Source: Paraburkholderia sp. BL10I2N1
GTDB lineage: Bacteria > Pseudomonadota > Gammaproteobacteria > Burkholderiales > Burkholderiaceae
Assembly: GCF_004361815.1 (NCBI RefSeq)
Contig: NZ_SNWA01000001.1
Span: 4,588,001-4,652,000, forward strand
Direction: 5' to 3'
Length of the DNA stretch: 64,000 nucleotides
Positions within the stretch are counted from its first letter, which is position 1, and every line of letters starts with the position of its first letter. The position numbers and the translations under genes are program-made. Below, one piece after another: positions 1-64,000 of the stretch. The notes beneath the pieces are model-generated. The model worked only from the letters and a program-made list of their open reading frames with translations, had not been told where the DNA came from and did no database searches.

Positions 1-2
1 CG

Positions 3-662
3 CCGATCCTGGCCGACCCGCGCTTTCTGCTCGCTGTCGTCGCGGCACCGGTCGGCGCCCCCGTCTTCCGCTGGCAGGAAGAGGAACACGGTAGCCGCAT
101 CGAACGCGGCCAGTGCCTCGAACAGTGGGCGACGCAGGGCGGCGCCAATCTGTCGGTGGTACTCCCGGGTTGCGAGTTCGAATGTCTGCTCCCCGACGCC
201 TACTACTCCGCGTGCCGCGACGCCGATGAACGCGTGCGCCCGCATACCGTCCGGACGGCCGTGCGCTATCTGTTCGACACGATCGGCGCTGCGCCACAGG
301 AATTGCGCGCTGTGGTCGCAGGATTCGGCGAAAGGCACATCGACGAATATCGCATCGGCTTTACGCGTCGCGGCAGCAATGAGGTGATCTATGGTGTCGT
401 TTGGCCGCTCTACGGACGCGAAAACGGCGAACCCGGTATCGACGAGGAACCGCAGGAAACGTCCCCTGCCGACGGCCCGCTCGAAGAAATCGTCGCGCTG
501 CTGAAGGAAACCGGCGTCACCGAAGTCCGCCGCCACGCGGGCCGCTTCGAACCCGAATATTGTGACGACTGCGGCGTACCGCTCTACGCGGATCCGCTTG
601 GTGAAATCGTGCATGCCGAAATGCCGGAAGACGCAGAACCAGCGCAACCTCATTTTCACTGA
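3..662 (+). CDS. DUF2863-type protein, C-terminal part (5' end outside window)
   Basis: The reading frame is open from the window edge to a TGA at 660-662, giving 219 residues of a longer protein. The visible part is acidic and soluble, with no membrane segment. Near the end it has a CDDC motif followed by GEIVHAEMPE, which could bind a metal. I recognise the general look of the DUF2863 family of Burkholderiales proteins, whose function is unknown; this match is from memory and moderate. An internal ATG at 156 is not needed as a start, because the same frame carries protein-like sequence upstream of it. A terminator follows directly, so this is the last gene of its transcript. Confidence 0.6.
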   Translation, partial: PILADPRFLLAVVAAPVGAPVFRWQEEEHGSRIERGQCLEQWATQGGANLSVVLPGCEFECLLPDAYYSACRDADERVRPHTVRTAVRYLFDTIGAAPQELRAVVAGFGERHIDEYRIGFTRRGSNEVIYGVVWPLYGRENGEPGIDEEPQETSPADGPLEEIVALLKETGVTEVRRHAGRFEPEYCDDCGVPLYADPLGEIVHAEMPEDAEPAQPHFH

Positions 663-685
663 CAAACACGCCGCCAGATTCTGAC

Positions 686-711
686 AGCCCCGCCACCTGC
701 GGGGCTTTTTT
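686..711 (+). terminator. Intrinsic terminator after the DUF2863-type gene
   Basis: A perfect 7-bp stem (AGCCCCG with CGGGGCT) closes a 7-base loop and runs directly into six T residues. It lies 24 bases after the upstream stop codon and separates that gene from the LuxR-type regulator. Confidence 0.85.
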
Positions 712-857
712 CTTAGTGCTCTCCCTATGCCTTTCGGACAGGCAGTCCTGCGCCCAGGAATTTGTCATCATTGGGCCGGTGACGCATCACGAGGCGTCCG
801 GCACTGCCCGGCTCCTTCACATCGCGTCATCCCGACCGACTCATCAGGAGGCAAGGC

Positions 858-1712
858 ATGCGATTCTCGGTTCTCAACTCGGAAGCCGAAAGGCGCGAAG
901 GACTCAAGGCTCTGTTACGACAGATCGATCGCCAGGCGCGTTTCAGCGAAGCGCAGGACTGGCGTCAGGCAGACCGGACATTACGCCGGCTCAGACCCGA
1001 TCTGCTCGTGATCGACTGGGAAGACTGGATGCGCATCAGCGACGCCCGCGCGTTGTTCGCGGCGCATCCCGCGTTACCCGTCGCGGTACTCACAGACGAC
1101 GCATCGCCCGCCACGGTGCGCGGCCTGATCGACGAAGGCGTGCTCGGCGTGATTCCGCGTGGAACCAATCCTGACGTGATCGTCCGGGCGTTCGAAATGG
1201 CTCTGCTAGGCAGTCACTATGTGCCGGCGGGCGCGCTGGCGCTCGAGTCGCCGCCTGCGCCCGGCGTCCCCGCCCGCAGACCCAATACCGGCAATCAGAA
1301 GCCACCACGGCGGACAAGGCTCACAGGTGGGTTGTCGCCGCGGCAGGAGCAGATCATGCGCTGCGTGCATATGGGTAGCACCAACAAGATGATTGCCCGC
1401 ACTCTCGGCATCAGCGAAGGCACGGTCAAAATTCATCTCGCCAGTATTTTCCAGCAGCTCGGCGCACCAAACCGCGCTGCTGCGGTTGCGATCTACAACG
1501 GCTGGCTCGCCTCCCAACTCGAAGTGTTGCGCTCTGGCGAAGAATGCACGCCGCGACCTGCACTCGGTCAGACTGGCGCTGTTCCACTACGCCTCCGCGC
1601 GAATCGCCGCTTCAAATATCCGTTGCCGGCAAACGACGCCGGCGGCGCCGTCGCTACCGCGGCGGAACCCACGACACCGTTCGGCGAACCACCTCCCTGG
1701 TCGGCGCAATGA
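858..1712 (+). CDS. LuxR-type response regulator with a degenerate receiver domain
   Basis: This is a 284-residue DNA-binding regulator. Residues 1-120 resemble a CheY-like receiver with a candidate phospho-acceptor D53 (LLVIDW). Residues 157-215 form a LuxR/NarL helix-turn-helix (LSPRQEQIM, then ISEGTVKIHLASIF). The receiver looks non-canonical: the N-terminal acidic pair that binds Mg is replaced by NSEAE, and the expected lysine near residue 101 is arginine (VIPRG). It may therefore respond to something other than phosphorylation. The last ~65 residues are Pro/Ala-rich and probably disordered. An AGGAGG ribosome site just before the ATG supports the start. No histidine kinase gene is adjacent, so the signal and targets are unknown. 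Confidence 0.8.
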   Translation: MRFSVLNSEAERREGLKALLRQIDRQARFSEAQDWRQADRTLRRLRPDLLVIDWEDWMRISDARALFAAHPALPVAVLTDDASPATVRGLIDEGVLGVIPRGTNPDVIVRAFEMALLGSHYVPAGALALESPPAPGVPARRPNTGNQKPPRRTRLTGGLSPRQEQIMRCVHMGSTNKMIARTLGISEGTVKIHLASIFQQLGAPNRAAAVAIYNGWLASQLEVLRSGEECTPRPALGQTGAVPLRLRANRRFKYPLPANDAGGAVATAAEPTTPFGEPPPWSAQ

Positions 1713-1800
1713 CCGTCCACAGCACTTGCCAGCGAATCTCGAGCACGGCTGGCACGGATTCCGCTCACACCTTTTTCTGTCCAACGAGTAATATGAGTAC

Positions 1801-2475
1801 ATGGGTTTCCTCTACACACCGCTTCCGCTCTGGGTCGCTGTCGGTGGCTGGATCGCCACTGCGATGCTGCTTGCGCTCGCGCTGTGGAAGAACCCTTTCA
1901 AACGTCTTCAGGATGCCACGCTGCAGCACGTCTGGCTCTCGCTTATCGTCGCGATGTCAGTGCTGTGGGCGAGTAATGCATGGCTCGAGGACGGCACCGT
2001 CATGCACCTGCTTGGCGCGACGCTTGTAGTGACGCTCTTCGACTGGGCGCTCGCGCTGATCGCAATGGCAGCGGTCACGGGCATGGCCGCCGTGATCTTC
2101 GATGCACCCTGGCAAGGTATCGCACTCACTTTCCTGATTTTTGGCGCATTGCCGGTGGCTGTATCGACGCTTCTGCAACGGGCGATCATCAAATGGTTGC
2201 CACACAATCTGTTCGTCTTCATTGTCGGCCAGGGTTTCCTGTCCCCGGCTATTGCGGTGACGGTAACAGCTTTGGCGGCGGTCGCCTCGCACGTTGCCCT
2301 GACGGGCGGATCGATGACAGTGGTGCCCGTGGCCTACGCCTTCAGCATCTTCCTTCTGGCCTCCGGCGAAGCGTGGTTTACCGGCATGTCGACGGCATTG
2401 ATTGCCGTTTACCGGCCGGCCTGGGTGACCACATACGACGTGCGGCGCTATCGGCTCGGCGGCCCGCGAATCTGA
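1801..2475 (+). CDS. CbiM-like multi-spanning membrane protein (ECF-type permease family)
   Basis: The 224-residue protein is almost entirely hydrophobic, with about six to seven predicted membrane spans. It has the motif LPHNLFVFIVGQGFL, a feature of short CbiM-related proteins annotated as energy-coupling-factor ABC transporter permeases. Family members with true CbiM function take up cobalt or nickel together with an ATPase and small subunits. None of those partners is next door here, so the substrate and even transport activity are unproven. The hydrophilic tail ends in VRRYRLGGPRI. No strong ribosome site precedes the ATG. The assignment is by overall pattern and recalled motif only. Confidence 0.6.
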   Translation: MGFLYTPLPLWVAVGGWIATAMLLALALWKNPFKRLQDATLQHVWLSLIVAMSVLWASNAWLEDGTVMHLLGATLVVTLFDWALALIAMAAVTGMAAVIFDAPWQGIALTFLIFGALPVAVSTLLQRAIIKWLPHNLFVFIVGQGFLSPAIAVTVTALAAVASHVALTGGSMTVVPVAYAFSIFLLASGEAWFTGMSTALIAVYRPAWVTTYDVRRYRLGGPRI

Positions 2476-2739
2476 GAATCCGCGACACCCGTCATTACGC
2501 TGTTTAGATGGCGTCGTGAAACCTGGGACTATCCCGCACAAGCTTTTTATCGATGCAGCGTGTGCCTGGCTCAACGCAATGCAGCGTGCTGCGCCAGCAC
2601 AATTTGGAGAATCATTTCCGGCACGCCGCGTCTGTCGAGCTCGCCCACCAGGACGCCTCAGAAAATGTGTGTCAGGATTGAACTACTTCTCGTCATCGGG
2701 CATCTTACGTGCCTGATGTCTCACTAAACACTTTGATAG
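2476..2739. other. Intergenic stretch without a recognisable gene
   Basis: These 264 bases lie between the CbiM-like gene and the secreted protein gene. Short open frames exist but have no ribosome site or recognisable product. I see no clear terminator, repeat or strong promoter. Confidence 0.5.
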
Positions 2740-3357
2740 ATGGATCGCACCAACGCACCCCGCCGATTGCTGCGGTTGGTCGGCCGGCTAGGGGCAATTG
2801 CCGCGAGTATCTCGCTCGTGTGCATTGCTCCGGCGTTCGCCGATCAACTCGAACAGCACAACGAACTCGCCAGTAAATTCATCACTGAAATGCACGCCGA
2901 TCCGCTGGTTGCGGACTGCGCCGCGCATGCCAACTTCGTGGCGAGTACCTCAACCGCATTCGATCACGTCGAATTCCCTCCCAGCTCTTTCGACAGCGCA
3001 CACGCTTCCATCACGCCATGGAACGATTCGTTTAACGAAGGCAAGCAGCGCGTCAAGGTCGACAACATTGTCACCGTCGAAGGTCTCGGCGTACCGCAGA
3101 GCGGCAATGGCTCGCCAATGGATCTGAAATTCCGCTGCGGCTATGTCGGTAGCCAGATGCTTGCCTTTAGCTGGAACGATCCGGTGCCGCCCGCAAAGGC
3201 GCATAGCGGCGCGTCGTCGAGCAAGAAGAAAGGCGCCAAGGGCAAGCATGGGGCGGGCGGCAAAGCGTCGAAAAAGTCGACCTCGTCAAAATCGAGCAGC
3301 AAGCCTTCGCGCAATACCAGTTCGTCGAAATCAGCCGCGCAGAAGAAGTCGCACTGA
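2740..3357 (+). CDS. Secreted protein with a conserved two-cysteine core and a Lys/Ser-rich tail
   Basis: The 205-residue protein begins with a signal peptide: basic residues 7-16, a hydrophobic stretch, and a likely cleavage after residue 34 (APAFA). The mature core (about 35-150) contains only two cysteines, C60 and C133, which could form one disulfide in the periplasm. From residue 153 to the end the composition is extreme: Lys, Ser, Gly and Ala in short repeats such as KKKGAKGKHG and SSKSSSKPS. Such tails often contact polyanions, but this is inference. The core may belong to the BspC-type secreted domain; that is a guess from memory. It is transcribed alone and ends at a bidirectional terminator. 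Confidence 0.65.
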   Translation: MDRTNAPRRLLRLVGRLGAIAASISLVCIAPAFADQLEQHNELASKFITEMHADPLVADCAAHANFVASTSTAFDHVEFPPSSFDSAHASITPWNDSFNEGKQRVKVDNIVTVEGLGVPQSGNGSPMDLKFRCGYVGSQMLAFSWNDPVPPAKAHSGASSSKKKGAKGKHGAGGKASKKSTSSKSSSKPSRNTSSSKSAAQKKSH

Positions 3358-3417
3358 CAGAGCCGTCTCTTGCGCCGCAGTGGGGAATACGCAATGACCC
3401 GCTGCAGTATGCAAACA

Positions 3418-3456
3418 AAAAGCGGGGAGTGCGCGTCTAGCGCACTCCCCGCTTTT
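3418..3456. terminator. Bidirectional intrinsic terminator between convergent genes
   Basis: A perfect 17-bp stem (AAAAGCGGGGAGTGCGC with its complement) closes a 5-base loop. The stem ends in A-tract and T-tract, so it can work in both directions. It separates the secreted protein gene on the plus strand from the carboxypeptidase gene on the minus strand. Confidence 0.9.
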
Positions 3457-3476
3457 CCGCATCCGGCTACGCGCTG

Positions 3477-4643
3477 CTACGCAAAGACTTCGACGTGTCG
3501 CAGGATCGCCTGGAGCATCGCCGCACCCAGCGATGCGCTTCGCTCGCCATTCCAGCCCACGCGCTCATCGGGTAGATTCGCGTTGTCCTTGAACGGCATC
3601 TCCAGCGTGAGCGAAAGACAACCGAACTCGTTCCCCACGTACTTCGACGCAAGCTTCAACGCGTCCTGCCGGTATTTGCCCGACTCGTAGCCGTACTTGT
3701 CCTGGAAATCCGGACTTGCCAGCCTGAAGGCCTCGATGAAGGCCTTCTGCTCCTGCGCCTGCCGTTCCGTGAAACCCGGCAACATCTCCGAGCCCGCGAC
3801 AAACACATACGGCAACACTTCATCGCCGTGAATGTCGAAGAACAGATCGCAACCGATCGCGTGAATCGCATCGCGCACGAGCAGCACTTCGGGACTGCGC
3901 ACCGCGTCCGGTTCCATCCACTCGCGGTTCAGATTCGCGCCCGCTGCATTGGTGCGCAGGTTGCCATGCACGCTGCCGTCGGGATTCATGTTCGGCACAA
4001 TATGAAACACGGCATGCTCGTAGAGCTTGCGTGCAACCGGATCGCCCGCCCAGTCGCCCCAACCGGCGAGGCGCTTCACCAGCCCCTCGACAAACCACTC
4101 CGCCATCGTCTCGCCTGGATGCTGGCGCGCAATGATCCAGATTTTCTTCTTTGGGGTGGGCGTTCCGTCTTCGCCGATGTCGGGGGCGCCAAGCGTGAGC
4201 AGCGACATCGGCCGGCCTTCAACGGTGCGCCCCAGTTCCGTCAGCGTTGCCTGCGGCATCTGCTGGACCGCGCCGAGAAATTCCGAGTGGCGCTCTTCGC
4301 TGTAGGGCTCGAAGTACGCGTAGTAGATGCGGTCGAAGTCTGGAGTGTGATCGATCGTCAGCACGTGGCCATCGTAAGAAGTCGGCACGCGGAACCAGTT
4401 CACGCGGTCGTAGCTCGCCATCGCGTGATAGCCGTGCCAGCCCTCGGCGAAGGCGCACTCGTGGGCGTTCTCAAAGGTCATCACGCAGCGCTCGCCAGCC
4501 GCGCCTGACAGACGGAAGTAGAACCACTGCGCAAATTCGGCGTGGCTGTCGCGGCGCACGCGCAGGCGGATGTCGCTGGCCTCTGCGCAGGACAGGACTT
4601 CGATTGCGCCTGCATCGAAGTTACTGGTGATCGAAAGCGTCAT
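3477..4643 (-). CDS. M14-type cytosolic carboxypeptidase
   Basis: This is a 388-residue zinc carboxypeptidase of the M14 family, in the cytosolic group related to eukaryotic carboxypeptidase 6 / Nna1. Residues 1-120 form the beta-rich N-terminal domain of that group. The catalytic domain follows with zinc ligands H175 and E178 (HPGE) and H272 (FDIHGDE), substrate-binding N239-R240, and catalytic E348 (LTLEMPFKDN). There is no signal peptide. I chose the ATG at 4643 because CAGGGAA precedes it at good spacing and the family starts there; the frame stays open to 4736 but would overlap yaaA. It lies 37 bases after yaaA and is probably co-transcribed. Physiological substrates are unknown. Confidence 0.88.
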   Translation of the reverse strand: MTLSITSNFDAGAIEVLSCAEASDIRLRVRRDSHAEFAQWFYFRLSGAAGERCVMTFENAHECAFAEGWHGYHAMASYDRVNWFRVPTSYDGHVLTIDHTPDFDRIYYAYFEPYSEERHSEFLGAVQQMPQATLTELGRTVEGRPMSLLTLGAPDIGEDGTPTPKKKIWIIARQHPGETMAEWFVEGLVKRLAGWGDWAGDPVARKLYEHAVFHIVPNMNPDGSVHGNLRTNAAGANLNREWMEPDAVRSPEVLLVRDAIHAIGCDLFFDIHGDEVLPYVFVAGSEMLPGFTERQAQEQKAFIEAFRLASPDFQDKYGYESGKYRQDALKLASKYVGNEFGCLSLTLEMPFKDNANLPDERVGWNGERSASLGAAMLQAILRHVEVFA

Positions 4644-4680
4644 GATGATATTCCCTGCCTGTGTGCCTCGCGTCGTCCGC

Positions 4681-5463
4681 TTATTCAGCGACGCGGCGGC
4701 GAAAAACGTAGGTGGAATCGTTCGAGGCGTCCGCATCGAACGCGTAGCCTTCGGCGTCGAAACCCTTCAGCGCTCCCGGCGCGTGGAGACGGTTTTCCAC
4801 CGCGTAGCGTGCCATCAGGCCGCGCGCGCGCTTCGCGTGAAAGCTGATGATCTTGTAACGGCCGCCCTTCCAGTCCTCGAAGACCGGCGTGATCACCGGC
4901 GCGTCCAGCAGCTTCGGCTTGACGGACTTGAAGTACTCGTTCGACGCGCAGTTGACCAGTACCTGCGCCGCCTGTGCGTTCTTCTTCAACTGCGAATTCA
5001 GCGCGTGCGTGATGCGCTCACCCCAGAACGCGTAGAGATCCTTGCCGCGCGCGTTCTCGAAGCGCGTGCCCATCTCCAGGCGATACGGCTGCAGCAGATC
5101 GAGCGGGCGCAGCAGCCCGTACAGTCCCGACAGCACGCGGACATGATTCTGCGCGTAGTCGAGATCGGCGGCTGACAGCGACTTTGCATCGAATCCTTCG
5201 TATACGTCGCCGTTGAACGCAAGCACCGCCTGCTTGGCGTTGCTCGTATCGAACTTCGAAGACCAGTCTGCGTAACGCTGGAAGTTGAGCCGCGCAAGCG
5301 GATCGGAAATGTCCATCAGCGTAGATATCTCCTGCGGTGACAGGCGCCGCAAGCCGCCGATCAGTTCCGCCGCGTCATCGACAAAATCCGGGATCGTATG
5401 CTTTTTGACGTGCGGGGGTGTTTCGTAGTCGAGGGATTTGGCCGGCGACAGAACGATTATCAT
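4681..5463 (-). CDS. yaaA: Peroxide stress protein YaaA (UPF0246 family)
   Basis: The 260-residue protein has the family's start [13 protein letters not shown] and length, with conserved blocks such as [11 protein letters not shown] and [20 protein letters not shown]. In E. coli YaaA limits intracellular free iron and oxidative DNA damage during hydrogen peroxide stress, and its fold binds DNA. It is the first gene of a likely two-gene unit with the M14 carboxypeptidase. The PIN-domain gene is divergent, starting 57 bases away, so promoters for both directions must share that short gap. No OxyR site was identified by eye. Confidence 0.92.
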
Positions 5464-5520
5464 AGAGGCTCACAGGCACGCCGTGCCTGATGGTCAAAGA
5501 CGAAAGCCCGATTGTAACGA

Positions 5521-6021
5521 ATGCACGGTTCCAATGCCTCACGCGGAGCGCTCCGCGTTGTCCTCGATTCGAACGTATGGATCGATATCCTCGTGTTCGA
5601 CGACCCTCACACACGTCCGATCCGCGCGGCCCTCGAACGCGGCGCGCTGACCGCGCTGATTGACGCTCGCTGTCTCGCCGAACTGACGTTCGTGCTCGAC
5701 TATCCGCAGTTTGCGCAGCGCGCGCTCGACAAGGCCGCGGCACTCGCTACGGTGGCGCGCCTGTCGCAGACGGTCGCGCCACCCGCACCCGCCGAAGACG
5801 CGCGCCCCCTGCCGAAGTGCAAGGACCGCGACGATCAGAAGTTTCTCGAACTCGCTCACGCGGCCGGCGCCGACTGGCTCGTCTCGAAGGATCGGGCCGT
5901 GCTGAAACTGGCTCGACGCGTCGCGCGCGACTTCGGTTTTCAGATCGCGCAACCGGCTCCGTTCGTGGCTGCGTGCGCCCTGCCCATCGAGACGCCTGCC
6001 GAAGCCGCCGCGCACGCCTGA
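5521..6021 (+). CDS. PIN-domain protein, putative RNase (orphan VapC-like)
   Basis: The 166-residue protein carries the PIN nuclease signature: D16 (VVLDSNVWID), E54 (CLAELTFVL), a cluster D102/D104/D105 (KCKDRDDQKFL) and D124 (LVSKDRAVL). These acidic residues would coordinate Mg or Mn for RNA cleavage. It resembles the COG1569 group annotated as toxin components. No antitoxin-sized gene precedes or follows it: yaaA is divergent and an aminotransferase is downstream. It may therefore be a housekeeping RNase or a solitary toxin relic rather than half of a toxin-antitoxin pair. The Ala-rich C-terminus looks disordered. Confidence 0.8.
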   Translation: MHGSNASRGALRVVLDSNVWIDILVFDDPHTRPIRAALERGALTALIDARCLAELTFVLDYPQFAQRALDKAAALATVARLSQTVAPPAPAEDARPLPKCKDRDDQKFLELAHAAGADWLVSKDRAVLKLARRVARDFGFQIAQPAPFVAACALPIETPAEAAAHA

Positions 6022-6123
6022 TGCCAGCGTGATGCCCGACTGAAACCCGCTCCGCCGCCCGATTCTCTACAATCAAACTTTCGCCCTCAACCCAGACCTT
6101 CGCTTAACGCTCCGGACAGCGCC

Positions 6124-7296
6124 ATGAATGCACCGCACGACACGCCGAGGACTCCGACCTTTCCGTCCCGCCTCCCGAACGTCGGCACGACGATCTTCAC
6201 CGTGATGAGCGCGCTTGCCGCGCAGAAAAACGCCGTAAACCTCGGCCAGGGTTTTCCGGACTTCGATTGCGATCCGCGCATTGTCGACGCCGTGACTGAC
6301 GCGATGCGCGACGGGCACAACCAGTATCCGCCGATGGCCGGCCTCCCGCCGCTGCGCGAGGCGATCTCGGACAAGATCGCGAGCCTCTACGGCCGCCGCT
6401 ATGACGCCAACAGCGAGATCACGGTCACGGCTGGCGCAACACAGGCGCTGCTGACCGCGATCCTCTGCACGGTCCATCCCGGGGACGAGGTGATCGTGGT
6501 CGAGCCGACCTACGACAGCTATCTGCCGTCGATCGAACTCGCTGGCGGCAAGCCGGTGTTCGTCACGCTCGAGGCGCCCGACTACGCCATTCCGTTCGAC
6601 AGGCTCGCAGCCGCGATCACGCCGAAAACACGTCTGTTGCTGATCAACACGCCGCACAACCCGACCGGCACGGTCTGGCGCGAAGACGACATGCGCAAGC
6701 TCGAAGAGATCGTGCGCGGCACCAACGTGCTGATCCTCTCCGACGAAGTCTACGAACACATGGTGTACGACGGCGCGCCGCACGAAAGCGTCGCGCGCTA
6801 TCCGGAACTGGCCCGGCGCAGCTTCGTCGTGTCGAGCTTCGGCAAGACGTATCACGTCACGGGCTGGAAAGTCGGCTACGTCGCCGCGCCCGCAGCGCTC
6901 ACCGAAGAATTCCGCAAGGTCCATCAGTTCAACGTGTTCACCGTGAACACCCCGATGCAGCTCGGCCTCGCCCAGTACATGCACGACCCGGCACCGTATC
7001 TCGAACTGCCCACGTTCTATCAGAAGAAACGTGACTTCTTCCGCGCCGGCCTCGCCGGTTCGCGCTTCAAGCTGCTGCCCTGCGAAGGCACCTATTTTCA
7101 GTGCGTCGACTATTCGGCGATCAGCGATCTGCCCGAGGCCGACTTCGCACAATGGCTGACCGGTGAAGTCGGCGTCGCGGCGATCCCTGTCTCGGCGTTC
7201 TATCACGAGTCACACGAATCGGGCGTGGTGCGCTTCTGCTTCGCGAAAAAGGAAAGCACGCTCGCCACCGCGCTCGAACGGCTGGCGCGTCTCTGA
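6124..7296 (+). CDS. PLP-dependent aminotransferase, methionine aminotransferase (YbdL) type
   Basis: This is a 390-residue class I/II fold-type I aminotransferase. PLP-binding features are N179 (NTPHNPTG), D207 and Y210 (LSDEVYEH), and the Schiff-base lysine K241 (SSFGKTYHVTGWKVGY). The N-terminal block VNLGQGFPDFDCD and the length fit the YbdL/kynurenine aminotransferase branch, which prefers methionine and aromatic amino acids. A role in methionine salvage or general transamination is inferred. It appears to be monocistronic: the next gene is convergent. The ribosome site (CGGAC) is weak but well placed. Confidence 0.85.
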   Translation: MNAPHDTPRTPTFPSRLPNVGTTIFTVMSALAAQKNAVNLGQGFPDFDCDPRIVDAVTDAMRDGHNQYPPMAGLPPLREAISDKIASLYGRRYDANSEITVTAGATQALLTAILCTVHPGDEVIVVEPTYDSYLPSIELAGGKPVFVTLEAPDYAIPFDRLAAAITPKTRLLLINTPHNPTGTVWREDDMRKLEEIVRGTNVLILSDEVYEHMVYDGAPHESVARYPELARRSFVVSSFGKTYHVTGWKVGYVAAPAALTEEFRKVHQFNVFTVNTPMQLGLAQYMHDPAPYLELPTFYQKKRDFFRAGLAGSRFKLLPCEGTYFQCVDYSAISDLPEADFAQWLTGEVGVAAIPVSAFYHESHESGVVRFCFAKKESTLATALERLARL

Positions 7297-7405
7297 GATG
7301 GTGCGTGCGATGATGCGAACGAACCAGCGTTCTTCGTCATCGCGCCACAGCACCGCATGCGCGCGGCCGCGCGCGTGCAGCCGCACGCCAGCGTCGCCGT
7401 CGCGC

Positions 7406-8059
7406 TCAGCCCTTCTGGCGCCGTTGCGCCTCGACGCAGGCCTTGCGGTCAGCCGACACGCGCTGCGCGGCCGGGCGCTCGCCCACCGCCTTCACATACG
7501 CCTTCCAGTCGATGCCGGCATCGAGCAGAAAGTCGCGCCCGTAGATGATCTGCGTCGCCATGCCGACGAGCGGCACGCTCACGAATCCCGCCGCGTCCGC
7601 CACGCCGAAACGCTCCCCGCGCAGATATGGCCCGAACTTCGCGAGCCGCCTGAAACCGCTGATATGATGGGCAAGCAGTTTTTCGACGCGCCCTTTGGTC
7701 GCGTCGGTGATGGTGCCGCCAAAGAACGCCTGCTTGTAGAGATGACGGACGGTCAGTTCGAGATGGACATCGACGAAGAAGATCATCTCGCGTTCTTTCG
7801 CGGCTTCCCACGGGTCGGCGGAAAAGATCTGCCTGTCGGGATAGCGCGCCGCCAGATATTCGACGATCGCCTGCGACTCGCACAGATCGCCTTCTTCCGT
7901 CTGGAGAAACGGAACTTTGCCAAGCGGCGAATGCGCGAGCAGCGCTTCGTCCTGGCTCGGAATCACGAGCACTTCCTCAAAAGGGATGTCATGCTCGAGC
8001 AGCACGAATTTCACCTTGTTGTAGTAGTTGGACAGCGCGAAACCGCACAGTTTGATCAT
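7406..8059 (-). CDS. Glutathione S-transferase family protein
   Basis: The 217-residue cytosolic protein has a thioredoxin-fold N-terminal domain with the glutathione-binding pattern GKVPFLQ then ESQAIVEYLAARYP, and an all-helical C-terminal domain from about residue 85. The start MIKLCGFALSNYYNKVKFVLLE places SNYYNK where GST active-site residues lie. The substrate cannot be read from sequence. It is divergent from the paaH-like gene, with about 135 bases between them that include a palindrome which might influence both promoters. Confidence 0.85.
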   Translation of the reverse strand: MIKLCGFALSNYYNKVKFVLLEHDIPFEEVLVIPSQDEALLAHSPLGKVPFLQTEEGDLCESQAIVEYLAARYPDRQIFSADPWEAAKEREMIFFVDVHLELTVRHLYKQAFFGGTITDATKGRVEKLLAHHISGFRRLAKFGPYLRGERFGVADAAGFVSVPLVGMATQIIYGRDFLLDAGIDWKAYVKAVGERPAAQRVSADRKACVEAQRRQKG

Positions 8060-8144
8060 CAGGTGTCTCCATTCGGCCTGCTTGCGCCGTGTGAGGGGAA
8101 CCGCACTTGAAGTGTCAGCGGCCGCTTTGACTAATCATCCCAGA

Positions 8145-8164
8145 AATTGCACGATCGTGCTATT
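8145..8164. promoter_or_regulatory. 20-bp palindrome, candidate operator for the paaH-like operon
   Basis: The site has a perfect 12-bp core, GCACGATCGTGC (8149-8160), extended to AAT...ATT with one mismatched pair. It sits 30 bases upstream of the likely ATG of the dehydrogenase. This architecture fits a TetR-type repressor. Burkholderia paaH promoters are reported to contain a palindrome needed for repression, so PaaR or a related regulator is the leading candidate, by inference. An in-frame TTG at 8147 lies inside the palindrome and is therefore an unlikely start codon. Confidence 0.55.
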
Positions 8165-8194
8165 CTAAAAACAACCATGGAGTCGAGTCTTACC

Positions 8195-9751
8195 ATGACC
8201 TCTCGTCAATTCAGCATCGAAACTATCGGCATCGTCGGCACGGGCGCGATGGGACGCGGCATCGCACAGATCGCAGCCCTCTCCGGCCTGACTGTGCGTC
8301 TTTTCGACGCCAATCCGGAAGCGGTCGGCGCGGCACGCGACTATCTCGCCGACACGTTCGCAAAACTGACCGGCAAAGGCAAGCTCGACCAGGCCCGCGC
8401 TCATGCGGCGCTGGCATGCGTATCCGGCGCGGCGGCCGTCAGCGAGCTTGCCGGCTGCGATCTCGTGATCGAAGCGATCGTCGAAAAGCTCGACGTCAAA
8501 CGCGCGCTCTTGCGCGAACTCGAAACGGTCGTGGGCAGCAACTGCGTGCTGGCGTCGAATACTTCGTCGCTGTCGATCACTGCGATTGCGGCGGGCTGCC
8601 AGGACCCCGCGCGGGTCGTGGGGTACCACTTCTTCAATCCCGTGCCGCTGATGAAAGTCGTCGAAGTGATTGACGGCCTGCGCAGCGATCCGGCAGCAGG
8701 CGATGCGCTGATGGCCCTCACGCGCCGCATGGGCCACACGCCAGTGCGCGCGAAGGACATGCCGGGCTTCATCGTCAATCACGCCGGACGCGGGATGAAT
8801 ACCGAAGGTCTGCGGGTTGCGGGTGAAGGTGTCGCGAGCTTTGTCGACATCGACCGCATCCTGCGCGAGCAGGCCGGCTTCCGGCTCGGGCCGTTCGAGC
8901 TGCTCGACCTCACTGCCCTCGACGTCTCGCATCCGGTGATGGAGTCGATCTACCACCAGTTCTACGAAGAGCCACGCTATACGCCGTCGCCGATTACCGG
9001 CACCAGGCTCGCAGGTGGGTTGATCGGTCGCAAGGTCGGTGAGGGGTTCTATCAGTACGTCGACGGCAAGCAGCAGGTTGCGGCCGAAGCGAGCGCCCCG
9101 ACGGACTTGCCAAAGCGCGTCTGGGTCAGCAGGCGCTATCCGGAAGCGCGCGAAGCGGTGCTGGAAATCGTCGCGAAAAGCGGCGTCGCGCTCGATGACG
9201 ACGCAACGCCAGCGGCCGATTCGCTGATCGTCGTCACGCCGTTCGGACACGATGCCTCGACAGCCGCCGTCGATGAAGGCCTCGACGCGAGCCGCGTGGT
9301 CGCCTTCGATGCACTGTTCCCGCTCGTGGGCGCGCAACGTCGCACGCTGATGACGACGCCAGCCACGACGCGCGCCGCGCGCGACGCCGGTCACGCACTG
9401 TTCGCGTCCGACGGCGTACCCGTTACCGTGATCCGCGACTCGACTGGCTTCGTCGCGCAACGTGTAGTCGCGACCATCGTCAACATCGGTTGCGACATCG
9501 CGCAGAAGAGAATCGCGTCGCCACGCGATATCGATCTCGCCGTGACGCTCGGTCTCGGCTATCCCCGCGGGCCGCTGGCGCTTGGCGATGCGCTCGGCGC
9601 GAAGACGATCCTCGCGATCCTGCGCAACATCTCGAGCGTGCTCCAGGAGCCGCGCTATCGCCCCTCGCCGTGGCTCGCGCGGCGTGCGCAGCTCGGCCTT
9701 TCGCTAACGCAGCCTGACGTTGCCGACATCGACGCAAAGGATTCCCAATGA
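8195..9751 (+). CDS. paaH: 3-hydroxyacyl-CoA dehydrogenase, PaaH-like
   Basis: The protein oxidises a 3-hydroxyacyl-CoA to the 3-oxoacyl-CoA with NAD. It has an N-terminal Rossmann domain (IGIVGTGAMGRGIAQ), the SNTSSLSIT block, the active-site histidine in GYHFFNPVPLMKVVEV, and two C-terminal helical 3HCDH domains. This long form (about 518 residues) is typical of PaaH of phenylacetate degradation rather than the short fatty-acid enzymes. Starts at 8177 and 8195 are both ATG. I prefer 8195 because GGAG precedes it and 8177 would be almost leaderless; the TTG at 8147 lies in a palindrome. The stop overlaps the next gene by ATGA, implying translational coupling. The PaaH name rests on length, context and palindrome. 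Confidence 0.8.
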   Translation: MTSRQFSIETIGIVGTGAMGRGIAQIAALSGLTVRLFDANPEAVGAARDYLADTFAKLTGKGKLDQARAHAALACVSGAAAVSELAGCDLVIEAIVEKLDVKRALLRELETVVGSNCVLASNTSSLSITAIAAGCQDPARVVGYHFFNPVPLMKVVEVIDGLRSDPAAGDALMALTRRMGHTPVRAKDMPGFIVNHAGRGMNTEGLRVAGEGVASFVDIDRILREQAGFRLGPFELLDLTALDVSHPVMESIYHQFYEEPRYTPSPITGTRLAGGLIGRKVGEGFYQYVDGKQQVAAEASAPTDLPKRVWVSRRYPEAREAVLEIVAKSGVALDDDATPAADSLIVVTPFGHDASTAAVDEGLDASRVVAFDALFPLVGAQRRTLMTTPATTRAARDAGHALFASDGVPVTVIRDSTGFVAQRVVATIVNIGCDIAQKRIASPRDIDLAVTLGLGYPRGPLALGDALGAKTILAILRNISSVLQEPRYRPSPWLARRAQLGLSLTQPDVADIDAKDSQ

Positions 9752-10536
9752 GCGCAGAACTCCTCGCCTCCCGACCCGCTGAAAGCGAATCGACGCTCGT
9801 CCTCACGCTGTCGAATCCCGGCGCGCGCAACGCGCTGCATCCGGACATGTACGCCGCCGGCATTGAAGCGCTCGACACTGCCGAGCGCGACGCGTCGATC
9901 CGCGCGATCGTGCTCACCGGCGCCGACCAGTTCTTCTGCGCAGGCGGCAACCTCAACCGCCTGCTCGAAAACCGTGCGAAAGAACCCGCCGTGCAGGCGC
10001 AAAGCATCGACCTGCTCGGCGAGTGGATCGCCGCGCTGCGGGCGTCGACGAAACCGGTGATCGCAGCAGTGGAAGGCGCGGCGGCCGGCGCGGGTTTTTC
10101 GCTGGCGCTCGCATGCGACCTGATCGTCGCCGCCGACGAAGCGAAGTTCGTCATGTCATACGCGCGCATCGGACTGACGCCGGATGGCGGTGGCTCGTGG
10201 TTCCTCGCGCGCGCCTTGCCGCGCCAGCTGGCGGCCGAAGTGCTGTTCGAGGGCAAGCCGATCGTCGCGACGCGTCTCCATGAACTTGGCGTCGTGAACC
10301 GGCTCGCGAAAGCGGGCGCTGCGCGCGATGCAGCAATCGCCTGGGCCGACGACCTCGGCAAGATCTCGCCGAATGCGCTGGCGCGGATCAAGGGGCTCGT
10401 CGACGCGGCTGGTGCGCAACCGCTCGCGGATCATCTGGTGGCCGAGCGCGACAGTTTCGTCGCCTCGCTGCATCACGGCGACGCGCTGGAGGGCATCACA
10501 GCATTCCTCGAAAAGCGTTCCCCGGTGTACAGATGA
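9748..10536 (+). CDS. Crotonase-fold enoyl-CoA hydratase/isomerase family protein, PaaG-like
   Basis: This 262-residue crotonase-fold enzyme has the oxyanion-hole segments FFCAGGNLNRL and AAAGAGFSLALACD. Both glutamates of classical enoyl-CoA hydratases are absent: the first position is S118 (GFSLA) and the second A139 (SYARI). D146 (LTPDGGGS) matches the catalytic aspartate of PaaG-type isomerases. Isomerisation or ring chemistry is therefore more likely than simple hydration. Relatives in Burkholderia are, as I recall, annotated as alternative-type oxepin-CoA hydrolase. It overlaps the genes on both sides by four bases (ATGA), in one translationally coupled run with the PaaH-like dehydrogenase. 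Confidence 0.82.
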   Translation: MSAELLASRPAESESTLVLTLSNPGARNALHPDMYAAGIEALDTAERDASIRAIVLTGADQFFCAGGNLNRLLENRAKEPAVQAQSIDLLGEWIAALRASTKPVIAAVEGAAAGAGFSLALACDLIVAADEAKFVMSYARIGLTPDGGGSWFLARALPRQLAAEVLFEGKPIVATRLHELGVVNRLAKAGAARDAAIAWADDLGKISPNALARIKGLVDAAGAQPLADHLVAERDSFVASLHHGDALEGITAFLEKRSPVYR

Positions 10537-11264
10537 GCGAACCGCAGAACGCCACATTCCAGTTGCCGGAACGCCGACGCATCTATTTGATGCGCCACGG
10601 CGACGTAACCTATTTCGACGCATCGGGCCGCGCAATCGATCCGGAAACCGTGCCGCTGAACGCCGCCGGTCGCGAGCAGGCGAGCGCCGCCGGTCGTGTG
10701 TTTGCCGGACAGCAGGTCCGCTTCGATCGGGTGATCGCGAGCGGCCTGCCACGCACCGTCGAGACGGCGCAACGCGTGCTCGCTGAAACCGGGCAGCAGG
10801 TCGAACTGGAGATCGAGCCCGCGTGGCAGGAAATTCGTGGCGGCAAGCTTGGCAGCATTCCCGCCGAAGACCTCGAAGCGGCCTTCCTCAGCGCGTTCGA
10901 CGGCATCGTGCCCGAAGAGACACGCTTCCTCGGCGGCGAGACGATCGGCGAACTGTTCGACCGTGTGCTGCCGGCGCTCGCCGCGCTGCGTGAAGACAGT
11001 GCCTGGGATACCGCGCTACTCGTGCTGCACGGCGGCGTCAACCGCGCGCTCCTGTCGCACGCGATCACGGCCGGCGGCCGCACCTTCTTCGGTCACCTCG
11101 CTCAGGCCACGGGCTGCATCAACGTGCTCGACGTCGGCGCCGCGCCGCGCGACTGGGTGCTGCGTGCCATCAACTATTCCCCGCCGTCGCCACTCCATCG
11201 CGACGTGCGAAACACGACGATGGAACTGCTCTACGCACAATTCATTCGATACAGGCGTAGCTGA
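10533..11264 (+). CDS. Histidine phosphatase superfamily protein
   Basis: The 243-residue protein has the catalytic RHG motif (IYLMRHGDV, H22) and the second histidine in LVLHGGVNRALL, typical of the phosphoglycerate-mutase-like histidine phosphatase superfamily. The phosphohistidine enzyme would remove phosphate from a small molecule. It starts inside the stop of the crotonase gene (ATGA) and is followed after 19 bases by an APH-type kinase. Because a kinase and a phosphatase sit together with acyl-CoA enzymes, its substrate might be a phosphorylated acyl intermediate, but that is inference. Confidence 0.82.
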   Translation: MSEPQNATFQLPERRRIYLMRHGDVTYFDASGRAIDPETVPLNAAGREQASAAGRVFAGQQVRFDRVIASGLPRTVETAQRVLAETGQQVELEIEPAWQEIRGGKLGSIPAEDLEAAFLSAFDGIVPEETRFLGGETIGELFDRVLPALAALREDSAWDTALLVLHGGVNRALLSHAITAGGRTFFGHLAQATGCINVLDVGAAPRDWVLRAINYSPPSPLHRDVRNTTMELLYAQFIRYRRS

Positions 11265-11283
11265 ACCCGATCTGGAGGAGACA

Positions 11284-12390
11284 ATGGTGCAAGCCAGCCC
11301 CACAGGAGATTCGGAGGACAAGCCGGACTATTCGGCATTCGAAGGCACGCGGCCCGTGGCCGGGCGGCTGCGCTTCGACATGGATGCGCTCGGCGCATGG
11401 CTTACCGGGCGTGTCGAAGGCTTTGCCGGGCCGCTTGCTGTCGAGCAGTTTGCTGGCGGCCAGTCCAATCCCACGTTCAAACTGGTGACGCCATCGCATT
11501 CGTATGTGATGCGCTCCAAGCCCGCGCCCGCGGCGAAGCTGCTGCCGTCCGCGCACGCGATCGAGCGTGAGTATCGCGTGATGCACGCGCTCGCTGACAC
11601 CGACGTGCCGGTCGCGAAGATGCTCGCGCTGTGCGAGGACGAAAGCGTCGTCGGGCGCGCGTTCTACGTGATGGAGTTCGTCGAGGGACGCGTGCTGTGG
11701 GATCAGTCGCTACCCGGCATATCGCCCGACGAGCGTACTGCCATCTACGACGAGATGAACCGCGTGATCGCTGCGTTGCATAGCGTCGATCCTGTCGCGG
11801 TGGGCCTCAGCGACTATGGCAAGCCGGGCAATTACTTCGCTCGCCAGATCGGTCGCTGGAGCAAACAGTACCAGGCGTCCGAGACCGAATCGATCGATGC
11901 GATGAACCGTCTCATCGAATGGCTGCCACAGCACATGCCGGCCGAAACCACGGAGCGCACGTCGATCGTCCATGGCGACTACCGGCTCGACAACCTGATC
12001 TTTCATCCGCAAGAACCACGTGTGCTCGCCGTGCTCGACTGGGAGCTGTCGACGCTGGGCGATCCGCTCGCCGATTTCGCGTATCACTGCATGGCGTGGC
12101 ACGTCGATCCATCGCAGTTTCGCGGCATCGCCGGGCTCGACTGGGCCACACTCGGCATTCCGGATGAAGCCCACTACGTCGAACGCTATTGCGCGCGCAC
12201 CGGCTTCGAGATTCAGGGCGACTGGAATTTCTATCTGGCGTACAACATGTTCCGCATTGCGGCGATTTTGCAGGGAATCATGAAGCGCGTCGTCGATGGC
12301 ACCGCCGCGAGCGCGCAGGCCATCGACGCAGGCCGCCGCGCGAAGCCGATGGCGGAGCTCGCCTGGCGCTACGCGCAGAAGGTGCTTTAG
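11284..12390 (+). CDS. APH-type phosphotransferase, ACAD11/LvaA-like
   Basis: This is a 368-residue kinase of the aminoglycoside-phosphotransferase fold, with the catalytic loop HGDYRLDN (H230-N237) and metal-binding D252 (VLDWELSTLGDP). The group with FAGGQSNPTFKL and FVEGRVLWD is the one paired with, or fused to, acyl-CoA dehydrogenases in ACAD10/ACAD11 and in the levulinate pathway (LvaA). Those kinases phosphorylate the hydroxyl of 4-hydroxyacyl-CoA. GGAGGAG precedes the ATG, so this start is firm even though the frame is open further upstream inside the phosphatase gene. The next gene, after 63 bases, is an acyl-CoA dehydrogenase, which matches that partnership. Confidence 0.85.
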   Translation: MVQASPTGDSEDKPDYSAFEGTRPVAGRLRFDMDALGAWLTGRVEGFAGPLAVEQFAGGQSNPTFKLVTPSHSYVMRSKPAPAAKLLPSAHAIEREYRVMHALADTDVPVAKMLALCEDESVVGRAFYVMEFVEGRVLWDQSLPGISPDERTAIYDEMNRVIAALHSVDPVAVGLSDYGKPGNYFARQIGRWSKQYQASETESIDAMNRLIEWLPQHMPAETTERTSIVHGDYRLDNLIFHPQEPRVLAVLDWELSTLGDPLADFAYHCMAWHVDPSQFRGIAGLDWATLGIPDEAHYVERYCARTGFEIQGDWNFYLAYNMFRIAAILQGIMKRVVDGTAASAQAIDAGRRAKPMAELAWRYAQKVL

Positions 12391-12453
12391 AAGGTGCGTT
12401 AGCCGTCCGTCACCATCGCATACGCTTGCTCATCGTCATTCGCGAGGCCATAC

Positions 12454-13695
12454 ATGAATTTCGACTACACCCTGAAGGTTCAGGCACTACGTGAAAAACT
12501 GCTCGCCTTTTTCGACGAACACATCTATCCGAACGAACGCGCTTTCGCTGTCGAGATCGCGCGGAATCGCCAGAACGGCGATGCGTGGGTCCCGACGGAA
12601 CTGATCGAAAGCCTGAAGCACAAGGCGCGCGATGCAGGGCTGTGGAATCTCTTTCTGCCTGATTCCGAACGCGGCGCGGGGCTGACGAATCTCGAGTACG
12701 CGCCGCTGTGCGAAATCATGGGACGCGTGCCCTGGGCGCCGGAAGTCTTCAACTGCAACGCGCCCGATACCGGCAACATGGAAACCATCGAGCGCTACGG
12801 CAGCGAAGAGAACAAGCGCGAATGGCTCGAACCGCTGCTGCAGGGGCAGATCCGTTCCGCGTTCCTGATGACCGAGCCGGAAGTGGCGTCGTCGGATGCG
12901 ACGAACATCCAGACCCGCATCGTCCGCGACGGCGACGATTACATCATCAACGGTCACAAGTGGTGGTCCTCGGGTGCGGGCGATCCGCGCTGCCAGGTGT
13001 ACATCGTGATGGGCAAGACCGATCCCGACGCGCCGCGCCATCAACAGCAATCGATGATTCTCGTGCCCGCCGACGCGAGCGGCATCACCGTGCAGCGGCC
13101 ACTCAACGTCTTTGGCTATGACGATGCCCCGCACGGCCACATGGAAATCACCTTGAAGAACGTGCGCGTGCCGGCAACGAACATGTTGCTGGGCGAAGGC
13201 CGGGGCTTCGAGATCGCCCAGGGCCGGTTGGGCCCGGGACGGATTCACCATTGCATGCGGCTCATCGGCCTTGCCGAACGCGCACTCGAATTGATGGCGA
13301 GACGCTCGCTGCAGCGCGTCGCCTTCGGTAAGCCGGTCGCGGCGCAAGGCGTGACGCTGGAGCGCATCGCGGAAGCGCGCTGCATGATCGAACAGGCGCG
13401 GCTGCTCACGCTGAAGACGGCGTACATGATGGACACCGTCGGCAACAAGGGCGCGCGCGGTGAAATCGCGATGATCAAGGTCGTCGCGCCCAACATGGCG
13501 TGTCAGGTCATCGACTGGGCGATGCAGGCGCACGGCGCGGCCGGCGTGAGCGACGACTTTCCGCTTGCGTACGCGTATGCGTCGGCGCGTTCGCTGCGCT
13601 TCGCCGACGGTCCCGATGAAGTGCATCGCAATGCCATCGCAAAGCTCGAACTCACGCGTTACGCGGATACCAGTGCGGCAGGGGCACGCTCGTAA
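12454..13695 (+). CDS. Acyl-CoA dehydrogenase family protein (probable partner of the APH-type kinase)
   Basis: The 413-residue flavoenzyme has the acyl-CoA dehydrogenase blocks [49 protein letters not shown] and [15 protein letters not shown]. These features match the ACAD10/ACAD11-type branch. In related pathways such a partner acts on 4-phosphoacyl-CoA to give an enoyl-CoA rather than doing a simple oxidation. The proposed chain here is kinase, this enzyme, crotonase, then the NAD dehydrogenase; the substrate is not defined. It ends this gene run, and a separate gene for YfcG follows after 143 bases. Confidence 0.85.
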
Positions 13696-13838
13696 CTTGC
13701 GGTTGATGCACTGACGCCGCGGCACGGCCCCGTCCCCTGCCCTGCCCTGCCTGCACTAACGTCCGATCTATGCTCTAATTTTCGTCTGCTTCGGCGCCGC
13801 ATCATGCGGCGCCGCTCTCAAGGAACGAAGGAGCCACG

Positions 13839-14540
13839 ATGATCGACGTCTACAGCTGGGCGACCCCGAACGGCCACAAGGTTCACATCATGCTCGAAGA
13901 AACGGGCCTTCCCTACACCGTGCATGGCGTGGACATCGGCGCAGGCGACCAGTTCACCGCCGGGTTCCTCGCGATCAGCCCGAATAACAAGATCCCGGCG
14001 ATCGTCGACAGTGAAGGGCCGAAGACCGTCGACGGCAAGGCCTTTTCGCTGTTCGAGTCCGGCGCGATCCTGATCTATCTGGCCGAGAAAACCGGCAGAT
14101 TCCTGCCGGCCGACCCTGCCGCGCGTTATGCGACGCTGCAATGGCTGATGTTCCAGATGGGTAGCATCGGGCCGATGCTGGGGCAGACACACCATTTCCG
14201 CGTCTACGCACCGGAGCCGATCGAATACGCGATCAATCGCTACACGAACGAAGCGCGGCGTCTGTACGGCGTGATGGATACGCAGCTAGGCAAGACTGCT
14301 TATCTGGCGGGCAACGATTACACGATCGCAGACATCGCGTCGTTCCCGTGGACGCGCTCATGGAAAAACCAGGGTATCGAACTCGACGATTTTCCGAATG
14401 TGAAGCGCTGGCATGAAGAGATCGCGACGCGTCCAGCCGTCCTGCGCGGCGTGGAGGTGCTCGCGGACGCCCGTCAGCCGCTGATGGACGACAAGGCAAA
14501 AGAAGTGCTGTTCGGCGCGACGCAGTACGCGAAGCACTAA
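13839..14540 (+). CDS. yfcG: YfcG-like glutathione S-transferase / disulfide reductase
   Basis: The 233-residue protein matches the nu-class GST YfcG closely in pattern: TPNGHKVHIMLEE at the N-terminus, SPNNKIPAIVD, LFESGAILIYLAEKTG, LQWLMFQMG..GPMLGQTHHF, and NDYTIADIASFPW in the helical domain. YfcG binds glutathione and reduces disulfides using a threonine and asparagine (T-P-N) instead of a cysteine; the same TPN is present here at residues 9-11. A GAAGGAG-type ribosome site precedes the ATG. It is monocistronic and convergent with the MaoC operon. Confidence 0.9.
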   Translation: MIDVYSWATPNGHKVHIMLEETGLPYTVHGVDIGAGDQFTAGFLAISPNNKIPAIVDSEGPKTVDGKAFSLFESGAILIYLAEKTGRFLPADPAARYATLQWLMFQMGSIGPMLGQTHHFRVYAPEPIEYAINRYTNEARRLYGVMDTQLGKTAYLAGNDYTIADIASFPWTRSWKNQGIELDDFPNVKRWHEEIATRPAVLRGVEVLADARQPLMDDKAKEVLFGATQYAKH

Positions 14541-14602
14541 GCGCACGGCACGGCGTCAAGCCGGGTTGCTGACAACCAGGCTCGTGCCGTGCTTCGTCGC
14601 GA

Positions 14603-15067
14603 CTAGAAGTAATGCCGCGTGATGAACTCCGCAACGCAGGCCGGCCGCTCACTGCCCTGCTGCTCAAGCGTCACATTCCACACGACCTGCACCCCACCTT
14701 CGTCGACGTCCGTGACACTCATCACCGCGAAACCGGCGCGCACCTTCGAACCGACTCGTACCGGCGACGTAAAACGCACCCGATTGAGGCCGTAGTTGAC
14801 GCCCATCCGCTGCCGGAGCGCAACGGTCCTCTCGAGCAACGCGGGAATCAGCGACAGAGTCAGAAAGCCGTGTGCGATCGGCCCGCCGAACGGCGATTCA
14901 CGCTCCGCGCGCCCGGGGTCGACATGAATCCACTGATGATCGCCGGTCGCGTCAGCGAAGCGGTCGACGCTCGTCTGATCGATCTCCACCCAGTCGCTGA
15001 CGCGCGGCGCAGCGCCGACGAGCGAGCGCAGCGCGTGCACATCGACTGACTCGAGTTCGGGCGTCAT
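14603..15067 (-). CDS. MaoC family dehydratase (second of a pair)
   Basis: A 154-residue hot-dog-fold protein with the hydratase-2 motif DATGDHQWIHVDPGRA and SPFGGPIAHGFLTLSLIP, including the catalytic Asp and His. This group hydrates trans-2-enoyl-CoA to the (R)-3-hydroxyacyl-CoA. It overlaps the preceding MaoC gene by four bases (ATGA), so the two are translationally coupled, and they are the last genes of an operon that starts with two acyl-CoA dehydrogenases. Both MaoC proteins keep catalytic residues, so each could be active alone or as a heteromer. Confidence 0.85.
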   Translation of the reverse strand: MTPELESVDVHALRSLVGAAPRVSDWVEIDQTSVDRFADATGDHQWIHVDPGRAERESPFGGPIAHGFLTLSLIPALLERTVALRQRMGVNYGLNRVRFTSPVRVGSKVRAGFAVMSVTDVDEGGVQVVWNVTLEQQGSERPACVAEFITRHYF

Positions 15068-15522
15068 TCGGCCTTCCCAGGATGGCGCAGTCCGAAAAGC
15101 CCTTTCGAGCGGACGGTGATCACCGTCTCGCCGTGTTGGTTTTTACCCTCCCATTGCGTCGAGACAATCCCGCGATCCGGCTTGCTCGACGACACGCGCT
15201 TGTCGAGGACCGTATTCGTCATCCGGATGGTGTCGCCGACGCGAACCGGCTTCAGCCAGCGGATGTCGTCAATGCCGGGCGATCCCATCGACGTCGAGCC
15301 TGCAAACGTGTTGCGTACCAGGAGCCCCATCATCACCGAACAGGTATGCCAGCCGCTCGCGATCAACGTGCCGTAGGGCGAAGCGGCCGCACCCGCTTCG
15401 TTGACGTGAAACGGCTGCGGGTCGAACTGCTCGGCAAATGCGACGATCTCGTCACGCGTAAACGTATGCTCGCCAATCTCGAAGGTCTTGCCAACCTCCA
15501 TGTCTTCGAAACTCAATCCCAT
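15064..15522 (-). CDS. MaoC family dehydratase (first of a pair)
   Basis: A 152-residue single hot-dog-domain protein. The active-site segment AEQFDPQPFHVNEAGA followed by SPYGTLIASGWHT keeps the Asp and His of (R)-specific enoyl-CoA hydratases. It sits between an acyl-CoA dehydrogenase (33 bases upstream) and a second, different MaoC gene with which it overlaps. Within the operon it most likely hydrates the enoyl-CoA made by the dehydrogenases. The acyl substrate cannot be read from sequence; no CoA ligase or thiolase is in the same operon. Confidence 0.85.
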   Translation of the reverse strand: MGLSFEDMEVGKTFEIGEHTFTRDEIVAFAEQFDPQPFHVNEAGAAASPYGTLIASGWHTCSVMMGLLVRNTFAGSTSMGSPGIDDIRWLKPVRVGDTIRMTNTVLDKRVSSSKPDRGIVSTQWEGKNQHGETVITVRSKGLFGLRHPGKAE

Positions 15523-15555
15523 ACTGACACCTCGCTCATGCTGGTCAACGTCTGG

Positions 15556-16683
15556 TCAAACTTCGGCTGCTGCAAAAGCGGGCAGCGCGGCAAACCGTTC
15601 AAGATGGTGATCGACATCGCCGAGCGTCGTCTCGATGATCGCGAGGCGCTTGAACAGGTGCGCCGCGGCGACTTCATTGGTAACGCCCATTCCGCCATGC
15701 AATTGCACCGCCTGCTGGCCGACGAAGCGGGCCGCCTGTCCCACGCGCACCTTCGCCGCCGACACCGCGCGACGCCGCTCGTCGGCATCGTCGCTCGAAT
15801 AGCGGACGGCGGCGAGGTAGGCAAGCGAGCGCGCCTGCTCCGCGTGAATCAGCATCTCGACCATCCTGTGCTGCAAGGCCTGGAAACGCGCGATCGGCAC
15901 ACCGAATTGCTGACGCGTCTTCGTATATTCGACGGTTGCGTGATTCAGTGCATCCAGCGCACCGACGGCTTCGGCGCACAGCAGTACCGTACCGTAGTCG
16001 GCGAGCCGCTCGAGCGTGGCTGCTCCAGCGGGCGCGCCCGAGAGACGTCGTGCTGGCGTTGCATCGAACGACAGGGTCGCGGCACGCTGGCCGTCGATCG
16101 TACGGTAGTCGGTGACCTGTGCGTTCTGCGCATTCCGCTCGACGACGAACAGGGCGATCTCGCCGTCCAGACGCGCGGGCACGATCCGGAAATCAGCCTG
16201 TGCGCCGTGCTGGACAACCGATTTTTTACCCGTCAGCGCGTAGCCGTCGCCCTGCCGCGTCGCGGTCGTTTCGACGGCAAACAGATCGTAGCGCGCGGCC
16301 GGCTCATGAAAGGCCACCGCCAGCTTGATCTCGCCCGCTGCGGCGCGTTCGAGCAGTTGCGCGTCATCGCCCTGGGCGGTTCCGGCGAGGCGCAAAGCCT
16401 CGATCCCGACGGCCGTCGCCCAGTACGGCTCGACGACGAGCGCCCGCCCCAGTTCCTGCATGACCACGAGCATATCGACGGTGCCGCCGTTGAAGCCACC
16501 CTGCGCTTCCGGCACCGGCAGCGCAGTCAGGCCAAGCTCGGTGAAGGCCGTCCAATGCGCGTCTGCCACGCCGGTATCCGATTTCACGATCGCCTGGCGT
16601 GCCTCGAAGCCGTAGTTCCTGTCCAGATAGCGGCGCAATGCATCGGCGAATTGCTGTTGTTCGTCGTTGAAGGTGAAGTCCAT
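15556..16683 (-). CDS. Acyl-CoA dehydrogenase family protein (shorter member of a tandem pair)
   Basis: The 375-residue protein has an N-terminal helical domain, a divergent beta middle domain and a C-terminal helical domain with TRQQFGVPIARFQALQH and QLHGGMGVTNEVAAAHL. It is clearly diverged from its upstream neighbour, and the two form a tandem like the alpha/beta acyl-CoA dehydrogenase pairs known from steroid side-chain degradation. Middle-domain motifs for FAD are weak, which would fit a heteromeric partner, but this is inference. The gap to the upstream gene is only 10 bases, indicating one operon. Confidence 0.85.
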   Translation of the reverse strand: MDFTFNDEQQQFADALRRYLDRNYGFEARQAIVKSDTGVADAHWTAFTELGLTALPVPEAQGGFNGGTVDMLVVMQELGRALVVEPYWATAVGIEALRLAGTAQGDDAQLLERAAAGEIKLAVAFHEPAARYDLFAVETTATRQGDGYALTGKKSVVQHGAQADFRIVPARLDGEIALFVVERNAQNAQVTDYRTIDGQRAATLSFDATPARRLSGAPAGAATLERLADYGTVLLCAEAVGALDALNHATVEYTKTRQQFGVPIARFQALQHRMVEMLIHAEQARSLAYLAAVRYSSDDADERRRAVSAAKVRVGQAARFVGQQAVQLHGGMGVTNEVAAAHLFKRLAIIETTLGDVDHHLERFAALPAFAAAEV

Positions 16684-16693
16684 GCGACGCTCC

Positions 16694-17890
16694 TCAAAGG
16701 CCCAGAATCATCTGCGCGATGATGTTCTTTTGAATCTCGTTCGAGCCGCCGTAAATCGACGTCTTGCGGAAGTTGAAGTAGTACGCGGCGAGCGGCGCGG
16801 CGTCGTCGTCACCGGCGATGCTGTGCTCGCGCTCACCTTCGAGGAACGGCACGTCGAACGGCGCGGCAAGCGGCCCGGCCGCTTCGAACATCAGTTCGGT
16901 CAATGCCTGCTGCACTTCGGTGCCCTTGATCTTCAGCATTGACGCTTCCGGTCCGGGGCCCCGTCCACCGGCCTCGCTGCTGACGACACGCTGCACCGTG
17001 ACTTCCAGCGCCATCAGTTCGATTTCGAGATTCGCAACCTTCGCCGCGAAAACTGGATCCTTCAGCAGCGGCTTGCCGTTCTTCCGCTGGTTCAACGCAA
17101 GGCGCTTCAGGAACACGAGTTCACGTTTCGACTGACCGACCCGCGCGATGCCCGTGCGTTCATGGCCAAGCAGATACTTCGCATACGTCCAGCCGCGATT
17201 CTCGTCACCGACGAGATTGTCGAGCGGCACCTTCACATCCTCGAAGAAGACTTCGTTGACTTCGTGGTCTTCGTCCAGCGTGATGATGGGACGTACCGTG
17301 ATGCCCGGCGTCTTCATGTCGATCAGCAGGAACGAGATGCCCTCCTGCTTCTTCGCGCCGCTATCGGTGCGCACGAGGCAGAACATCATGTCGGCGTGCT
17401 GGCCGAGCGTGGTCCACGTTTTCTGACCGTTCACGACGTAGTGATCGCCGACGCGCTCTGCACGTGTTCGCAGCGACGCGAGATCCGACCCCGAGCCGGG
17501 CTCCGAATAGCCCTGGCACCACCAGTCGGTGCCGTCGAGAATGCGCGGCAGATAGTGGCGCTTTTGCGCCTCATTGCCATATTTCATTAGCACTGGCGCG
17601 ACCATCGACACGCCGAACGGCAGCACGGTCGGCGCACCGAGGCGCGCGCACTCCTCGTCCCAGATGTGCCGTTGTGTCGCGTCCCAACCTGGGCCGCCGT
17701 ATTCGGTCGGCCACGCGGTCGCCGACCAGCCGCGCGTGCCGAGCAGCTTGTGCCAGCGCGCGAAGTCGTCGCGATTCAAACGTTTGTGATTGAGGACCTT
17801 GTCGCTCAGCTCACGAGGCAGATTGGCCTCGAGCCAGGCGCGGATGTCGGCGCGAAACGCGTCGTCGGCGGGGGAATAATCCAGATTCAT
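16694..17890 (-). CDS. Acyl-CoA dehydrogenase family protein (longer member of a tandem pair)
   Basis: This 398-residue flavoprotein heads the four-gene acyl-CoA operon on the minus strand. It has canonical blocks WWCQGYSEPGSGSDLASL (FAD and substrate loop), VNGQKTWTT, and the C-terminal TSIYGGSNEIQKNIIAQ that carries the conserved Glu. Sequence character is closest to the FadE28-like branch acting on branched or polycyclic acyl chains; that is a family-level impression. The upstream DUF1178 gene ends 56 bases before, on the same strand, so the operon may start there or at a promoter in that gap. Confidence 0.88.
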   Translation of the reverse strand: MNLDYSPADDAFRADIRAWLEANLPRELSDKVLNHKRLNRDDFARWHKLLGTRGWSATAWPTEYGGPGWDATQRHIWDEECARLGAPTVLPFGVSMVAPVLMKYGNEAQKRHYLPRILDGTDWWCQGYSEPGSGSDLASLRTRAERVGDHYVVNGQKTWTTLGQHADMMFCLVRTDSGAKKQEGISFLLIDMKTPGITVRPIITLDEDHEVNEVFFEDVKVPLDNLVGDENRGWTYAKYLLGHERTGIARVGQSKRELVFLKRLALNQRKNGKPLLKDPVFAAKVANLEIELMALEVTVQRVVSSEAGGRGPGPEASMLKIKGTEVQQALTELMFEAAGPLAAPFDVPFLEGEREHSIAGDDDAAPLAAYYFNFRKTSIYGGSNEIQKNIIAQMILGL

Positions 17891-17946
17891 GCGCTTTCGT
17901 CTCCTGGCCGCGCTCGATACCGCCGACGCCAGGAGCCACCGCGCCG

Positions 17947-18372
17947 TTACTGCAGCGGCTCTTTCAGTGCGACCGGGACCGGCAGCGGCATCACGTCGAT
18001 GCCTTCTTCGACCAAGGCTCTCGCATCTTCGGGTGTCGTAACACCGCGAATGCTGCGTGCAGGCGCTTCGTTATAGTGAATGCGCCGTGCTTCCTCGGCG
18101 AAGCGGTCGCCCACGTTCTCGGTTTTTTCCAGTACCTCGCGCAACGCACGCATGACGTGCGCCTGCAGTTCGGCCGCACCCCCGGGGGCTTGCGCGTTCG
18201 TCGCACCGGACAGATTCAGCCGGGGCGCAGACGGCAAACGGCTCACTTCGGTCGCACCGCACATCGGACATTCGACGAGTTTGCGGGGCAACTGCGATTC
18301 GAAGTCATCAGCGGAAGCGAACCAGCCTTCGAACCGATGGCCATGCGGACACTGTAAATCGAGGACCTTCAT
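17947..18372 (-). CDS. DUF1178 family protein
   Basis: The 141-residue protein starts MKVLDLQCPHGHRFEGWF and contains CPMCG around residue 36, giving two Cys-containing elements (CPHGH and CPMC) that resemble a zinc ribbon. This matches DUF1178, a conserved proteobacterial family of unknown function. The remaining sequence is predicted helical, with a Pro-rich end. It lies upstream of the acyl-CoA dehydrogenase operon on the same strand; no functional link is evident. Confidence 0.85.
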   Translation of the reverse strand: MKVLDLQCPHGHRFEGWFASADDFESQLPRKLVECPMCGATEVSRLPSAPRLNLSGATNAQAPGGAAELQAHVMRALREVLEKTENVGDRFAEEARRIHYNEAPARSIRGVTTPEDARALVEEGIDVMPLPVPVALKEPLQ

Positions 18373-18547
18373 CTGGAATCAGGGCTTGCGTACTAGTTTA
18401 GCGCAAAATGGAAATTTGTGAACGGTCGTTCGCAAAAAGTCTGACTTTCGTCGGCGACATACGGACGTCACGTTTGAACGCGTGGGGCGATTCTAGCGCT
18501 TTGCGGCAAAGCTCGCCGAAGCATCGCGAAAGCCCCTTGAAAACGGG

Positions 18548-18574
18548 AACGGCGACCTCGTGGGCCGCCGTTCT
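18548..18574 (-). terminator. Hairpin, probable terminator at the end of the nuo-NUDIX transcript
   Basis: A perfect 8-bp stem (GAACGGCG with CGCCGTTC) and an 11-base loop lie 38 bases after the NUDIX stop codon on the minus strand. The minus strand then reads CCCGTTTTC, a short T-tract, so termination is plausible but less certain than for the other terminators here. Confidence 0.55.
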
Positions 18575-18611
18575 GTCTGAACCGTGACGAATGCGCTCGA
18601 CGTCCCGGGAT

Positions 18612-19205
18612 TCAAAGCGGTTCCGGCTCGGCCATCGGCCACGCGCCGGACAATATCTTCTCGAGCCAGAAGGTACCGATGATCGTCTTTACGTCGGTGA
18701 TCTTGCCGGTGCGCACCCATTCGGACACCTCCGGCACGCTGGCAGTAAACAGTTCGAGAAACTCGCCGTCATCGAGCTTCCGTTCGCCTGCCGTCAGGCC
18801 GCGGGCAAGATAGATGTCGATGAATTCAGTCGAATACGAAATGATCGGGTGGATACGCGTGATGTACACATATTCACGCGCGGTATAGCCCGTTTCTTCC
18901 GCGAGTTCGCGTTTCGCGCAGGCGAGCGCACCTTCGTCCGGATCGAGCTTGCCAGCGGGGTACTCGTACATCACCTTGCCGATCGGATAGCGAAACTGAC
19001 TTTCCAGCAACACGCGGCCGTCGTCGAAGAGCGGGATCACCATCACCGCGCCTGGATGCTGTACGTATTCGCGCGTGGCGTGCTTGCCGTCGGGCAATTC
19101 GACGGTATCGCACTTGAGCGTCAGAAACGGGCCTTCATGCAGCGTCCTGCTTTCAACGCACTTCTCGGTGAGCGCGGCGTCGTGGTTCGGAAGTTGTTCA
19201 GCCAT
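18612..19205 (-). CDS. NUDIX hydrolase, ADP-ribose pyrophosphatase type
   Basis: A 197-residue protein with a complete Nudix box, starting GKLDPDEGALACAKREL and continuing AEETGY. The preceding YEYPAGKLD and following IHPIISYSTE are typical of NudF-like enzymes that split ADP-ribose or related NDP-sugars into AMP and a sugar phosphate. It lies 43 bases after DUF2818 and downstream of the complex I operon, an arrangement common in Burkholderiales. Being next to NADH dehydrogenase suggests a role in NAD-derived metabolite turnover, but this is contextual only. Confidence 0.88.
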   Translation of the reverse strand: MAEQLPNHDAALTEKCVESRTLHEGPFLTLKCDTVELPDGKHATREYVQHPGAVMVIPLFDDGRVLLESQFRYPIGKVMYEYPAGKLDPDEGALACAKRELAEETGYTAREYVYITRIHPIISYSTEFIDIYLARGLTAGERKLDDGEFLELFTASVPEVSEWVRTGKITDVKTIIGTFWLEKILSGAWPMAEPEPL

Positions 19206-19248
19206 GTGCGGACCTCAGAAATGCAGGGGTGCGCGACGGCTTGCGCCG

Positions 19249-19545
19249 TCAGCGACGTTTGACGAGATACTGCCAGGTGAAGCCTGGGAAGGCGAACACG
19301 ACGAACAAACTAAACGTGATCGCGTAGAACTGCCAGCCCTGGTCGAAGCGGTTACCGGCGCGTGCTTCGAGCATAAAGCCGAGCGCACCGACCACGAAAT
19401 ACAGCACCATGAGCTCGGCGAGCCGCAGCCACACGCTTTTCTTCGCCGCCTTCATGGGCACAACGGCGAAGAACCGCTGATTCAGGAACGGCACGTTGGC
19501 GCCGGCGAGCGCCAACAACACGATAAACCAGCCTGCTGCCGACAT
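19249..19545 (-). CDS. DUF2818 family membrane protein
   Basis: The 98-residue protein has three hydrophobic segments, an N-terminal one (GWFIVLLALAGANVPFL), a central one and a C-terminal one ending FAFPGFTWQYLVKRR. It matches DUF2818, a small inner membrane protein encoded after nuoN in beta-proteobacteria. Its start codon coincides with the nuoN stop (one-base overlap at 19545), so it is translationally coupled to nuoN. An accessory or assembly role for complex I is a reasonable inference, with no biochemical support known to me. Confidence 0.85.
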   Translation of the reverse strand: MSAAGWFIVLLALAGANVPFLNQRFFAVVPMKAAKKSVWLRLAELMVLYFVVGALGFMLEARAGNRFDQGWQFYAITFSLFVVFAFPGFTWQYLVKRR

Positions 19546-21017
19546 CAGAGCGGCAGCGTGTGCTGCATTGCCTGCAGACAGACCGTCATCAGCGGACCCG
19601 GAACCACGCCGAGCACCAGCACGGCGACACCGTTCAGCGCGAGCAGCGCGCGTTTGGAGACATCGCCCGCGATCGGCGAGGTGTCTTGCGGTGCGTCGAA
19701 GTACATCAGCTTGACGATACGCAGGTAGTAGAACGCGCCGAACAGCGACGTCACCACGGCCAGCACGGTCAGCCAGGTGAGGCCAGCGTTCATCGTTGCT
19801 TCCAGCACAGCGAGTTTCGCGTAAAAGCCGACCGTCGGCGGGATGCCGGCGAGCGAGAACATCATCACCATCATCACGAACGCGAACACTGGGCTGCGCT
19901 GGTTGAGGCCCTTGAAGTCGTCGATCGTTTCAGCTTCGAAGTCGCGGCGTGCGAGCAGCATCACGACCCCGAACGTACCCAGCGTCGTCACGAGATAGAC
20001 GATGCTGTAGAACATTGCCGAGCCGTACGCGCTGGCCGCCCCGCCCGCCTTGCCGTCAACCACACCCGCCAGCAGGCCGAGCAGCACGAAGCCCATGTTC
20101 GAGATCGCCGAGTACGCGAGCATCCGCTTGATGTTGCGCTGAACGATACCGGTGATATTGCCGACGATCATCGACAGCGCAGCGAGGATCACGAGCATTT
20201 CCTGCCAGTCGACAGCGAGCGGCAGCAGACCCATCACCAGGAAGCGCAGACCCCACGCGAATGCGGCAACTTTCGGGCCACCGCCCGTGAGCAACGTCAT
20301 CGCAGTCGGTGCGCCCTGATAGACGTCCGGCACCCACATGTGGAACGGCACCGCGCCCATCTTGAACGCCACGCCCGCCACGATGAAGATCACGCCGAAC
20401 AGCAGCACGACATCGTTGATACGGCCCGAAGCCACTGCCTTGAGCACTTCGCCGAGTTCAAGCGAACCGGTCGCGCCGTACAGCATCGAGATGCCGTACA
20501 ACAGGAAACCGGAAGCGAGCGCGCCCAGCACGTAGTACTTCATCGCTGCTTCGTTCGACTGCGCGGCGTCGCGGCGCAGCGCAATCACCGCATACAGGGA
20601 CAGCGACATCAGTTCCAGACCCAGATACAGCGTCAGGAAGTTGTTGCCGGAGATCATCACGAGCTGGCCCAGCAGCGAGAACATCCCGAGCAGGAAGAAG
20701 TCGCCGCGAAACAGGTCGCGATCCTCGATGTACTTGCGCGAATAGACGATCGTCACCGCGTAACCCAGCGACACGACCGCCTTCATCGCGTTGGCGAACG
20801 GATCCACCACGAACATGCGCGAGAAGAAGTAATGCGGCGTCGGATCGAACGCGTTCACGGCGAACCAGACGCCAGCGATCAGAGACGAAAAGACCGCGAT
20901 GTAATACGTCGTGCGACGGCCAGCCTGGCCGACGAACGTGTCGTTGAGCCACGCGACGACCACTGCGGCCATCAGCAGCGTGTCGGGCAACAGAGCATTG
21001 ATAGGGGCGTTTTGCAT
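19545..21017 (-). CDS. nuoN: NADH-quinone oxidoreductase subunit N
   Basis: A 490-residue antiporter-like proton-pumping subunit of complex I, with about 14 membrane helices. Recognisable blocks are LYLGLELMSLSLYAVIAL (with the conserved Glu in the LELMSL helix), FKMGAVPFHMWVPDVYQGAPT and LAYSAISNMGFVLLGL, which carry the conserved lysines and histidine of the proton channel. It is the last canonical nuo gene, 25 bases after nuoM. Confidence 0.95.
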   Translation of the reverse strand: MQNAPINALLPDTLLMAAVVVAWLNDTFVGQAGRRTTYYIAVFSSLIAGVWFAVNAFDPTPHYFFSRMFVVDPFANAMKAVVSLGYAVTIVYSRKYIEDRDLFRGDFFLLGMFSLLGQLVMISGNNFLTLYLGLELMSLSLYAVIALRRDAAQSNEAAMKYYVLGALASGFLLYGISMLYGATGSLELGEVLKAVASGRINDVVLLFGVIFIVAGVAFKMGAVPFHMWVPDVYQGAPTAMTLLTGGGPKVAAFAWGLRFLVMGLLPLAVDWQEMLVILAALSMIVGNITGIVQRNIKRMLAYSAISNMGFVLLGLLAGVVDGKAGGAASAYGSAMFYSIVYLVTTLGTFGVVMLLARRDFEAETIDDFKGLNQRSPVFAFVMMVMMFSLAGIPPTVGFYAKLAVLEATMNAGLTWLTVLAVVTSLFGAFYYLRIVKLMYFDAPQDTSPIAGDVSKRALLALNGVAVLVLGVVPGPLMTVCLQAMQHTLPL

Positions 21018-21042
21018 GATCTTGAGATTCCTCCGCTCTGTA

Positions 21043-22533
21043 TTACTGTGACAACGGCAGCTTGGACTGCGCGACGTGGGAGAGGAGGTTTTCCACGGAT
21101 ACGTGCATCACATCGGTGAAAGGCTTCGGGAACAGCCCCATGTACAGCGTCAGGCCCGCCAGCACAGCCAGCATCACAAATTCGCGACGGTTGACGTCGA
21201 GCAGACCCTTCACGTGATCGTTCGCGACCGCGCCGAAGTACACGCGCTTGTACATCCACAGCGTGTAGGCCGCGCCGAGGATCAGCGTGAACGCCGCGCC
21301 GAACGCAATCCAGAAGTTGTACTGCACCGCTGCCAGAATCACCATGAACTCGCCGACGAAACCGGACGTACCCGGCAGGCCGCAGTTCGCCATCGCAAAC
21401 AGCATCACGAGCGCGGCGAACTTCGGCATCGTGTTGACGACGCCACCGTAGTCAGCAATCTCCCGCGAGTGCATACGGTCGTAGAGCACACCGATGCAAA
21501 GGAACATCGCGCCCGATACGAAACCGTGCGAGATCATCTGGATGATCGCGCCTTCAGCGCCAAGCTGGTTGAAGATGAAGAAGCCGAGCGTCACAAAGCC
21601 CATGTGCGCGATCGACGAATACGCGACCAGCTTCTTCATGTCCGCCTGCACCATCGCCACGAGACCGATGTAGATCACCGCGATCAGCGACAGCGTGATG
21701 ACGACCGGTGCGAGGAAGTGGCTCGCGTCCGGCGTGACCGGCAGCGAGAAACGCAGGAAACCGTACGCACCGAGCTTCAGCATGATCGCGGCCAGCACGA
21801 CCGAACCGCCCGTCGGTGCTTCCACGTGCGCATCAGGCAACCAGGTGTGAACCGGCCACATCGGCACCTTCACGGCGAACGCAAGGAAGAACGCGATAAA
21901 CAGCAACACCTGCGGCGTCATGGCGATCTGGGCGGTTTGCCACGCGGCGAGGTCGAACGTGCCCGTCTCTGTGTACAGGTACAGCAGCGCGACCAGCATC
22001 AGGAGCGATCCCATCAGCGTGTACAGGAAGAACTTGAACGCCGCATACACGCGGTTCGCCCCACCCCACACGCCGATGATGATGTACATCGGAATCAGCG
22101 TTGCTTCGAAGAACACATAGAACAGCATGCCGTCGGCGGCGCTGAACACGCCGACCATGATGCCCGACAGGATCAGGAACGAAGCCATATACTGCGACAC
22201 GTGCTTCGTGATCACTTCCCAACCGGCGATTACGACGATCACCGTAATCAACGCGGTCAGCACGACGAACCACATCGAGATGCCGTCGATACCCAGGTGG
22301 TAGGTGATGTTGAAGCGCTCGATCCAGTTCGCCTGCTCGACGAACTGCAAGTCTGCGGTGCTGGAATCGAACTGCGTGATCAGCGGAATCGTAACGATGA
22401 AGCTGAGTACCGAGCCGACCAGCGCGATCCAGCGCGCCGGCGCGGGGTTCTTGTCGGAGCCGATGGCAAGGACCAGGAGGCCGAACAGGATCGGCAGCCA
22501 GATCGCGATACTGAGAATCGGATAAGCGTGCAT
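21043..22533 (-). CDS. nuoM: NADH-quinone oxidoreductase subunit M
   Basis: A 496-residue antiporter-like complex I subunit. The blocks FYVFFEATLIPMYIIIG (with the key Glu), FAVKVPMWPVHTWLPDAHVEAPT and LVAYSSIAHMGFVTLG are diagnostic. It lies between nuoL and nuoN with gaps of 14 and 25 bases, so it is clearly within the operon. There is nothing unusual in length or motif content. Confidence 0.95.
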   Translation of the reverse strand: MHAYPILSIAIWLPILFGLLVLAIGSDKNPAPARWIALVGSVLSFIVTIPLITQFDSSTADLQFVEQANWIERFNITYHLGIDGISMWFVVLTALITVIVVIAGWEVITKHVSQYMASFLILSGIMVGVFSAADGMLFYVFFEATLIPMYIIIGVWGGANRVYAAFKFFLYTLMGSLLMLVALLYLYTETGTFDLAAWQTAQIAMTPQVLLFIAFFLAFAVKVPMWPVHTWLPDAHVEAPTGGSVVLAAIMLKLGAYGFLRFSLPVTPDASHFLAPVVITLSLIAVIYIGLVAMVQADMKKLVAYSSIAHMGFVTLGFFIFNQLGAEGAIIQMISHGFVSGAMFLCIGVLYDRMHSREIADYGGVVNTMPKFAALVMLFAMANCGLPGTSGFVGEFMVILAAVQYNFWIAFGAAFTLILGAAYTLWMYKRVYFGAVANDHVKGLLDVNRREFVMLAVLAGLTLYMGLFPKPFTDVMHVSVENLLSHVAQSKLPLSQ

Positions 22534-22547
22534 TAGTGTCCCTCGCC

Positions 22548-24599
<2,052 letters not shown>

Positions 24600-24616
24600 A
24601 ACAGCTTTGCCTGAAA

Positions 24617-24922
24617 TTAACCTTTGAGCTGATCGAGATCCTCGACATTGATCGTGTCGAGGCTACGGAACAGGGTCACCAGAATGGCGAGGCCGATCGC
24701 TGCTTCCGCCGCGGCGACGGTCAGCACGAAGAACACGAAGATCTGGCCGTGCACATCGCCCAGGTAATGCGAGAAAGCGACGAAATTCGTATTCACCGCC
24801 AGCAACATCAGTTCGATGGCCATCAGGATGATGATGACGTTGCGACGGTTCAGGAAAATGCCGACGATACTGATCGCGAACAGGATCGCGCCGAGCACGA
24901 GGTAATGGGCAAGGGTCAACAT
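24617..24922 (-). CDS. nuoK: NADH-quinone oxidoreductase subunit K
   Basis: A 101-residue subunit with three transmembrane helices. The block [21 protein letters not shown] contains the membrane glutamate of the E-channel, and [16 protein letters not shown] carries the second one. Length and motifs are standard. It lies 20 bases after nuoJ. Confidence 0.95.
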
Positions 24923-24942
24923 GTTTTTATCTCCTTGTGCGC

Positions 24943-25629
24943 TCAGCCTTGTTTGGCCGGCGCCGAATCGGCTGCCGCAGCGGCGGCAGCCTCGGCCGCT
25001 TCGGTTGCAGCGGTCTTCTCGGATGGCATCTTGACGACACGCACGCGATCCGAGGCGCGCACCTTCACCTGGTCGCTCACGCGCTGGCGCTTGCTGTCCT
25101 TCTGATGACGCGTAGTCAGTGCAATCGCGGCGATGATCGCGACCAGCAGCACGAGGCCCGCGACTTCGAACGCGAAGATGTAGTCGGTGTAGATGACCTT
25201 GCCGATCAGGCGGGTGTTCGACCAGCCGGCGGTTGCTGCCGTTGCGCCTGCCACGGTCGTGTCTCGTACTGGCTGCACCGTCGCGCCGTAGCCATGCCAG
25301 AGGATCAACGCGGTTTCGATCACGATGATCGCGCCTACGATGGTCGCCATGGGCACGAAGCGTTTGAAGTCGCGCCGCAGCACGTCGAGATTGATGTCCA
25401 GCATCATCACGACGAACAGGAACAGCACCATGACGGCGCCGACGTAGACCAGCACGAGCAGGATCGCGAGGAATTCAGCCTCGAGCAGCATCCAGATGGC
25501 CGCCGCATTGAAGAACGCGAGCACCAGGAACAGCGCGGACGCCACCGGGTTGCGCGAGGTGATCACCTTCAGTCCTGACACTGTCAGGAGCAGCGCGAAG
25601 ATGTAGAACAGTACGGTCGTGAATTCCAT
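24943..25629 (-). CDS. nuoJ: NADH-quinone oxidoreductase subunit J
   Basis: A 228-residue membrane subunit with five transmembrane helices in the first ~165 residues ([40 protein letters not shown]). The C-terminal 55 residues form a hydrophilic tail, first basic then Ala/Glu-rich, ending [13 protein letters not shown], which looks disordered and extends the usual length. The 161-base gap to nuoI upstream is one of three large gaps in the operon. Confidence 0.93.
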
Positions 25630-25790
25630 GATTACCGGTTCATCGTTAGGCCATCGTCAGGCATGGTTCTTTGGTACGTGCATCTGGCACAAGCACACAG
25701 GTGCACGATGCCAAAGCGGTAAGGCTTCAGCTCCCGGCCCCGACTGCGGGCCGTTGCAGCGTCGAACTACAGTGTCGAACTACGGGCGTT
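25630..25790 (-). other. Gap inside the nuo operon between nuoI and nuoJ
   Basis: These 161 bases separate nuoI and nuoJ, where other neighbours are 0-25 bases apart. I see no conserved gene or clear terminator in it. It contains the near-repeat GTCGAACTAC (twice, within about 15 bases). It may hold an internal promoter or processing site; nothing in the sequence proves this. Confidence 0.4.
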
Positions 25791-26279
25791 TCAACGATAC
25801 GGTGCATCCGCTGCCTTGTTGGCAGCAATCTCAGCTTCGTAGCGATCGCCCACTGCCAGCAGCATGTCCTTCGTGAAATACAGGTCGCCGCGCTTTTCGC
25901 CGTGATATTCGAGGATGTGCGTCTCGACGATCGAATCGACGGGGCAGCTTTCTTCGCAGAAACCACAGAAGATGCACTTGGTCAGGTCGATGTCGTAGCG
26001 CGTCGTGCGGCGCGTGTTGTCCGCGCGTGTTTCCGATTCGATCGTGATCGCGAGTGCCGGGCACACCGCTTCGCACAGCTTGCAGGCGATGCAGCGCTCT
26101 TCGCCGTTCTCGTAGCGGCGCAGCGCGTGCAGGCCGCGGAAACGCGGCGAAATCGGCGTCTTTTCTTCAGGGAACTGTACAGTGATCTTGCGCTGGAACG
26201 CATAACGTCCGGTCAGCGCGAGGCCCTTCAGCAGTTCCGTCAGGAAGAAGGTCTTGAAGAAGTTTTGGATTGCGGTCAT
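25791..26279 (-). CDS. nuoI: NADH-quinone oxidoreductase subunit I
   Basis: A 162-residue peripheral subunit carrying two [4Fe-4S] clusters (N6a and N6b). Both ferredoxin motifs are complete: [12 protein letters not shown] and [12 protein letters not shown]. It passes electrons towards NuoB and quinone. It lies 15 bases after nuoH and before the 161-base gap to nuoJ. Confidence 0.95.
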
Positions 26280-26294
26280 GGGTTCATCCGCCCT

Positions 26295-27359
26295 TTATTT
26301 CCAGATGTTCAACGGCGACATGATCCAGAAGCCGACCACCACCAGCCATACCACGCAGACCGGAATGAATACCTTCCAGCCCAGACGCATGATCTGGTCA
26401 TAGCGATAGCGCGGGAACGTCGCACGCGCCCAGATGAACACCGACAACAGGAAGAAAACCTTCGCTACCAGCCAGACGATGCCCGGCACGAACGACAGGA
26501 AACCGAACGGTGCGCTCCAGCCGCCGAGGAAAAACGTTGCTGCAAGCGCCGAGATCACGATCATGTTGATGTACTCGGCGAGGAAGAACAGCGCGAACGC
26601 CATACCCGAGTAATCGATCATGTGGCCGGCGACGATTTCCGACTCCCCTTCCACCACGTCGAACGGGTGGCGGTTCGTTTCAGCGATGCCGGAGATGAAG
26701 TAGACGGCGAACATCGGCAACAGCGGCAGCCAGTTCCACGACAGGAAGGTCAGGCCATAGCTGGCGAAAATGCCGCGCTCCTGCGAAGTGACGATATCCG
26801 ACAGGTTCAGGCTGCCGGCGGTCATCAGCACGACGACGAGTGCGAAACCCATCGAGATTTCGTACGACACCATCTGTGCCGCCGCGCGCATCGCGCCAAG
26901 AAACGCGTACTTCGAGTTCGACGCCCAGCCGGCGAGAATCACGCCGTACACGCCAACCGACGAAATCGCGATCGCATACAGCAGACCGGCGTTGATGTCG
27001 CCGAGCACCGCGCCCGCCTGGAACGGGATCACCGCCCAGACCGCGAAGGCCGGCACCACCACCATGACCGGTGCGATCAGGTAGATCCAGCGGCTGGCCT
27101 GCGTCGGCTGAATCACTTCTTTGAGCAGCAGCTTCAGCACGTCGGCGATCGGCTGCAGTAAACCCGCGGGGCCGACGCGGTTCGGGCCGAGACGCACGTG
27201 CATCCAGCCGATCAGCTTCCGTTCCCAAAGGATCAGGTAAGCCACGCACAGCAGGATCACGACGGCCACTACCAGGATGCGGATCAGTGCCCACACCGTG
27301 GGCCATGCCACACCGAGGATCTGGGTGCCGCCCGAGTTGATCGTATCGAACAAGCTCAT
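26295..27359 (-). CDS. nuoH: NADH-quinone oxidoreductase subunit H
   Basis: A 354-residue membrane subunit forming much of the quinone chamber. Diagnostic blocks are [20 protein letters not shown] near the N-terminus, and [20 protein letters not shown] in the loop facing the peripheral arm. It starts one base before the nuoG coding region ends on the minus strand, so nuoG and nuoH abut without a gap. Confidence 0.95.
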
Positions 27360-29702
27360 TTACGCCTTCTCCACCACCAGTTCACCGAACAGGCTGCCGA
27401 GCGCTGCACCGGCAGGCGTGGCTGCCGATACGCGGACGACCGTCTCCGCAAGATTCGCATCGCGCACGGCCGGCAGCTGCACCGACAGTTCGCCCTGGCG
27501 CACGCGGATCGCGTCGCCTTCCTTCAGACCCAGCTTGTCGAACAGCGCAGCCGGCAAACCGGCCGAGTTCGCTGCACGCGCCGCTGCCGTCAGATGCAGC
27601 GACTCAGCGCGGCGCACCAGCGGATCGGCGTGGTAGATGGGTACATCGGCGATGCGTTCGAACTTGCCGTCCTCTGCCTTCGCTACCGCACCGCGCGCGA
27701 TGGCCACACCCGTTTTGTTCGACAGACGCGAGGTGAGGTCGCCGTCGCCGAGTGCCGCCGCGCGCACTTCTTCAGCCGTGTCGAACTCGAAACCGGGCAC
27801 GCCGAGGAGGCTGCCCAGCACGCGCAACACCTTCCACGCCGGACGGGTTTCGCCGAGCGGACGCACGACGCCGTTAAACGTCTGCACCGTACCTTCGGCA
27901 TTCACGAACGTACCGGCCGTTTCCGTAAACGGAGCGATCGGCAGCAAGACGTCGGCGTAGTCGGTGCCCGTCACGAACGACGACATCACGACCACCATTT
28001 CCGCCTGCTTCAGCGCGGCCAGCGCCTGCGCCGGGTTCGCCGTGTCGAATTCCGGCTCGAGGTTGACGAGGACATAGCCCTTGCGCGGTTGCTCGAACAC
28101 TTCGCGCGCATTCAGGCCGCCCTCTCCCGGCAATGCGCCGACGAGATGCGCGCCCACCGTGTTCGCCGCTTCGGTCAGGAAACCGAGCGTCGCGCCGGTC
28201 GCGTCAGCGATCCACTGCGCCGCTGCGTGAATCTGGGCAAACGCTGGATGCTGGACAGCCCCGTTGCCAAGCAGGACGAGGCGGCCTGCACCGGCTGCGA
28301 GCGATGCAGCAACCTGCCTGTGAGTATCCGATGCCGCCGTGCCTGCGAAAGCTTCCGGCAGTGCCACGCCACGCGCTTCCGAAACCGCGGCAGCGATGCC
28401 CGCCAGTTCGTCGAGCCATGCCGACGGCGCCGCGACTACGCGTTGAGCCTGCGGAATCAATGCATCGTCGTTCGTCGCCTGCAGCAGGGTTAGCTTCGCG
28501 CCGCCCTTTGCAGCCTGACGCAGACGCGCGGCCAGCAGCGGATGATCGCGACGCAGCGTCGAGCCGATCACGAACGCCGCATCGACATTCGACAGTTCGG
28601 CGATCTTCGTCCCGAGCCACGGCGTGCCATTGGCCGGCCCCTGGAAATCCGACTGACGCAAACGGAAGTCGACGTTCGGCGAGCCGACCGCCTGCGCGAG
28701 TTTCTTCAGCAGGAACAGTTCTTCGACCGTGCTATGGGGGCTTGCTAGCGCCGCCAGCGCGTTCGCGCCGTGGTCGCCCTTGATGCCTTTCAGACCCTTG
28801 ACGACATATTCAAGCGCCGTCTGCCAGTCGGTTTCAACCCACTTGCCGCCTTGCTTTAGCATCGGCTGCGTGAGGCGCTCCGCGCTGTTCAGAGCTTCAT
28901 ACGAGAAGCGGTCCTTGTCCGAAATCCAGCATTCGTTGATCGCTTCATTCTCGAACGGCAGCGCGCGCATCACGCGATTGTTCTTTACCTGCACCACGAG
29001 GTTTGCGCCGACGGAATCGTGCGGGCTCACCGACTTGCGGCGCGACAGCTCCCACGTACGGGCGCTATAGCGGAACGGCTTGCTGGTGAGCGCGCCAACC
29101 GGGCACAGATCGATCATGTTGCCGGACAGTTCGGAGTCGACCGTCTTGCCGACGAACGACGTGATTTCCGAATGCTCGCCACGGCCTAGCATGCCGAGTT
29201 CCATCACGCCGGCGACTTCCTGGCCGAAACGGACGCAGCGCGTGCAGTGAATGCAGCGCGTCATTTCTTCCATCGAGATCAGCGGGCCGACGTTCTTGTG
29301 AAACACAACGCGCTTTTCTTCGCTGTAGCGCGACGACGACTTGCCGTAGCCGACAGCGAGATCCTGCAACTGGCATTCGCCGCCCTGGTCGCAGATCGGA
29401 CAATCGAGCGGGTGATTGATCAGCAGGAACTCCATCACGGCTTGCTGTCCCTTTACCGCCTTTTCGGACTTCGTGCGCACGATCATGCCCGCCGACACCG
29501 GCGTCGCACACGCTGGCACGGCCTTCGGCATCTTCTCGACGTCGACAAGACACATCCGGCAGTTGGCCGCAATGGACAGCTTCTTGTGATAGCAGAAGTG
29601 AGGAATGTAAGTATCGACCTTATGCGCAGCCTGGATCACCATGCTGCCTTCGGGCACCTCAACTGTCTTGCCGTCTATTTCAAGTTCAACCATGATGGTC
29701 AA
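27360..29702 (-). CDS. nuoG: NADH-quinone oxidoreductase subunit G
   Basis: A 780-residue peripheral subunit. The N-terminus holds the [2Fe-2S] ligands (CRMCLVDVEK), the His-Cys [4Fe-4S] site (HPLDCPICDQGGECQLQD) and further cysteines in TRCIHCTRCVRFG. The long molybdopterin-oxidoreductase-like domain follows. The C-terminal half is Ala-rich and less conserved. A 128-base gap separates it from nuoF. Confidence 0.95.
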   Translation of the reverse strand: MTIMVELEIDGKTVEVPEGSMVIQAAHKVDTYIPHFCYHKKLSIAANCRMCLVDVEKMPKAVPACATPVSAGMIVRTKSEKAVKGQQAVMEFLLINHPLDCPICDQGGECQLQDLAVGYGKSSSRYSEEKRVVFHKNVGPLISMEEMTRCIHCTRCVRFGQEVAGVMELGMLGRGEHSEITSFVGKTVDSELSGNMIDLCPVGALTSKPFRYSARTWELSRRKSVSPHDSVGANLVVQVKNNRVMRALPFENEAINECWISDKDRFSYEALNSAERLTQPMLKQGGKWVETDWQTALEYVVKGLKGIKGDHGANALAALASPHSTVEELFLLKKLAQAVGSPNVDFRLRQSDFQGPANGTPWLGTKIAELSNVDAAFVIGSTLRRDHPLLAARLRQAAKGGAKLTLLQATNDDALIPQAQRVVAAPSAWLDELAGIAAAVSEARGVALPEAFAGTAASDTHRQVAASLAAGAGRLVLLGNGAVQHPAFAQIHAAAQWIADATGATLGFLTEAANTVGAHLVGALPGEGGLNAREVFEQPRKGYVLVNLEPEFDTANPAQALAALKQAEMVVVMSSFVTGTDYADVLLPIAPFTETAGTFVNAEGTVQTFNGVVRPLGETRPAWKVLRVLGSLLGVPGFEFDTAEEVRAAALGDGDLTSRLSNKTGVAIARGAVAKAEDGKFERIADVPIYHADPLVRRAESLHLTAAARAANSAGLPAALFDKLGLKEGDAIRVRQGELSVQLPAVRDANLAETVVRVSAATPAGAALGSLFGELVVEKA

Positions 29703-29830
29703 TCTTCCTTAACCTGTTACCGCTCAATCGTTCGCCCGTTCATCGGCCTACCCGTCAACGGATCGACGAGTCGAAGCGATGAATCCCCGCGGTTGGTGCC
29801 TAAGTGCGCCTTCTGAAAAGCGCCTTGTGT
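29703..29830 (-). other. Gap inside the nuo operon between nuoF and nuoG
   Basis: These 128 bases lie between nuoF and nuoG. I see no gene and no terminator. Being much longer than most spacings in this operon, the gap could contain an internal promoter, which I cannot demonstrate by eye. Confidence 0.4.
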
Positions 29831-31159
29831 TCAGGCCGCCACTGTTTCCGATGCCGTTGCCGCACCCGCATGACCGCCAACGAGGCAGTGCTTGTGTGCA
29901 ACGTGATACTCGAACTCGTCCCAGTAGTGCTTGAGCATGCCGCGCACCGGCATCGCTGCTGCATCGCCGAGCGCGCAGATCGTGCGGCCCATGATGTTTT
30001 CAGCGACCGAGTTCAACAGGTCCAGGTCTTCCTGGCGGCCCTGACCGTGCTCGATACGATGCACCACGCGATACAGCCAGCCCGTGCCTTCGCGGCAAGG
30101 CGTGCACTGACCGCATGATTCTTCGTAGTAGAAGTACGACAAACGCAGCAGTGAGCGCACCATGCAGCGCGTCTCGTCCATCACGATCACCGCGCCCGAG
30201 CCGAGCATCGAACCGGCCTTCGCGATCGAATCGTAGTCGAGATCGGTCTGCATCATAATGTCGCCCGGAATGACCGGCGCCGACGAGCCACCCGGAATCA
30301 CGGCCTTGATCTTCTTGCCGCCGCGCATCCCGCCGGCGAGATCCATCAGCGTCGCAAACGGCGTGCCGAGCGGAACTTCATAGTTGCCCGGACGTTCGAT
30401 GTCGCCGGAGATCGAGAAGATTTTCGTGCCGCCATTGTTCGGCTTGCCCATCTCGAGGTAGTTCTGCGGGCCGACTGCGAGCAGGAACGGCACGGCTGCG
30501 AACGTCTCCGTGTTGTTGATCGTCGTCGGCTTGCCGAATGCGCCGAAGCTCGCGGGGAACGGCGGCTTGAAACGCGGCTGGCCTTTCTTGCCTTCGAGCG
30601 ATTCGAGCAACGCGGTTTCTTCGCCGCAGATGTAGGCGCCGTAACCGTGGTGCGCGTGCAGTTGGAACGAAAAACCCGAGCCCATGATGTTCTCACCAAG
30701 GAACCCGGCACGACGCGCTTCATCCAACGCTTCTTCGAAGCGTTTGTAGACTTCCCAGATTTCGCCGTGGATATAGTTGTAGCCGACCGCGATACCCATC
30801 GCATACGCGCCGATCGCCATGCCTTCGATCAACGAATGCGGATTCCAGCGCAGGATGTCGCGGTCCTTGAACGTGCCCGGCTCGCCTTCATCCGAATTGC
30901 AGACGAGGTATTTCTGCCCCGGGAACTGACGCGGCATGAAGCTCCACTTCAGACCGGTCGGAAAGCCTGCACCGCCGCGGCCACGCAGACCCGACGCTTT
31001 CACGTCGGCGATCACCTGCTCGGGCGGAATCTTTTCTTCCAGAATACGGCGCAGCTGGGCGTAACCGCCGCGCGCCACATAGTCTTCGAGATGCCAGTTG
31101 TCGCCGTTCAGGCCGGCGAGAATCAGCGGTTTGATGTGACGATCGTGTAAAGACGTCAT
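29831..31159 (-). CDS. nuoF: NADH-quinone oxidoreductase subunit F
   Basis: A 442-residue NADH-binding subunit with FMN and the N3 [4Fe-4S] cluster. The NADH/FMN loop [16 protein letters not shown] and the cluster motif [12 protein letters not shown] are complete. I place the start at 31159, where ATG overlaps the nuoE stop as ATGA; the frame stays open further upstream but that part lies inside nuoE and does not match the family. Translational coupling with nuoE fits their tight complex. Confidence 0.94.
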
Positions 31160-31641
31160 TTCGAAAGTTCCTCGAGCAGCTGGTCGATCTTCTCGCGGCT
31201 CATGAAGCTGCACATGCGGTGGTTGTTCACGAGCAACACCGGCGCATCGCCACACGAACCCATGCACTCACCTTCTTTCAGGGTGAACTTGCCGTCGTGC
31301 GTCGTTTCGTTGAAGTCGATGCCGAGTTTCTGTTTCAGGTATTCGGCGGCGCTATCCGAACCGCCGTCCGGGCCGAGCTGGCACGGCAGGTTGGTGCAGA
31401 GCGTGATCTTGTACTTGCCGACCGGCGACGTGTTGTACATCGTGTAGAAGGTCGCAACCTCCTGCACGGCAACCGCCGGCATGCCGAGATAGTCCGCGAC
31501 GAACTGCATGACTTCGGGCGACAGCCAGCCGTGCTCTTCCTGAGCGGTGGCCAACGCCGACATCACGGCGGACTGCTTTTGATCGGCGGGATACTTCGCG
31601 ATCGCACGATCGATTTCTTTCAGGCCTTCAGCTGAGATCAT
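31156..31641 (-). CDS. nuoE: NADH-quinone oxidoreductase subunit E
   Basis: A 161-residue thioredoxin-fold subunit carrying the N1a [2Fe-2S] cluster, with ligands in CTNLPCQLG and [11 protein letters not shown] chose the ATG at 31641 ([14 protein letters not shown]), the usual family start; a TTG seven codons upstream is also in frame but unlikely. A 124-base gap separates it from nuoD. Confidence 0.93.
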
Positions 31642-31765
31642 TTTCAGACACGACTCTTTCAATTCCTACCGAACGAAACCCTGCCGCTCACACCATACTG
31701 CGACAGACCCGGCGTTCCCTTGCTTGACGCGCGACAGACTGCGCGCGCCGCTCCGAATATCGTCT

Positions 31766-33019
31766 TTAGCGATCCACTTCGCCGAACACGATGTCCTGCG
31801 TACCGATGATCGTCACGGCGTCGGCGATCATGTGACCGCGCGCCATCTCATCGAGCGCGGACAGGTGTGCGTAGCCCGGCGCGCGGATCTTCAGGCGATA
31901 CGGCTTGTTCGCACCATCCGAAATCAGGTAGATGCCGAACTCGCCCTTCGGATGCTCGACCGCGGCATATGCCTCGCCTTCCGGCACGTGAAAGCCCTCG
32001 GTGAAGAGCTTGAAGTGGTGAATCAAGTCTTCCATGTTCGACTTCATGCCGACACGCGATGGCGGCGCCACCTTGTGATTGTCGATCATCACGGGGCCCT
32101 GATTCTTGCGGAGCCAGTCAATACACTGTTTCACGATGCGCGTGGACTGACGCATTTCTTCGACGCGCACCAGATAACGGTCGTAGCAGTCGCCATTCAC
32201 GCCAACCGGAATGTCGAAATCGAGCTTGTCATACACTTCGTACGGCTGCTTCTTGCGCAGATCCCACTCGATGCCCGAACCGCGCAGCATCGCGCCCGTG
32301 AGACCCATCTGCAGGGCGCGCTCCGGGCTAACGACACCGATACCCACCAGGCGCTGCTTCCAGATCCGGTTGTCAGTAAGCAGCGTCTCGTACTCGTCGA
32401 CGCAGTGCGGGAAACGGTTGAAGAAGTCTTCGATGAAGTCGAGCAGCGAACCTTGACGGTTCTCGTTCATCTTCGACAGCGCCTTCGCATTGCGAATCTT
32501 CGACGCCTTGTATTGCGGCATTGCGTCAGGCAGATCGCGGTAGACACCACCCGGACGGTAGTACGCAGCGTGCATCCGTGCACCGGACACCGCTTCATAC
32601 ACGTCCATCAGGTCTTCGCGCTCGCGGAACGCATACAGAAACACCGCCATCGCGCCGACGTCGAGCGCGTGCGCGCCGATCCACATCAGGTGGTTCAGCA
32701 CGCGCGTGATTTCGTCGAACATCACGCGGATGTACTGCGCGCGCACCGGCACATCGATGCCGAGCAGCTTTTCGATCGCCATCACGTAGCCGTGCTCGTT
32801 CACCATCATCGACACGTAATCGAGACGGTCCATGTACGGCACGGATTGAATGAAGGTCTTGGTTTCGGCGAGCTTTTCGGTCGCGCGATGCAGGAGGCCG
32901 ATGTGCGGGTCGGCGCGCTGGATCACTTCGCCGTCGAGTTCGAGCACGAGGCGCAGCACACCGTGCGCTGCCGGGTGCTGCGGGCCGAAGTTCAGCGTGT
33001 AGTTCTTGATCTCTGCCAT
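31766..33019 (-). CDS. nuoD: NADH-quinone oxidoreductase subunit D
   Basis: A 417-residue subunit related to the large subunit of NiFe hydrogenases, forming the quinone site with NuoB. Diagnostic blocks are [23 protein letters not shown] and [12 protein letters not shown] near the N-terminus, and the C-terminal [12 protein letters not shown]. It lies nine bases after nuoC, and is a separate gene rather than the NuoCD fusion found in E. coli. Confidence 0.95.
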
Positions 33020-33028
33020 GGCGTTCTC

Positions 33029-33631
33029 TTAGTGTTTCAGGCCGCCATAGCGATCCTCGCGGATCACACGCGGCGTGATTTCCCGCGGCTCGATCGTCAC
33101 GGGCTGGTAGACGACGCGCTTCTCTTCCGGGTCGTAACGCATTTCGACGTAGCCGGAAACCGGGAAATCCTTGCGGAACGGGTGGCCGATAAAGCCATAG
33201 TCGGTCAGGATGCGGCGCAGGTCAGGATGGCCTTCGAAGACGATGCCGTAGAGGTCGAACGCTTCACGCTCGTACCAGTTCGCCGAACTCCAGATCTCGA
33301 CTACTGATGCAATGAGCGGCACTTCGTCGTCCGGTGCGAACACGCGTACACGCAGACGCCAGTTATTGGCGATGGACAACAGATGCAGCACCGCGGCGAA
33401 ACGCGGGCCTTCATAGGCGCCGTTGCCGTACGTCTGATAATCGACGCCGCAAAGGTCCATCAACTGCTCGAAGCCGAGCGAGCGATCGTCGCGCAAACGC
33501 GTGGCTACTTCGAGGTAATCGCTCGCCTTCACGACGATCGTCAGTTCACCGATTGCTTCGGTGACGCTCAGCAGGCGGCCGCCAAATGCCGCCTCGAGGT
33601 TCGCTTTCAGGGTCTCGAGTTTGCTTGCCAT
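33029..33631 (-). CDS. nuoC: NADH-quinone oxidoreductase subunit C
   Basis: A 200-residue peripheral subunit (30-kDa family). The signature [31 protein letters not shown] is intact. It lies 22 bases after nuoB and nine before nuoD. Confidence 0.95.
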
Positions 33632-33653
33632 ATTGTGGGAGTAGGCGTGAGCC

Positions 33654-34133
33654 TTATTGACGGGCGATGGTGTTGGTGCGACGGATCTTTGCCTGGAGCT
33701 GGATCACGCCGTAGACCAGCGCTTCAGCCGTGGGCGGACAACCCGGCACATAGACATCGACAGGCACGATCCGATCGCAGCCGCGCACCACTGAATACGA
33801 GTAGTGGTAATAGCCGCCGCCGTTCGCGCACGAGCCCATCGAGATCACCCAGCGCGGCTCGGCCATCTGGTCGTAGACCTTACGCAAGGCAGGCGCCATC
33901 TTGTTGCAGAGCGTGCCAGCGACGATCATCACGTCCGACTGACGCGGACTCGGACGAAACACCACGCCGAAACGGTCGAGGTCATAACGGGCAGCACCCG
34001 CATGCATCATCTCGACCGCGCAGCACGCGAGACCGAACGTCATCGGCCACAGCGAGCCGGTGCGCGTCCAGTTGATCAACTTGTCAGCCGTAGTGGTGAC
34101 AAACCCTTCCTTCAAGACCCCTTCGATACTCAT
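33654..34133 (-). CDS. nuoB: NADH-quinone oxidoreductase subunit B
   Basis: A 159-residue subunit holding the terminal [4Fe-4S] cluster N2. The cysteines are in [10 protein letters not shown] (adjacent pair), GSCANGGG and [12 protein letters not shown] use the ATG at 34133 ([14 protein letters not shown]), which is the family start; the frame continues 14 codons upstream without family similarity. It lies 62 bases after nuoA. Confidence 0.94.
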
Positions 34134-34195
34134 TTGCTTTCCACTCCAGACGGGGCGACTAGCCGAGCCACCCACGCAAACCGGCGATTAATCTG

Positions 34196-34555
34196 TCATT
34201 CCCAATCGAGGCCGCCCTTCTTCCAGATATAGGCAAAGCCAAGCAGGAATTCGAGCAGGAAAATCATCATCGCCATGAAGCCAGGCCAACCGATATCGCG
34301 CAGGGCTACACCCCACGGGAACAGGAACGCCGTTTCAAGGTCGAAAATAATGAAGAGAATGGCCACCAGGTAGTAGCGCACATCGAACTTCATGCGCGCA
34401 TCTTCGAATGCTTCGAAGCCGCACTCGTACGGTGCGTTCTTTTCGGTGTCAGGCCGGTTGGGGCCGAGGATCTTGCCAATACTGACCAGTGCTACGCCTA
34501 AACCGGTGCCCACGATGAGGAACAACAAGACGGGGAAATAGGCTGCGAGGTTCAA
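34196..34555 (-). CDS. nuoA: NADH-quinone oxidoreductase subunit A (TTG start)
   Basis: A 119-residue subunit with three transmembrane helices and the loop [24 protein letters not shown] that reaches the quinone site. It is the first gene of the 14-gene operon. Its start codon is TTG at 34555, supported by GAGGA at correct spacing just upstream; no better ATG is available. A 7-bp hairpin (34588-34608) lies in the leader before it. Confidence 0.93.
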
Positions 34556-34587
34556 GACTATCCTCTATCGGTTGGTTCTGAGTGCCA

Positions 34588-34608
34588 TCAGGAGCGAAGC
34601 ACTCCTGA
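34588..34608. repeat. Hairpin in the nuo operon leader
   Basis: A perfect 7-bp inverted repeat (TCAGGAG with CTCCTGA, 7-base loop) lies 33 bases upstream of the nuoA start. It has no T-tract on either side, so it is more likely an RNA structure or protein site than a terminator. Confidence 0.4.
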
Positions 34609-34671
34609 CCAGAAAATCACTTCGGCCTGCTTGACGTTGCAAGCCCATGGCAAGCAGCGCCTTAGAAGCGA

Positions 34672-34707
34672 AAATGCCAGCCGAAGCGAAGCAAGCGGCT
34701 GGCATTT
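34672..34707 (-). terminator. Intrinsic terminator between tRNA-Leu and the nuo operon
   Basis: A perfect 12-bp stem (AAATGCCAGCCG with CGGCTGGCATTT) and a 12-base loop lie ten bases after the tRNA 3' end on the minus strand. The stem ends in T residues on that strand, so it should stop tRNA transcription before nuoA. Confidence 0.8.
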
Positions 34708-34716
34708 ATATATCAT

Positions 34717-34801
34717 TGGTGCCGACGGCGAGACTCGAACTCGCACAGCTTTCGCCACTACCCCCTCAAGATAGCGTGTCTACCAATTTCACCACGTCGG
34801 C
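34717..34801 (-). tRNA. tRNA-Leu (anticodon GAG)
   Basis: The minus strand folds as an 85-nt class II tRNA. The acceptor stem is GCCGACG/CGTCGGC, the D-arm begins GTGGTGAAATTGGTAGAC, the anticodon loop is CTTGAGG (anticodon GAG), there is a long variable arm, the T-loop is GTTCGAGTC, and CCA is encoded at the 3' end. It reads CTC and CTT leucine codons. It sits between secG and nuoA, a conserved position in this group. Confidence 0.95.
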
Positions 34802-34916
34802 ACTGCATACAATCCGGGAAATCAACTGCTAAAACCCGCGAATCGCTTCAAGACTTGAATTGTAACTGGTTTAAACAGATTGTTCAACGCACAAAAAACG
34901 TTTTTGCGTGAAAATT

Positions 34917-35294
34917 TTATTTCGGCACTTCCTGGCTCGGAGCCGATGCCGGTGACGCTGCAACAGGTGCCGAAACACCCGCAGGAGCCGACGCAGCAGA
35001 AGCCACGACCGGAGCAGTCACAGCTGCGCCCAGTACACCAACCGATGGCTTGGAACGATACGCGCCGAGGTAAGTCAGGGTCAACGTCGTGACAAAAAAC
35101 ACGGCGGCGAGAACAGCCGTTGTCCGCGACAGAAAGTTCGCCGAACCTGTCGCACCGAAGAGGCTGCCCGAGGCTCCGCTCCCGAACGCAGCACCCATGT
35201 CGGCGCCCTTTCCGTGCTGCAGCAACACGAGGCCGATAACCCCAAGCGCCGACAACAACTGGACGACGATAATCAACGTTTTCAAATACAGCAT
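34917..35294 (-). CDS. secG: Preprotein translocase subunit SecG
   Basis: A 125-residue inner membrane protein of the SecYEG channel. It has two transmembrane helices, one at the N-terminus (LIIVVQLLSALGVIGLVLLQ) followed by the SecG motif HGKGADMGAAFGSGASGSLFG, and a second around residues 55-75. The C-terminal 45 residues are Ala/Pro/Ser-rich and probably disordered. I chose ATG 35294 because AGGTG lies seven bases ahead. It is 94 bases after tpiA and just before tRNA-Leu. Confidence 0.93.
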   Translation of the reverse strand: MLYLKTLIIVVQLLSALGVIGLVLLQHGKGADMGAAFGSGASGSLFGATGSANFLSRTTAVLAAVFFVTTLTLTYLGAYRSKPSVGVLGAAVTAPVVASAASAPAGVSAPVAASPASAPSQEVPK

Positions 35295-35388
35295 CACACT
35301 CACCTGAGTCTTTATTTAACCGCGCAACACAATGTGTGGTGCACGTAGTGGGTCATCCTCGCCCGGGCGCCCTGCTCGCCGCGACGGC

Positions 35389-36171
35389 TTACGTCGCGCT
35401 CGTCGCCACGGCTTGCGCCGCGTTGCAGATTGCCAGGAAATCCGTGTCCTTCAACGATGCGCCGCCGATCAGGCCGCCATCGATATCCGCCTGACGAAAC
35501 AATTCTTCCGCGTTATCAGGCTTCACGCTGCCACCGTACAGCACAGGCACGTCGGCGACCGCCGCACCTTTCGCCGCCAGACGCCCACGCAAAAACGCGT
35601 GGACCTGCTGCGCCTGGTCTGACGTTGCACTCTTGCCTGTGCCGATTGCCCAGACAGGTTCGTATGCAACGACGATCCGGACAGCCTCTTCCTGAGAGAG
35701 CCTCGCAAGCACCGCATCAAGCTGCGCGCCGACCACCTGCTCGGTCGTGCCTGCCTCGCGCTCCTCGAGTGTTTCGCCGACACAGACAATGGGCGTAATA
35801 CCTGCATCGAGGGCCCGTTGTGTCTTGATCGCTACCACTTCTGAGCCTTCGCGATGGTAGGCGCGGCGCTCCGAATGCCCAACGATTGCGAGTGTTGCTC
35901 CGAACTCGACCGCCATCGCTGCCGCCACTTCGCCGGTGTATGCGCCATGCGTATGCGCCGACACATCCTGGACACCCCATGCGACGCGGCCGCCTTCGAG
36001 CAGCGACTGCGCCTGCGCGAGATAAGGGCAGGGCACGCACACGCCAACCCGCACGCCTTCCGGCAGCTCGCCGGCACCCTGCGCCACGGCCTGCAGCAGG
36101 GCCGCGTTTTCGGCGAGGCGCCCATGCATCTTCCAGTTACCAACTACCAGTTTTGCTCGTTGTTTCGACAT
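35389..36171 (-). CDS. tpiA: Triosephosphate isomerase
   Basis: A 260-residue TIM barrel enzyme interconverting dihydroxyacetone phosphate and glyceraldehyde 3-phosphate in the cytosol. Catalytic residues are visible as N-K (VVGNWKMHG), His ([10 protein letters not shown]) and Glu ([12 protein letters not shown]), with the phosphate loop [12 protein letters not shown]. It precedes secG on the same strand, the usual Burkholderiales order. Confidence 0.96.
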
Positions 36172-36317
36172 TGTCTCGTCTTGTCGTGAAGCGGCAGCGA
36201 ATCGGGGGTTCGCACCCAGATTCCCAGAGCCAGTCCGGCCGCCTTGCGAAAATCACGCAGCGCGCGCAAAACACGCAATTTTACTGTGCGCGGACGGATC
36301 GGGTCAAACCACCCGTG

Positions 36318-37352
36318 TCAAGCGCCTGCAGCGGCAACCTGCGCGCTGCCCCAATCCAGCACGATCTTGCCGACATGCGTACTGCTTTCCATCAGCGCAT
36401 GCCCTTCGGCCGCCTGCGCCGCGGGAAACACGCGGTACACGACCGGCTTGACGCGCCCGTCTTCGAGGTGCGGCCACACGCGCTCCTTGAGCTGCGCAGC
36501 AATCTTCGCCTTGAACTCAACGGGACGCGGACGCAGTGTCGACCCCGTCACCGTCAAGCGGCGGCGCAGAACGTCGTTCAGGTTCAGCTCTGCCTTCGCG
36601 CCGCCCAAAAGGGCGATCAGCACGAGACGGCCGCCATCGGCGAGCGCCTTCAGTTCGCGCGGCACATAACTGCCCGCCACCATGTCCAGAATCACGTCCA
36701 CGCCACGGTCATTAGTCAGCGACTTCACCACTTCGACGAAATCTTCCGTCCTGTAGTTGATCGCGCGCTCCGCGCCCAGCTCTTCACACGCACGACACTT
36801 GTCATCCGAGCCCGCCGTCGCAAACACGCGAAAACCCAGCGCATGCGCGATCTGGATCGCCGTCACGCCGATGCCGCTCGAGCCGCCCTGCACGAGCAGG
36901 GTTTCGTTCGCGCCGCCCTCGCCCGCGCCGAGCCGCGCACGATCGAACACATTGCTCCATACGGTGAAGAATGTCTCCGGCAGCGACGCCGCCTCGACAT
37001 CCGATAGCCCCTTCGGCACCGGCAGACATTGCGCAAGGGGAGCCGCGACGTATTCCGCGTAACCGCCACCTGCGAGCAATGCGCACACGCGATCGCCGAG
37101 CATCAGACCAAACGGATTGTGCTTTTCGTCGATCGAGCCGCCCACAATTTCGCCCGCCACTTCCAGCCCCGGCAGATCCGACGCGCCCGGCGGCGGTGCA
37201 TACGCACCCTTGCGCTGAAGTACGTCAGGACGATTGATGCCCGACGCCGCGACCTTGATCAGCACTTCACCGGCTTTCGGTTCAGGCATCGGCCGTTCGG
37301 CGAGTTTCAGAACATCCGGCGCACCAAATTCGGAAATCTCAATCGCTCTCAT
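36318..37352 (-). CDS. NAD(P)H quinone oxidoreductase, PIG3-like MDR family
   Basis: A 344-residue zinc-independent medium-chain dehydrogenase. It starts MRAIEISEFGAPDVLKLAE, has the substrate-entry segment NRPDVLQRKGAYAPPPGAS, the nucleotide-binding loop VQGGSSGIGVTAIQIA and the catalytic-domain block GVDVILDMVAGSY. It lacks the zinc cysteines of alcohol dehydrogenases, as expected for quinone reductases. I use ATG 37352, preceded by GGAGGTGACGCAG; upstream in-frame sequence is unlike the family. It lies between pnp and tpiA on the same strand, after the pnp terminator. Confidence 0.88.
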   Translation of the reverse strand: MRAIEISEFGAPDVLKLAERPMPEPKAGEVLIKVAASGINRPDVLQRKGAYAPPPGASDLPGLEVAGEIVGGSIDEKHNPFGLMLGDRVCALLAGGGYAEYVAAPLAQCLPVPKGLSDVEAASLPETFFTVWSNVFDRARLGAGEGGANETLLVQGGSSGIGVTAIQIAHALGFRVFATAGSDDKCRACEELGAERAINYRTEDFVEVVKSLTNDRGVDVILDMVAGSYVPRELKALADGGRLVLIALLGGAKAELNLNDVLRRRLTVTGSTLRPRPVEFKAKIAAQLKERVWPHLEDGRVKPVVYRVFPAAQAAEGHALMESSTHVGKIVLDWGSAQVAAAGA

Positions 37353-37433
37353 CTGCGTCACCTCCAAGGTATGGATTGCGCTGCGAACAGCGCGCCGGGA
37401 GCGGGCTGTGCGCAATGCAATCCATCCTCCATG

Positions 37434-37468
37434 AAAAACGGCCGGCGCGCATCCACGCCGCCGGCCGT
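37434..37468 (-). terminator. Intrinsic terminator after pnp
   Basis: A perfect 10-bp GC-rich stem (ACGGCCGGCG with CGCCGGCCGT) closes an 11-base loop. On the minus strand it is followed by five T residues. It lies 15 bases after the pnp stop. Confidence 0.9.
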
Positions 37469-37483
37469 CAGACCACTACTGCC

Positions 37484-39628
37484 TTACTGCTGCGGCGTCG
37501 GCTCGCCTTGCGGCGCGCCGGCGGGCGCTTCGTTCAGCAACGCCTTGGCCGACAAACGCACACGCCCCTTTTCGTCCGTCTGGATGACCTTCACCTTCAC
37601 GTGCTGGCCGTCCTTCAGATAGTCGTTGATGTCCTTGATACGCTCGTTGGCGATCTCGGAAATGTGCAGCAGACCATCCTTGCCCGGCAGGATGTTGACG
37701 ATCGCGCCGAAGTCCAGCAGCTTGAGGACGGTGCCGTCGTACACCTGACCAACTTCGACTTCCATCGTGATGTTTTCGATGCGCTTCTTCGCTTCGGCCA
37801 TCCCTTCGCTGCTCGTGCTCGCGATGGTGACGACGCCGTCATCCGAAATGTCAATCGTCGTGCCGGTTTCTTCGGTCAGCGCCCGGATCACAGAGCCACC
37901 TTTGCCGATCACGTCGCGGATCTTTTCCGGATTGATCTTGATGGTGATCATACGCGGCGCGAATTCCGACAGCTCAGTGTTCGCACCCGAAACAGCGGCG
38001 GTCATCTTGCCGAGGATGTGCATGCGGCCTTCCTTTGCCTGCGCGAGCGCGACCTGCATGATTTCCTTCGTGATGCCCTGGATCTTGATGTCCATCTGCA
38101 GCGCGGTTACACCTTGCTCTGTACCCGCCACCTTGAAGTCCATGTCACCGAGGTGGTCTTCGTCGCCGAGGATGTCGGTCAGCACCGCGAACTTGTTGCC
38201 TTCGAGGATCAGGCCCATTGCGATGCCGGCGACGTGCGCCTTCATCGGGACGCCAGCGTCCATCAGCGCGAGACAGCCGCCGCACACCGATGCCATCGAC
38301 GACGAACCATTCGACTCGGTGATTTCCGAAACGACGCGGATCGAGTAGCCGAATTCTTCGGCACTCGGCAGGCACGCGGCCAGCGCGCGCTTCGCGAGAC
38401 GACCGTGACCGATTTCGCGGCGCTTCGGCGAACCGACGCGGCCCGTTTCGCCGGTCGCGAACGGAGGCATGTTGTAGTGGAGCATGAAGCGTTCGCGGTA
38501 TTCGCCTTCGAGCGCGTCGATGATCTGCTCGTCGCCCTTCGTGCCGAGCGTCGCCACCACGAGCGCCTGCGTTTCTCCGCGCGTGAAGAGCGCCGAACCG
38601 TGCGTACGCGGCAGCACGCCCGTACGGATTTCGATCGGACGCACGGTACGCGTGTCACGGCCATCGATACGCGGCTCGCCGTTCAGGATCTGGCTGCGGA
38701 CGATCTTTGCTTCGATATCGAACAGCACGTTACCGACGGTCGCCTTGTCGGCTGCAACGAAGCCCGCAGCGGCCGCGTCCTCTTCCAGCTTCGCCGACGT
38801 GGCTGCGTAGATTTCCTTCAGCTTCGTCGAACGAGCCTGCTTGTCGCGGGTCTGGTAGGCAGCGAGCAGTTGCGGCTCGGCGATTTCCGTGACGCGCGAG
38901 ATCAGCGCTTCGTTCTTCGGGGCCGGCTGCCAGTCCCATTCCGGCTTGCCGCCGTCACGAACGAGTTCGTGGATCGCGTCGATCGCGACCTGCATCTGCT
39001 CGTGGCCATAGACCACGGCGCCGAGCATCACGTCTTCCGGCAGTTGGTCCGCTTCCGACTCGACCATCAGTACAGCACGTTCCGTACCGGCGACGATCAG
39101 GTCCAGACGCGAATCCTTCAGCTGTGAACGCGTCGGGTTCAGCACGTATTCGTTGTTGATGTATGCCACACGTGCAGCACCGACCGGGCCGTTGAACGGC
39201 AAACCGGAGATGGCGAGCGCCGCGGACGCACCGATCAGCGCGGGGATGTCGGCAGGGACTTCCGGGTTGATCGACATCACGTGGACGACGACCTGGACTT
39301 CGTTGTAAAAGCCTTCAGGGAACAGCGGGCGCAGCGGACGGTCGATCAGGCGCGAAATCAGCGTTTCGCCTTCCGACGGACGGCCTTCACGACGGAAGAA
39401 GCCACCTGGGATCTTGCCTGCGGAGTAGGTTTTTTCGAGGTAATCGACGGTCAGCGGGAAGAAATCCTGACCCGGCTTCGCCGTCTTCGCACCAACAACG
39501 GTAGCCAGCACAACGGTATCTTCAACGTCGACGAGCACCGCGCCGCTTGCCTGACGGGCGATTTCGCCCGTTTCGAGGCGAACGTTATGTTGTCCCCATT
39601 TGAATTCTTTGACGATCTTGTTGAACAT
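37484..39628 (-). CDS. pnp: Polyribonucleotide nucleotidyltransferase (PNPase)
   Basis: A 714-residue phosphorolytic 3'-5' exoribonuclease and degradosome component. It has two RNase PH domains ([20 protein letters not shown] block present as [21 protein letters not shown], and FMVTEQ-like region [16 protein letters not shown]), then a KH domain ([24 protein letters not shown]) and an S1 domain ([21 protein letters not shown]). The ATG at 39628 follows AAGGAGTG. It lies downstream of rpsO as in many proteobacteria, with a terminator and a structured leader between them. Confidence 0.96.
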
Positions 39629-39652
39629 AGTCACTCCTTTTCTCTTCGTTAT

Positions 39653-39678
39653 GCCGCGCGGACGAGAAGCGGCGCGGC
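39653..39678. repeat. Short GC-rich hairpin near the pnp start
   Basis: A 7-bp inverted repeat (GCCGCGC with GCGCGGC, 12-base spacer) lies 25-50 bases upstream of the pnp ATG, within its leader RNA. Confidence 0.4.
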
Positions 39679-39719
39679 AACGCCAGGACCGGTGCCACAC
39701 GGGAAGAGGAGTGTTATGC

Positions 39720-39762
39720 CATTCCAGAGAACCACGCGAAGCGCGCGCGAACCGCTGGAATG
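39720..39762 (-). promoter_or_regulatory. Long hairpin in the pnp leader, candidate RNase III-type processing site
   Basis: An 8-bp inverted repeat (CATTCCAG with CTGGAATG) encloses further GC-rich self-complementary sequence, so the pnp leader can fold a hairpin of about 43 bases. In E. coli the pnp leader has an RNase III hairpin through which PNPase represses itself. The position here suggests the same logic, by analogy only. Confidence 0.45.
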
Positions 39763-39876
39763 ACACAAAGCTCTGCCCTGCGGCCCGGCCTTGTTTCGGT
39801 CACCCGCCGCATGATCTTCCATGCGCGCGGCGAATGACGCTCCGGTGCGCGCCACGTGAAGCGCACCGTTCAAAAA

Positions 39877-39914
39877 CAAAATGCCTGTATCAGTTGACTG
39901 ACACAGGCATTTTG
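39877..39914 (-). terminator. Intrinsic terminator between rpsO and pnp
   Basis: An 18-bp inverted repeat with a minimal loop (around CAGTTGACTG) is followed on the minus strand by TTTTGTTTTTG. It lies 28 bases after the rpsO stop. Read-through into pnp is likely partial, as in other rpsO-pnp loci. Confidence 0.85.
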
Positions 39915-39941
39915 CTGAGAGACGACTAACTGCGCGCCCGA

Positions 39942-40214
39942 TTACTTGCGCAGACCCAGCTTCTCGATCAGTGCGCGGTAACGATCTGCGTCCTTGCCCT
40001 TCAGGTAGTCGAGCAGCTTGCGACGGCGGCTCACCATGCGCAGCAGACCGCGGCGGCTGTGATGATCCTTCGTGTGGGCCTTGAAGTGAACGGTCAGTTC
40101 GTTAATGCGGGTCGTAAGCAGCGCGACCTGCACTTCAGGGGAGCCGGTGTCGTTAGCAGCGCGTGCGAATTGCGCAACGACGTCGGACTTCCTGGTTGTT
40201 TCAACTGCGGACAT
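39942..40214 (-). CDS. rpsO: 30S ribosomal protein S15
   Basis: A 90-residue small-subunit protein binding 16S rRNA helices 20-22. The family pattern is clear: [43 protein letters not shown]. The ATG at 40214 is preceded by AAAGGAAATCAAC; the frame is open 11 codons further but without similarity. It precedes pnp. Confidence 0.97.
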
Positions 40215-40346
40215 GTTGATTTCCTTTAGTACTAAACAGGCGGTCACGGAAGAAAGGCCGTGCCGTGGGATTACAACGAGGGGCGTATTGTAGCACAGCG
40301 CGAACGGGCCGCGAACCTCCCTTGAATGGACCCGTTACTGAAGCAA

Positions 40347-41618
40347 TCAAGGGCGTTTCATGCGGCAGACCGTCGGCGTCACGGTACCCTCCGGCGGCAG
40401 CGCCAGCACGGTGCGGAACCCGTAGCCCGAACCCTCGTTATCGAAGCGCACGCCCGGCGTGCCGGCCTTGTCCATCTGCATGACGTAAAGGGGCTGTATC
40501 AGCTGGTGATCGTCGGCGCGCATCCGCGAGGGATGGAAGCCGTTGTCGAACTTCATGCCCTCGAGCGCCTTTGCGACAACGGCTGGCTGCGCGCTCTCCG
40601 CGCGATTCATCGCTGCTGCGAGCATCTCCACCATCAATTCCATGCGCAGAACGGGGTAATCGTCGGCGGCGGACGGGAAACGGGCGCGAAACGCCTTGTA
40701 CCACGCATCCGACGCCGCGCCACCAGCGTTCGGATGCCAGTCGGCCACGGCGAGTACCCGGCCGACGCCTGCGTCGCCGAGCGCAGCCGGCGCACCGAGG
40801 CTATTGCCGTAGAACGTGTAGAACTTCGTGTCGAGCGCCTGCTCGCGTGCAGCCTTCACCAGCAGCGTCAGATCGTTGCCCCAGTTGCCGGTCACGACCG
40901 CATCCGCCCCGCTCGCGCGGATCTTTGCGATGTACGGCGCGAAATCCTTCACACGGCCGACCGGATGAAATTCGTCGCCGACCACCGCGATGTCCGGCCG
41001 CTTCGAAGCCAGCGCCGAGCGCGCCAGGGTGCTGATGTCATGCCCGAAGCTGTAATCCTGGTTCAGCAGATAGACCTTTTTCACCGATCTGTCGCGTTGG
41101 ATGACCTCGGCGAGTGCGTCCATACGCATGCCGGCGTGCGCATCGAAGCGAAAATGCCAGAAGCTGCAATTCTCGTTGGTCAGTGCAGGATCGTCTGCGG
41201 AGTAATTCAGGAACAGTTCGCGGTTATCGGGCTCGCGCGCGTTCTGTTTTTCGATGGCCGCGAGCAGTGCCGCGGCGACCGCCGAACTGTTGCCCTGGAG
41301 GATGTAGCCGATGTGCCGGTCCGCCGCTGCGCGTAGCTGAATCAAGGCCTCCTCGGCGCTACCTTTGCTATCTAGCACGACGAGTTCCAGCGGATGCGCG
41401 CCATCCCCAAGCTTCACGCCGCCCGCCGCGTTGACCCGCTCGACGCCGACCCGCAGATTGCGCTCCACTGCCGCGCCCGCGTTGGCGAACGGCCCTGACA
41501 TACCTTCGATCAGCGCAAGCTGCACTGGTTCGCCGCCCGCGTACGCTGCCGTGACTGGCGCGGCCATCGACGCCGCCGCCAGCACGGCCACCGCCGCCCG
41601 TACCCACAACCCTGCCAT
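40347..41618 (-). CDS. Branched-chain amino acid type ABC transporter substrate-binding protein (orphan)
   Basis: A 423-residue periplasmic binding protein of the LivK-like type (Peripla_BP_6). From ATG 41618 there is a signal peptide of about 27 residues (WVRAAVAVLAAASMAAPVTAAYA). The mature part begins GEPVQLALIEGMSGPFANAGAA and has blocks LVVLDSKGSAEEAL and VYLLNQDYSFGHDI. I prefer 41618 over an ATG 12 codons upstream because CGGAGCTGCG precedes it. No permease or ATPase genes are nearby, so it either serves a remote transporter or acts as a sensor. The ligand is unknown. Confidence 0.83.
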   Translation of the reverse strand: MAGLWVRAAVAVLAAASMAAPVTAAYAGGEPVQLALIEGMSGPFANAGAAVERNLRVGVERVNAAGGVKLGDGAHPLELVVLDSKGSAEEALIQLRAAADRHIGYILQGNSSAVAAALLAAIEKQNAREPDNRELFLNYSADDPALTNENCSFWHFRFDAHAGMRMDALAEVIQRDRSVKKVYLLNQDYSFGHDISTLARSALASKRPDIAVVGDEFHPVGRVKDFAPYIAKIRASGADAVVTGNWGNDLTLLVKAAREQALDTKFYTFYGNSLGAPAALGDAGVGRVLAVADWHPNAGGAASDAWYKAFRARFPSAADDYPVLRMELMVEMLAAAMNRAESAQPAVVAKALEGMKFDNGFHPSRMRADDHQLIQPLYVMQMDKAGTPGVRFDNEGSGYGFRTVLALPPEGTVTPTVCRMKRP

Positions 41619-41776
41619 CGCAGCTCCGGTTGAATCGCTCGAAGCGCGGATCATAGGACGCCCGGGCGTTGCGGAGCAAGCCCAAAGGAGGGAGCAAAGG
41701 ACGCCGGGCGGCTCCTGCGCGCAAATCTTTTGCCCCGCCGCATGTCAAAATAGCTAGCAAGCCGTTGGAGGAATTC

Positions 41777-42337
41777 ATGCTTAACCGCCTCTCATCCGGG
41801 CTCGCCGCGATTACTGCGACCGCCCGGCCGCGCGCAGGCCTGCGCGGCGCCGCGCTCGCCTGCCTGGGCGCGCTGGTGCTGGCCGGCTGCGCCCAGCCGT
41901 GGCAGCGATTTCAACCGGGCGAGGACCAGTCCACGATCATCAGCCACCTCGGCGCGCCACGCGAAACCTATGATCTGCCGAATGGCGGCAAGCGCCTGAT
42001 GTGGCCAACCCAGCCGATGGGTGAAACGACCACGGCCGCCGACATCGACGCCTCCGGCAAGATTGTGAACGTCCGCCAGGTGTTGCAGCCAAACGAGTTC
42101 TATCGAGCGGAGATCGGCAAGTGGACACGCGAGGATGTGCTGGTCAACTTCGGCAGGCCGGTGGAAACATCGTACTTTCCGCTGATGAAGCGCGAGGTCT
42201 GGACCTACCGGTATCAGGAAGATAACGTCTGGTATCTGATGTACAGCTTTTACTTCGACAATCAGGGGATCCTGCGGTTGACACAAAAGACGCCCGACCC
42301 GCTGCACGATCCGGACCGCCGCAGCAATTTCTTCTAG
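41777..42337 (+). CDS. Outer-membrane-type lipoprotein with BamE/SmpA-like repeats
   Basis: A 186-residue lipoprotein. The signal peptide ends in the lipobox LAGC, giving an acylated cysteine around residue 35. Two BamE-like units follow: one starting FQPGEDQSTIISHLGAPRE, the second GKWTREDVLVNFGRPVET, each with the pattern of a helix pair and a beta hairpin. The residue after the cysteine is Ala, so outer membrane sorting is expected. GGAGGAATTC precedes the ATG at good spacing, which fixes the start. It is divergent from the substrate-binding protein gene. Confidence 0.82.
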   Translation: MLNRLSSGLAAITATARPRAGLRGAALACLGALVLAGCAQPWQRFQPGEDQSTIISHLGAPRETYDLPNGGKRLMWPTQPMGETTTAADIDASGKIVNVRQVLQPNEFYRAEIGKWTREDVLVNFGRPVETSYFPLMKREVWTYRYQEDNVWYLMYSFYFDNQGILRLTQKTPDPLHDPDRRSNFF

Positions 42338-42360
42338 ACGACGCCGTGTCGCGCCCGACC

Positions 42361-42384
42361 GCCGCCTCTTCAGGCGGCGTTTTT
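42361..42384 (+). terminator. Intrinsic terminator after the lipoprotein gene
   Basis: A 7-bp stem (GCCGCCT with AGGCGGC) and a 4-base loop run into GTTTTT. It lies 23 bases after the lipoprotein stop. Confidence 0.85.
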
Positions 42385-42596
42385 CTGTGCGGTTCGCCTA
42401 CCGGGGAGCGTTGCTTCGTGGACGGGCGAACAATTTCTCGACATGAACCCTTCAGCCGGAATTGGCCGGTCGGCCAGGTGCGCACAGCTTCGTCGTCGAC
42501 TAAAGTTTGAGGGCAGAGTGCAACGACGCAGCAACCTCCCTGCATTGTTCGATCGCCATTTTTGCCGTTGCCCAACCACCTTCGGAGCCCCTGCCG

Positions 42597-43254
42597 ATGC
42601 CCCTTCCCAAAAATATGCTGCTCGCCAATGCCGCGTGGGCGACGGAAACCAACGCGCGCGATCCGCGCTTCTTCGAAAAGCTTGCGCAAGGTCAGAGCCC
42701 GCAGGTGCTGTGGATTGGCTGCTCGGACAGCCGAGTCCCCGCCGAAACAATCACGCTTTGCGAACCGGGCGATCTCTTCGTCCACCGCAACATCGCGAAC
42801 CTGTTCCCACCCGACGACGACAACTGCGCGAGCGTGCTCGAATATGCAGTGCGCGTTTTGAAGGTAGGCCATGTGATCGTCTGCGGCCACTATGGCTGCG
42901 GCGGTGTACGCGCAGCGCTGCTGCCGGCGGCGGGCAGACCTGCCGCACGTCAATCGCCGGATAGCGCCGCTGTGTGCACTGGCCAGCACGCATCAGGCAG
43001 ACCTCGACCGCCACGAGTCGGAGCACGCCCGCGTCAATCGCCTTGCGGAACTGAACGTGCTCGAACAGGTGAGGCGCTTGCGCGACACGTCGATCGTGCG
43101 CGACAGCAGCCCGGCGCCGCTCGTGCATGGCTGGATCTTTTCACTCGACGACGGGCGCATCAAGGTACTGGCGTCCGGCTATCCCGGCGAAGAGCCCGCT
43201 ACGTCCGACAACACCTCGGTAGCGCAGCCAGAAACGCTTCGCGGCACAGCCTGA
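42597..43254 (+). pseudogene. can: Beta-class carbonic anhydrase, broken by a +1 frameshift
   Basis: The frame from ATG 42597 (GGAG ahead) encodes the first ~112 residues of a beta carbonic anhydrase: zinc ligands C42, H98 and C101 and the D44-R46 pair ([17 protein letters not shown]). Near 42932-42934 (GGG) the homology jumps one frame. The rest, [14 protein letters not shown] through [17 protein letters not shown], is intact to the stop at 43254. Removing one G from that triplet restores a continuous protein of about 218 residues. The in-frame product would instead run on to 43433 with an unrelated tail. All zinc ligands precede the break, but the C-terminal part needed for folding is lost. 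A sequencing error is possible. Confidence 0.85.
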
Positions 43255-43489
43255 GTAGCAAAGATTCAATTGCCCAATACCGCGCGATATCAGCAACCGC
43301 GAGTACCACCCGGGCCGTGCCCCCGCCGGAAAAGGGGGGAGCGGCGCGGGAACCAGATTTCCCGGCGCCCGAACGGATCGCATCGGCAAACGCGACACAC
43401 GCTTCAAATGCACAAAACCCCGTGCTCTTGTGAAGCACGGGGTTTCGGTCTGGATCACTCAGGGGCGGGATCAGCGCCCTGCATTGATA
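43255..43489. other. Spacer between can and leuA, containing the leuA terminator
   Basis: Apart from the terminator at 43415-43445 I see no gene or repeat in these 235 bases. An open frame that crosses part of it is the out-of-frame continuation of the frameshifted carbonic anhydrase. Confidence 0.5.
43415..43445 (-). terminator. Intrinsic terminator after leuA
   Basis: A perfect 12-bp stem (AAACCCCGTGCT with AGCACGGGGTTT) and a 7-base loop. The minus strand ends in a TTTT tract, so it mainly serves leuA, 44 bases upstream. Confidence 0.85.
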
Positions 43490-45034
43490 TCAGGAACGCT
43501 GCGGGTTCAGCTTGTCCGCGTTCGAAAAGAGCTTGTTGAGCGCGGAAATATAGGCCTTCGCGGAAGCCGCGACGATATCAGGATCGGTGCCGACGCCGTT
43601 CACGATACGGCCGCTCTTCGACAGGCGCACCGTTACTTCGCCCTGCGCCTGCGTGCCGGTCGTGATCGCGTTCACCGAGTACAGCAGCAGTTCCGAACCG
43701 CTACCTACTTCGGTTTCGATCGCGTTCAGCGTGGCATCGACCGGGCCGTTACCGCGTGCTTCTCCGGTCACTTCCTTGCCGTCGACCGAAAACACGACCT
43801 TCGCGTGCGGCTGCTCGCCAGTTTCCGAGTGCTGTGACAGCGACACGAACTTGTAATGCTCCCTCTCCTGCGCTTCCGCCGACTCCTCGGTGACGATCGC
43901 GATGATGTCCTCGTCGAAGATTTCGGCCTTGCGGTCGGCCAGTTCCTTGAAGCGCGCGAACGCGGTGTTCAGTTCGCCTTCGCTGTCGAGTGCGATGCCG
44001 AGTTCCTGCAGACGCTGCTTGAACGCATTGCGGCCAGACAGCTTGCCGAGCACGATCTTGTTCGCGCTCCAGCCCACATCTTCGGCGCGCATGATTTCGT
44101 AGGTGTCGCGCGCCTTCAGCACGCCGTCCTGGTGGATGCCTGACGCGTGCGCAAACGCATTCGCGCCGACCACGGCCTTGTTTGGCTGCACGACGAAACC
44201 GGTGATCTGCGACACGAGCTTCGAGGCAGGCACGATCTGCGTCGTGTCGATGCCGAGATCGAGGCCGAAGTAGTCCTTGCGGGTCTTCACAGCCATCACG
44301 ATTTCTTCGAGCGACGTATTGCCCGCGCGCTCACCGAGACCGTTGATCGTGCACTCGACCTGACGCGCGCCACCGATCTTAACGCCCGCCAGGGAGTTCG
44401 CCACCGCCATGCCGAGGTCGTTGTGGCAGTGCACGGAGAACACGGCCTTGTGCGAATTCGGAATGCGCTCACGCAGCGTCTTGACCAGCTGGCCGTACAG
44501 TTCCGGCACGCCATAGCCGACCGTATCGGCGATGTTGATCGTGGTCGCACCTTCGGCGATCACTGCTTCCAGCACGCGGCACAGAAAGTCCATGTCGGAG
44601 CGGCTGCCGTCCTCCGGGGAGAACTCGACGTCGTCAGTGAACTTGCGCGCGAAGCGCACGGCGAGCTTTGCCTGCTCGAACACCTGATCGGGCGTCATGC
44701 GCAGCTTCTTTTCCATATGCAGCGGCGACGTCGCGATGAATGTATGGATACGGAAGCGCTCAGCGGGCTTCAACGCGTCGGCGGCACGCTGGATATCCTT
44801 GTCGTTCGCACGGGCGAGCGAGCAGATGGTGCTCCCCTTGATCATCGACGCGATCGTATGAATCGAATCGAAGTCGCCGTTCGAACTGGCGGCGAAGCCG
44901 GCCTCGATCACGTCCACCTTCATCCGTTCGAGCTGCTTCGCGATACGGATTTTTTCTTCCTTCGTCATCGACGCACCGGGCGATTGTTCGCCGTCGCGCA
45001 AGGTCGTGTCGAAAATGATCAGCTTGTCTGCCAT
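43490..45034 (-). CDS. leuA: 2-isopropylmalate synthase
   Basis: A 514-residue enzyme condensing acetyl-CoA with 3-methyl-2-oxobutanoate, the first committed step of leucine synthesis. The catalytic barrel has [17 protein letters not shown], the metal motif [13 protein letters not shown], and [19 protein letters not shown]. The C-terminal LeuA dimerisation/regulatory domain (from about residue 390) mediates leucine feedback. The ATG follows GGAG at seven bases. The gene has its own promoter and a leucine-rich leader peptide upstream (45157-45240), so it is probably attenuated by leucine supply. It is the last gene of the ilv-psd-pss-leuA block. Confidence 0.96.
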
Positions 45035-45101
45035 GTCAGGTCTCCGGGGGACTCAGTCAAATTGGGGATGATGGAGATGCGAAAACGGAATTCGGGTGTT
45101 T

Positions 45102-45120
45102 GCGCCACCGCTGGCGACGC
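45102..45120 (-). repeat. Hairpin between the leader peptide and leuA
   Basis: A short stem (CGCCA with TGGCG, extendable with mismatches) lies 37 bases after the leader peptide stop and about 70 bases before the leuA ATG. No T-tract follows, so it is not a convincing intrinsic terminator. It could take part in an alternative RNA fold or affect Rho access. Confidence 0.35.
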
Positions 45121-45156
45121 TCAACAACAGACGAGGCAGACGGGAGGCGAAAACGA

Positions 45157-45240
45157 TCAGCGCGGCAGGCGCGCTAGCACTAGTGCACGTAGGGGTGCAC
45201 CGGCTTGAAGAGACAGGAGGGGGAACTTGAAAATAACCAT
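45157..45240 (-). CDS. leuL: Putative leucine-rich, leaderless leader peptide of leuA
   Basis: A 27-codon frame upstream of leuA contains seven leucines, at residues 8, 9, 11, 17, 20, 22 and 25, and ends PLRALVLARLPR. Residues 17, 20 and 22 use CTA, a rare leucine codon in such GC-rich genomes. Its ATG starts seven bases after the -10 element of a strong promoter, so transcription would begin at or next to the AUG and the message would be leaderless; no ribosome site exists. This matches the design of a ribosome-mediated attenuator that senses charged tRNA-Leu. The symbol leuL is given by analogy. I found no T-tract terminator before leuA, so how stalling controls leuA is open. Confidence 0.65.
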   Translation of the reverse strand: MVIFKFPLLSLQAGAPLRALVLARLPR

Positions 45241-45247
45241 GTCAGCG

Positions 45248-45276
45248 ACTATAGCGGCATTCCGGAAAACGTGCAA
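45248..45276 (-). promoter_or_regulatory. Sigma-70 promoter of the leu leader-leuA transcript
   Basis: On the minus strand, TTGCAC (45276-45271) and TATAGT (45253-45248) are separated by exactly 17 bases. This is one of the best consensus promoters in the window. The expected transcription start falls at 45240-45242, on or beside the leader peptide ATG. Confidence 0.7.
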
Positions 45277-45300
45277 TTAGCGGCAATCCGGTGGCGCAGA

Positions 45301-45332
45301 CGAAAACGGCAACCGGAGGGCCGCCGTTTTCG
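45301..45332 (-). terminator. Intrinsic terminator after pssA
   Basis: A perfect 10-bp stem (CGAAAACGGC with GCCGTTTTCG) and a 12-base loop lie 23 bases after the pssA stop on the minus strand, with TTTT inside the 3' arm. It separates the phospholipid genes from the leuA promoter. Confidence 0.75.
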
Positions 45333-45354
45333 CTTACGCAGGGCGCGCGATGCG

Positions 45355-46221
45355 TCAGTGGTCACGCTGCGACGAGCGGGCTGGATTGCCCCTGCCCCGC
45401 ATTGCCTGATAGCCCCAGAACACGTAGCCCGACAGGCCATACAGCACAAACAGGCCAAACAGCATCAACGGCGGGTCGGACGACACCAGCACAAACGCGA
45501 CCACCACCAGCAGAATGGCCGCGAACGGCACGCGATGCCGCACGTCGAGCGCCTTACCGCTGTAAAACGGCGCGTTCGAGACCATCGTCACGCCCGCATA
45601 GATCGTCAGCACGAACGCGACCCACGGCAGCCAGACGAGTTTGAGCGGCACGCGATTGTCGGTGGCGAGCCACACGAAACCGGCGATCAGCGCGGCCGCC
45701 GCCGGGCTCGGCATGCCCTGGAAAAAGCGCTTGTCGACGACACCGATGTTCGTATTGAAGCGCGCGAGCCGCAGCGCCGCGCCCGAGCAGTAGACGAACG
45801 CCGCGAGCCAGCCCCAGCGCCCAAGGTCCTTCAGAATCCACTCGTACATGACGAGCGCCGGCGCGACGCCGAACGACACCATGTCTGACAGGCTGTCGAA
45901 CTGCTCGCCGAACGCGCTCTGCGTATGGGTCATTCGCGCAACGCGGCCGTCCATGCCGTCTAGCACCATCGCCACGAAGATCGCGATCGCCGCCACTTCG
46001 AAGCGCACGTTCATCGCCTGCACGACGGCGAAGAAACCGCAGAAGAGCGCTGCGGTGGTGAAGGCATTCGGCAGCAGGTAAATGCCGCGCTTTCTTAGAA
46101 ACTGCTGACGCGCGGCACGGCGGCTGTCGACCACCGCCGGCTCCTGCACCGGCTTGTTGCGGCGGAACGGCCGCGGCTGCGGGCCGGCGCTACGGGGTCG
46201 ACGCGGTTTGAATGCGGCCAT
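45355..46221 (-). CDS. pssA: CDP-diacylglycerol-serine O-phosphatidyltransferase
   Basis: A 288-residue integral membrane enzyme making phosphatidylserine from CDP-diacylglycerol and serine. The CDP-alcohol phosphatidyltransferase motif D-G-x2-A-R-x8-G-x3-D-x3-D is present as DGMDGRVARMTHTQSAFG then EQFDSLSD. A basic, Pro-rich N-terminus (about 45 residues) precedes the first of about seven to eight membrane helices. It lies 20 bases after psd, so the two steps to phosphatidylethanolamine are co-transcribed. Confidence 0.94.
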   Translation of the reverse strand: MAAFKPRRPRSAGPQPRPFRRNKPVQEPAVVDSRRAARQQFLRKRGIYLLPNAFTTAALFCGFFAVVQAMNVRFEVAAIAIFVAMVLDGMDGRVARMTHTQSAFGEQFDSLSDMVSFGVAPALVMYEWILKDLGRWGWLAAFVYCSGAALRLARFNTNIGVVDKRFFQGMPSPAAAALIAGFVWLATDNRVPLKLVWLPWVAFVLTIYAGVTMVSNAPFYSGKALDVRHRVPFAAILLVVVAFVLVSSDPPLMLFGLFVLYGLSGYVFWGYQAMRGRGNPARSSQRDH

Positions 46222-46241
46222 CGAAACCTCCTTGTGCCGCT

Positions 46242-46880
46242 TTATAGTTCAGCAAGAATGGTCGACGAGGCCGATACTTTCTCGCCGATCGACACGCGCG
46301 GACGGCTGCCCACCGGCAGATACACGTCGACACGTGAACCGAAGCGAATGAAGCCATAGCGCTGGCCGCGCGTAAGCGGCTCGCCGGCGCGAACATAGCA
46401 GAGAATCCGTCGCGCGATCAGACCGGCGATCTGCACCGACGTCACTGTCTGGCCACCGGCCATTTCGATCACGACCGCGTTGCGCTCGTTTTCGAGCGAC
46501 GCTTTATCAACCGCCGCGTTCAGGTAGGCGCCCGGAAAATACTCGACCTTCGAAATCGCACCATCCACCGGCGAGCGTTGCGAGTGGACGTTGAACACAT
46601 TCATGAACACGCTGATCTTCAGCGCTTCCCGGTTGGCATACGGATCATGAGCCGTCTCGACGGCAACGATGCGGCCATCGGCAGGACACAGTACGGCATT
46701 CGCCTGCGTCGGGATCGGCCGCGCCGGATCGCGGAAGAACTGCAAGATGAAGACAAGCAGCAGCCAGAAAGGCCACGCAAAGCCGAACCCCGCGATGGCA
46801 TGGATCAACAACGCAACGACGGCCGCGATCGCGATAAATGGCCAGCCTTCGCGCGCGATGATCGGATGAGGGTAATTCAT
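46242..46880 (-). CDS. psd: Phosphatidylserine decarboxylase proenzyme
   Basis: A 212-residue short-form decarboxylase converting phosphatidylserine to phosphatidylethanolamine. One or two N-terminal membrane segments ([20 protein letters not shown]) are followed by the catalytic domain with [11 protein letters not shown], and the self-cleavage Gly-Ser in [11 protein letters not shown], where serine becomes the pyruvoyl group. I chose ATG 46880 ([13 protein letters not shown]), the usual start of this type; the frame continues 20 codons upstream through the ilvC terminator. It sits between ilvC and pssA. Confidence 0.92.
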
Positions 46881-46917
46881 GGATGGCTTCTGTATTTTTG
46901 TAAAACCGTAGGATAGC

Positions 46918-46955
46918 AAAAGCCGCCCAGGGTTCAGCACACCTGGACGGCTTTT
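46918..46955 (-). terminator. Intrinsic terminator after ilvC
   Basis: A 14-bp stem with a single mismatch (AAAAGCCGCCCAGG against CCTGGACGGCTTTT) closes a 10-base loop, with a T-tract at the end on the minus strand. It lies between ilvC and psd, so psd-pssA may depend on read-through or a promoter in the short space before psd. Confidence 0.8.
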
Positions 46956-47021
46956 GGGAATATCCGGTAAGCCGACTCGCTATCGCCGCGAGTCCAGGAA
47001 CCGGACAGAAGCAACGCTGGC

Positions 47022-48074
<1,053 letters not shown>

Positions 48075-48148
48075 CTACTTATTGTGTGCTGCATGCCGGG
48101 CTTGCTCAGTGCGCACCCGGCTTCGACCGATACTGGGGCAAACGCGGC

Positions 48149-48640
48149 TTACACCTTCAGAATGCGTTCGCCGCGACCGATCCCCGAGCTGCCCGTGCGG
48201 ACCGTTTCGAGAATCGCGGTAGCGTCGAGCCCTTCGATGAAAGCGTCGAGCTTGTCGCTCGCGCCTGTCAGTTCGATCGTGTAGGTCTTTTCGGTGACGT
48301 CGATGATGCGGCCGCGGAAAATATCCGACATCCGCTTCATCTCCTCACGTTCCTTGCCGACCGCCCTCACCTTGATCAACATCAGCTCGCGCTCGATGTG
48401 GGCGCCCTCGGTAAGGTCGACCACTTTCACCACCTCGATCAGGCGGTTCAGATGCTTCGTGATCTGTTCGATCACGTCGTCCGAGCCAATGGAAACGATG
48501 GTCATGCGCGACAGCGAATGGTCTTCGGTCGGGGCCACCGTCAAGGTTTCAATGTTGTAGCCGCGTGCGGAAAAAAGACCGACCACGCGCGACAACGCGC
48601 CCGGTTCGTTTTCCAGCAGGACGGAAATAATATGTCTCAT
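48149..48640 (-). CDS. ilvH: Acetolactate synthase small subunit
   Basis: A 163-residue regulatory subunit with an N-terminal ACT domain (MRHIISVLLENEPGALSRVVGLFSARGYNIE) that binds valine for feedback inhibition, and a C-terminal domain that activates the catalytic subunit. It lies 110 bases after ilvI; that gap contains a 14-bp perfect palindrome and a small hairpin. Confidence 0.96.
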   Translation of the reverse strand: MRHIISVLLENEPGALSRVVGLFSARGYNIETLTVAPTEDHSLSRMTIVSIGSDDVIEQITKHLNRLIEVVKVVDLTEGAHIERELMLIKVRAVGKEREEMKRMSDIFRGRIIDVTEKTYTIELTGASDKLDAFIEGLDATAILETVRTGSSGIGRGERILKV

Positions 48641-48672
48641 GTTTCGCTTCTTCCAGATGTGTTTCGATGTAT

Positions 48673-48686
48673 GCGAACCGGTTCGC
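48673..48686. repeat. 14-bp perfect palindrome between ilvI and ilvH
   Basis: The sequence GCGAACCGGTTCGC reads the same on both strands. It lies 33 bases upstream of the ilvH ATG. It could be a dimeric regulator site or a processing element; no regulator is implied by sequence alone. Confidence 0.4.
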
Positions 48687-48750
48687 CCGGCTTCACCCGT
48701 TGGCGCCTTTCGTGAAGGCGCGCGCAGCGTTGCCGGCGCACAAACCGTCG

Positions 48751-50514
48751 TTATAGATCTTCCGAGCCGAGGAGCATCTCCGTGATGCCCTTGCCAGCCT
48801 GAACCATCGGCCAGACGTTTTCGGTCGGATCGGTCTGGAAATCGAGAAACACCGTGCGATCCTTCAGGCGCAGCGCTTCCTTGAGCGCCGGCTCGACATC
48901 CGCTGTCTTTTCGATGCGCATGCCGACGTGCCCGTACGCTTCAGCGAGCTTCACGAAATCCGGCAGCGCATCCATGTACGAATGCGAATAGCGCTTGCTG
49001 TATTCGATCTGCTGCCACTGCCGCACCATGCCCAGATAGCGGTTGTTGAGCGAAATGATCTTGATTGGCGTGTCGTACTGCTTGCAGGTCGACAGTTCCT
49101 GAATGCACATCTGGATCGAGCCTTCGCCCGTGATGCAGAGCACGTCGTCGTCCGGGTGCGCCATCTTCACGCCCATCGCCGCCGGCAGGCCGAAACCCAT
49201 CGTGCCGAGACCACCAGAATTGATCCAGCGACGCGGCTTGTTGAAGCGATAGAACTGCGCAGCCCACATCTGGTGCTGGCCGACGTCGGAACACACGAAG
49301 GCATTGCCGTCGGTCAGCTCCCACGCCTTCTCGACCACATACTGCGGCTTGATGATGTCGCTCTTGCGATCGAACTTGAGGCAGTCTTTTGAGCGCCACG
49401 CCTCGATGTCCTTCCACCAGTCGGCGAGCGCCGCGGTGTCCGGGCCATGTTCGGCGGTCTGCAACTGTTCGATCAGTTCCTTCAGCACTTCCTTCACGTC
49501 GCCGACGATCGGAATGTCGACCTTCACGCGCTTGGAAATGGACGACGGATCGATGTCGATGTGGATGATCTTGCGCGGTTGCGAGGCGAAGTGCGTTGGG
49601 TCGCCGATCACACGGTCGTCGAAGCGCGCGCCGATCGCGATCAGCACATCGCAGTGCTGCATCGCCATGTTGGCTTCGTACGTGCCGTGCATGCCAAGCA
49701 TGCCGAGGAATTTTTTGTCGCTTGCGCGGTAGCCGCCCAGCCCCATCAGCGTGTTGGTGACGGGATAGCCGAGCAGATCGGCAAACTGGTTCAGTTCGCG
49801 CGACGCGTCAGCCAGGATGATGCCGCCGCCGGTATAGATATAAGGGCGCTTCGCCGACAGCAGCAGCGCAACCGCCTTGCGGATCTGTCCGGAGTGGCCC
49901 TTCGTCACCGGGTTGTACGAGCGCAGCGACACGCTTTTCAGCGGCTCGTAACGGCACGGCGCCTTCGACACGTCTTTCGGAATGTCGATCAGCACCGGGC
50001 CTGGACGGCCGGTACGGGCGATGTAAAAGGCTTTCTTGACGGTAGCGGCGAGATCGCGCACGTCCTTCACGAGGAAGTTGTGCTTCACGCAGGGACGCGT
50101 GATGCCGACCGTATCGCACTCCTGGAACGCATCCTGGCCAATCGCGGCAGTCGGCACCTGGCCGCTGATCACGACCATCGGAATCGAATCCATATAGGCG
50201 GTGGCGATACCGGTGACCGCATTGGTGACGCCGGGGCCGGAAGTCACGAGGCAGACGCCGACCTTGCCGGTCGAGCGTGCGTAGGCGTCAGCGGCGTGAA
50301 CCGCGGCCTGCTCGTGGCGCACGAGGACGTGCTGGAATTTGTCCTGCTTGTACAACTCGTCGTAAATGTAGAGTACCGAGCCGCCGGGATAGCCCCAGAT
50401 AAACTCGACGTCTTCGTCGGCCAGTGCCTTCATGAGCACGGTGGCGCCGATAGAGTCAGTTTCGGGATGGGGAGTCGTATCCGACGTGGAGAATTCCGCG
50501 CTGGGCATATTCAT
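48751..50514 (-). CDS. ilvI: Acetolactate synthase large subunit, biosynthetic type
   Basis: A 587-residue thiamine diphosphate and FAD enzyme catalysing the first common step of branched-chain amino acid synthesis. Visible blocks are the ThDP-activating glutamate region RHEQAAVHAADAYARSTG, the FAD region, and the diphosphate-binding loop GEGSIQMCIQELSTCKQY followed by NNRYLGMVRQWQ. AAAGGTG precedes the ATG. It is the first gene of the ilvI-ilvH-ilvC block; its upstream region carries an inverted repeat over a promoter-like sequence. Confidence 0.96.
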   Translation of the reverse strand: MNMPSAEFSTSDTTPHPETDSIGATVLMKALADEDVEFIWGYPGGSVLYIYDELYKQDKFQHVLVRHEQAAVHAADAYARSTGKVGVCLVTSGPGVTNAVTGIATAYMDSIPMVVISGQVPTAAIGQDAFQECDTVGITRPCVKHNFLVKDVRDLAATVKKAFYIARTGRPGPVLIDIPKDVSKAPCRYEPLKSVSLRSYNPVTKGHSGQIRKAVALLLSAKRPYIYTGGGIILADASRELNQFADLLGYPVTNTLMGLGGYRASDKKFLGMLGMHGTYEANMAMQHCDVLIAIGARFDDRVIGDPTHFASQPRKIIHIDIDPSSISKRVKVDIPIVGDVKEVLKELIEQLQTAEHGPDTAALADWWKDIEAWRSKDCLKFDRKSDIIKPQYVVEKAWELTDGNAFVCSDVGQHQMWAAQFYRFNKPRRWINSGGLGTMGFGLPAAMGVKMAHPDDDVLCITGEGSIQMCIQELSTCKQYDTPIKIISLNNRYLGMVRQWQQIEYSKRYSHSYMDALPDFVKLAEAYGHVGMRIEKTADVEPALKEALRLKDRTVFLDFQTDPTENVWPMVQAGKGITEMLLGSEDL

Positions 50515-50857
50515 CGTTCACCTTTCGAATTTTCGGCAAAAAATTGATCGGGTGCTCTCTGCCGGGCTTGTGGCTCGGGTTCAAGCGGCGCGTCCAGTTG
50601 ACAGGTGAGCTTCTTGGGCCACACCTCAATTGAGACAAGTCACTTATATTGCGAACCGTCGACGATATCTGCTGCCGTGCTCGCGGTCAAGCAGATATTT
50701 CCGCAATGCGGCATGAACGGAGTACGCCAGGGCAGGTTTTACCGCGCGCGCTCAGCCGCTCTTTTCCCTGGCCGACGCGAAAGTTTGTTAGCATCCGCGA
50801 GTTTTACGACATTTTTCGACCCATTACGCGCACGCTCGCTGCGCCGACCCCCAACGG
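50515..50857. other. Divergent promoter region between ilvI and the sigma factor gene
   Basis: These 343 bases hold the promoters of both divergent genes. Features I can see are a 9-bp inverted repeat at 50665-50698 overlapping a promoter-like pair for ilvI, and a short GTG-initiated frame ending in the ilvI ATG (as ATGA) without branched-chain codon bias. The part next to the sigma factor gene shows no strong ribosome site. Confidence 0.45.
50662..50698 (-). promoter_or_regulatory. Candidate ilvI promoter overlapped by an inverted repeat
   Basis: On the minus strand TTGACC (50690-50685) and TATCGT (50667-50662) are 17 bases apart. An inverted repeat (ATATCTGCT at 50665-50673, AGCAGATAT at 50690-50698) covers parts of both elements, so a bound dimer could block or remodel the promoter. 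Whether Lrp, a LysR-type protein or another regulator binds is not evident. Confidence 0.45.
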
Positions 50858-51421
50858 ATGGCATCAGACAAGGAACTCGCCGATTTTCTGGCGGGCGTCG
50901 AAAGGCGCGCGTTCAAGCAGACGGTCTACGCCGTGCGGGACGACGACGCCGCGCTCGATATCGTGCAGGACGCGATGATCAAGCTCGCCGAAAAATACGG
51001 CGATCGCCCTTCGGCCGAGCTGCCACTTTTGTTTCAGCGTATTCTTCAGAATACGATGCACGACTACTTTCGTCGGCAGAAGGTGCGCAATACGTGGGTC
51101 AGCCTGTTTTCGTCGCTGGGTAATTCAGAAGATGACGAATTCGACCCGCTGGAAACGTTCGAAGCCGAACAGGGATCGGCGGGCGCCGAGAGCAGCGAAC
51201 AAAGGCTCGAGCGTGAACAGGTGCTGCAGCTGATCGACGAAGAGATCCAGAAATTACCGGCACGTCAACGGGAGGCGTTTCTCATGCGTTACTGGGAAGA
51301 TATGGATGTCGCCGAGACTGCGGCTGCCATGGGCTGCTCCGAGGGAAGTGTGAAGACACACTGTTCGCGAGCTACCCATACGCTGGCGCAAGCGCTCAAG
51401 GCTAAAGGAATTACGCTATGA
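50858..51421 (+). CDS. Sigma-70 family RNA polymerase sigma factor (ECF-like)
   Basis: A 187-residue sigma factor with region 2 (DIVQDAMIKLAEKYGDRP, then LFQRILQNTMHDYFRRQK) and region 4 (LPARQREAFLMRYWEDMDVAETAAAMGCSEGSVKTHCSRATHTL). An acidic linker rich in Glu and Ser (about 85-110) lies between them. It lacks regions 1 and 3. The stop overlaps the next gene by ATGA. The following DUF3619 protein has one membrane helix, in the position typical of an anti-sigma factor. Target promoters are unknown. Confidence 0.88.
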   Translation: MASDKELADFLAGVERRAFKQTVYAVRDDDAALDIVQDAMIKLAEKYGDRPSAELPLLFQRILQNTMHDYFRRQKVRNTWVSLFSSLGNSEDDEFDPLETFEAEQGSAGAESSEQRLEREQVLQLIDEEIQKLPARQREAFLMRYWEDMDVAETAAAMGCSEGSVKTHCSRATHTLAQALKAKGITL

Positions 51422-51855
51422 GCTCCGCTCTCGATACTAAAGAACTCGAGTTTGCGCGGCAGTTGCGCCGTGCGCTCGATGAAAATACTGCCAGCATTCC
51501 CTCCGCCACCATCGATCGACTCGCCGTGGCGCGCCGTGCCGCCCTCGCCCGCAAGAAACCCGAAGCGGTTTCGGCGCCGGTGTTCGCGCCCGTCTTCGCC
51601 GCTGCCGGCGCGGGAATGTCCGTCAATGTGCCGATGTTGGAAACGCCGCAGCGCCGCCGCTCGCCGCTGCGCCGCTTCGCGCTGGCGTGGCCGCTCGCCG
51701 CGCTTGTCGTAAGCCTCGTGGCGGTTGCTTACTGGGAAGACCAGCAGCGCACCGCCGAACTCGCCGATATTGACGCCGCCATGCTGAGCGATGACCTGCC
51801 GCTCAACGCGTATCTCGATCACGGCTTCAACGCGTATCTGTCGCGCGCGCACTGA
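51418..51855 (+). CDS. DUF3619 family membrane protein, possible anti-sigma factor
   Basis: The 145-residue protein has a soluble N-terminal half (LEFARQLRRALDENTASIPSATIDRLAVARRAAL), a single transmembrane helix around residues 96-113 (ALAWPLAALVVSLVAVAY), and a short acidic periplasmic end. It matches DUF3619. Translational coupling to the sigma factor and the one-helix topology are what one expects of an anti-sigma factor, but no known anti-sigma zinc motif is present, so this is inference. Confidence 0.78.
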   Translation: MSSALDTKELEFARQLRRALDENTASIPSATIDRLAVARRAALARKKPEAVSAPVFAPVFAAAGAGMSVNVPMLETPQRRRSPLRRFALAWPLAALVVSLVAVAYWEDQQRTAELADIDAAMLSDDLPLNAYLDHGFNAYLSRAH

Positions 51856-51870
51856 GCGAGGATCGATCGG

Positions 51871-52620
51871 GTGAGTTACAAGCGCGGCCTTGCCGTTGTT
51901 TTCGGATGTGCAATCGCGGCCCTTGTGTCCTTCGCCGCGACCTGGCCCCGCTTTTACCCAAAGCCAGTCGCGGCGTCGGCGCCTGTTGCCGGGGCGCCCG
52001 CGAAGGCGGCCGCGCCGTCATTGAACGCCGAGATCCCTGGCTTGCCCAGTGACAGCCCTCATTCCTGGGCCCACCTCTCGCCCGCCGAACGCGTGGCGCT
52101 CGCGCCATTCGCCAGCGAATGGGACGCCTTTAGCGACGCGCGCAAGCGAAAATGGATCAGAATCGCGCAGCGTTATCCGAAGATGACGCCTGAAGCGCAA
52201 AAAAGACTGCACGAGCAGATGACCGAATGGGCGCGCATGACCCCCGAGCAGCGCCGCGTCGCCCGTGAGAACTATCAGGTCTCGAAGGAGTTGCCGCGCG
52301 AGGCGCGCCAGAACGCCTGGAAGGCCTATCAGGAGTTGTCGGAAGAGCAGAAGGAACGGCTCGCCGCCAGTGAACGCAAACGCCGGCCGACCGTCGTCAG
52401 CGCGCCGCCGTCGGGCAAGACCGAAGTCAAGGACATCGACCGGCTCGTCAATGCTCGCGGCGCCAGCGGCACAGGGGCGGCGAGCCATCTGCCGGCGTCC
52501 GTACCAGGAGCGTCGCTGCCCGCTGCGATGCCGGCCGTCCCGGCCGCAAGCAGCGTCGTTCCCGCGACTCCGCTGCCCGTTTCGCCGTCTGAAGCGCCGT
52601 CGCTCTACCACGGCTCCTGA
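51871..52620 (+). CDS. DUF3106 domain protein, membrane-anchored or exported (GTG start)
   Basis: A 249-residue protein with an N-terminal hydrophobic segment (GLAVVFGCAIAALVSFAAT) acting as signal or anchor. Residues about 65-165 form the DUF3106 region, a run of similar short units (WAHLSPAERVALAPFASEWDAF, RKRKWIRIAQRYPKMTPEAQ, MTEWARMTPEQRRVARENY, NAWKAYQELSEEQKERLAA), probably a repeated helical hairpin. The C-terminus is Pro/Ala/Ser-rich. The start is GTG, 15 bases after the DUF3619 stop. It belongs to the sigma factor operon; its function is unknown. Confidence 0.75.
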   Translation: MSYKRGLAVVFGCAIAALVSFAATWPRFYPKPVAASAPVAGAPAKAAAPSLNAEIPGLPSDSPHSWAHLSPAERVALAPFASEWDAFSDARKRKWIRIAQRYPKMTPEAQKRLHEQMTEWARMTPEQRRVARENYQVSKELPREARQNAWKAYQELSEEQKERLAASERKRRPTVVSAPPSGKTEVKDIDRLVNARGASGTGAASHLPASVPGASLPAAMPAVPAASSVVPATPLPVSPSEAPSLYHGS

Positions 52621-52623
52621 CCT

Positions 52624-53166
52624 TTGCTCCGAACTCACCGCCAAGCCGTGTCCAGCCCCCTCGCCACCGCCGACCTGAGTCCGGATAACGCGGCACCTGC
52701 CCCGACCGTCCGCCGACGGCTTGCTACCCTGGTTTACGAAGGCGTGATCCTGTTCGGCATCGTGTTCTTTGCAGGGTATCTGTTCAGCACCCTGACCCAG
52801 CAACGCAACGGCCTCACACATCACAACATCCTTGCGGCGTGGATCGGGCTCGTCGTCGGTGTGTATTTCGTCTGGTTCTGGACCCACGGCGGACAGACAC
52901 TGCCGATGAAAACCTGGCGGCTCCGTCTTGTCGGTGTCGACGGCGCGCCGGTGTCCGTGCCACGCGCGATCGCACGCTACGCGCTGGCGTGGCTGTGGTT
53001 CCTGCCGCCGCTCGCCTTACATCCGCTGCTGGGCCTCTCTGTGCCGCGGACGCTCGTCGCGAGCGCAGCCTGGTTCGCGCTGTGGGCGGCGACCGGCAGC
53101 TTCGGTACGAACCGTCAGTTCCTGCACGACCGGCTTGCCGGCACGCGGATTATCGAACTGAAGTAA
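52624..53166 (+). CDS. RDD family membrane protein
   Basis: A 180-residue protein with the RDD pattern: RRRLATLVYEGVILFGIVFF in the first helix, then GGQTLPMKTWRLRLVG, and NRQFLHDRLAGTRIIEL at the end (the RDD-like arginine and aspartates). About four transmembrane helices are predicted. The marked start is a TTG; GTG at 52648 (VSSPLATADL) is also possible and I cannot decide between them. It ends the sigma factor gene group, 3 bases after the DUF3106 stop. Confidence 0.78.
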   Translation: MLRTHRQAVSSPLATADLSPDNAAPAPTVRRRLATLVYEGVILFGIVFFAGYLFSTLTQQRNGLTHHNILAAWIGLVVGVYFVWFWTHGGQTLPMKTWRLRLVGVDGAPVSVPRAIARYALAWLWFLPPLALHPLLGLSVPRTLVASAAWFALWAATGSFGTNRQFLHDRLAGTRIIELK

Positions 53167-53262
53167 GCCGCTAACCTCTGAAATGGCGCAGGCCACGCCT
53201 TACCCCCTCGCAAAGCTGCTGAGAAGCAACGCTCTCACCTAAGCGCGTAATAAGAAGTTCTT

Positions 53263-53284
53263 GTGACTGTCACGGCACAGTCAC
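53263..53284 (+). promoter_or_regulatory. Pho-box-like direct repeat upstream of the PlcP-like gene
   Basis: CTGTCAC (53267-53273), a 4-base spacer, and CAGTCAC (53278-53284) form a direct repeat with 11-base periodicity, as in the PhoB consensus CTGTCAT-N4-CTGTCAC. The second half differs at its second base. The same bases also make an 8-bp inverted repeat (GTGACTGT with ACAGTCAC), so another dimeric regulator is possible. It lies 45 bases before the first ATG of the downstream gene. Confidence 0.5.
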
Positions 53285-53328
53285 GCGTCGATGGCGGAAT
53301 GCACGTACCGCAACCCGACGCGTGAGCC

Positions 53329-54273
53329 ATGGACCCAAAGACGTCCGCGACTTCCTTCTTCCGCCAGACAGGCCCGGGCGTCGACCCCGTCGCTTTTCGA
53401 CCTGGTGCCGCCCCCGGCAGCCCGCTGCCGCTGTCCCAATCTCCGTCGACATCGATGACAGCCACGGGTCATCACGACGATGACGACGCCGGCCAGCACC
53501 GCTACCGGACGATCTGGCTCTCGGACATCCATCTCGGTTCAAGCGGCTGCCAGGCGCCGTATCTGCTCGACTTTCTGCGGCACAACGAATCGGAATACCT
53601 GTATCTCGTCGGCGACATCATCGACGGCTGGCAGCTGAGAAAAGGCTGGTACTGGCCGCAGGCGCACAACGACGTCGTACAGAAGATCCTGCGCAAGGCA
53701 CGCAAAGGCACCCAGGTCGTGTATATCCCCGGCAATCACGACGAGGCGGCGCGCCAGTTCTGCGACCTCGCCTTCGGCGACATCCACGTGCGTGGCGAAG
53801 CGTTCCACACGACGCTCGCCGGCAAGCGCCTGTGGATCACCCATGGCGACCTGTTCGACGGCGTGATCCAGCACGCGAAGTGGCTCGCCTATCTCGGCGA
53901 CTCGCTGTACACGCTGATCCTGCTCCTGAACCGCTGGTTCAACCGTGTCCGCAACCGGCTCGGCTTCCAGTACTGGTCGCTGTCGCAATACCTGAAGCAT
54001 CAGGTGAAGAACGCCGTGAACTTCATCTCGAAGTTCGAGCACGTGATGACCGACGAGGCACGCCGCCGAGGCTGTGACGGCGTGGTCTGCGGACACATCC
54101 ACAAGGCCGAGATCCGCGACATCGACGGCGTACTGTATTGCAACGATGGCGACTGGGTCGAAAGCCTTTCGGCGCTCGTCGAAACCTTCGAGGGCGAACT
54201 CAAGGTGGTTTACTGGACCGTGATGCGCGCGCCGCAGGTGAACGCGCAGAAAGCCCAGGCGACTGCGGCCTGA
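53329..54273 (+). CDS. PlcP-like metallophosphoesterase (COG2908 family)
   Basis: A 314-residue calcineurin-like phosphoesterase, usually annotated as UDP-2,3-diacylglucosamine diphosphatase. Metal ligands are D66 and H68 (LSDIHLG), D96 (LVGDIIDGW), N136-H137-D138 (PGNHDE), H172 (THGD) and H256/H258 (GHIHKAE). Blocks GWYWPQAHNDVVQKILRKARKGTQVVYIPG and FQYWSLSQYLKHQVKNAV resemble PlcP, the phospholipase C that turns phospholipids into diacylglycerol in phosphate-starved rhizobia. A glycosyltransferase of the Agt type and diacylglycerol kinase follow, favouring PlcP over lipid A function. The first ~57 residues are low complexity; ATG 53455 is an alternative start. Confidence 0.75.
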   Translation: MDPKTSATSFFRQTGPGVDPVAFRPGAAPGSPLPLSQSPSTSMTATGHHDDDDAGQHRYRTIWLSDIHLGSSGCQAPYLLDFLRHNESEYLYLVGDIIDGWQLRKGWYWPQAHNDVVQKILRKARKGTQVVYIPGNHDEAARQFCDLAFGDIHVRGEAFHTTLAGKRLWITHGDLFDGVIQHAKWLAYLGDSLYTLILLLNRWFNRVRNRLGFQYWSLSQYLKHQVKNAVNFISKFEHVMTDEARRRGCDGVVCGHIHKAEIRDIDGVLYCNDGDWVESLSALVETFEGELKVVYWTVMRAPQVNAQKAQATAA

Positions 54274-54362
54274 GTCCACTTCCAGTTCCAGCTACAAGGC
54301 GGTATTGTCAGTAACGGAACCGCTGTACCGCGTCAATCCTTCACTTCACCCGGGCCACAACG

Positions 54363-55394
54363 ATGAAGATTCTGATCGTCACCGATGCATGGGAACCGCA
54401 GGTCAACGGCGTCGTCCGGACGCTGAAGAACACGACGCGCGAATTGACGGCGCTCGGCCATCGCGTCGACCTGCTGACGCCGCTCGAATTCCGCACGATA
54501 CCGTGCCCGACGTACCCTGAAATCCGCCTGTCGCTGCTCCCCAAAAAGCGTCTGCGCCAGCGCATCGACGAGTTCGGACCCGACGCGTTGCACGTTGCTA
54601 CCGAAGGCCCGCTCGGCCTCGCCGCGCGCGCCTATGCGATCCAGCACAAACTGCCGTTCACGACCGCCTATCACACGCGCTTTCCGGAATACGTGCAGGC
54701 CCGCTTCGGCATTCCGCTCGCCGCGACGTACAGGTTCCTGCACTGGTTTCACAAGCCGTCGCTTGCAGTGATGGCGCCGACGCCGGTGGTCAAGGCCGAC
54801 CTCGAAAAATTCGGTTTCACGAACGTCGTGCTGTGGACCCGCGGTGTCGATCTGGACATCTTCCACCAGATGGATTCGAAGGTGCTCAACACGGCGCGGC
54901 CGATCTTCCTGTACGTCGGACGCGTGGCGGTAGAGAAGAACGTCGAGGCATTTCTGAAGCTCGACCTGCCCGGCTCGAAATGGGTTGCCGGCGAAGGCCC
55001 GGCGCTTGCCGAACTGAAGTCGCGCTATCCGCAGGTGAACTATCTCGGTGTGCTGACCCAGGCCGAACTCGCCAAGGTCTACGCGGCCGCCGACGTGTTC
55101 GTGTTCCCGAGCCGCACCGACACGTTCGGTCTGGTGCTGCTCGAAGCGCTCGCGTGCGGCACACCGGTCGCAGCTTACCCGGTGACGGGCCCGATCGACG
55201 TGCTGGGCAACGGCGGCGCCGGAGCGATGAACGAAGATCTGCGTGAGGCCTGTCTCGAAGCGCTGAAGATCGATCGCAACCATGCACGCGCGTGGGCCGA
55301 GCGCTTTTCGTGGGGCGCGGCGTCCGAGCAGTTTGCAACGCATCTGAAGCCGTTGCCGGGTGCATCATTCAGCGAGGAGAGTGCCGCCGCATGA
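54363..55394 (+). CDS. Agt-like GT4 glycosyltransferase, probable diacylglycerol glycosyltransferase
   Basis: A 343-residue GT-B fold enzyme. The N-terminal half has VTDAWEPQVNGVVRTL and PCPTYPEIRLSL, a combination typical of Agt-type enzymes that add glucose or glucuronic acid to diacylglycerol in Agrobacterium. The C-terminal half has the donor-binding GEGPALAEL and FPSRTDTFGLVLLEALACGTP (EX7E motif). It lies 89 bases after the PlcP-like gene on the same strand. Together they would convert phospholipid-derived diacylglycerol into a phosphorus-free glycolipid. The sugar donor is unknown, and a role in other glycoconjugates cannot be excluded. Confidence 0.78.
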   Translation: MKILIVTDAWEPQVNGVVRTLKNTTRELTALGHRVDLLTPLEFRTIPCPTYPEIRLSLLPKKRLRQRIDEFGPDALHVATEGPLGLAARAYAIQHKLPFTTAYHTRFPEYVQARFGIPLAATYRFLHWFHKPSLAVMAPTPVVKADLEKFGFTNVVLWTRGVDLDIFHQMDSKVLNTARPIFLYVGRVAVEKNVEAFLKLDLPGSKWVAGEGPALAELKSRYPQVNYLGVLTQAELAKVYAAADVFVFPSRTDTFGLVLLEALACGTPVAAYPVTGPIDVLGNGGAGAMNEDLREACLEALKIDRNHARAWAERFSWGAASEQFATHLKPLPGASFSEESAAA

Positions 55395-55412
55395 AGCGGC
55401 GCGCGACCAGAC

Positions 55413-56060
55413 ATGCAGGCAAGGACCTCCAGCGCTCGACGCCCGGCCGCGGACGCGCTACGCGCGCCGCGTGACGTGCCGCGCCCGTCTCACCTCAGCA
55501 CCGCCGATACACGCGATGCTACCGATGCCGCCGGCGCGCCCGACCTCGAGCCGTTCGACGACCCACGCGAACACGGCCCTGAAAATGATCGCGACGTGAC
55601 GCAGGCGCTGCCAGAAACCGCAGGCGAGCCGCTGGGTCCGGACGATCCGCTCGCGCCCCTGCCGTTCAACCCGTACAAGGGCAACCGTGGCCTCACGCGC
55701 GCCTGGCACGCGATGAAAAACTCGCTCGCCGGCTTTCGCGTCGCGATCCGCGAAGAAAGCGCGTTTCGCCAGGAGCTGACGCTCGCCGCGATCCTGCTGC
55801 CGATCGGCATGATCGTGCCGGTCGAACCCGTGGCGCGCGTGCTGCTGCTGGGCTCCGTGCTTCTGGTGCTGATCGTCGAACTGCTGAACTCGAGCGTCGA
55901 AGCCGCGATCGACCGCATTTCGCTCGAACGCCATGAACTGTCGCGCCGCGCGAAGGATCTTGGCAGCGCGGCGGTCATGGTGGCGCTCGTCATGTGTCTG
56001 ATGACGTGGGGACTGGTGCTCGGCCCGCCGCTCCTGCACTGGATCGAGTCGTGGCGTTGA
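55413..56060 (+). CDS. dgkA: Diacylglycerol kinase (DgkA family) with N-terminal extension
   Basis: Residues from about 85 match DgkA, the small membrane kinase that converts diacylglycerol to phosphatidic acid. ATP and substrate blocks are SLAGFRVAIREESAFRQELTLA and NSSVEAAIDRISLERHELSRRAKDLGSAAVM, with three transmembrane helices. The first ~80 residues are acidic, Pro-rich and unlike the family; GTG at 55596 (VTQALPETAGEP) would give a 154-residue protein of more usual length. The start is therefore uncertain. Next to PlcP- and Agt-like genes it could recycle excess diacylglycerol. Confidence 0.85.
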   Translation: MQARTSSARRPAADALRAPRDVPRPSHLSTADTRDATDAAGAPDLEPFDDPREHGPENDRDVTQALPETAGEPLGPDDPLAPLPFNPYKGNRGLTRAWHAMKNSLAGFRVAIREESAFRQELTLAAILLPIGMIVPVEPVARVLLLGSVLLVLIVELLNSSVEAAIDRISLERHELSRRAKDLGSAAVMVALVMCLMTWGLVLGPPLLHWIESWR

Positions 56061-56117
56061 CCGCGCTCCCGCTTCCCGGCAACGCCTGAAACGCGCCTGG
56101 TGACAGAACGTCCGGTT

Positions 56118-56123
56118 TATAAT
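56118..56123 (+). promoter_or_regulatory. Consensus -10 element upstream of the TetR gene
   Basis: A perfect TATAAT lies about 100 bases before the TetR ATG, inside TCCGG-TTTATAAT-CGGA, a short inverted repeat that an autoregulator might use. No good -35 is present at the right distance, so only the -10 is called. Confidence 0.4.
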
Positions 56124-56221
56124 CGGACGATCGTTTCTGAAAATACAAACCGCGTCCGGGCGGACTCCGCAGCTGCTGTATGCCGCCGCGCGCCAGCCCG
56201 GTCAAACCAGGGCCGGACGAC

Positions 56222-56948
56222 ATGGAAGCCAAACCTCCCCGCCGCACCCGCGAACGGATACTCGAACTCTCGTTGAAACTGTTCAACGAGATCGGCGAAC
56301 CCAACGTGACGACCACGACGATCGCCGAGGAAATGGAAATCAGTCCGGGCAACCTGTACTACCACTTCCGCAACAAAGACGACATCATCAACAGCATCTT
56401 CAGCCAGTTCGAGCAGGAGATCGAAAAGCGTCTGCGTTTCCCCGACGACCATCGCGCGACCATCGACGAAATGTGGTCGTACCTGCAATACATGATCGAT
56501 TTCACTTGGCGCTATCGCTTCCTGTATCGCGATCTGAAACGATCTGCTCGCCCGCAACCGCACGCTGGAAACACACTTCAAGCAGATCATCAGCCACAAG
56601 GTCCGGTTTGCGAACCAGTTCTGCGAACAGCTCGTCGCCGATGGCGAAATGATCGCCACGCCTGAAGAACTCCACGTGATCGCGACCAACATCGGCGTCA
56701 TCGCGACGTACTGGCTGTCGTACCAGTTCGTGATGAACCCGCGCAAATACAACGACCAGGAAGCGATCCGCACCGAACTGCATCAGGTCAGCGTGCAGAT
56801 CATCTCGCTGATGGCTCCGTATCTACATGGCCGCTCGCGGCGGATCTTCGACGATCTCGTGTCCGGCAAGCTGCCCAAGCGCGAGTTCTACGACTACCTT
56901 CCTCCCAAAGACGGCGCCGCCGCGCGCAACGAATCGAAGGACGCCTGA
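56222..56948 (+). pseudogene. TetR/AcrR family regulator, broken by a +1 frameshift
   Basis: The frame from ATG 56222 encodes a TetR DNA-binding domain (RTRERILELSLKLFNEIGEPNVTTTTIAEEM, then SPGNLYYHFRNKDDI) and the start of the ligand domain to FLYRDL. At 56537-56539 (AAA) the homology moves one frame: dropping one A gives NDLLARNRTLETHFKQIISH and a continuous protein of about 241 residues ending at 56948. As written, the first frame ends at 56665 after an unrelated tail. The second half (from MIATPEEL) is intact. Sequencing error, a recent mutation or programmed slippage cannot be separated here. The LOG-family gene starts three bases after the stop. Confidence 0.85.
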
Positions 56949-56950
56949 GC

Positions 56951-57535
56951 ATGAAGTCGGTGTGCGTGTACTGCGGCTCCTCCGACGGAGTCAAACCTCT
57001 CTATGCGGAAGCCGCGAGGGCCTTCGGCCGCGCCATCGTCGAGGCGAGGCTTGCACTGGTATACGGCGGCGGCAAGGTCGGACTGATGGGTGTGATCGCG
57101 GACGAAGTCATGGCCGCCGGCGGCCGCGCGATCGGCGTGATTCCCGAGCTTCTGGTCAACAAGGAAGTCGGTCACGAAGGTCTGACCGAACTGCATGTCG
57201 TGCCCGACATGCACCAGCGCAAGAAGATGATGGCGGACCTGTCGGATGCGTTCATCGCGATGCCCGGCGGCGCAGGTACGCTCGAAGAGCTCTTCGAGGT
57301 CTACACGTGGGCGCAGCTCGGCTATCACCAGAAGCCGGTGGCCGTGCTCAATATCGACGGCTACTACGATCCGCTGATCTCGATGCTGCAGCATACGGTA
57401 CAGGAAGGCTTCATGCGACAGACTTACCTGGATATCCTGCAGATCGATTCAGACCCGGTTTCGCTGATCAGCAAGCTGCAACGCTATCTACCGCCCGCGC
57501 GCGACAAGTGGGCCGACAACCGCGAAGCCGTGTGA
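56951..57535 (+). CDS. LOG family protein (TIGR00730), cytokinin riboside monophosphate phosphoribohydrolase type
   Basis: A 194-residue Rossmann-fold protein. The LOG signature PGGAGTLEELFEV is present, preceded by the catalytic region MHQRKKMMADLSDAF and GGGKVGLMG. Such enzymes release the base from nucleoside 5'-monophosphates, including cytokinin ribotides, but many bacterial members act generally on AMP-like nucleotides. It begins three bases after the TetR stop and may be co-transcribed with it. Confidence 0.88.
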   Translation: MKSVCVYCGSSDGVKPLYAEAARAFGRAIVEARLALVYGGGKVGLMGVIADEVMAAGGRAIGVIPELLVNKEVGHEGLTELHVVPDMHQRKKMMADLSDAFIAMPGGAGTLEELFEVYTWAQLGYHQKPVAVLNIDGYYDPLISMLQHTVQEGFMRQTYLDILQIDSDPVSLISKLQRYLPPARDKWADNREAV

Positions 57536-57614
57536 GGTGGAGTGACGTGACGCGGCGCGAAACCGCATGTCGCCGAACGCGACGTTTTCGGTGCGTGCTT
57601 TTGACGAGGCTTTC

Positions 57615-58361
57615 ATGACACAAGTCGTTCTGATTACCGGGGCGAGCCGGGGCATCGGCCGGGCAACCGCACGGCTCCTCGGCGCTCGCGGCTGGTCGGT
57701 CGGCGTCAACTATGCGCACAATGAAGCCGCTGCGCGTGAAACCGCCGCCGAAGTCGGCCGCGCTGGCGGCCACGCGCGCGTGATTCCCGGCGATGTCGCC
57801 GACGAAACCGCCGTGATTGCGATGTTCGATTCGCTCGAGCATGCGTTCGGGCGTGTCGATGCGCTTGTCAACAACGCGGGCATCGTCGCGCCGGCGATGC
57901 AGCTCGCCGACATGGATGTCGCGCGGCTCAAGCGGATGTTCGACGTTAACGTACTCGGCGCGTATCTGGTCGCACGCGAGGCGGCCCGTCGTATGGCAAA
58001 GGATCGCGGCGGCGACGGCGGTGCGATCGTCAATGTTTCGTCGGCGGCGTCGCGCCTCGGCTCACCGAACGAGTATGTCGACTACGCTGGCTCGAAAGGT
58101 GCCGTTGACACGATGACGATTGGCCTCGCCAAAGAACTGGGGCCCCAGGGCGTGCGAGTGAACGCAGTGCGCCCCGGCCTCATCGATACCGACATCCATA
58201 CGAGCGGCGGCCGCCCTGACCGCGCCGCGGTGCTCGGTGCACAAACCCCGCTCGGCCGCCCGGGCAGCGCCGATGAAGTGGCCGAGGCCATCGTGTGGCT
58301 TCTCAGCGACGCCGCTTCGTATGTGAACGGCGCGCTTCTCGACGTCAGCGCCGGTCGCTGA
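57615..58361 (+). CDS. SDR family oxidoreductase
   Basis: A 248-residue classical short-chain dehydrogenase. The cofactor loop is ITGASRGIGRAT, followed by NNAG, the catalytic serine region (VNVSSAASRLGSPNEYVDY), YAGSK with the active-site Tyr and Lys, and VRPGLIDTDIH. The acceptor lies in FabG-like space but the substrate is unknown. I use ATG 57615 with GACGAGG just ahead; the frame stays open 16 codons upstream. Confidence 0.87.
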   Translation: MTQVVLITGASRGIGRATARLLGARGWSVGVNYAHNEAAARETAAEVGRAGGHARVIPGDVADETAVIAMFDSLEHAFGRVDALVNNAGIVAPAMQLADMDVARLKRMFDVNVLGAYLVAREAARRMAKDRGGDGGAIVNVSSAASRLGSPNEYVDYAGSKGAVDTMTIGLAKELGPQGVRVNAVRPGLIDTDIHTSGGRPDRAAVLGAQTPLGRPGSADEVAEAIVWLLSDAASYVNGALLDVSAGR

Positions 58362-58603
58362 CCCCTTCTGTTCCCCAGCACACCGTCGAATCCCTGCTTT
58401 CGGCGCAACAATGATCGCGGTATCGCGACGATATTTTCTAAACGCCTACACTCTCCGTAAACGTCCGTAATATTGGACATATAGAATAGCGCCCAGCCAA
58501 GGGCGACTCATGCGCACAGAGAAGCAGGACAGCGTGCTGCGCCCGACAACCAGAACAGATCGCGCACCACAGCGTCGCGGCTCAAGACCAGAGCTTTTTT
58601 GAC

Positions 58604-60493
58604 ATGAATCAACCAGATCGTCCCCAGGCATTGCGCCGGGGAACAATCGCCACTGCCACTATAGGGGCACGTGCCAGCGCCGCAGGTTCCGCAGTCCTCT
58701 CCGAAGGCGCAGCCGCCGCACCGCTTGCTCCCGCCGCCCACGCACCGCGGACAGACGCGTTCGCGTGGTCACGCCCCATTATATGGATCGTGGCGCTCGC
58801 CGTACTTTGCGCGTGGCTGCTGCCCGGGACACTCGGGCACGATCCCTGGAAGCAGGACGAAACCTACACGTTCGGCATCATCCAGCACATGCTCCAGACG
58901 GGTGATCTGGTCGTGCCGACCAATGCCGGCCAGCCGTTCGTCGAGAAGCCGCCGATCTATGACTGGGTCGCTGCCGGCCTCGCGTGGATGTTCGGACGTT
59001 ACCTGCCACTGCACGACGCTGCGCGCCTTGCGAGCGCCCTCTTTGCCGGCATGGCGCTGTTCTATACCGCGCGTCTTGCGCGCACGGCGACAAGCGCCAC
59101 CCGCTGGCTCGACCTGCGCGTGATCGGTAGCGTCGCCCTGTTCGCAAGCAGCCTCGTCGTGATCAAGCATTCGCACGACATGATGACCGACGTCGCGCTG
59201 ATGGCCGGCACGACGCTGGCGTTCTGCGGACTCTTCGAACTCGTGCTCGCGCACGTCCGCGAATCGGCTATCGACGCGCCACGCTTCCTCGCGAACAATC
59301 CTGTGTGGATGACGGGTGTGGGCGTCGGCATCGCGCTGCTGGCCAAAGGCCTGTTCGTGCCGCTCGTGTTCGGGGCGACCACCGTAGCGGTGATGGTGCT
59401 GTATCCCGCCTGCCGCAGCCGCAGCTTCGCGCGTTCGCTTGCGCTCGCCGCGCTTGTGCTGGCGCCGTTTGCGCTGATCTGGCCAATCTGCTTCTATCTG
59501 CGCTCGCCAGAGTTGTTCAAGGTCTGGTTCTGGGACAACAACGTGGGCCGCTTCTTCGGCTTCTCGGTACCCTATCTCGGCTCGGAAAACGACAAACATT
59601 TTTTTGTGCTGCGCGCATTTCTGACCGTCGGCTTCCCGGTTGGTCCGCTTGCACTGATTGCACTGGTCTCACTCCCAGGCAGCGGCTGGCGGCGCTGGCT
59701 CGATCCGCGCGTCGCGCTGCCGACGATCTTCGCGGGCATCGGCATCGTCGTGCTGCAGATGTCGGCAACCGCGCGCGAACTGTACATCCTGCCCTTCATC
59801 GCGCCCCTCGCGCTCCTCGCGATGCTGGGTGTCGAACGCCTGCCGCAGCGCCTGCATTCCATCTGGGATATGACGAACCGCGTATTGTTCGGCAGCTTCG
59901 CGATGCTCGTTTGGATCGTCTGGTCAACCATGACGGGCCCGGTCGAATCCCATTCGATTCTCCGTCTGCTCGGCCGCTGGCTGCCACTCGACTGGGTGAT
60001 GCCCGCGAGGCCGGTGCTGATCGGTTCGGCGCTGCTGTTGACGGCCGGCTGGCTATGGCTGTTGCCCGCTCTCAGGCACGCAGGCAAGTGGCGCGGCGCG
60101 CTGAGCTGGTGTCTGGGTGCGATCCTCGCGTGGGGGCTGATCAGTACGTTGCTGTTGCCGTGGATCGACGAGGCCAAGAGCTACCGGGAGGTCTTCGAAA
60201 ATCTGGGTACGCGTCTCGACACCGAGTGGAACGACGGTGACTGCATGGCGAGCGTCGGACTAGGCGAATCCGAAGCGCCGATGCTGTACTACTTCACCGG
60301 CGTGCAGCACATGCCGACCAGCGACACCGAGAAGACGCAATGCACGTGGCTCATCGTGCAAAGCTATCCTGGCGATGCGTCCGTGCCGCGCGGCAACTGG
60401 CAGCCATACTGGTCAGGCGCGCGCCCCGGCGACGACGACGAACTGCTGCGCGTCTTCGTGCGCATCCCGCCCGCAAAGACGCCGCAGGACTGA
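58604..60493 (+). CDS. ArnT-like glycosyltransferase family 39 membrane protein
   Basis: A 629-residue polytopic membrane protein with about 11-13 helices. The first periplasmic loop has the acidic motif GHDPWKQDETYTFGI and PTNAGQPFVEKPPIYDW, typical of GT83/GT39 enzymes such as ArnT that use undecaprenyl-phosphate-linked sugars to modify lipid A or other glycans. The N-terminal ~50 residues are Ala-rich and cytoplasmic; the C-terminal ~100 residues are soluble, facing the periplasm. No arn biosynthesis genes are adjacent, so the sugar and acceptor are unknown. Confidence 0.82.
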   Translation: MNQPDRPQALRRGTIATATIGARASAAGSAVLSEGAAAAPLAPAAHAPRTDAFAWSRPIIWIVALAVLCAWLLPGTLGHDPWKQDETYTFGIIQHMLQTGDLVVPTNAGQPFVEKPPIYDWVAAGLAWMFGRYLPLHDAARLASALFAGMALFYTARLARTATSATRWLDLRVIGSVALFASSLVVIKHSHDMMTDVALMAGTTLAFCGLFELVLAHVRESAIDAPRFLANNPVWMTGVGVGIALLAKGLFVPLVFGATTVAVMVLYPACRSRSFARSLALAALVLAPFALIWPICFYLRSPELFKVWFWDNNVGRFFGFSVPYLGSENDKHFFVLRAFLTVGFPVGPLALIALVSLPGSGWRRWLDPRVALPTIFAGIGIVVLQMSATARELYILPFIAPLALLAMLGVERLPQRLHSIWDMTNRVLFGSFAMLVWIVWSTMTGPVESHSILRLLGRWLPLDWVMPARPVLIGSALLLTAGWLWLLPALRHAGKWRGALSWCLGAILAWGLISTLLLPWIDEAKSYREVFENLGTRLDTEWNDGDCMASVGLGESEAPMLYYFTGVQHMPTSDTEKTQCTWLIVQSYPGDASVPRGNWQPYWSGARPGDDDELLRVFVRIPPAKTPQD

Positions 60494-60532
60494 GGGTTCG
60501 AGACTGGCATCGCGTCCTGTCGCGACGGGTAA

Positions 60533-61162
60533 TCAGAACGACGAGCCTGGCTCGCGTAGAAACGCCATCTCTTGCACCGTGGACGGGCGGCCGAGCGGTG
60601 CATTGCGATGGGGAAAACGCCCAAACCGCTCGATGATCTTCGCGTGCCGGGTAGCGAAGCCGGCATAGCCCGCCCCGGGCGCCTCGTCCTCCAGCGCATC
60701 GAACAGACGCACCGATTCGCGCTGGCTCTTCAGAGTTTCGTCGTGCTCGAAAGGCAGGTAGGCGAATGCCCGGTGATGGGCGCCGGGCAGTTGACGATCC
60801 GCGCCGCTCGCGACCATCTGCTGCGCGATGAGCAGCGCCTTCGCGTCGGCGGAAAACGCCCGGGCCGTGCCCCGATGGCAGTTGCGCGAAAACTGGTCCA
60901 GCACGATGACGAGTGCCAGCGCACCGAGCGGTGTCCGCGTCCAGCCGTCAAGCTCGCCTTGCAGCGCTTCGTCGATCAAGGCACCGAAACGCTGGCGAAG
61001 CATCGTGTCGAACGCGTCGTCGCGTTTGAACCAGCTTTTGCGCTCCACGCCGAAATCCGCCGTACCTGGTGCGCCGAACCAGCAATCCAGTACATCCCGC
61101 GCGCGGGGATCGAGCGCGGCGTAGTCCGCGGATAACGCCTCACGGGCGTTCGATTCGCTCAT
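60533..61162 (-). CDS. DUF924 family protein
   Basis: A 209-residue helical protein with the DUF924 pattern: VLDCWFGAPGTADFGVERKSWFKRDDAFD, LALVIVLDQFSRNCHRGTARAFSADAKAL, HHRAFAYLPFEHDETLKSQ and FGRFPHRNAPLGRPSTVQE. The family is TPR-like and of unknown function. The ATG at 61162 overlaps the AlaX stop by four bases (ATGA), so translation is coupled; the longer frame that continues upstream lies inside alaX. Confidence 0.87.
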   Translation of the reverse strand: MSESNAREALSADYAALDPRARDVLDCWFGAPGTADFGVERKSWFKRDDAFDTMLRQRFGALIDEALQGELDGWTRTPLGALALVIVLDQFSRNCHRGTARAFSADAKALLIAQQMVASGADRQLPGAHHRAFAYLPFEHDETLKSQRESVRLFDALEDEAPGAGYAGFATRHAKIIERFGRFPHRNAPLGRPSTVQEMAFLREPGSSF

Positions 61163-61890
61163 GCGAACTCCAGCACGAGCCGGCGCGTGCGCGCACTTTT
61201 CTTTTCCAGTTTCGCGACGCGCAACGCACCGATTTCCCGTGTGTTGCGCACGTGCGTGCCGCCGCACGGCTGCAGATCGACGTTTTCGATGCGCAACAGC
61301 CGCACACGTCCGAGCCCCATCGGCGGCTTCACGCTCATCGTGCGAACGAGTTCGGGACGCTGCTCCATCTCTTCGTCGGTGATCCATTGGGTCGAGACGC
61401 TGTGCCCCGCGCCGACCAGTTCGGCGAGCCGCGCTTCGACCACCTCGCGTTCGATCGGCTCGACTGTCGCAAGATCTAGCCGCGCGTAGTCGGTGGTGAT
61501 GCTGCAGCCGTCCACCGGGTAAGGCAGCACCGCGCAGATCAGGTGGCTCGCCGTATGCAACCGCATGTGCCGGTATCGGCGTTCCCAATCGATTTCCGCC
61601 CGCACGCGCTCGCCAGCCCCAAGCCGCGCCAGCAGCGTCTCCTGGCCTGGCGCGGGAACATGCACGGCGTCGTCGGGCGTCGCGCCTTCGAATTTCGCCT
61701 TGCGGGTGTCCGCAATCGCAATGCGTGTGCCGTCCGCCAGGATCAGGGCGCCCGCATCCCCCGCCTGGCCGCCGCCGAGCGGATAGAACACGGTCTGATC
61801 GAGATGGATGCCCTGCTCGTCCACTGCGGTAATCGCGGCCTCGCAGTGCGTGAGGTAGGCGTCGTCGCGAAACAGGGCGCGCGTCTTCAT
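61159..61890 (-). CDS. alaX: Alanyl-tRNA editing protein AlaX
   Basis: A 243-residue stand-alone editing protein that hydrolyses mischarged Ser- or Gly-tRNA(Ala). Zinc ligands are H112 and H116 (RLHTASHLI) and C209 and H213 (PCGGTHV). The N-terminal domain with FYPLGGGQAGDAG matches the AlaX-M type. I use ATG 61890, preceded by AGAGGACTCCCC. It is the last core gene before the island-like sequence on the right. Confidence 0.9.
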   Translation of the reverse strand: MKTRALFRDDAYLTHCEAAITAVDEQGIHLDQTVFYPLGGGQAGDAGALILADGTRIAIADTRKAKFEGATPDDAVHVPAPGQETLLARLGAGERVRAEIDWERRYRHMRLHTASHLICAVLPYPVDGCSITTDYARLDLATVEPIEREVVEARLAELVGAGHSVSTQWITDEEMEQRPELVRTMSVKPPMGLGRVRLLRIENVDLQPCGGTHVRNTREIGALRVAKLEKKSARTRRLVLEFA

Positions 61891-62135
61891 GGGGAGTCCT
61901 CTTGTACTGTCCGCCAAAAGAGCCATTATGCCGGGCAGCCCACAGCGTAGAAAGTCAGCCAGATGGCCAAGGATAGCCGGACTGTACTGGCCGCTTTTCC
62001 AGGCCGCTTTTACCGTTACGAGACGCTTCCTGACATCAGCCCGGCCGGTTGCGCATCCAGCCCTTCTGAATACTACTCACTGTTAGTAACACCTAAGGTC
62101 CTGTTTTTAGAAGACATTTCCACGACTAACAAACT
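61891..62135. other. Junction between core genome and island-like DNA
   Basis: These 245 bases lie between alaX and the small HTH gene. They become AT-richer to the right. Visible structures are a 10-bp direct repeat GGCCGCTTTT (61989 and 62002), an 11-bp odd palindrome TGTTA-G-TAACA (62081-62091), and an inverted copy ACTAACA at 62125. Any of these might be recombinase-related, but no target-site duplication can be seen in this window. Confidence 0.4.
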
Positions 62136-62564
62136 TTATCGTTTTTGCCTACCCTTTCGATTAGGCAAAACGCGGACATTACCGGCTAATTGCCCTCGGA
62201 GAAAGACTATCTCGTCCCTTAGCGTTTCGTGAATCGACGCCAGTTTAGCAATGTCATCTTTCGCTGCGCAAAGCTTCCCTCGTACATCCTTAAGTGCGAT
62301 GCGCGCTTCTGCCAGCTCGGTTGCCATGGCATCGCGTTGCTGGCGGGTGCCACGGCCCATCGCCGCTCGAATCTCTTCAGCGACGTCCGGATAAGTATTA
62401 TGAATAAGGCTTGGCGTCACGCCGGCCTCAGCGGCCACCGCTGTAATGCTTATTTTCATGCCCTTGTTCTTGACCCGCAGAATTGCAAGCTGCAGTTCGT
62501 TTTGCGTATTCTTCCTGTCCCGTGGTCGTGGCTGGCGCAGCGCGGCAGTAGCACCTGTCTTCAT
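62136..62564 (-). CDS. Small HTH protein, GinD-like (GInt island module)
   Basis: A 142-residue protein with a TetR-like helix-turn-helix near residues 35-65 (ISITAVAAEAGVTPSLIHNTYPDVAEEI) followed by a long coiled-coil-prone helix (residues 75-125), ending in a basic tail. Its start overlaps the stop of the recombinase gene by four bases. A small protein of about 150 residues after three large tyrosine recombinases is the layout described for ginABCD of GInt genomic islands; that comparison is from memory. A 9-bp inverted repeat lies over its last codons (62143-62170). Confidence 0.65.
   Translation of the reverse strand: MKTGATAALRQPRPRDRKNTQNELQLAILRVKNKGMKISITAVAAEAGVTPSLIHNTYPDVAEEIRAAMGRGTRQQRDAMATELAEARIALKDVRGKLCAAKDDIAKLASIHETLRDEIVFLRGQLAGNVRVLPNRKGRQKR
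62143..62170. repeat. 9-bp inverted repeat at the end of the GinD-like gene
   Basis: TTTTGCCTA and TAGGCAAAA form a perfect inverted repeat with a 10-base loop. On the minus strand it overlaps the final codons. It could act as a transcription terminator or as a recombination site near the island end. Confidence 0.45.
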
Positions 62565-63646
62565 GAGATTGTTCCCGTCTCGTCATAAGCCGCCGCCTGG
62601 TCTCCGGAAGGCAGAGGAACGCGCAGGTCATTGAGTACCTCCTGGGAGCGTCGTATTGCACGCTGGGCCTTCTGAATGACGGCTGGCCCGCAGTCGGTAA
62701 TGGCCGCTAACCGTAGGTTTTGAAGATGAATCGCTTGCCAGGTGGAAGCCTGGTCGCTGTCGATGACGGCCTGAGAGCAACCGGCGCAATTCGCCGGCTC
62801 ATAGACGCCTTGCCCGTTGCAAACTCGGGTACCGCTGAGGCACCAAGCATGGCCGGTACTTCGTATTTCCACGGCCTCGGCAGTATGAAGAAGGAGGTCT
62901 CTTATGTTTCGGACAGGCGTAGCCCGGGTTTGTATTAGCCGCCTGCCGGCCCCACCACTCAATGGCGCGTCCGACTGCATCCAGCCTTCCATCAACTCGA
63001 CGCGGGCCTCAGTTTGCTCATCCTCCAACTCTCGATACAGAGCGAGGTCTTGGTAAGGGTTAGATGCGTAGAGCTGGGTCCACGACATTGACGCGTGCTT
63101 GAGCTGCCACTTAAGAAACACCAATCCCATGCGCCCTAGACGCGAGTTGGCCACGTTGTAGGCAAACGTGCGCCGGCACTGGTGGTTAGCCAAGGCCCAG
63201 TCCGTACCAGCGGCGCTGGCCAAGGCTTTGAGCTGAGCGTTGCAGGCCTCCATACTCATTATTTGTACACGCGAGCCACTCCCGAGATGGTCGGAGTGAC
63301 GCTTATCCAGAGCCAGGAACAGATGCTGACCACCCTCGCGGATGTCATTGAGCCGCGCGACCGCCTCGGCGACGGTCATGCCGCTCTCCAGAAGGCCGTC
63401 TTCATTTACGCTTTGACGCAGTTGAACCTCAAGCCAACGAGCCTCGTCCGCCAAACGAGCCTGCAGCGGCTCGGCGTAACGCTGCAAGAAAGCGAGTGCT
63501 CGTAACGCTTCCGGTGGAACCAAGAATTCCACTGCGCCCTTGCCGGTCTTGATTTCGTAGGTATGGACCCAGTGGAAGGTAGTTCCATTCCGTACTTCGC
63601 TTCGCCAGCAATCACGTGTGATGCCCGTACTTTCGCTGTTGCGCAT
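62561..63646 (-). CDS. Tyrosine recombinase, N-terminally truncated, GinC-like
   Basis: The protein keeps a full tyrosine recombinase catalytic set. Numbered from GTG 63835 these are R65 (MRNSE), H218-x2-R221 (NHQCRRTFAY), H247 (LKHASMSW) and the nucleophile Y256 (TQLYAS). After it comes a Cys-rich end (CLSGTRVC, then NCAGC) that may bind zinc. The core-binding domain expected before the first catalytic arginine is absent: upstream of 63646 the frame stays open to 63835, but that sequence does not look like a recombinase. I start at ATG 63646 as the recognisable part. Full-length relatives in GInt islands exceed 600 residues, so this is probably a remnant. It overlaps the GinD-like gene. Confidence 0.6.
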   Translation of the reverse strand: MRNSESTGITRDCWRSEVRNGTTFHWVHTYEIKTGKGAVEFLVPPEALRALAFLQRYAEPLQARLADEARWLEVQLRQSVNEDGLLESGMTVAEAVARLNDIREGGQHLFLALDKRHSDHLGSGSRVQIMSMEACNAQLKALASAAGTDWALANHQCRRTFAYNVANSRLGRMGLVFLKWQLKHASMSWTQLYASNPYQDLALYRELEDEQTEARVELMEGWMQSDAPLSGGAGRRLIQTRATPVRNIRDLLLHTAEAVEIRSTGHAWCLSGTRVCNGQGVYEPANCAGCSQAVIDSDQASTWQAIHLQNLRLAAITDCGPAVIQKAQRAIRRSQEVLNDLRVPLPSGDQAAAYDETGTIS

Positions 63647-63918
63647 TCGCCAGTGGTGGGACCTACCATGTGCGAGTATTGCGCATCGAGTTGATGCCGG
63701 TGAGTTCCGAAAAAGGTCCCTGCCGAAAACGCTAGGCCTTCGGCGTAGTGGAAGCCAGCAGAGCCGCGACGGAAAAATCAATGAGAACCTTGCTCGGGCA
63801 GAGCGGCAGTCACCGACTTGAGCTATAGCGAACACAGCCCCGCCCGGCTTGGGGCATCGGACAGCAGTAGCGGTGAGGTATCATTGTGCGCATCACTCAC
63901 CACAGGACGCGAAATCTG
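63647..63918. other. Break region upstream of the truncated recombinase
   Basis: These 272 bases replace what should be the N-terminal half of the recombinase gene. The minus-strand frame remains open to GTG 63835 but is not recognisable, and no other gene is clear. A short GC-rich self-complementary stretch (CCCCGCCCGGCTTGGGG) lies near 63838. This is the most likely deletion or rearrangement point. Confidence 0.4.
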
Positions 63919-64000
63919 ATGTCTGTAGATTCCAGCTGGTTGGGCCAAATTGAACGTGAGTGGGCACAACTTCGCCAGAGCGACCCGGCACTCGACATAG
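63919..64000 (+). CDS. Start of an unidentified gene, 3' end outside window
   Basis: An ATG at 63919 opens a frame that continues to the window edge, giving 27 residues beginning MSVDSSWLGQIEREW. AGGACG lies upstream at long spacing. The product is not recognisable from so little sequence. It points away from the truncated recombinase and is probably island cargo. Confidence 0.4.
   Translation, partial: MSVDSSWLGQIEREWAQLRQSDPALDI

Follow-up and report, generated by a model that had tools for sequence, protein, structure and literature searches.

A predicted leaderless, leucine-sensing leader peptide upstream of leuA in Paraburkholderia and its relatives

The window analyzed here, a stretch of 64,000 nucleotides from Paraburkholderia sp. 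BL10I2N1, carries upstream of leuA a short leucine-rich reading frame, designated leuL, which, judged from its sequence and that of its relatives, very probably encodes a leaderless, Leu-sensing leader peptide and serves as a ribosome-mediated attenuator of leuA. This degree of confidence applies to the leaderless, Leu-sensing attenuator core and does not extend to the Rho step considered below. Comparison lends strong support to the putative leucine sensor, composed of the leaderless leader and its Leu codons, and ribosome-mediated leucine attenuation is considered the best reading because of the conservation of the leader together with the terminators and antiterminators of sister lineages.

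The leuL leader and its promoter

The arrangement described in the original prediction was exact by direct reading of the minus strand: a promoter TTGCAC-N17-TATAGT, seven bases, and an ATG opening a frame of 27 codons, with seven Leu codons of which 17, 20, and 22 are CTA, that stops 122 nt before the leuA start. The features of this region are as follows.

45271..45276, minus strand: -35 hexamer TTGCAC (45276-45271 in reading direction), with TTG and the 17-nt spacing kept in 87 of 89 other loci of the genus
45248..45253, minus strand: -10 hexamer TATAGT (45253-45248 in reading direction), followed by 7 nt and then the ATG
45157..45240, minus strand: leuL, predicted leaderless 27-codon leader peptide ORF, MVIFKFPLLSLQAGAPLRALVLARLPR and a stop (ATG at 45240-45238, stop at 45157), conserved in relatives
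45042..45045, minus strand: GGAG, the Shine–Dalgarno (SD)-like sequence of leuA, from the sequence
43490..45034, minus strand: leuA, 2-isopropylmalate synthase (match to NF002087 at 919.6 bits, cut-off 729), the proposed regulated gene
45302..45331, minus strand: terminator-like hairpin GAAAACGGC...GCCGTTTTC behind pssA (45355-46221), from the sequence

The other Leu codons of leuL are CTC (codon 8), CTG (codons 9 and 25), and CTT (codon 11), and CTA makes up 3/7 of its Leu codons compared with 5/168 across leuA and its five upstream neighbors, namely the acetolactate synthase large and small subunit genes (ilvB-ilvH), ilvC, psd, and pssA. It is suggested that the hairpin behind pssA, which is absent from the listing of the consensus terminator scan, would part leuA from ilvB-ilvH-ilvC-psd-pssA.

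The pattern TTGCNN-N16-18-TATANT-N6-7-ATG was matched three times in the 9.2-Mb genome and once in a reversed control; the two other genome matches begin frames that are 5 and 13 aa long, and only the leuL copy is Leu-rich. The presence of the Leu-rich leuL behind this promoter–ATG arrangement is not chance. The predicted transcription start coincides with the first base of the leuL ATG or lies about 1 nt away, and leuL is taken to be first in the transcript because of the promoter position. The consensus promoter scan omitted this promoter, whose score is below its threshold, and the main text of a transcription-start map of B. cenocepacia (PMC4603805) contains no mention of "leuA".

Conservation and loss within the genus

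The leuA gene is present in 116 of the 117 genomes of the window's genus, the window's own counted, and the upstream regions were read in 89 of the 115 other leuA-bearing genomes. These 89 loci, the window, L003–L006, and L172 constitute a set of 95 loci; L001 (the window again) and L002 (a paralog) were dropped. An in-frame leader ending in ALARLPR or near it was found intact in 45 loci and eroded in 17, while the ATG is gone in 31 and the promoter pattern in two. The leader ORF is lost in 50 of the 95 loci in and near the genus, and control is therefore regarded as dispensable there; the promoter is retained in 48 of those 50. A quick tree of the 95 loci, in which long branches were flagged and L170 and L172 were judged misplaced, placed 48 of the 50 leader-loss loci in one clade of 56 (support 98), and the window lies outside this clade. 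In four loci that lost the leader ATG (L085, L102, L004, and L109), an ATG 10 nt past the -10 opens another frame that has no stop before the leuA start.

The codon table covers 33 leaders of 27 codons, 29 of them distinct, out of the 45 intact ones; five of other lengths were left out, as were seven placed in the lossy clade (L083, L086, L087, L093, L104, L107, and L172), and L170 was kept. The Leu codons, which alignment of relatives had been expected to reveal as conserved, proved to be so, with Leu at codons 17, 20, 22, and 25 in 27–29 of the 29 distinct leaders, with some synonymous change, and Leu fixed or nearly fixed at codons 11, 17, 20, 22, and 25. CTA itself is kept at codons 17, 20, and 22 in 28, 27, and 26 of the 29, respectively, and accounts for 99 of 196 leader Leu codons against none of the 283 Leu codons that these genomes have within the first 130 leuA codons, counts that overstate independence because the sequences are related. 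The frame is conserved as well, as the original prediction had anticipated: the leader has a pN/pS of 0.50 when read in frame, compared with 0.81 and 1.38 for the two alternative frames, computed on sequence pairs with at most 16 differences.

Conservation beyond the genus

The leader is found in many beta- and, apparently, gammaproteobacteria. Among the best 80 of at least 594 named matches, 46 have a Leu-rich ORF upstream of leuA; TAnnnT lies 5–8 nt before the ATG in 42 of these 46, and an SD-like GGAG, GAGG, or AGGA precedes none of them (0/46). The promoter–ATG spacing is kept in relatives, and the promoter with its 17-nt spacer stands in 87 of the 89 genus loci. As background, a -10 precedes 21 of 1,031 ATGs and 1 of 107 non-Leu-rich ORFs. 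One ORF was chosen per locus, the most Leu-rich, with ties given to one with a -10, which makes the fractions slightly favorable; without this choice, 44 of the 77 Leu-rich ORFs of the named loci (best 80 of at least 594) have a -10. The order-level sample, 60 of 119 other leuA-bearing genomes, has a Leu-rich ORF in 49 loci, 36 of them with a -10 and one with an SD, and a frequent peptide is approximately 27 aa long and ends in LLAGLLLRLAR or LLLRPAR(T/S). The promoter–ATG arrangement and its spacing are kept in the window's genus, Burkholderia, Cupriavidus, Pandoraea, Noviherbaspirillum, and remoter Betaproteobacteria.

For further comparison, a leader was defined by at least three Leu in eight residues and TAnnnT 5–8 nt before the ATG, and 118 of 231 scanned loci qualified (the 172-locus promoter-survey set and the 60 order-level loci, less L001). 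The -10-to-ATG gap is 6 or 7 nt in 115 of these 118 leaders, which were preselected for a gap of 5–8. A -35 TTG at 16–18 nt is present in all 38 leaders of the window's group and in 40 of 42 other leaders without a U-tract. The peptide outside the Leu- and Arg-rich end varies, and other lineages have the same peptide type with different Leu codons and different RNA. The CTA bias of the original prediction holds in the window's group and in the terminator lineages, where CTA makes up 0.51 and 0.49, respectively, of the Leu codons of the leader, but fails in the other leaders without a terminator, which use mostly CTG (CTA share 0.12). CTA was rejected as a universal control codon by this last share, and the conserved sensor is therefore described as "Leu codons" and not as "CTA".

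The class-level loci L235–L274 come from other orders within the GTDB class of the window and cover every one of the 40 further class-level genomes that carry leuA. In these loci, a Leu-rich ORF starting with ATG, or with GTG if a -10 precedes, was observed in 32 of 40, with TAnnnT 5–8 nt before the start in 21 and an SD in one. Many of these peptides end in LLP, the stop often lies within a CTGCC...GGCAG hairpin, and CCCTGGCGAGGG stands behind the stop region with this hairpin in five of 20 class-level loci. The sequence past the stop is not rich in C in 20 loci picked by hand outside Burkholderiales, where C minus G averages 2.0.

Among the 34 named loci without a Leu-rich ORF, 22 were tested for an upstream LeuA-like tail, and a diverged LeuA-like C-terminal stretch (29–40% identity) was observed upstream of leuA in 16 of them (L019, L022, L027, L032–L034, L041, L047–L049, L052, L057, L060, L061, L069, and L072). 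These tails apparently represent tandem leuA-like genes, which may explain the missing leader at those named loci.

Terminators and C-rich tracts behind the leader

An intrinsic terminator lies behind the stop in 38 of the 118 leaders, 34 found by scan (energy −12 or lower) and four (L043, L051, L076, and L174) moved to this group by eye because the hairpin finder disallows internal loops. The group without a U-tract retains seven weak hairpins whose energy is above −12 and whose tails are T-rich; a looser cut-off gives 41 by scan. Of the leaders with no terminator behind the stop, 38 belong to the window's group and 42 do not. The terminator-bearing leaders belong to Comamonadaceae, Polynucleobacter, and Cupriavidus. 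A perfect match of at least 6 nt between the leader end and the 5′ arm of the terminator, as expected of an antiterminator, is present in 29 of the 34 terminators found by scan against 9% of shuffles; 19 have ACGGGC (ACGGGC:GCCCGU, one lineage) and six have TGGGGC (TGGGGC:GCCCCA, another lineage), each fitting its own terminator. By their sequence, the terminator-bearing lineages have a textbook attenuator with an antiterminator candidate inside the leader ORF.

The promoters of the terminator group (e.g., L013 and L036) are unlike those of other leaders, with 34 of 38 lacking the -35 TTG and 28 of 38 having an extended -10 TGn.

The z of the hairpin region is −3.24 in the terminator group (37 of 38 below −1.5) and −1.27 in the leaders without a U-tract outside the window's group (15 of 41); it is below −1.5 in five of seven sampled leaders of the window's group, and the window's own hairpin region, at −0.52, is no more stable than shuffles. 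Leaders that lack a terminator carry a tract rich in C and poor in G immediately past the stop: C minus G in the 25 nt behind the stop has means of 7.6 in the other leaders without a U-tract, 6.7 in the window's group, and 3.0 in the terminator group.

The absence of a T-tract terminator before leuA, noted originally, stood for the gap between leader and leuA, where a hairpin scan for perfect stems found no U-tract terminator in the window or in the 38 leaders of its group. At the leader stop itself, the consensus scan gave one weak terminator-like site (45176-45158, tail ATCGTTTTCG; 0.6 expected in shuffles), the U-tract of which is not kept in all relatives.

RNA folds in and behind leuL

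The following folds and segments were considered.

45183..45200, minus strand: hairpin A within leuL, GUGCAC-CCCUAC-GUGCAC, with CTA 17 in the loop and CTA 20 at the foot
45159..45175, minus strand: hairpin B over the last leuL codons and the stop, AGCGCG...CGCGCU, a weak terminator-like site in the consensus scan
45121..45156, minus strand: C/U-rich, G-poor segment directly past the leuL stop and 5′ side of P2, a candidate Rho loading region by composition
45102..45120, minus strand: P1 hairpin, GCGUCGCC-AGC-GGUGGCGC, with no U-tract behind it and almost invariant columns
45098..45154, minus strand: P2, a long alternative hairpin of the C-rich segment with the P1 arms, which excludes P1 and is preferred by RNAalifold

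These folds were compared in 44 distinct sequences, the window among them. Hairpin A has compensatory changes, with two-sided substitutions at columns 9-27 (6 of 44 sequences), 14-25 (5 of 44), and 15-24 (1 of 44), and broken pairs, with columns 10-26 and 14-25 unpaired in 7 and 9 of 44. Hairpin B is nearly invariant and therefore provides no covariation evidence. The pair 72-132, found in P2 only, is U-A or C-G with both sides changed in 15 of 44; each of the three outermost P2 pairs is missing in 11–17 of the 44 sequences, and P2 partners slid by two columns give a covariation score as good (0.107 vs. 0.100).

When the 12 nt that follow the stop were masked to mimic a ribosome positioned there, P1 was computed to exceed P2 in 41 of 44 sequences, while P2 exceeded P1 in 20 of 44 with a ribosome stalled upstream and in 30 of 44 with no ribosome. 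The computed values for the window are 0.99 for P1 with the ribosome at the stop and 0.98 for P2 when it is stalled. Pairing of the C-rich segment with the hairpin region exceeds shuffles (p < 0.05) in 34 of the 38 leaders of the window's group when the hairpin was shuffled and in 12 of 38 when the segment was shuffled. The P1/P2 switch would be clade-specific at best, because it is weak in half of the relatives, is tied with the two-column slide, and has no counterpart in other lineages without a U-tract. P2-like pairing was rejected as a general feature, since these other lineages have no pairing of the C-rich segment with the hairpin. Pairing of the Leu-codon run with the post-stop segment was also rejected as a general feature, the mean duplex z being −0.62 in 38 terminator leaders, −0.33 in 41 leaders without a U-tract, and +1.32 in seven of the window's group.

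The P1 motif, sought by a regular expression, is kept in 44 of 45 ORF-intact loci, 23 of 48 ORF-lost loci, and neither of the two promoter-less ones. In a second tree, from which six rows were dropped, no intact leader without P1 occurs among the 89 remaining rows; well-supported independent pairs number only three, too few for a test, and correlated loss of P1 and leader was set aside.

Proposed mechanism and alternatives

As the promoter spacing suggests, RNA polymerase would begin transcription on the A of the leuL ATG or on a neighboring base, and the ribosome would initiate on the 5′-terminal AUG without an SD. When leucine is plentiful, the ribosome would reach the stop and mask the nucleotides behind it; P1 would form, and the C/U-rich segment would stay single stranded. 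When leucine is short, the ribosome would stall at Leu codons, in this clade mostly CTA 17, 20, and 22, and the free C-rich segment would pair, with P2 replacing P1. P1 would correspond to the OFF state and P2 to the ON state. We infer here the initiation without an SD, the stalling, and the leucine response of leuL.

The OFF step may consist of Rho loading on the exposed C-rich segment, an assignment put forward tentatively and with less than even confidence. Rho is favored because no U-tract follows, and the C-rich tract and the sign of the P1/P2 switch also fit. Such a Rho-dependent output had been among the options of the original prediction, and the follow-up leaves it with compositional and structural support from the C-rich segment, against which stands the weakness of the P1/P2 switch in half of the relatives. 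By comparison with rut sites, the C-rich tract behind leuL is short, and a stalled leuL ribosome would itself not cover this tract, which is a point against Rho. The alternatives for the OFF step are intrinsic termination at P1 or another factor.

Intrinsic termination without a good U-tract, in which P1, or hairpin B with the tail AUCGUUUUCG, terminates unaided, is unlikely. P1 begins 33–44 nt past the stop, compared with 17–40 for the terminators of sister lineages, and the consensus scan includes hairpin B with its T-rich tail; however, AAAC or GAAC stands behind P1 in nearly all relatives, and the U-rich tail of hairpin B is absent in many of them (Burkholderia has GTTCTC there, and one clade has CGCTCG or a similar sequence). 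A translating ribosome would moreover melt hairpin B precisely when leucine is plentiful. Hairpin B with a UUUU tail was rejected as a regulated terminator for this wrong sign and its non-conserved tail.

Translational attenuation, in which the leader or the post-stop segment sequesters the leuA ribosome-binding site (RBS) and stalled ribosomes release it, is less probable still; this mode of control has been put forward for the actinobacterial LEU element and reported for poly-Cys leaders of mycobacteria. In no group are leader ORF:RBS and post-stop:RBS duplexes more stable than their shuffles (mean z between 0.04 and 0.51), with p < 0.05 in 2/38, 2/42, and 0/38 for ORF:RBS and in 0/38, 0/41, and 0/38 for post-stop:RBS. 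SD sequestration by either segment was rejected for want of signal over shuffles, and the translational switch of the original prediction is thereby left without support, although the lack of a U-tract terminator at leuL, the few leader–SD pairs in the window's MFE fold, and a Streptomyces leaderless leuA leader described without a terminator (PMC8079986) speak for it.

It is very improbable that the leader transcript is mainly a small RNA or leaderless mRNA acting on other mRNAs by RNA or peptide, like rnTrpL/peTrpL of Sinorhizobium. A leaderless leader with a hairpin could persist as a short RNA, and peTrpL shows that leader peptides can act in trans (PMC7298713), but conservation at leuL tracks the Leu codons and the position before leuA, unneeded for a trans role, and the peptide varies outside its Leu- and Arg-rich end. 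An incidental ORF, with promoter and hairpins that bind a protein or are a plain 5′ UTR and Leu codons that stem from selection of an RNA palindrome (GCTAGCGCTAGC), is hardly credible given the frame-specific conservation, the Leu at codons 17, 20, 22, and 25 in spite of synonymous change, and the same kind of peptide made elsewhere from different Leu codons and different RNA, even though CTAG palindromes contain CTA codons 20 and 22, compensatory changes occur in hairpin A, and 48 of 50 ORF-lost loci retain the promoter.

Within the preferred reading, ribosome-mediated leucine attenuation, a broader and more doubtful possibility is that one leaderless leucine sensor, predating the split of beta- and gammaproteobacteria, has conserved its reading frame through changes of output. 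Burkholderia, Paraburkholderia, and others would use Rho loading gated by a fold that the ribosome selects, Comamonadaceae, Polynucleobacter, and Cupriavidus would rely on classical intrinsic terminators, and one Paraburkholderia clade would have given up control altogether.

Relation to known systems

In the Rho-dependent leader-peptide systems tnaC, mgtL, and speFL, the ribosome on the leader decides the access of Rho to a C-rich RNA segment. The gating proposed at leuL is the same, whereas those systems sense other signals. The Rfam family RF00512 (Leu_leader) gave no covariance-model match at the gathering score in the window or 20 related loci, and Rfam gave none in 14 class-level loci (among L235–L274) at E up to 0.5. 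An attenuator survey is said to have been made by Vitreschak et al. in 2004. No published account of the leuL element was found in the titles and abstract openings searched, a coverage outside which most subscription journals lie.

The enterobacterial leu leader has an SD. The enterobacterial leuL attenuator shares the Leu-rich leader and rare CTA control codons (PMC1183508), and in the Salmonella leu leader, a change of three CUA to CUG lowered sensitivity, while theory also favors CUA (PMC1183508). Because of this Salmonella result and theory, CTA would suit a leucine sensor (PMC1183508). The leader described here differs from the enterobacterial one in being predicted leaderless, in having no U-tract terminator in this genome, and in lacking an Rfam match. 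Mycobacterial poly-Cys attenuators reportedly work, according to Canestrari in 2020, via structures sequestering the downstream RBS, whereas such sequestration is unsupported at leuL. Their short ORF is likewise leaderless and abounds in codons for the amino acid that they sense (PMC9031893).

Actinobacterial leuA leaders (the LEU element; Streptomyces LeuL1, MRFGLLLLSCRGEGL and a stop) likewise place a Leu-rich leader before leuA (PMC8079986; PMC1262725). The leuA leader of S. lividans is described as transcribed leaderless and with no typical Rho-independent terminator (PMC8079986), and the stem of the LEU element pairs the run of Leu codons with the leuA SD, in addition to a pseudoknot (PMC1262725). 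In contrast, leuL is without leader:SD pairing above shuffles (whole ORF vs. RBS region), and it belongs to a different phylum with a different peptide. In Sinorhizobium meliloti, rnTrpL/peTrpL is also an amino-acid attenuator leader in an RNA starting with its ATG (PMC7298713); its terminator releases a trans-acting sRNA, whereas there is no U-tract terminator at leuL. Campylobacter LeuL is a 28-aa leader before leuABCD, with rare Leu codons including CUA at the C-terminal end (PMC3847290). Unlike leuL, it was found by a search for an ORF with a ribosome-binding site, and hence is leadered, and its phylum is different (PMC3847290).

Significance

The leuL leader constitutes a widespread candidate leucine attenuator that was missed by the curated Rfam families in the loci tested. 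Its loci offer natural comparisons of a sensor with and without a terminator, and of close relatives with and without the sensor. A testable case is made that, in beta- and perhaps gammaproteobacteria, leu attenuation with leaderless initiation is older than the leadered form.
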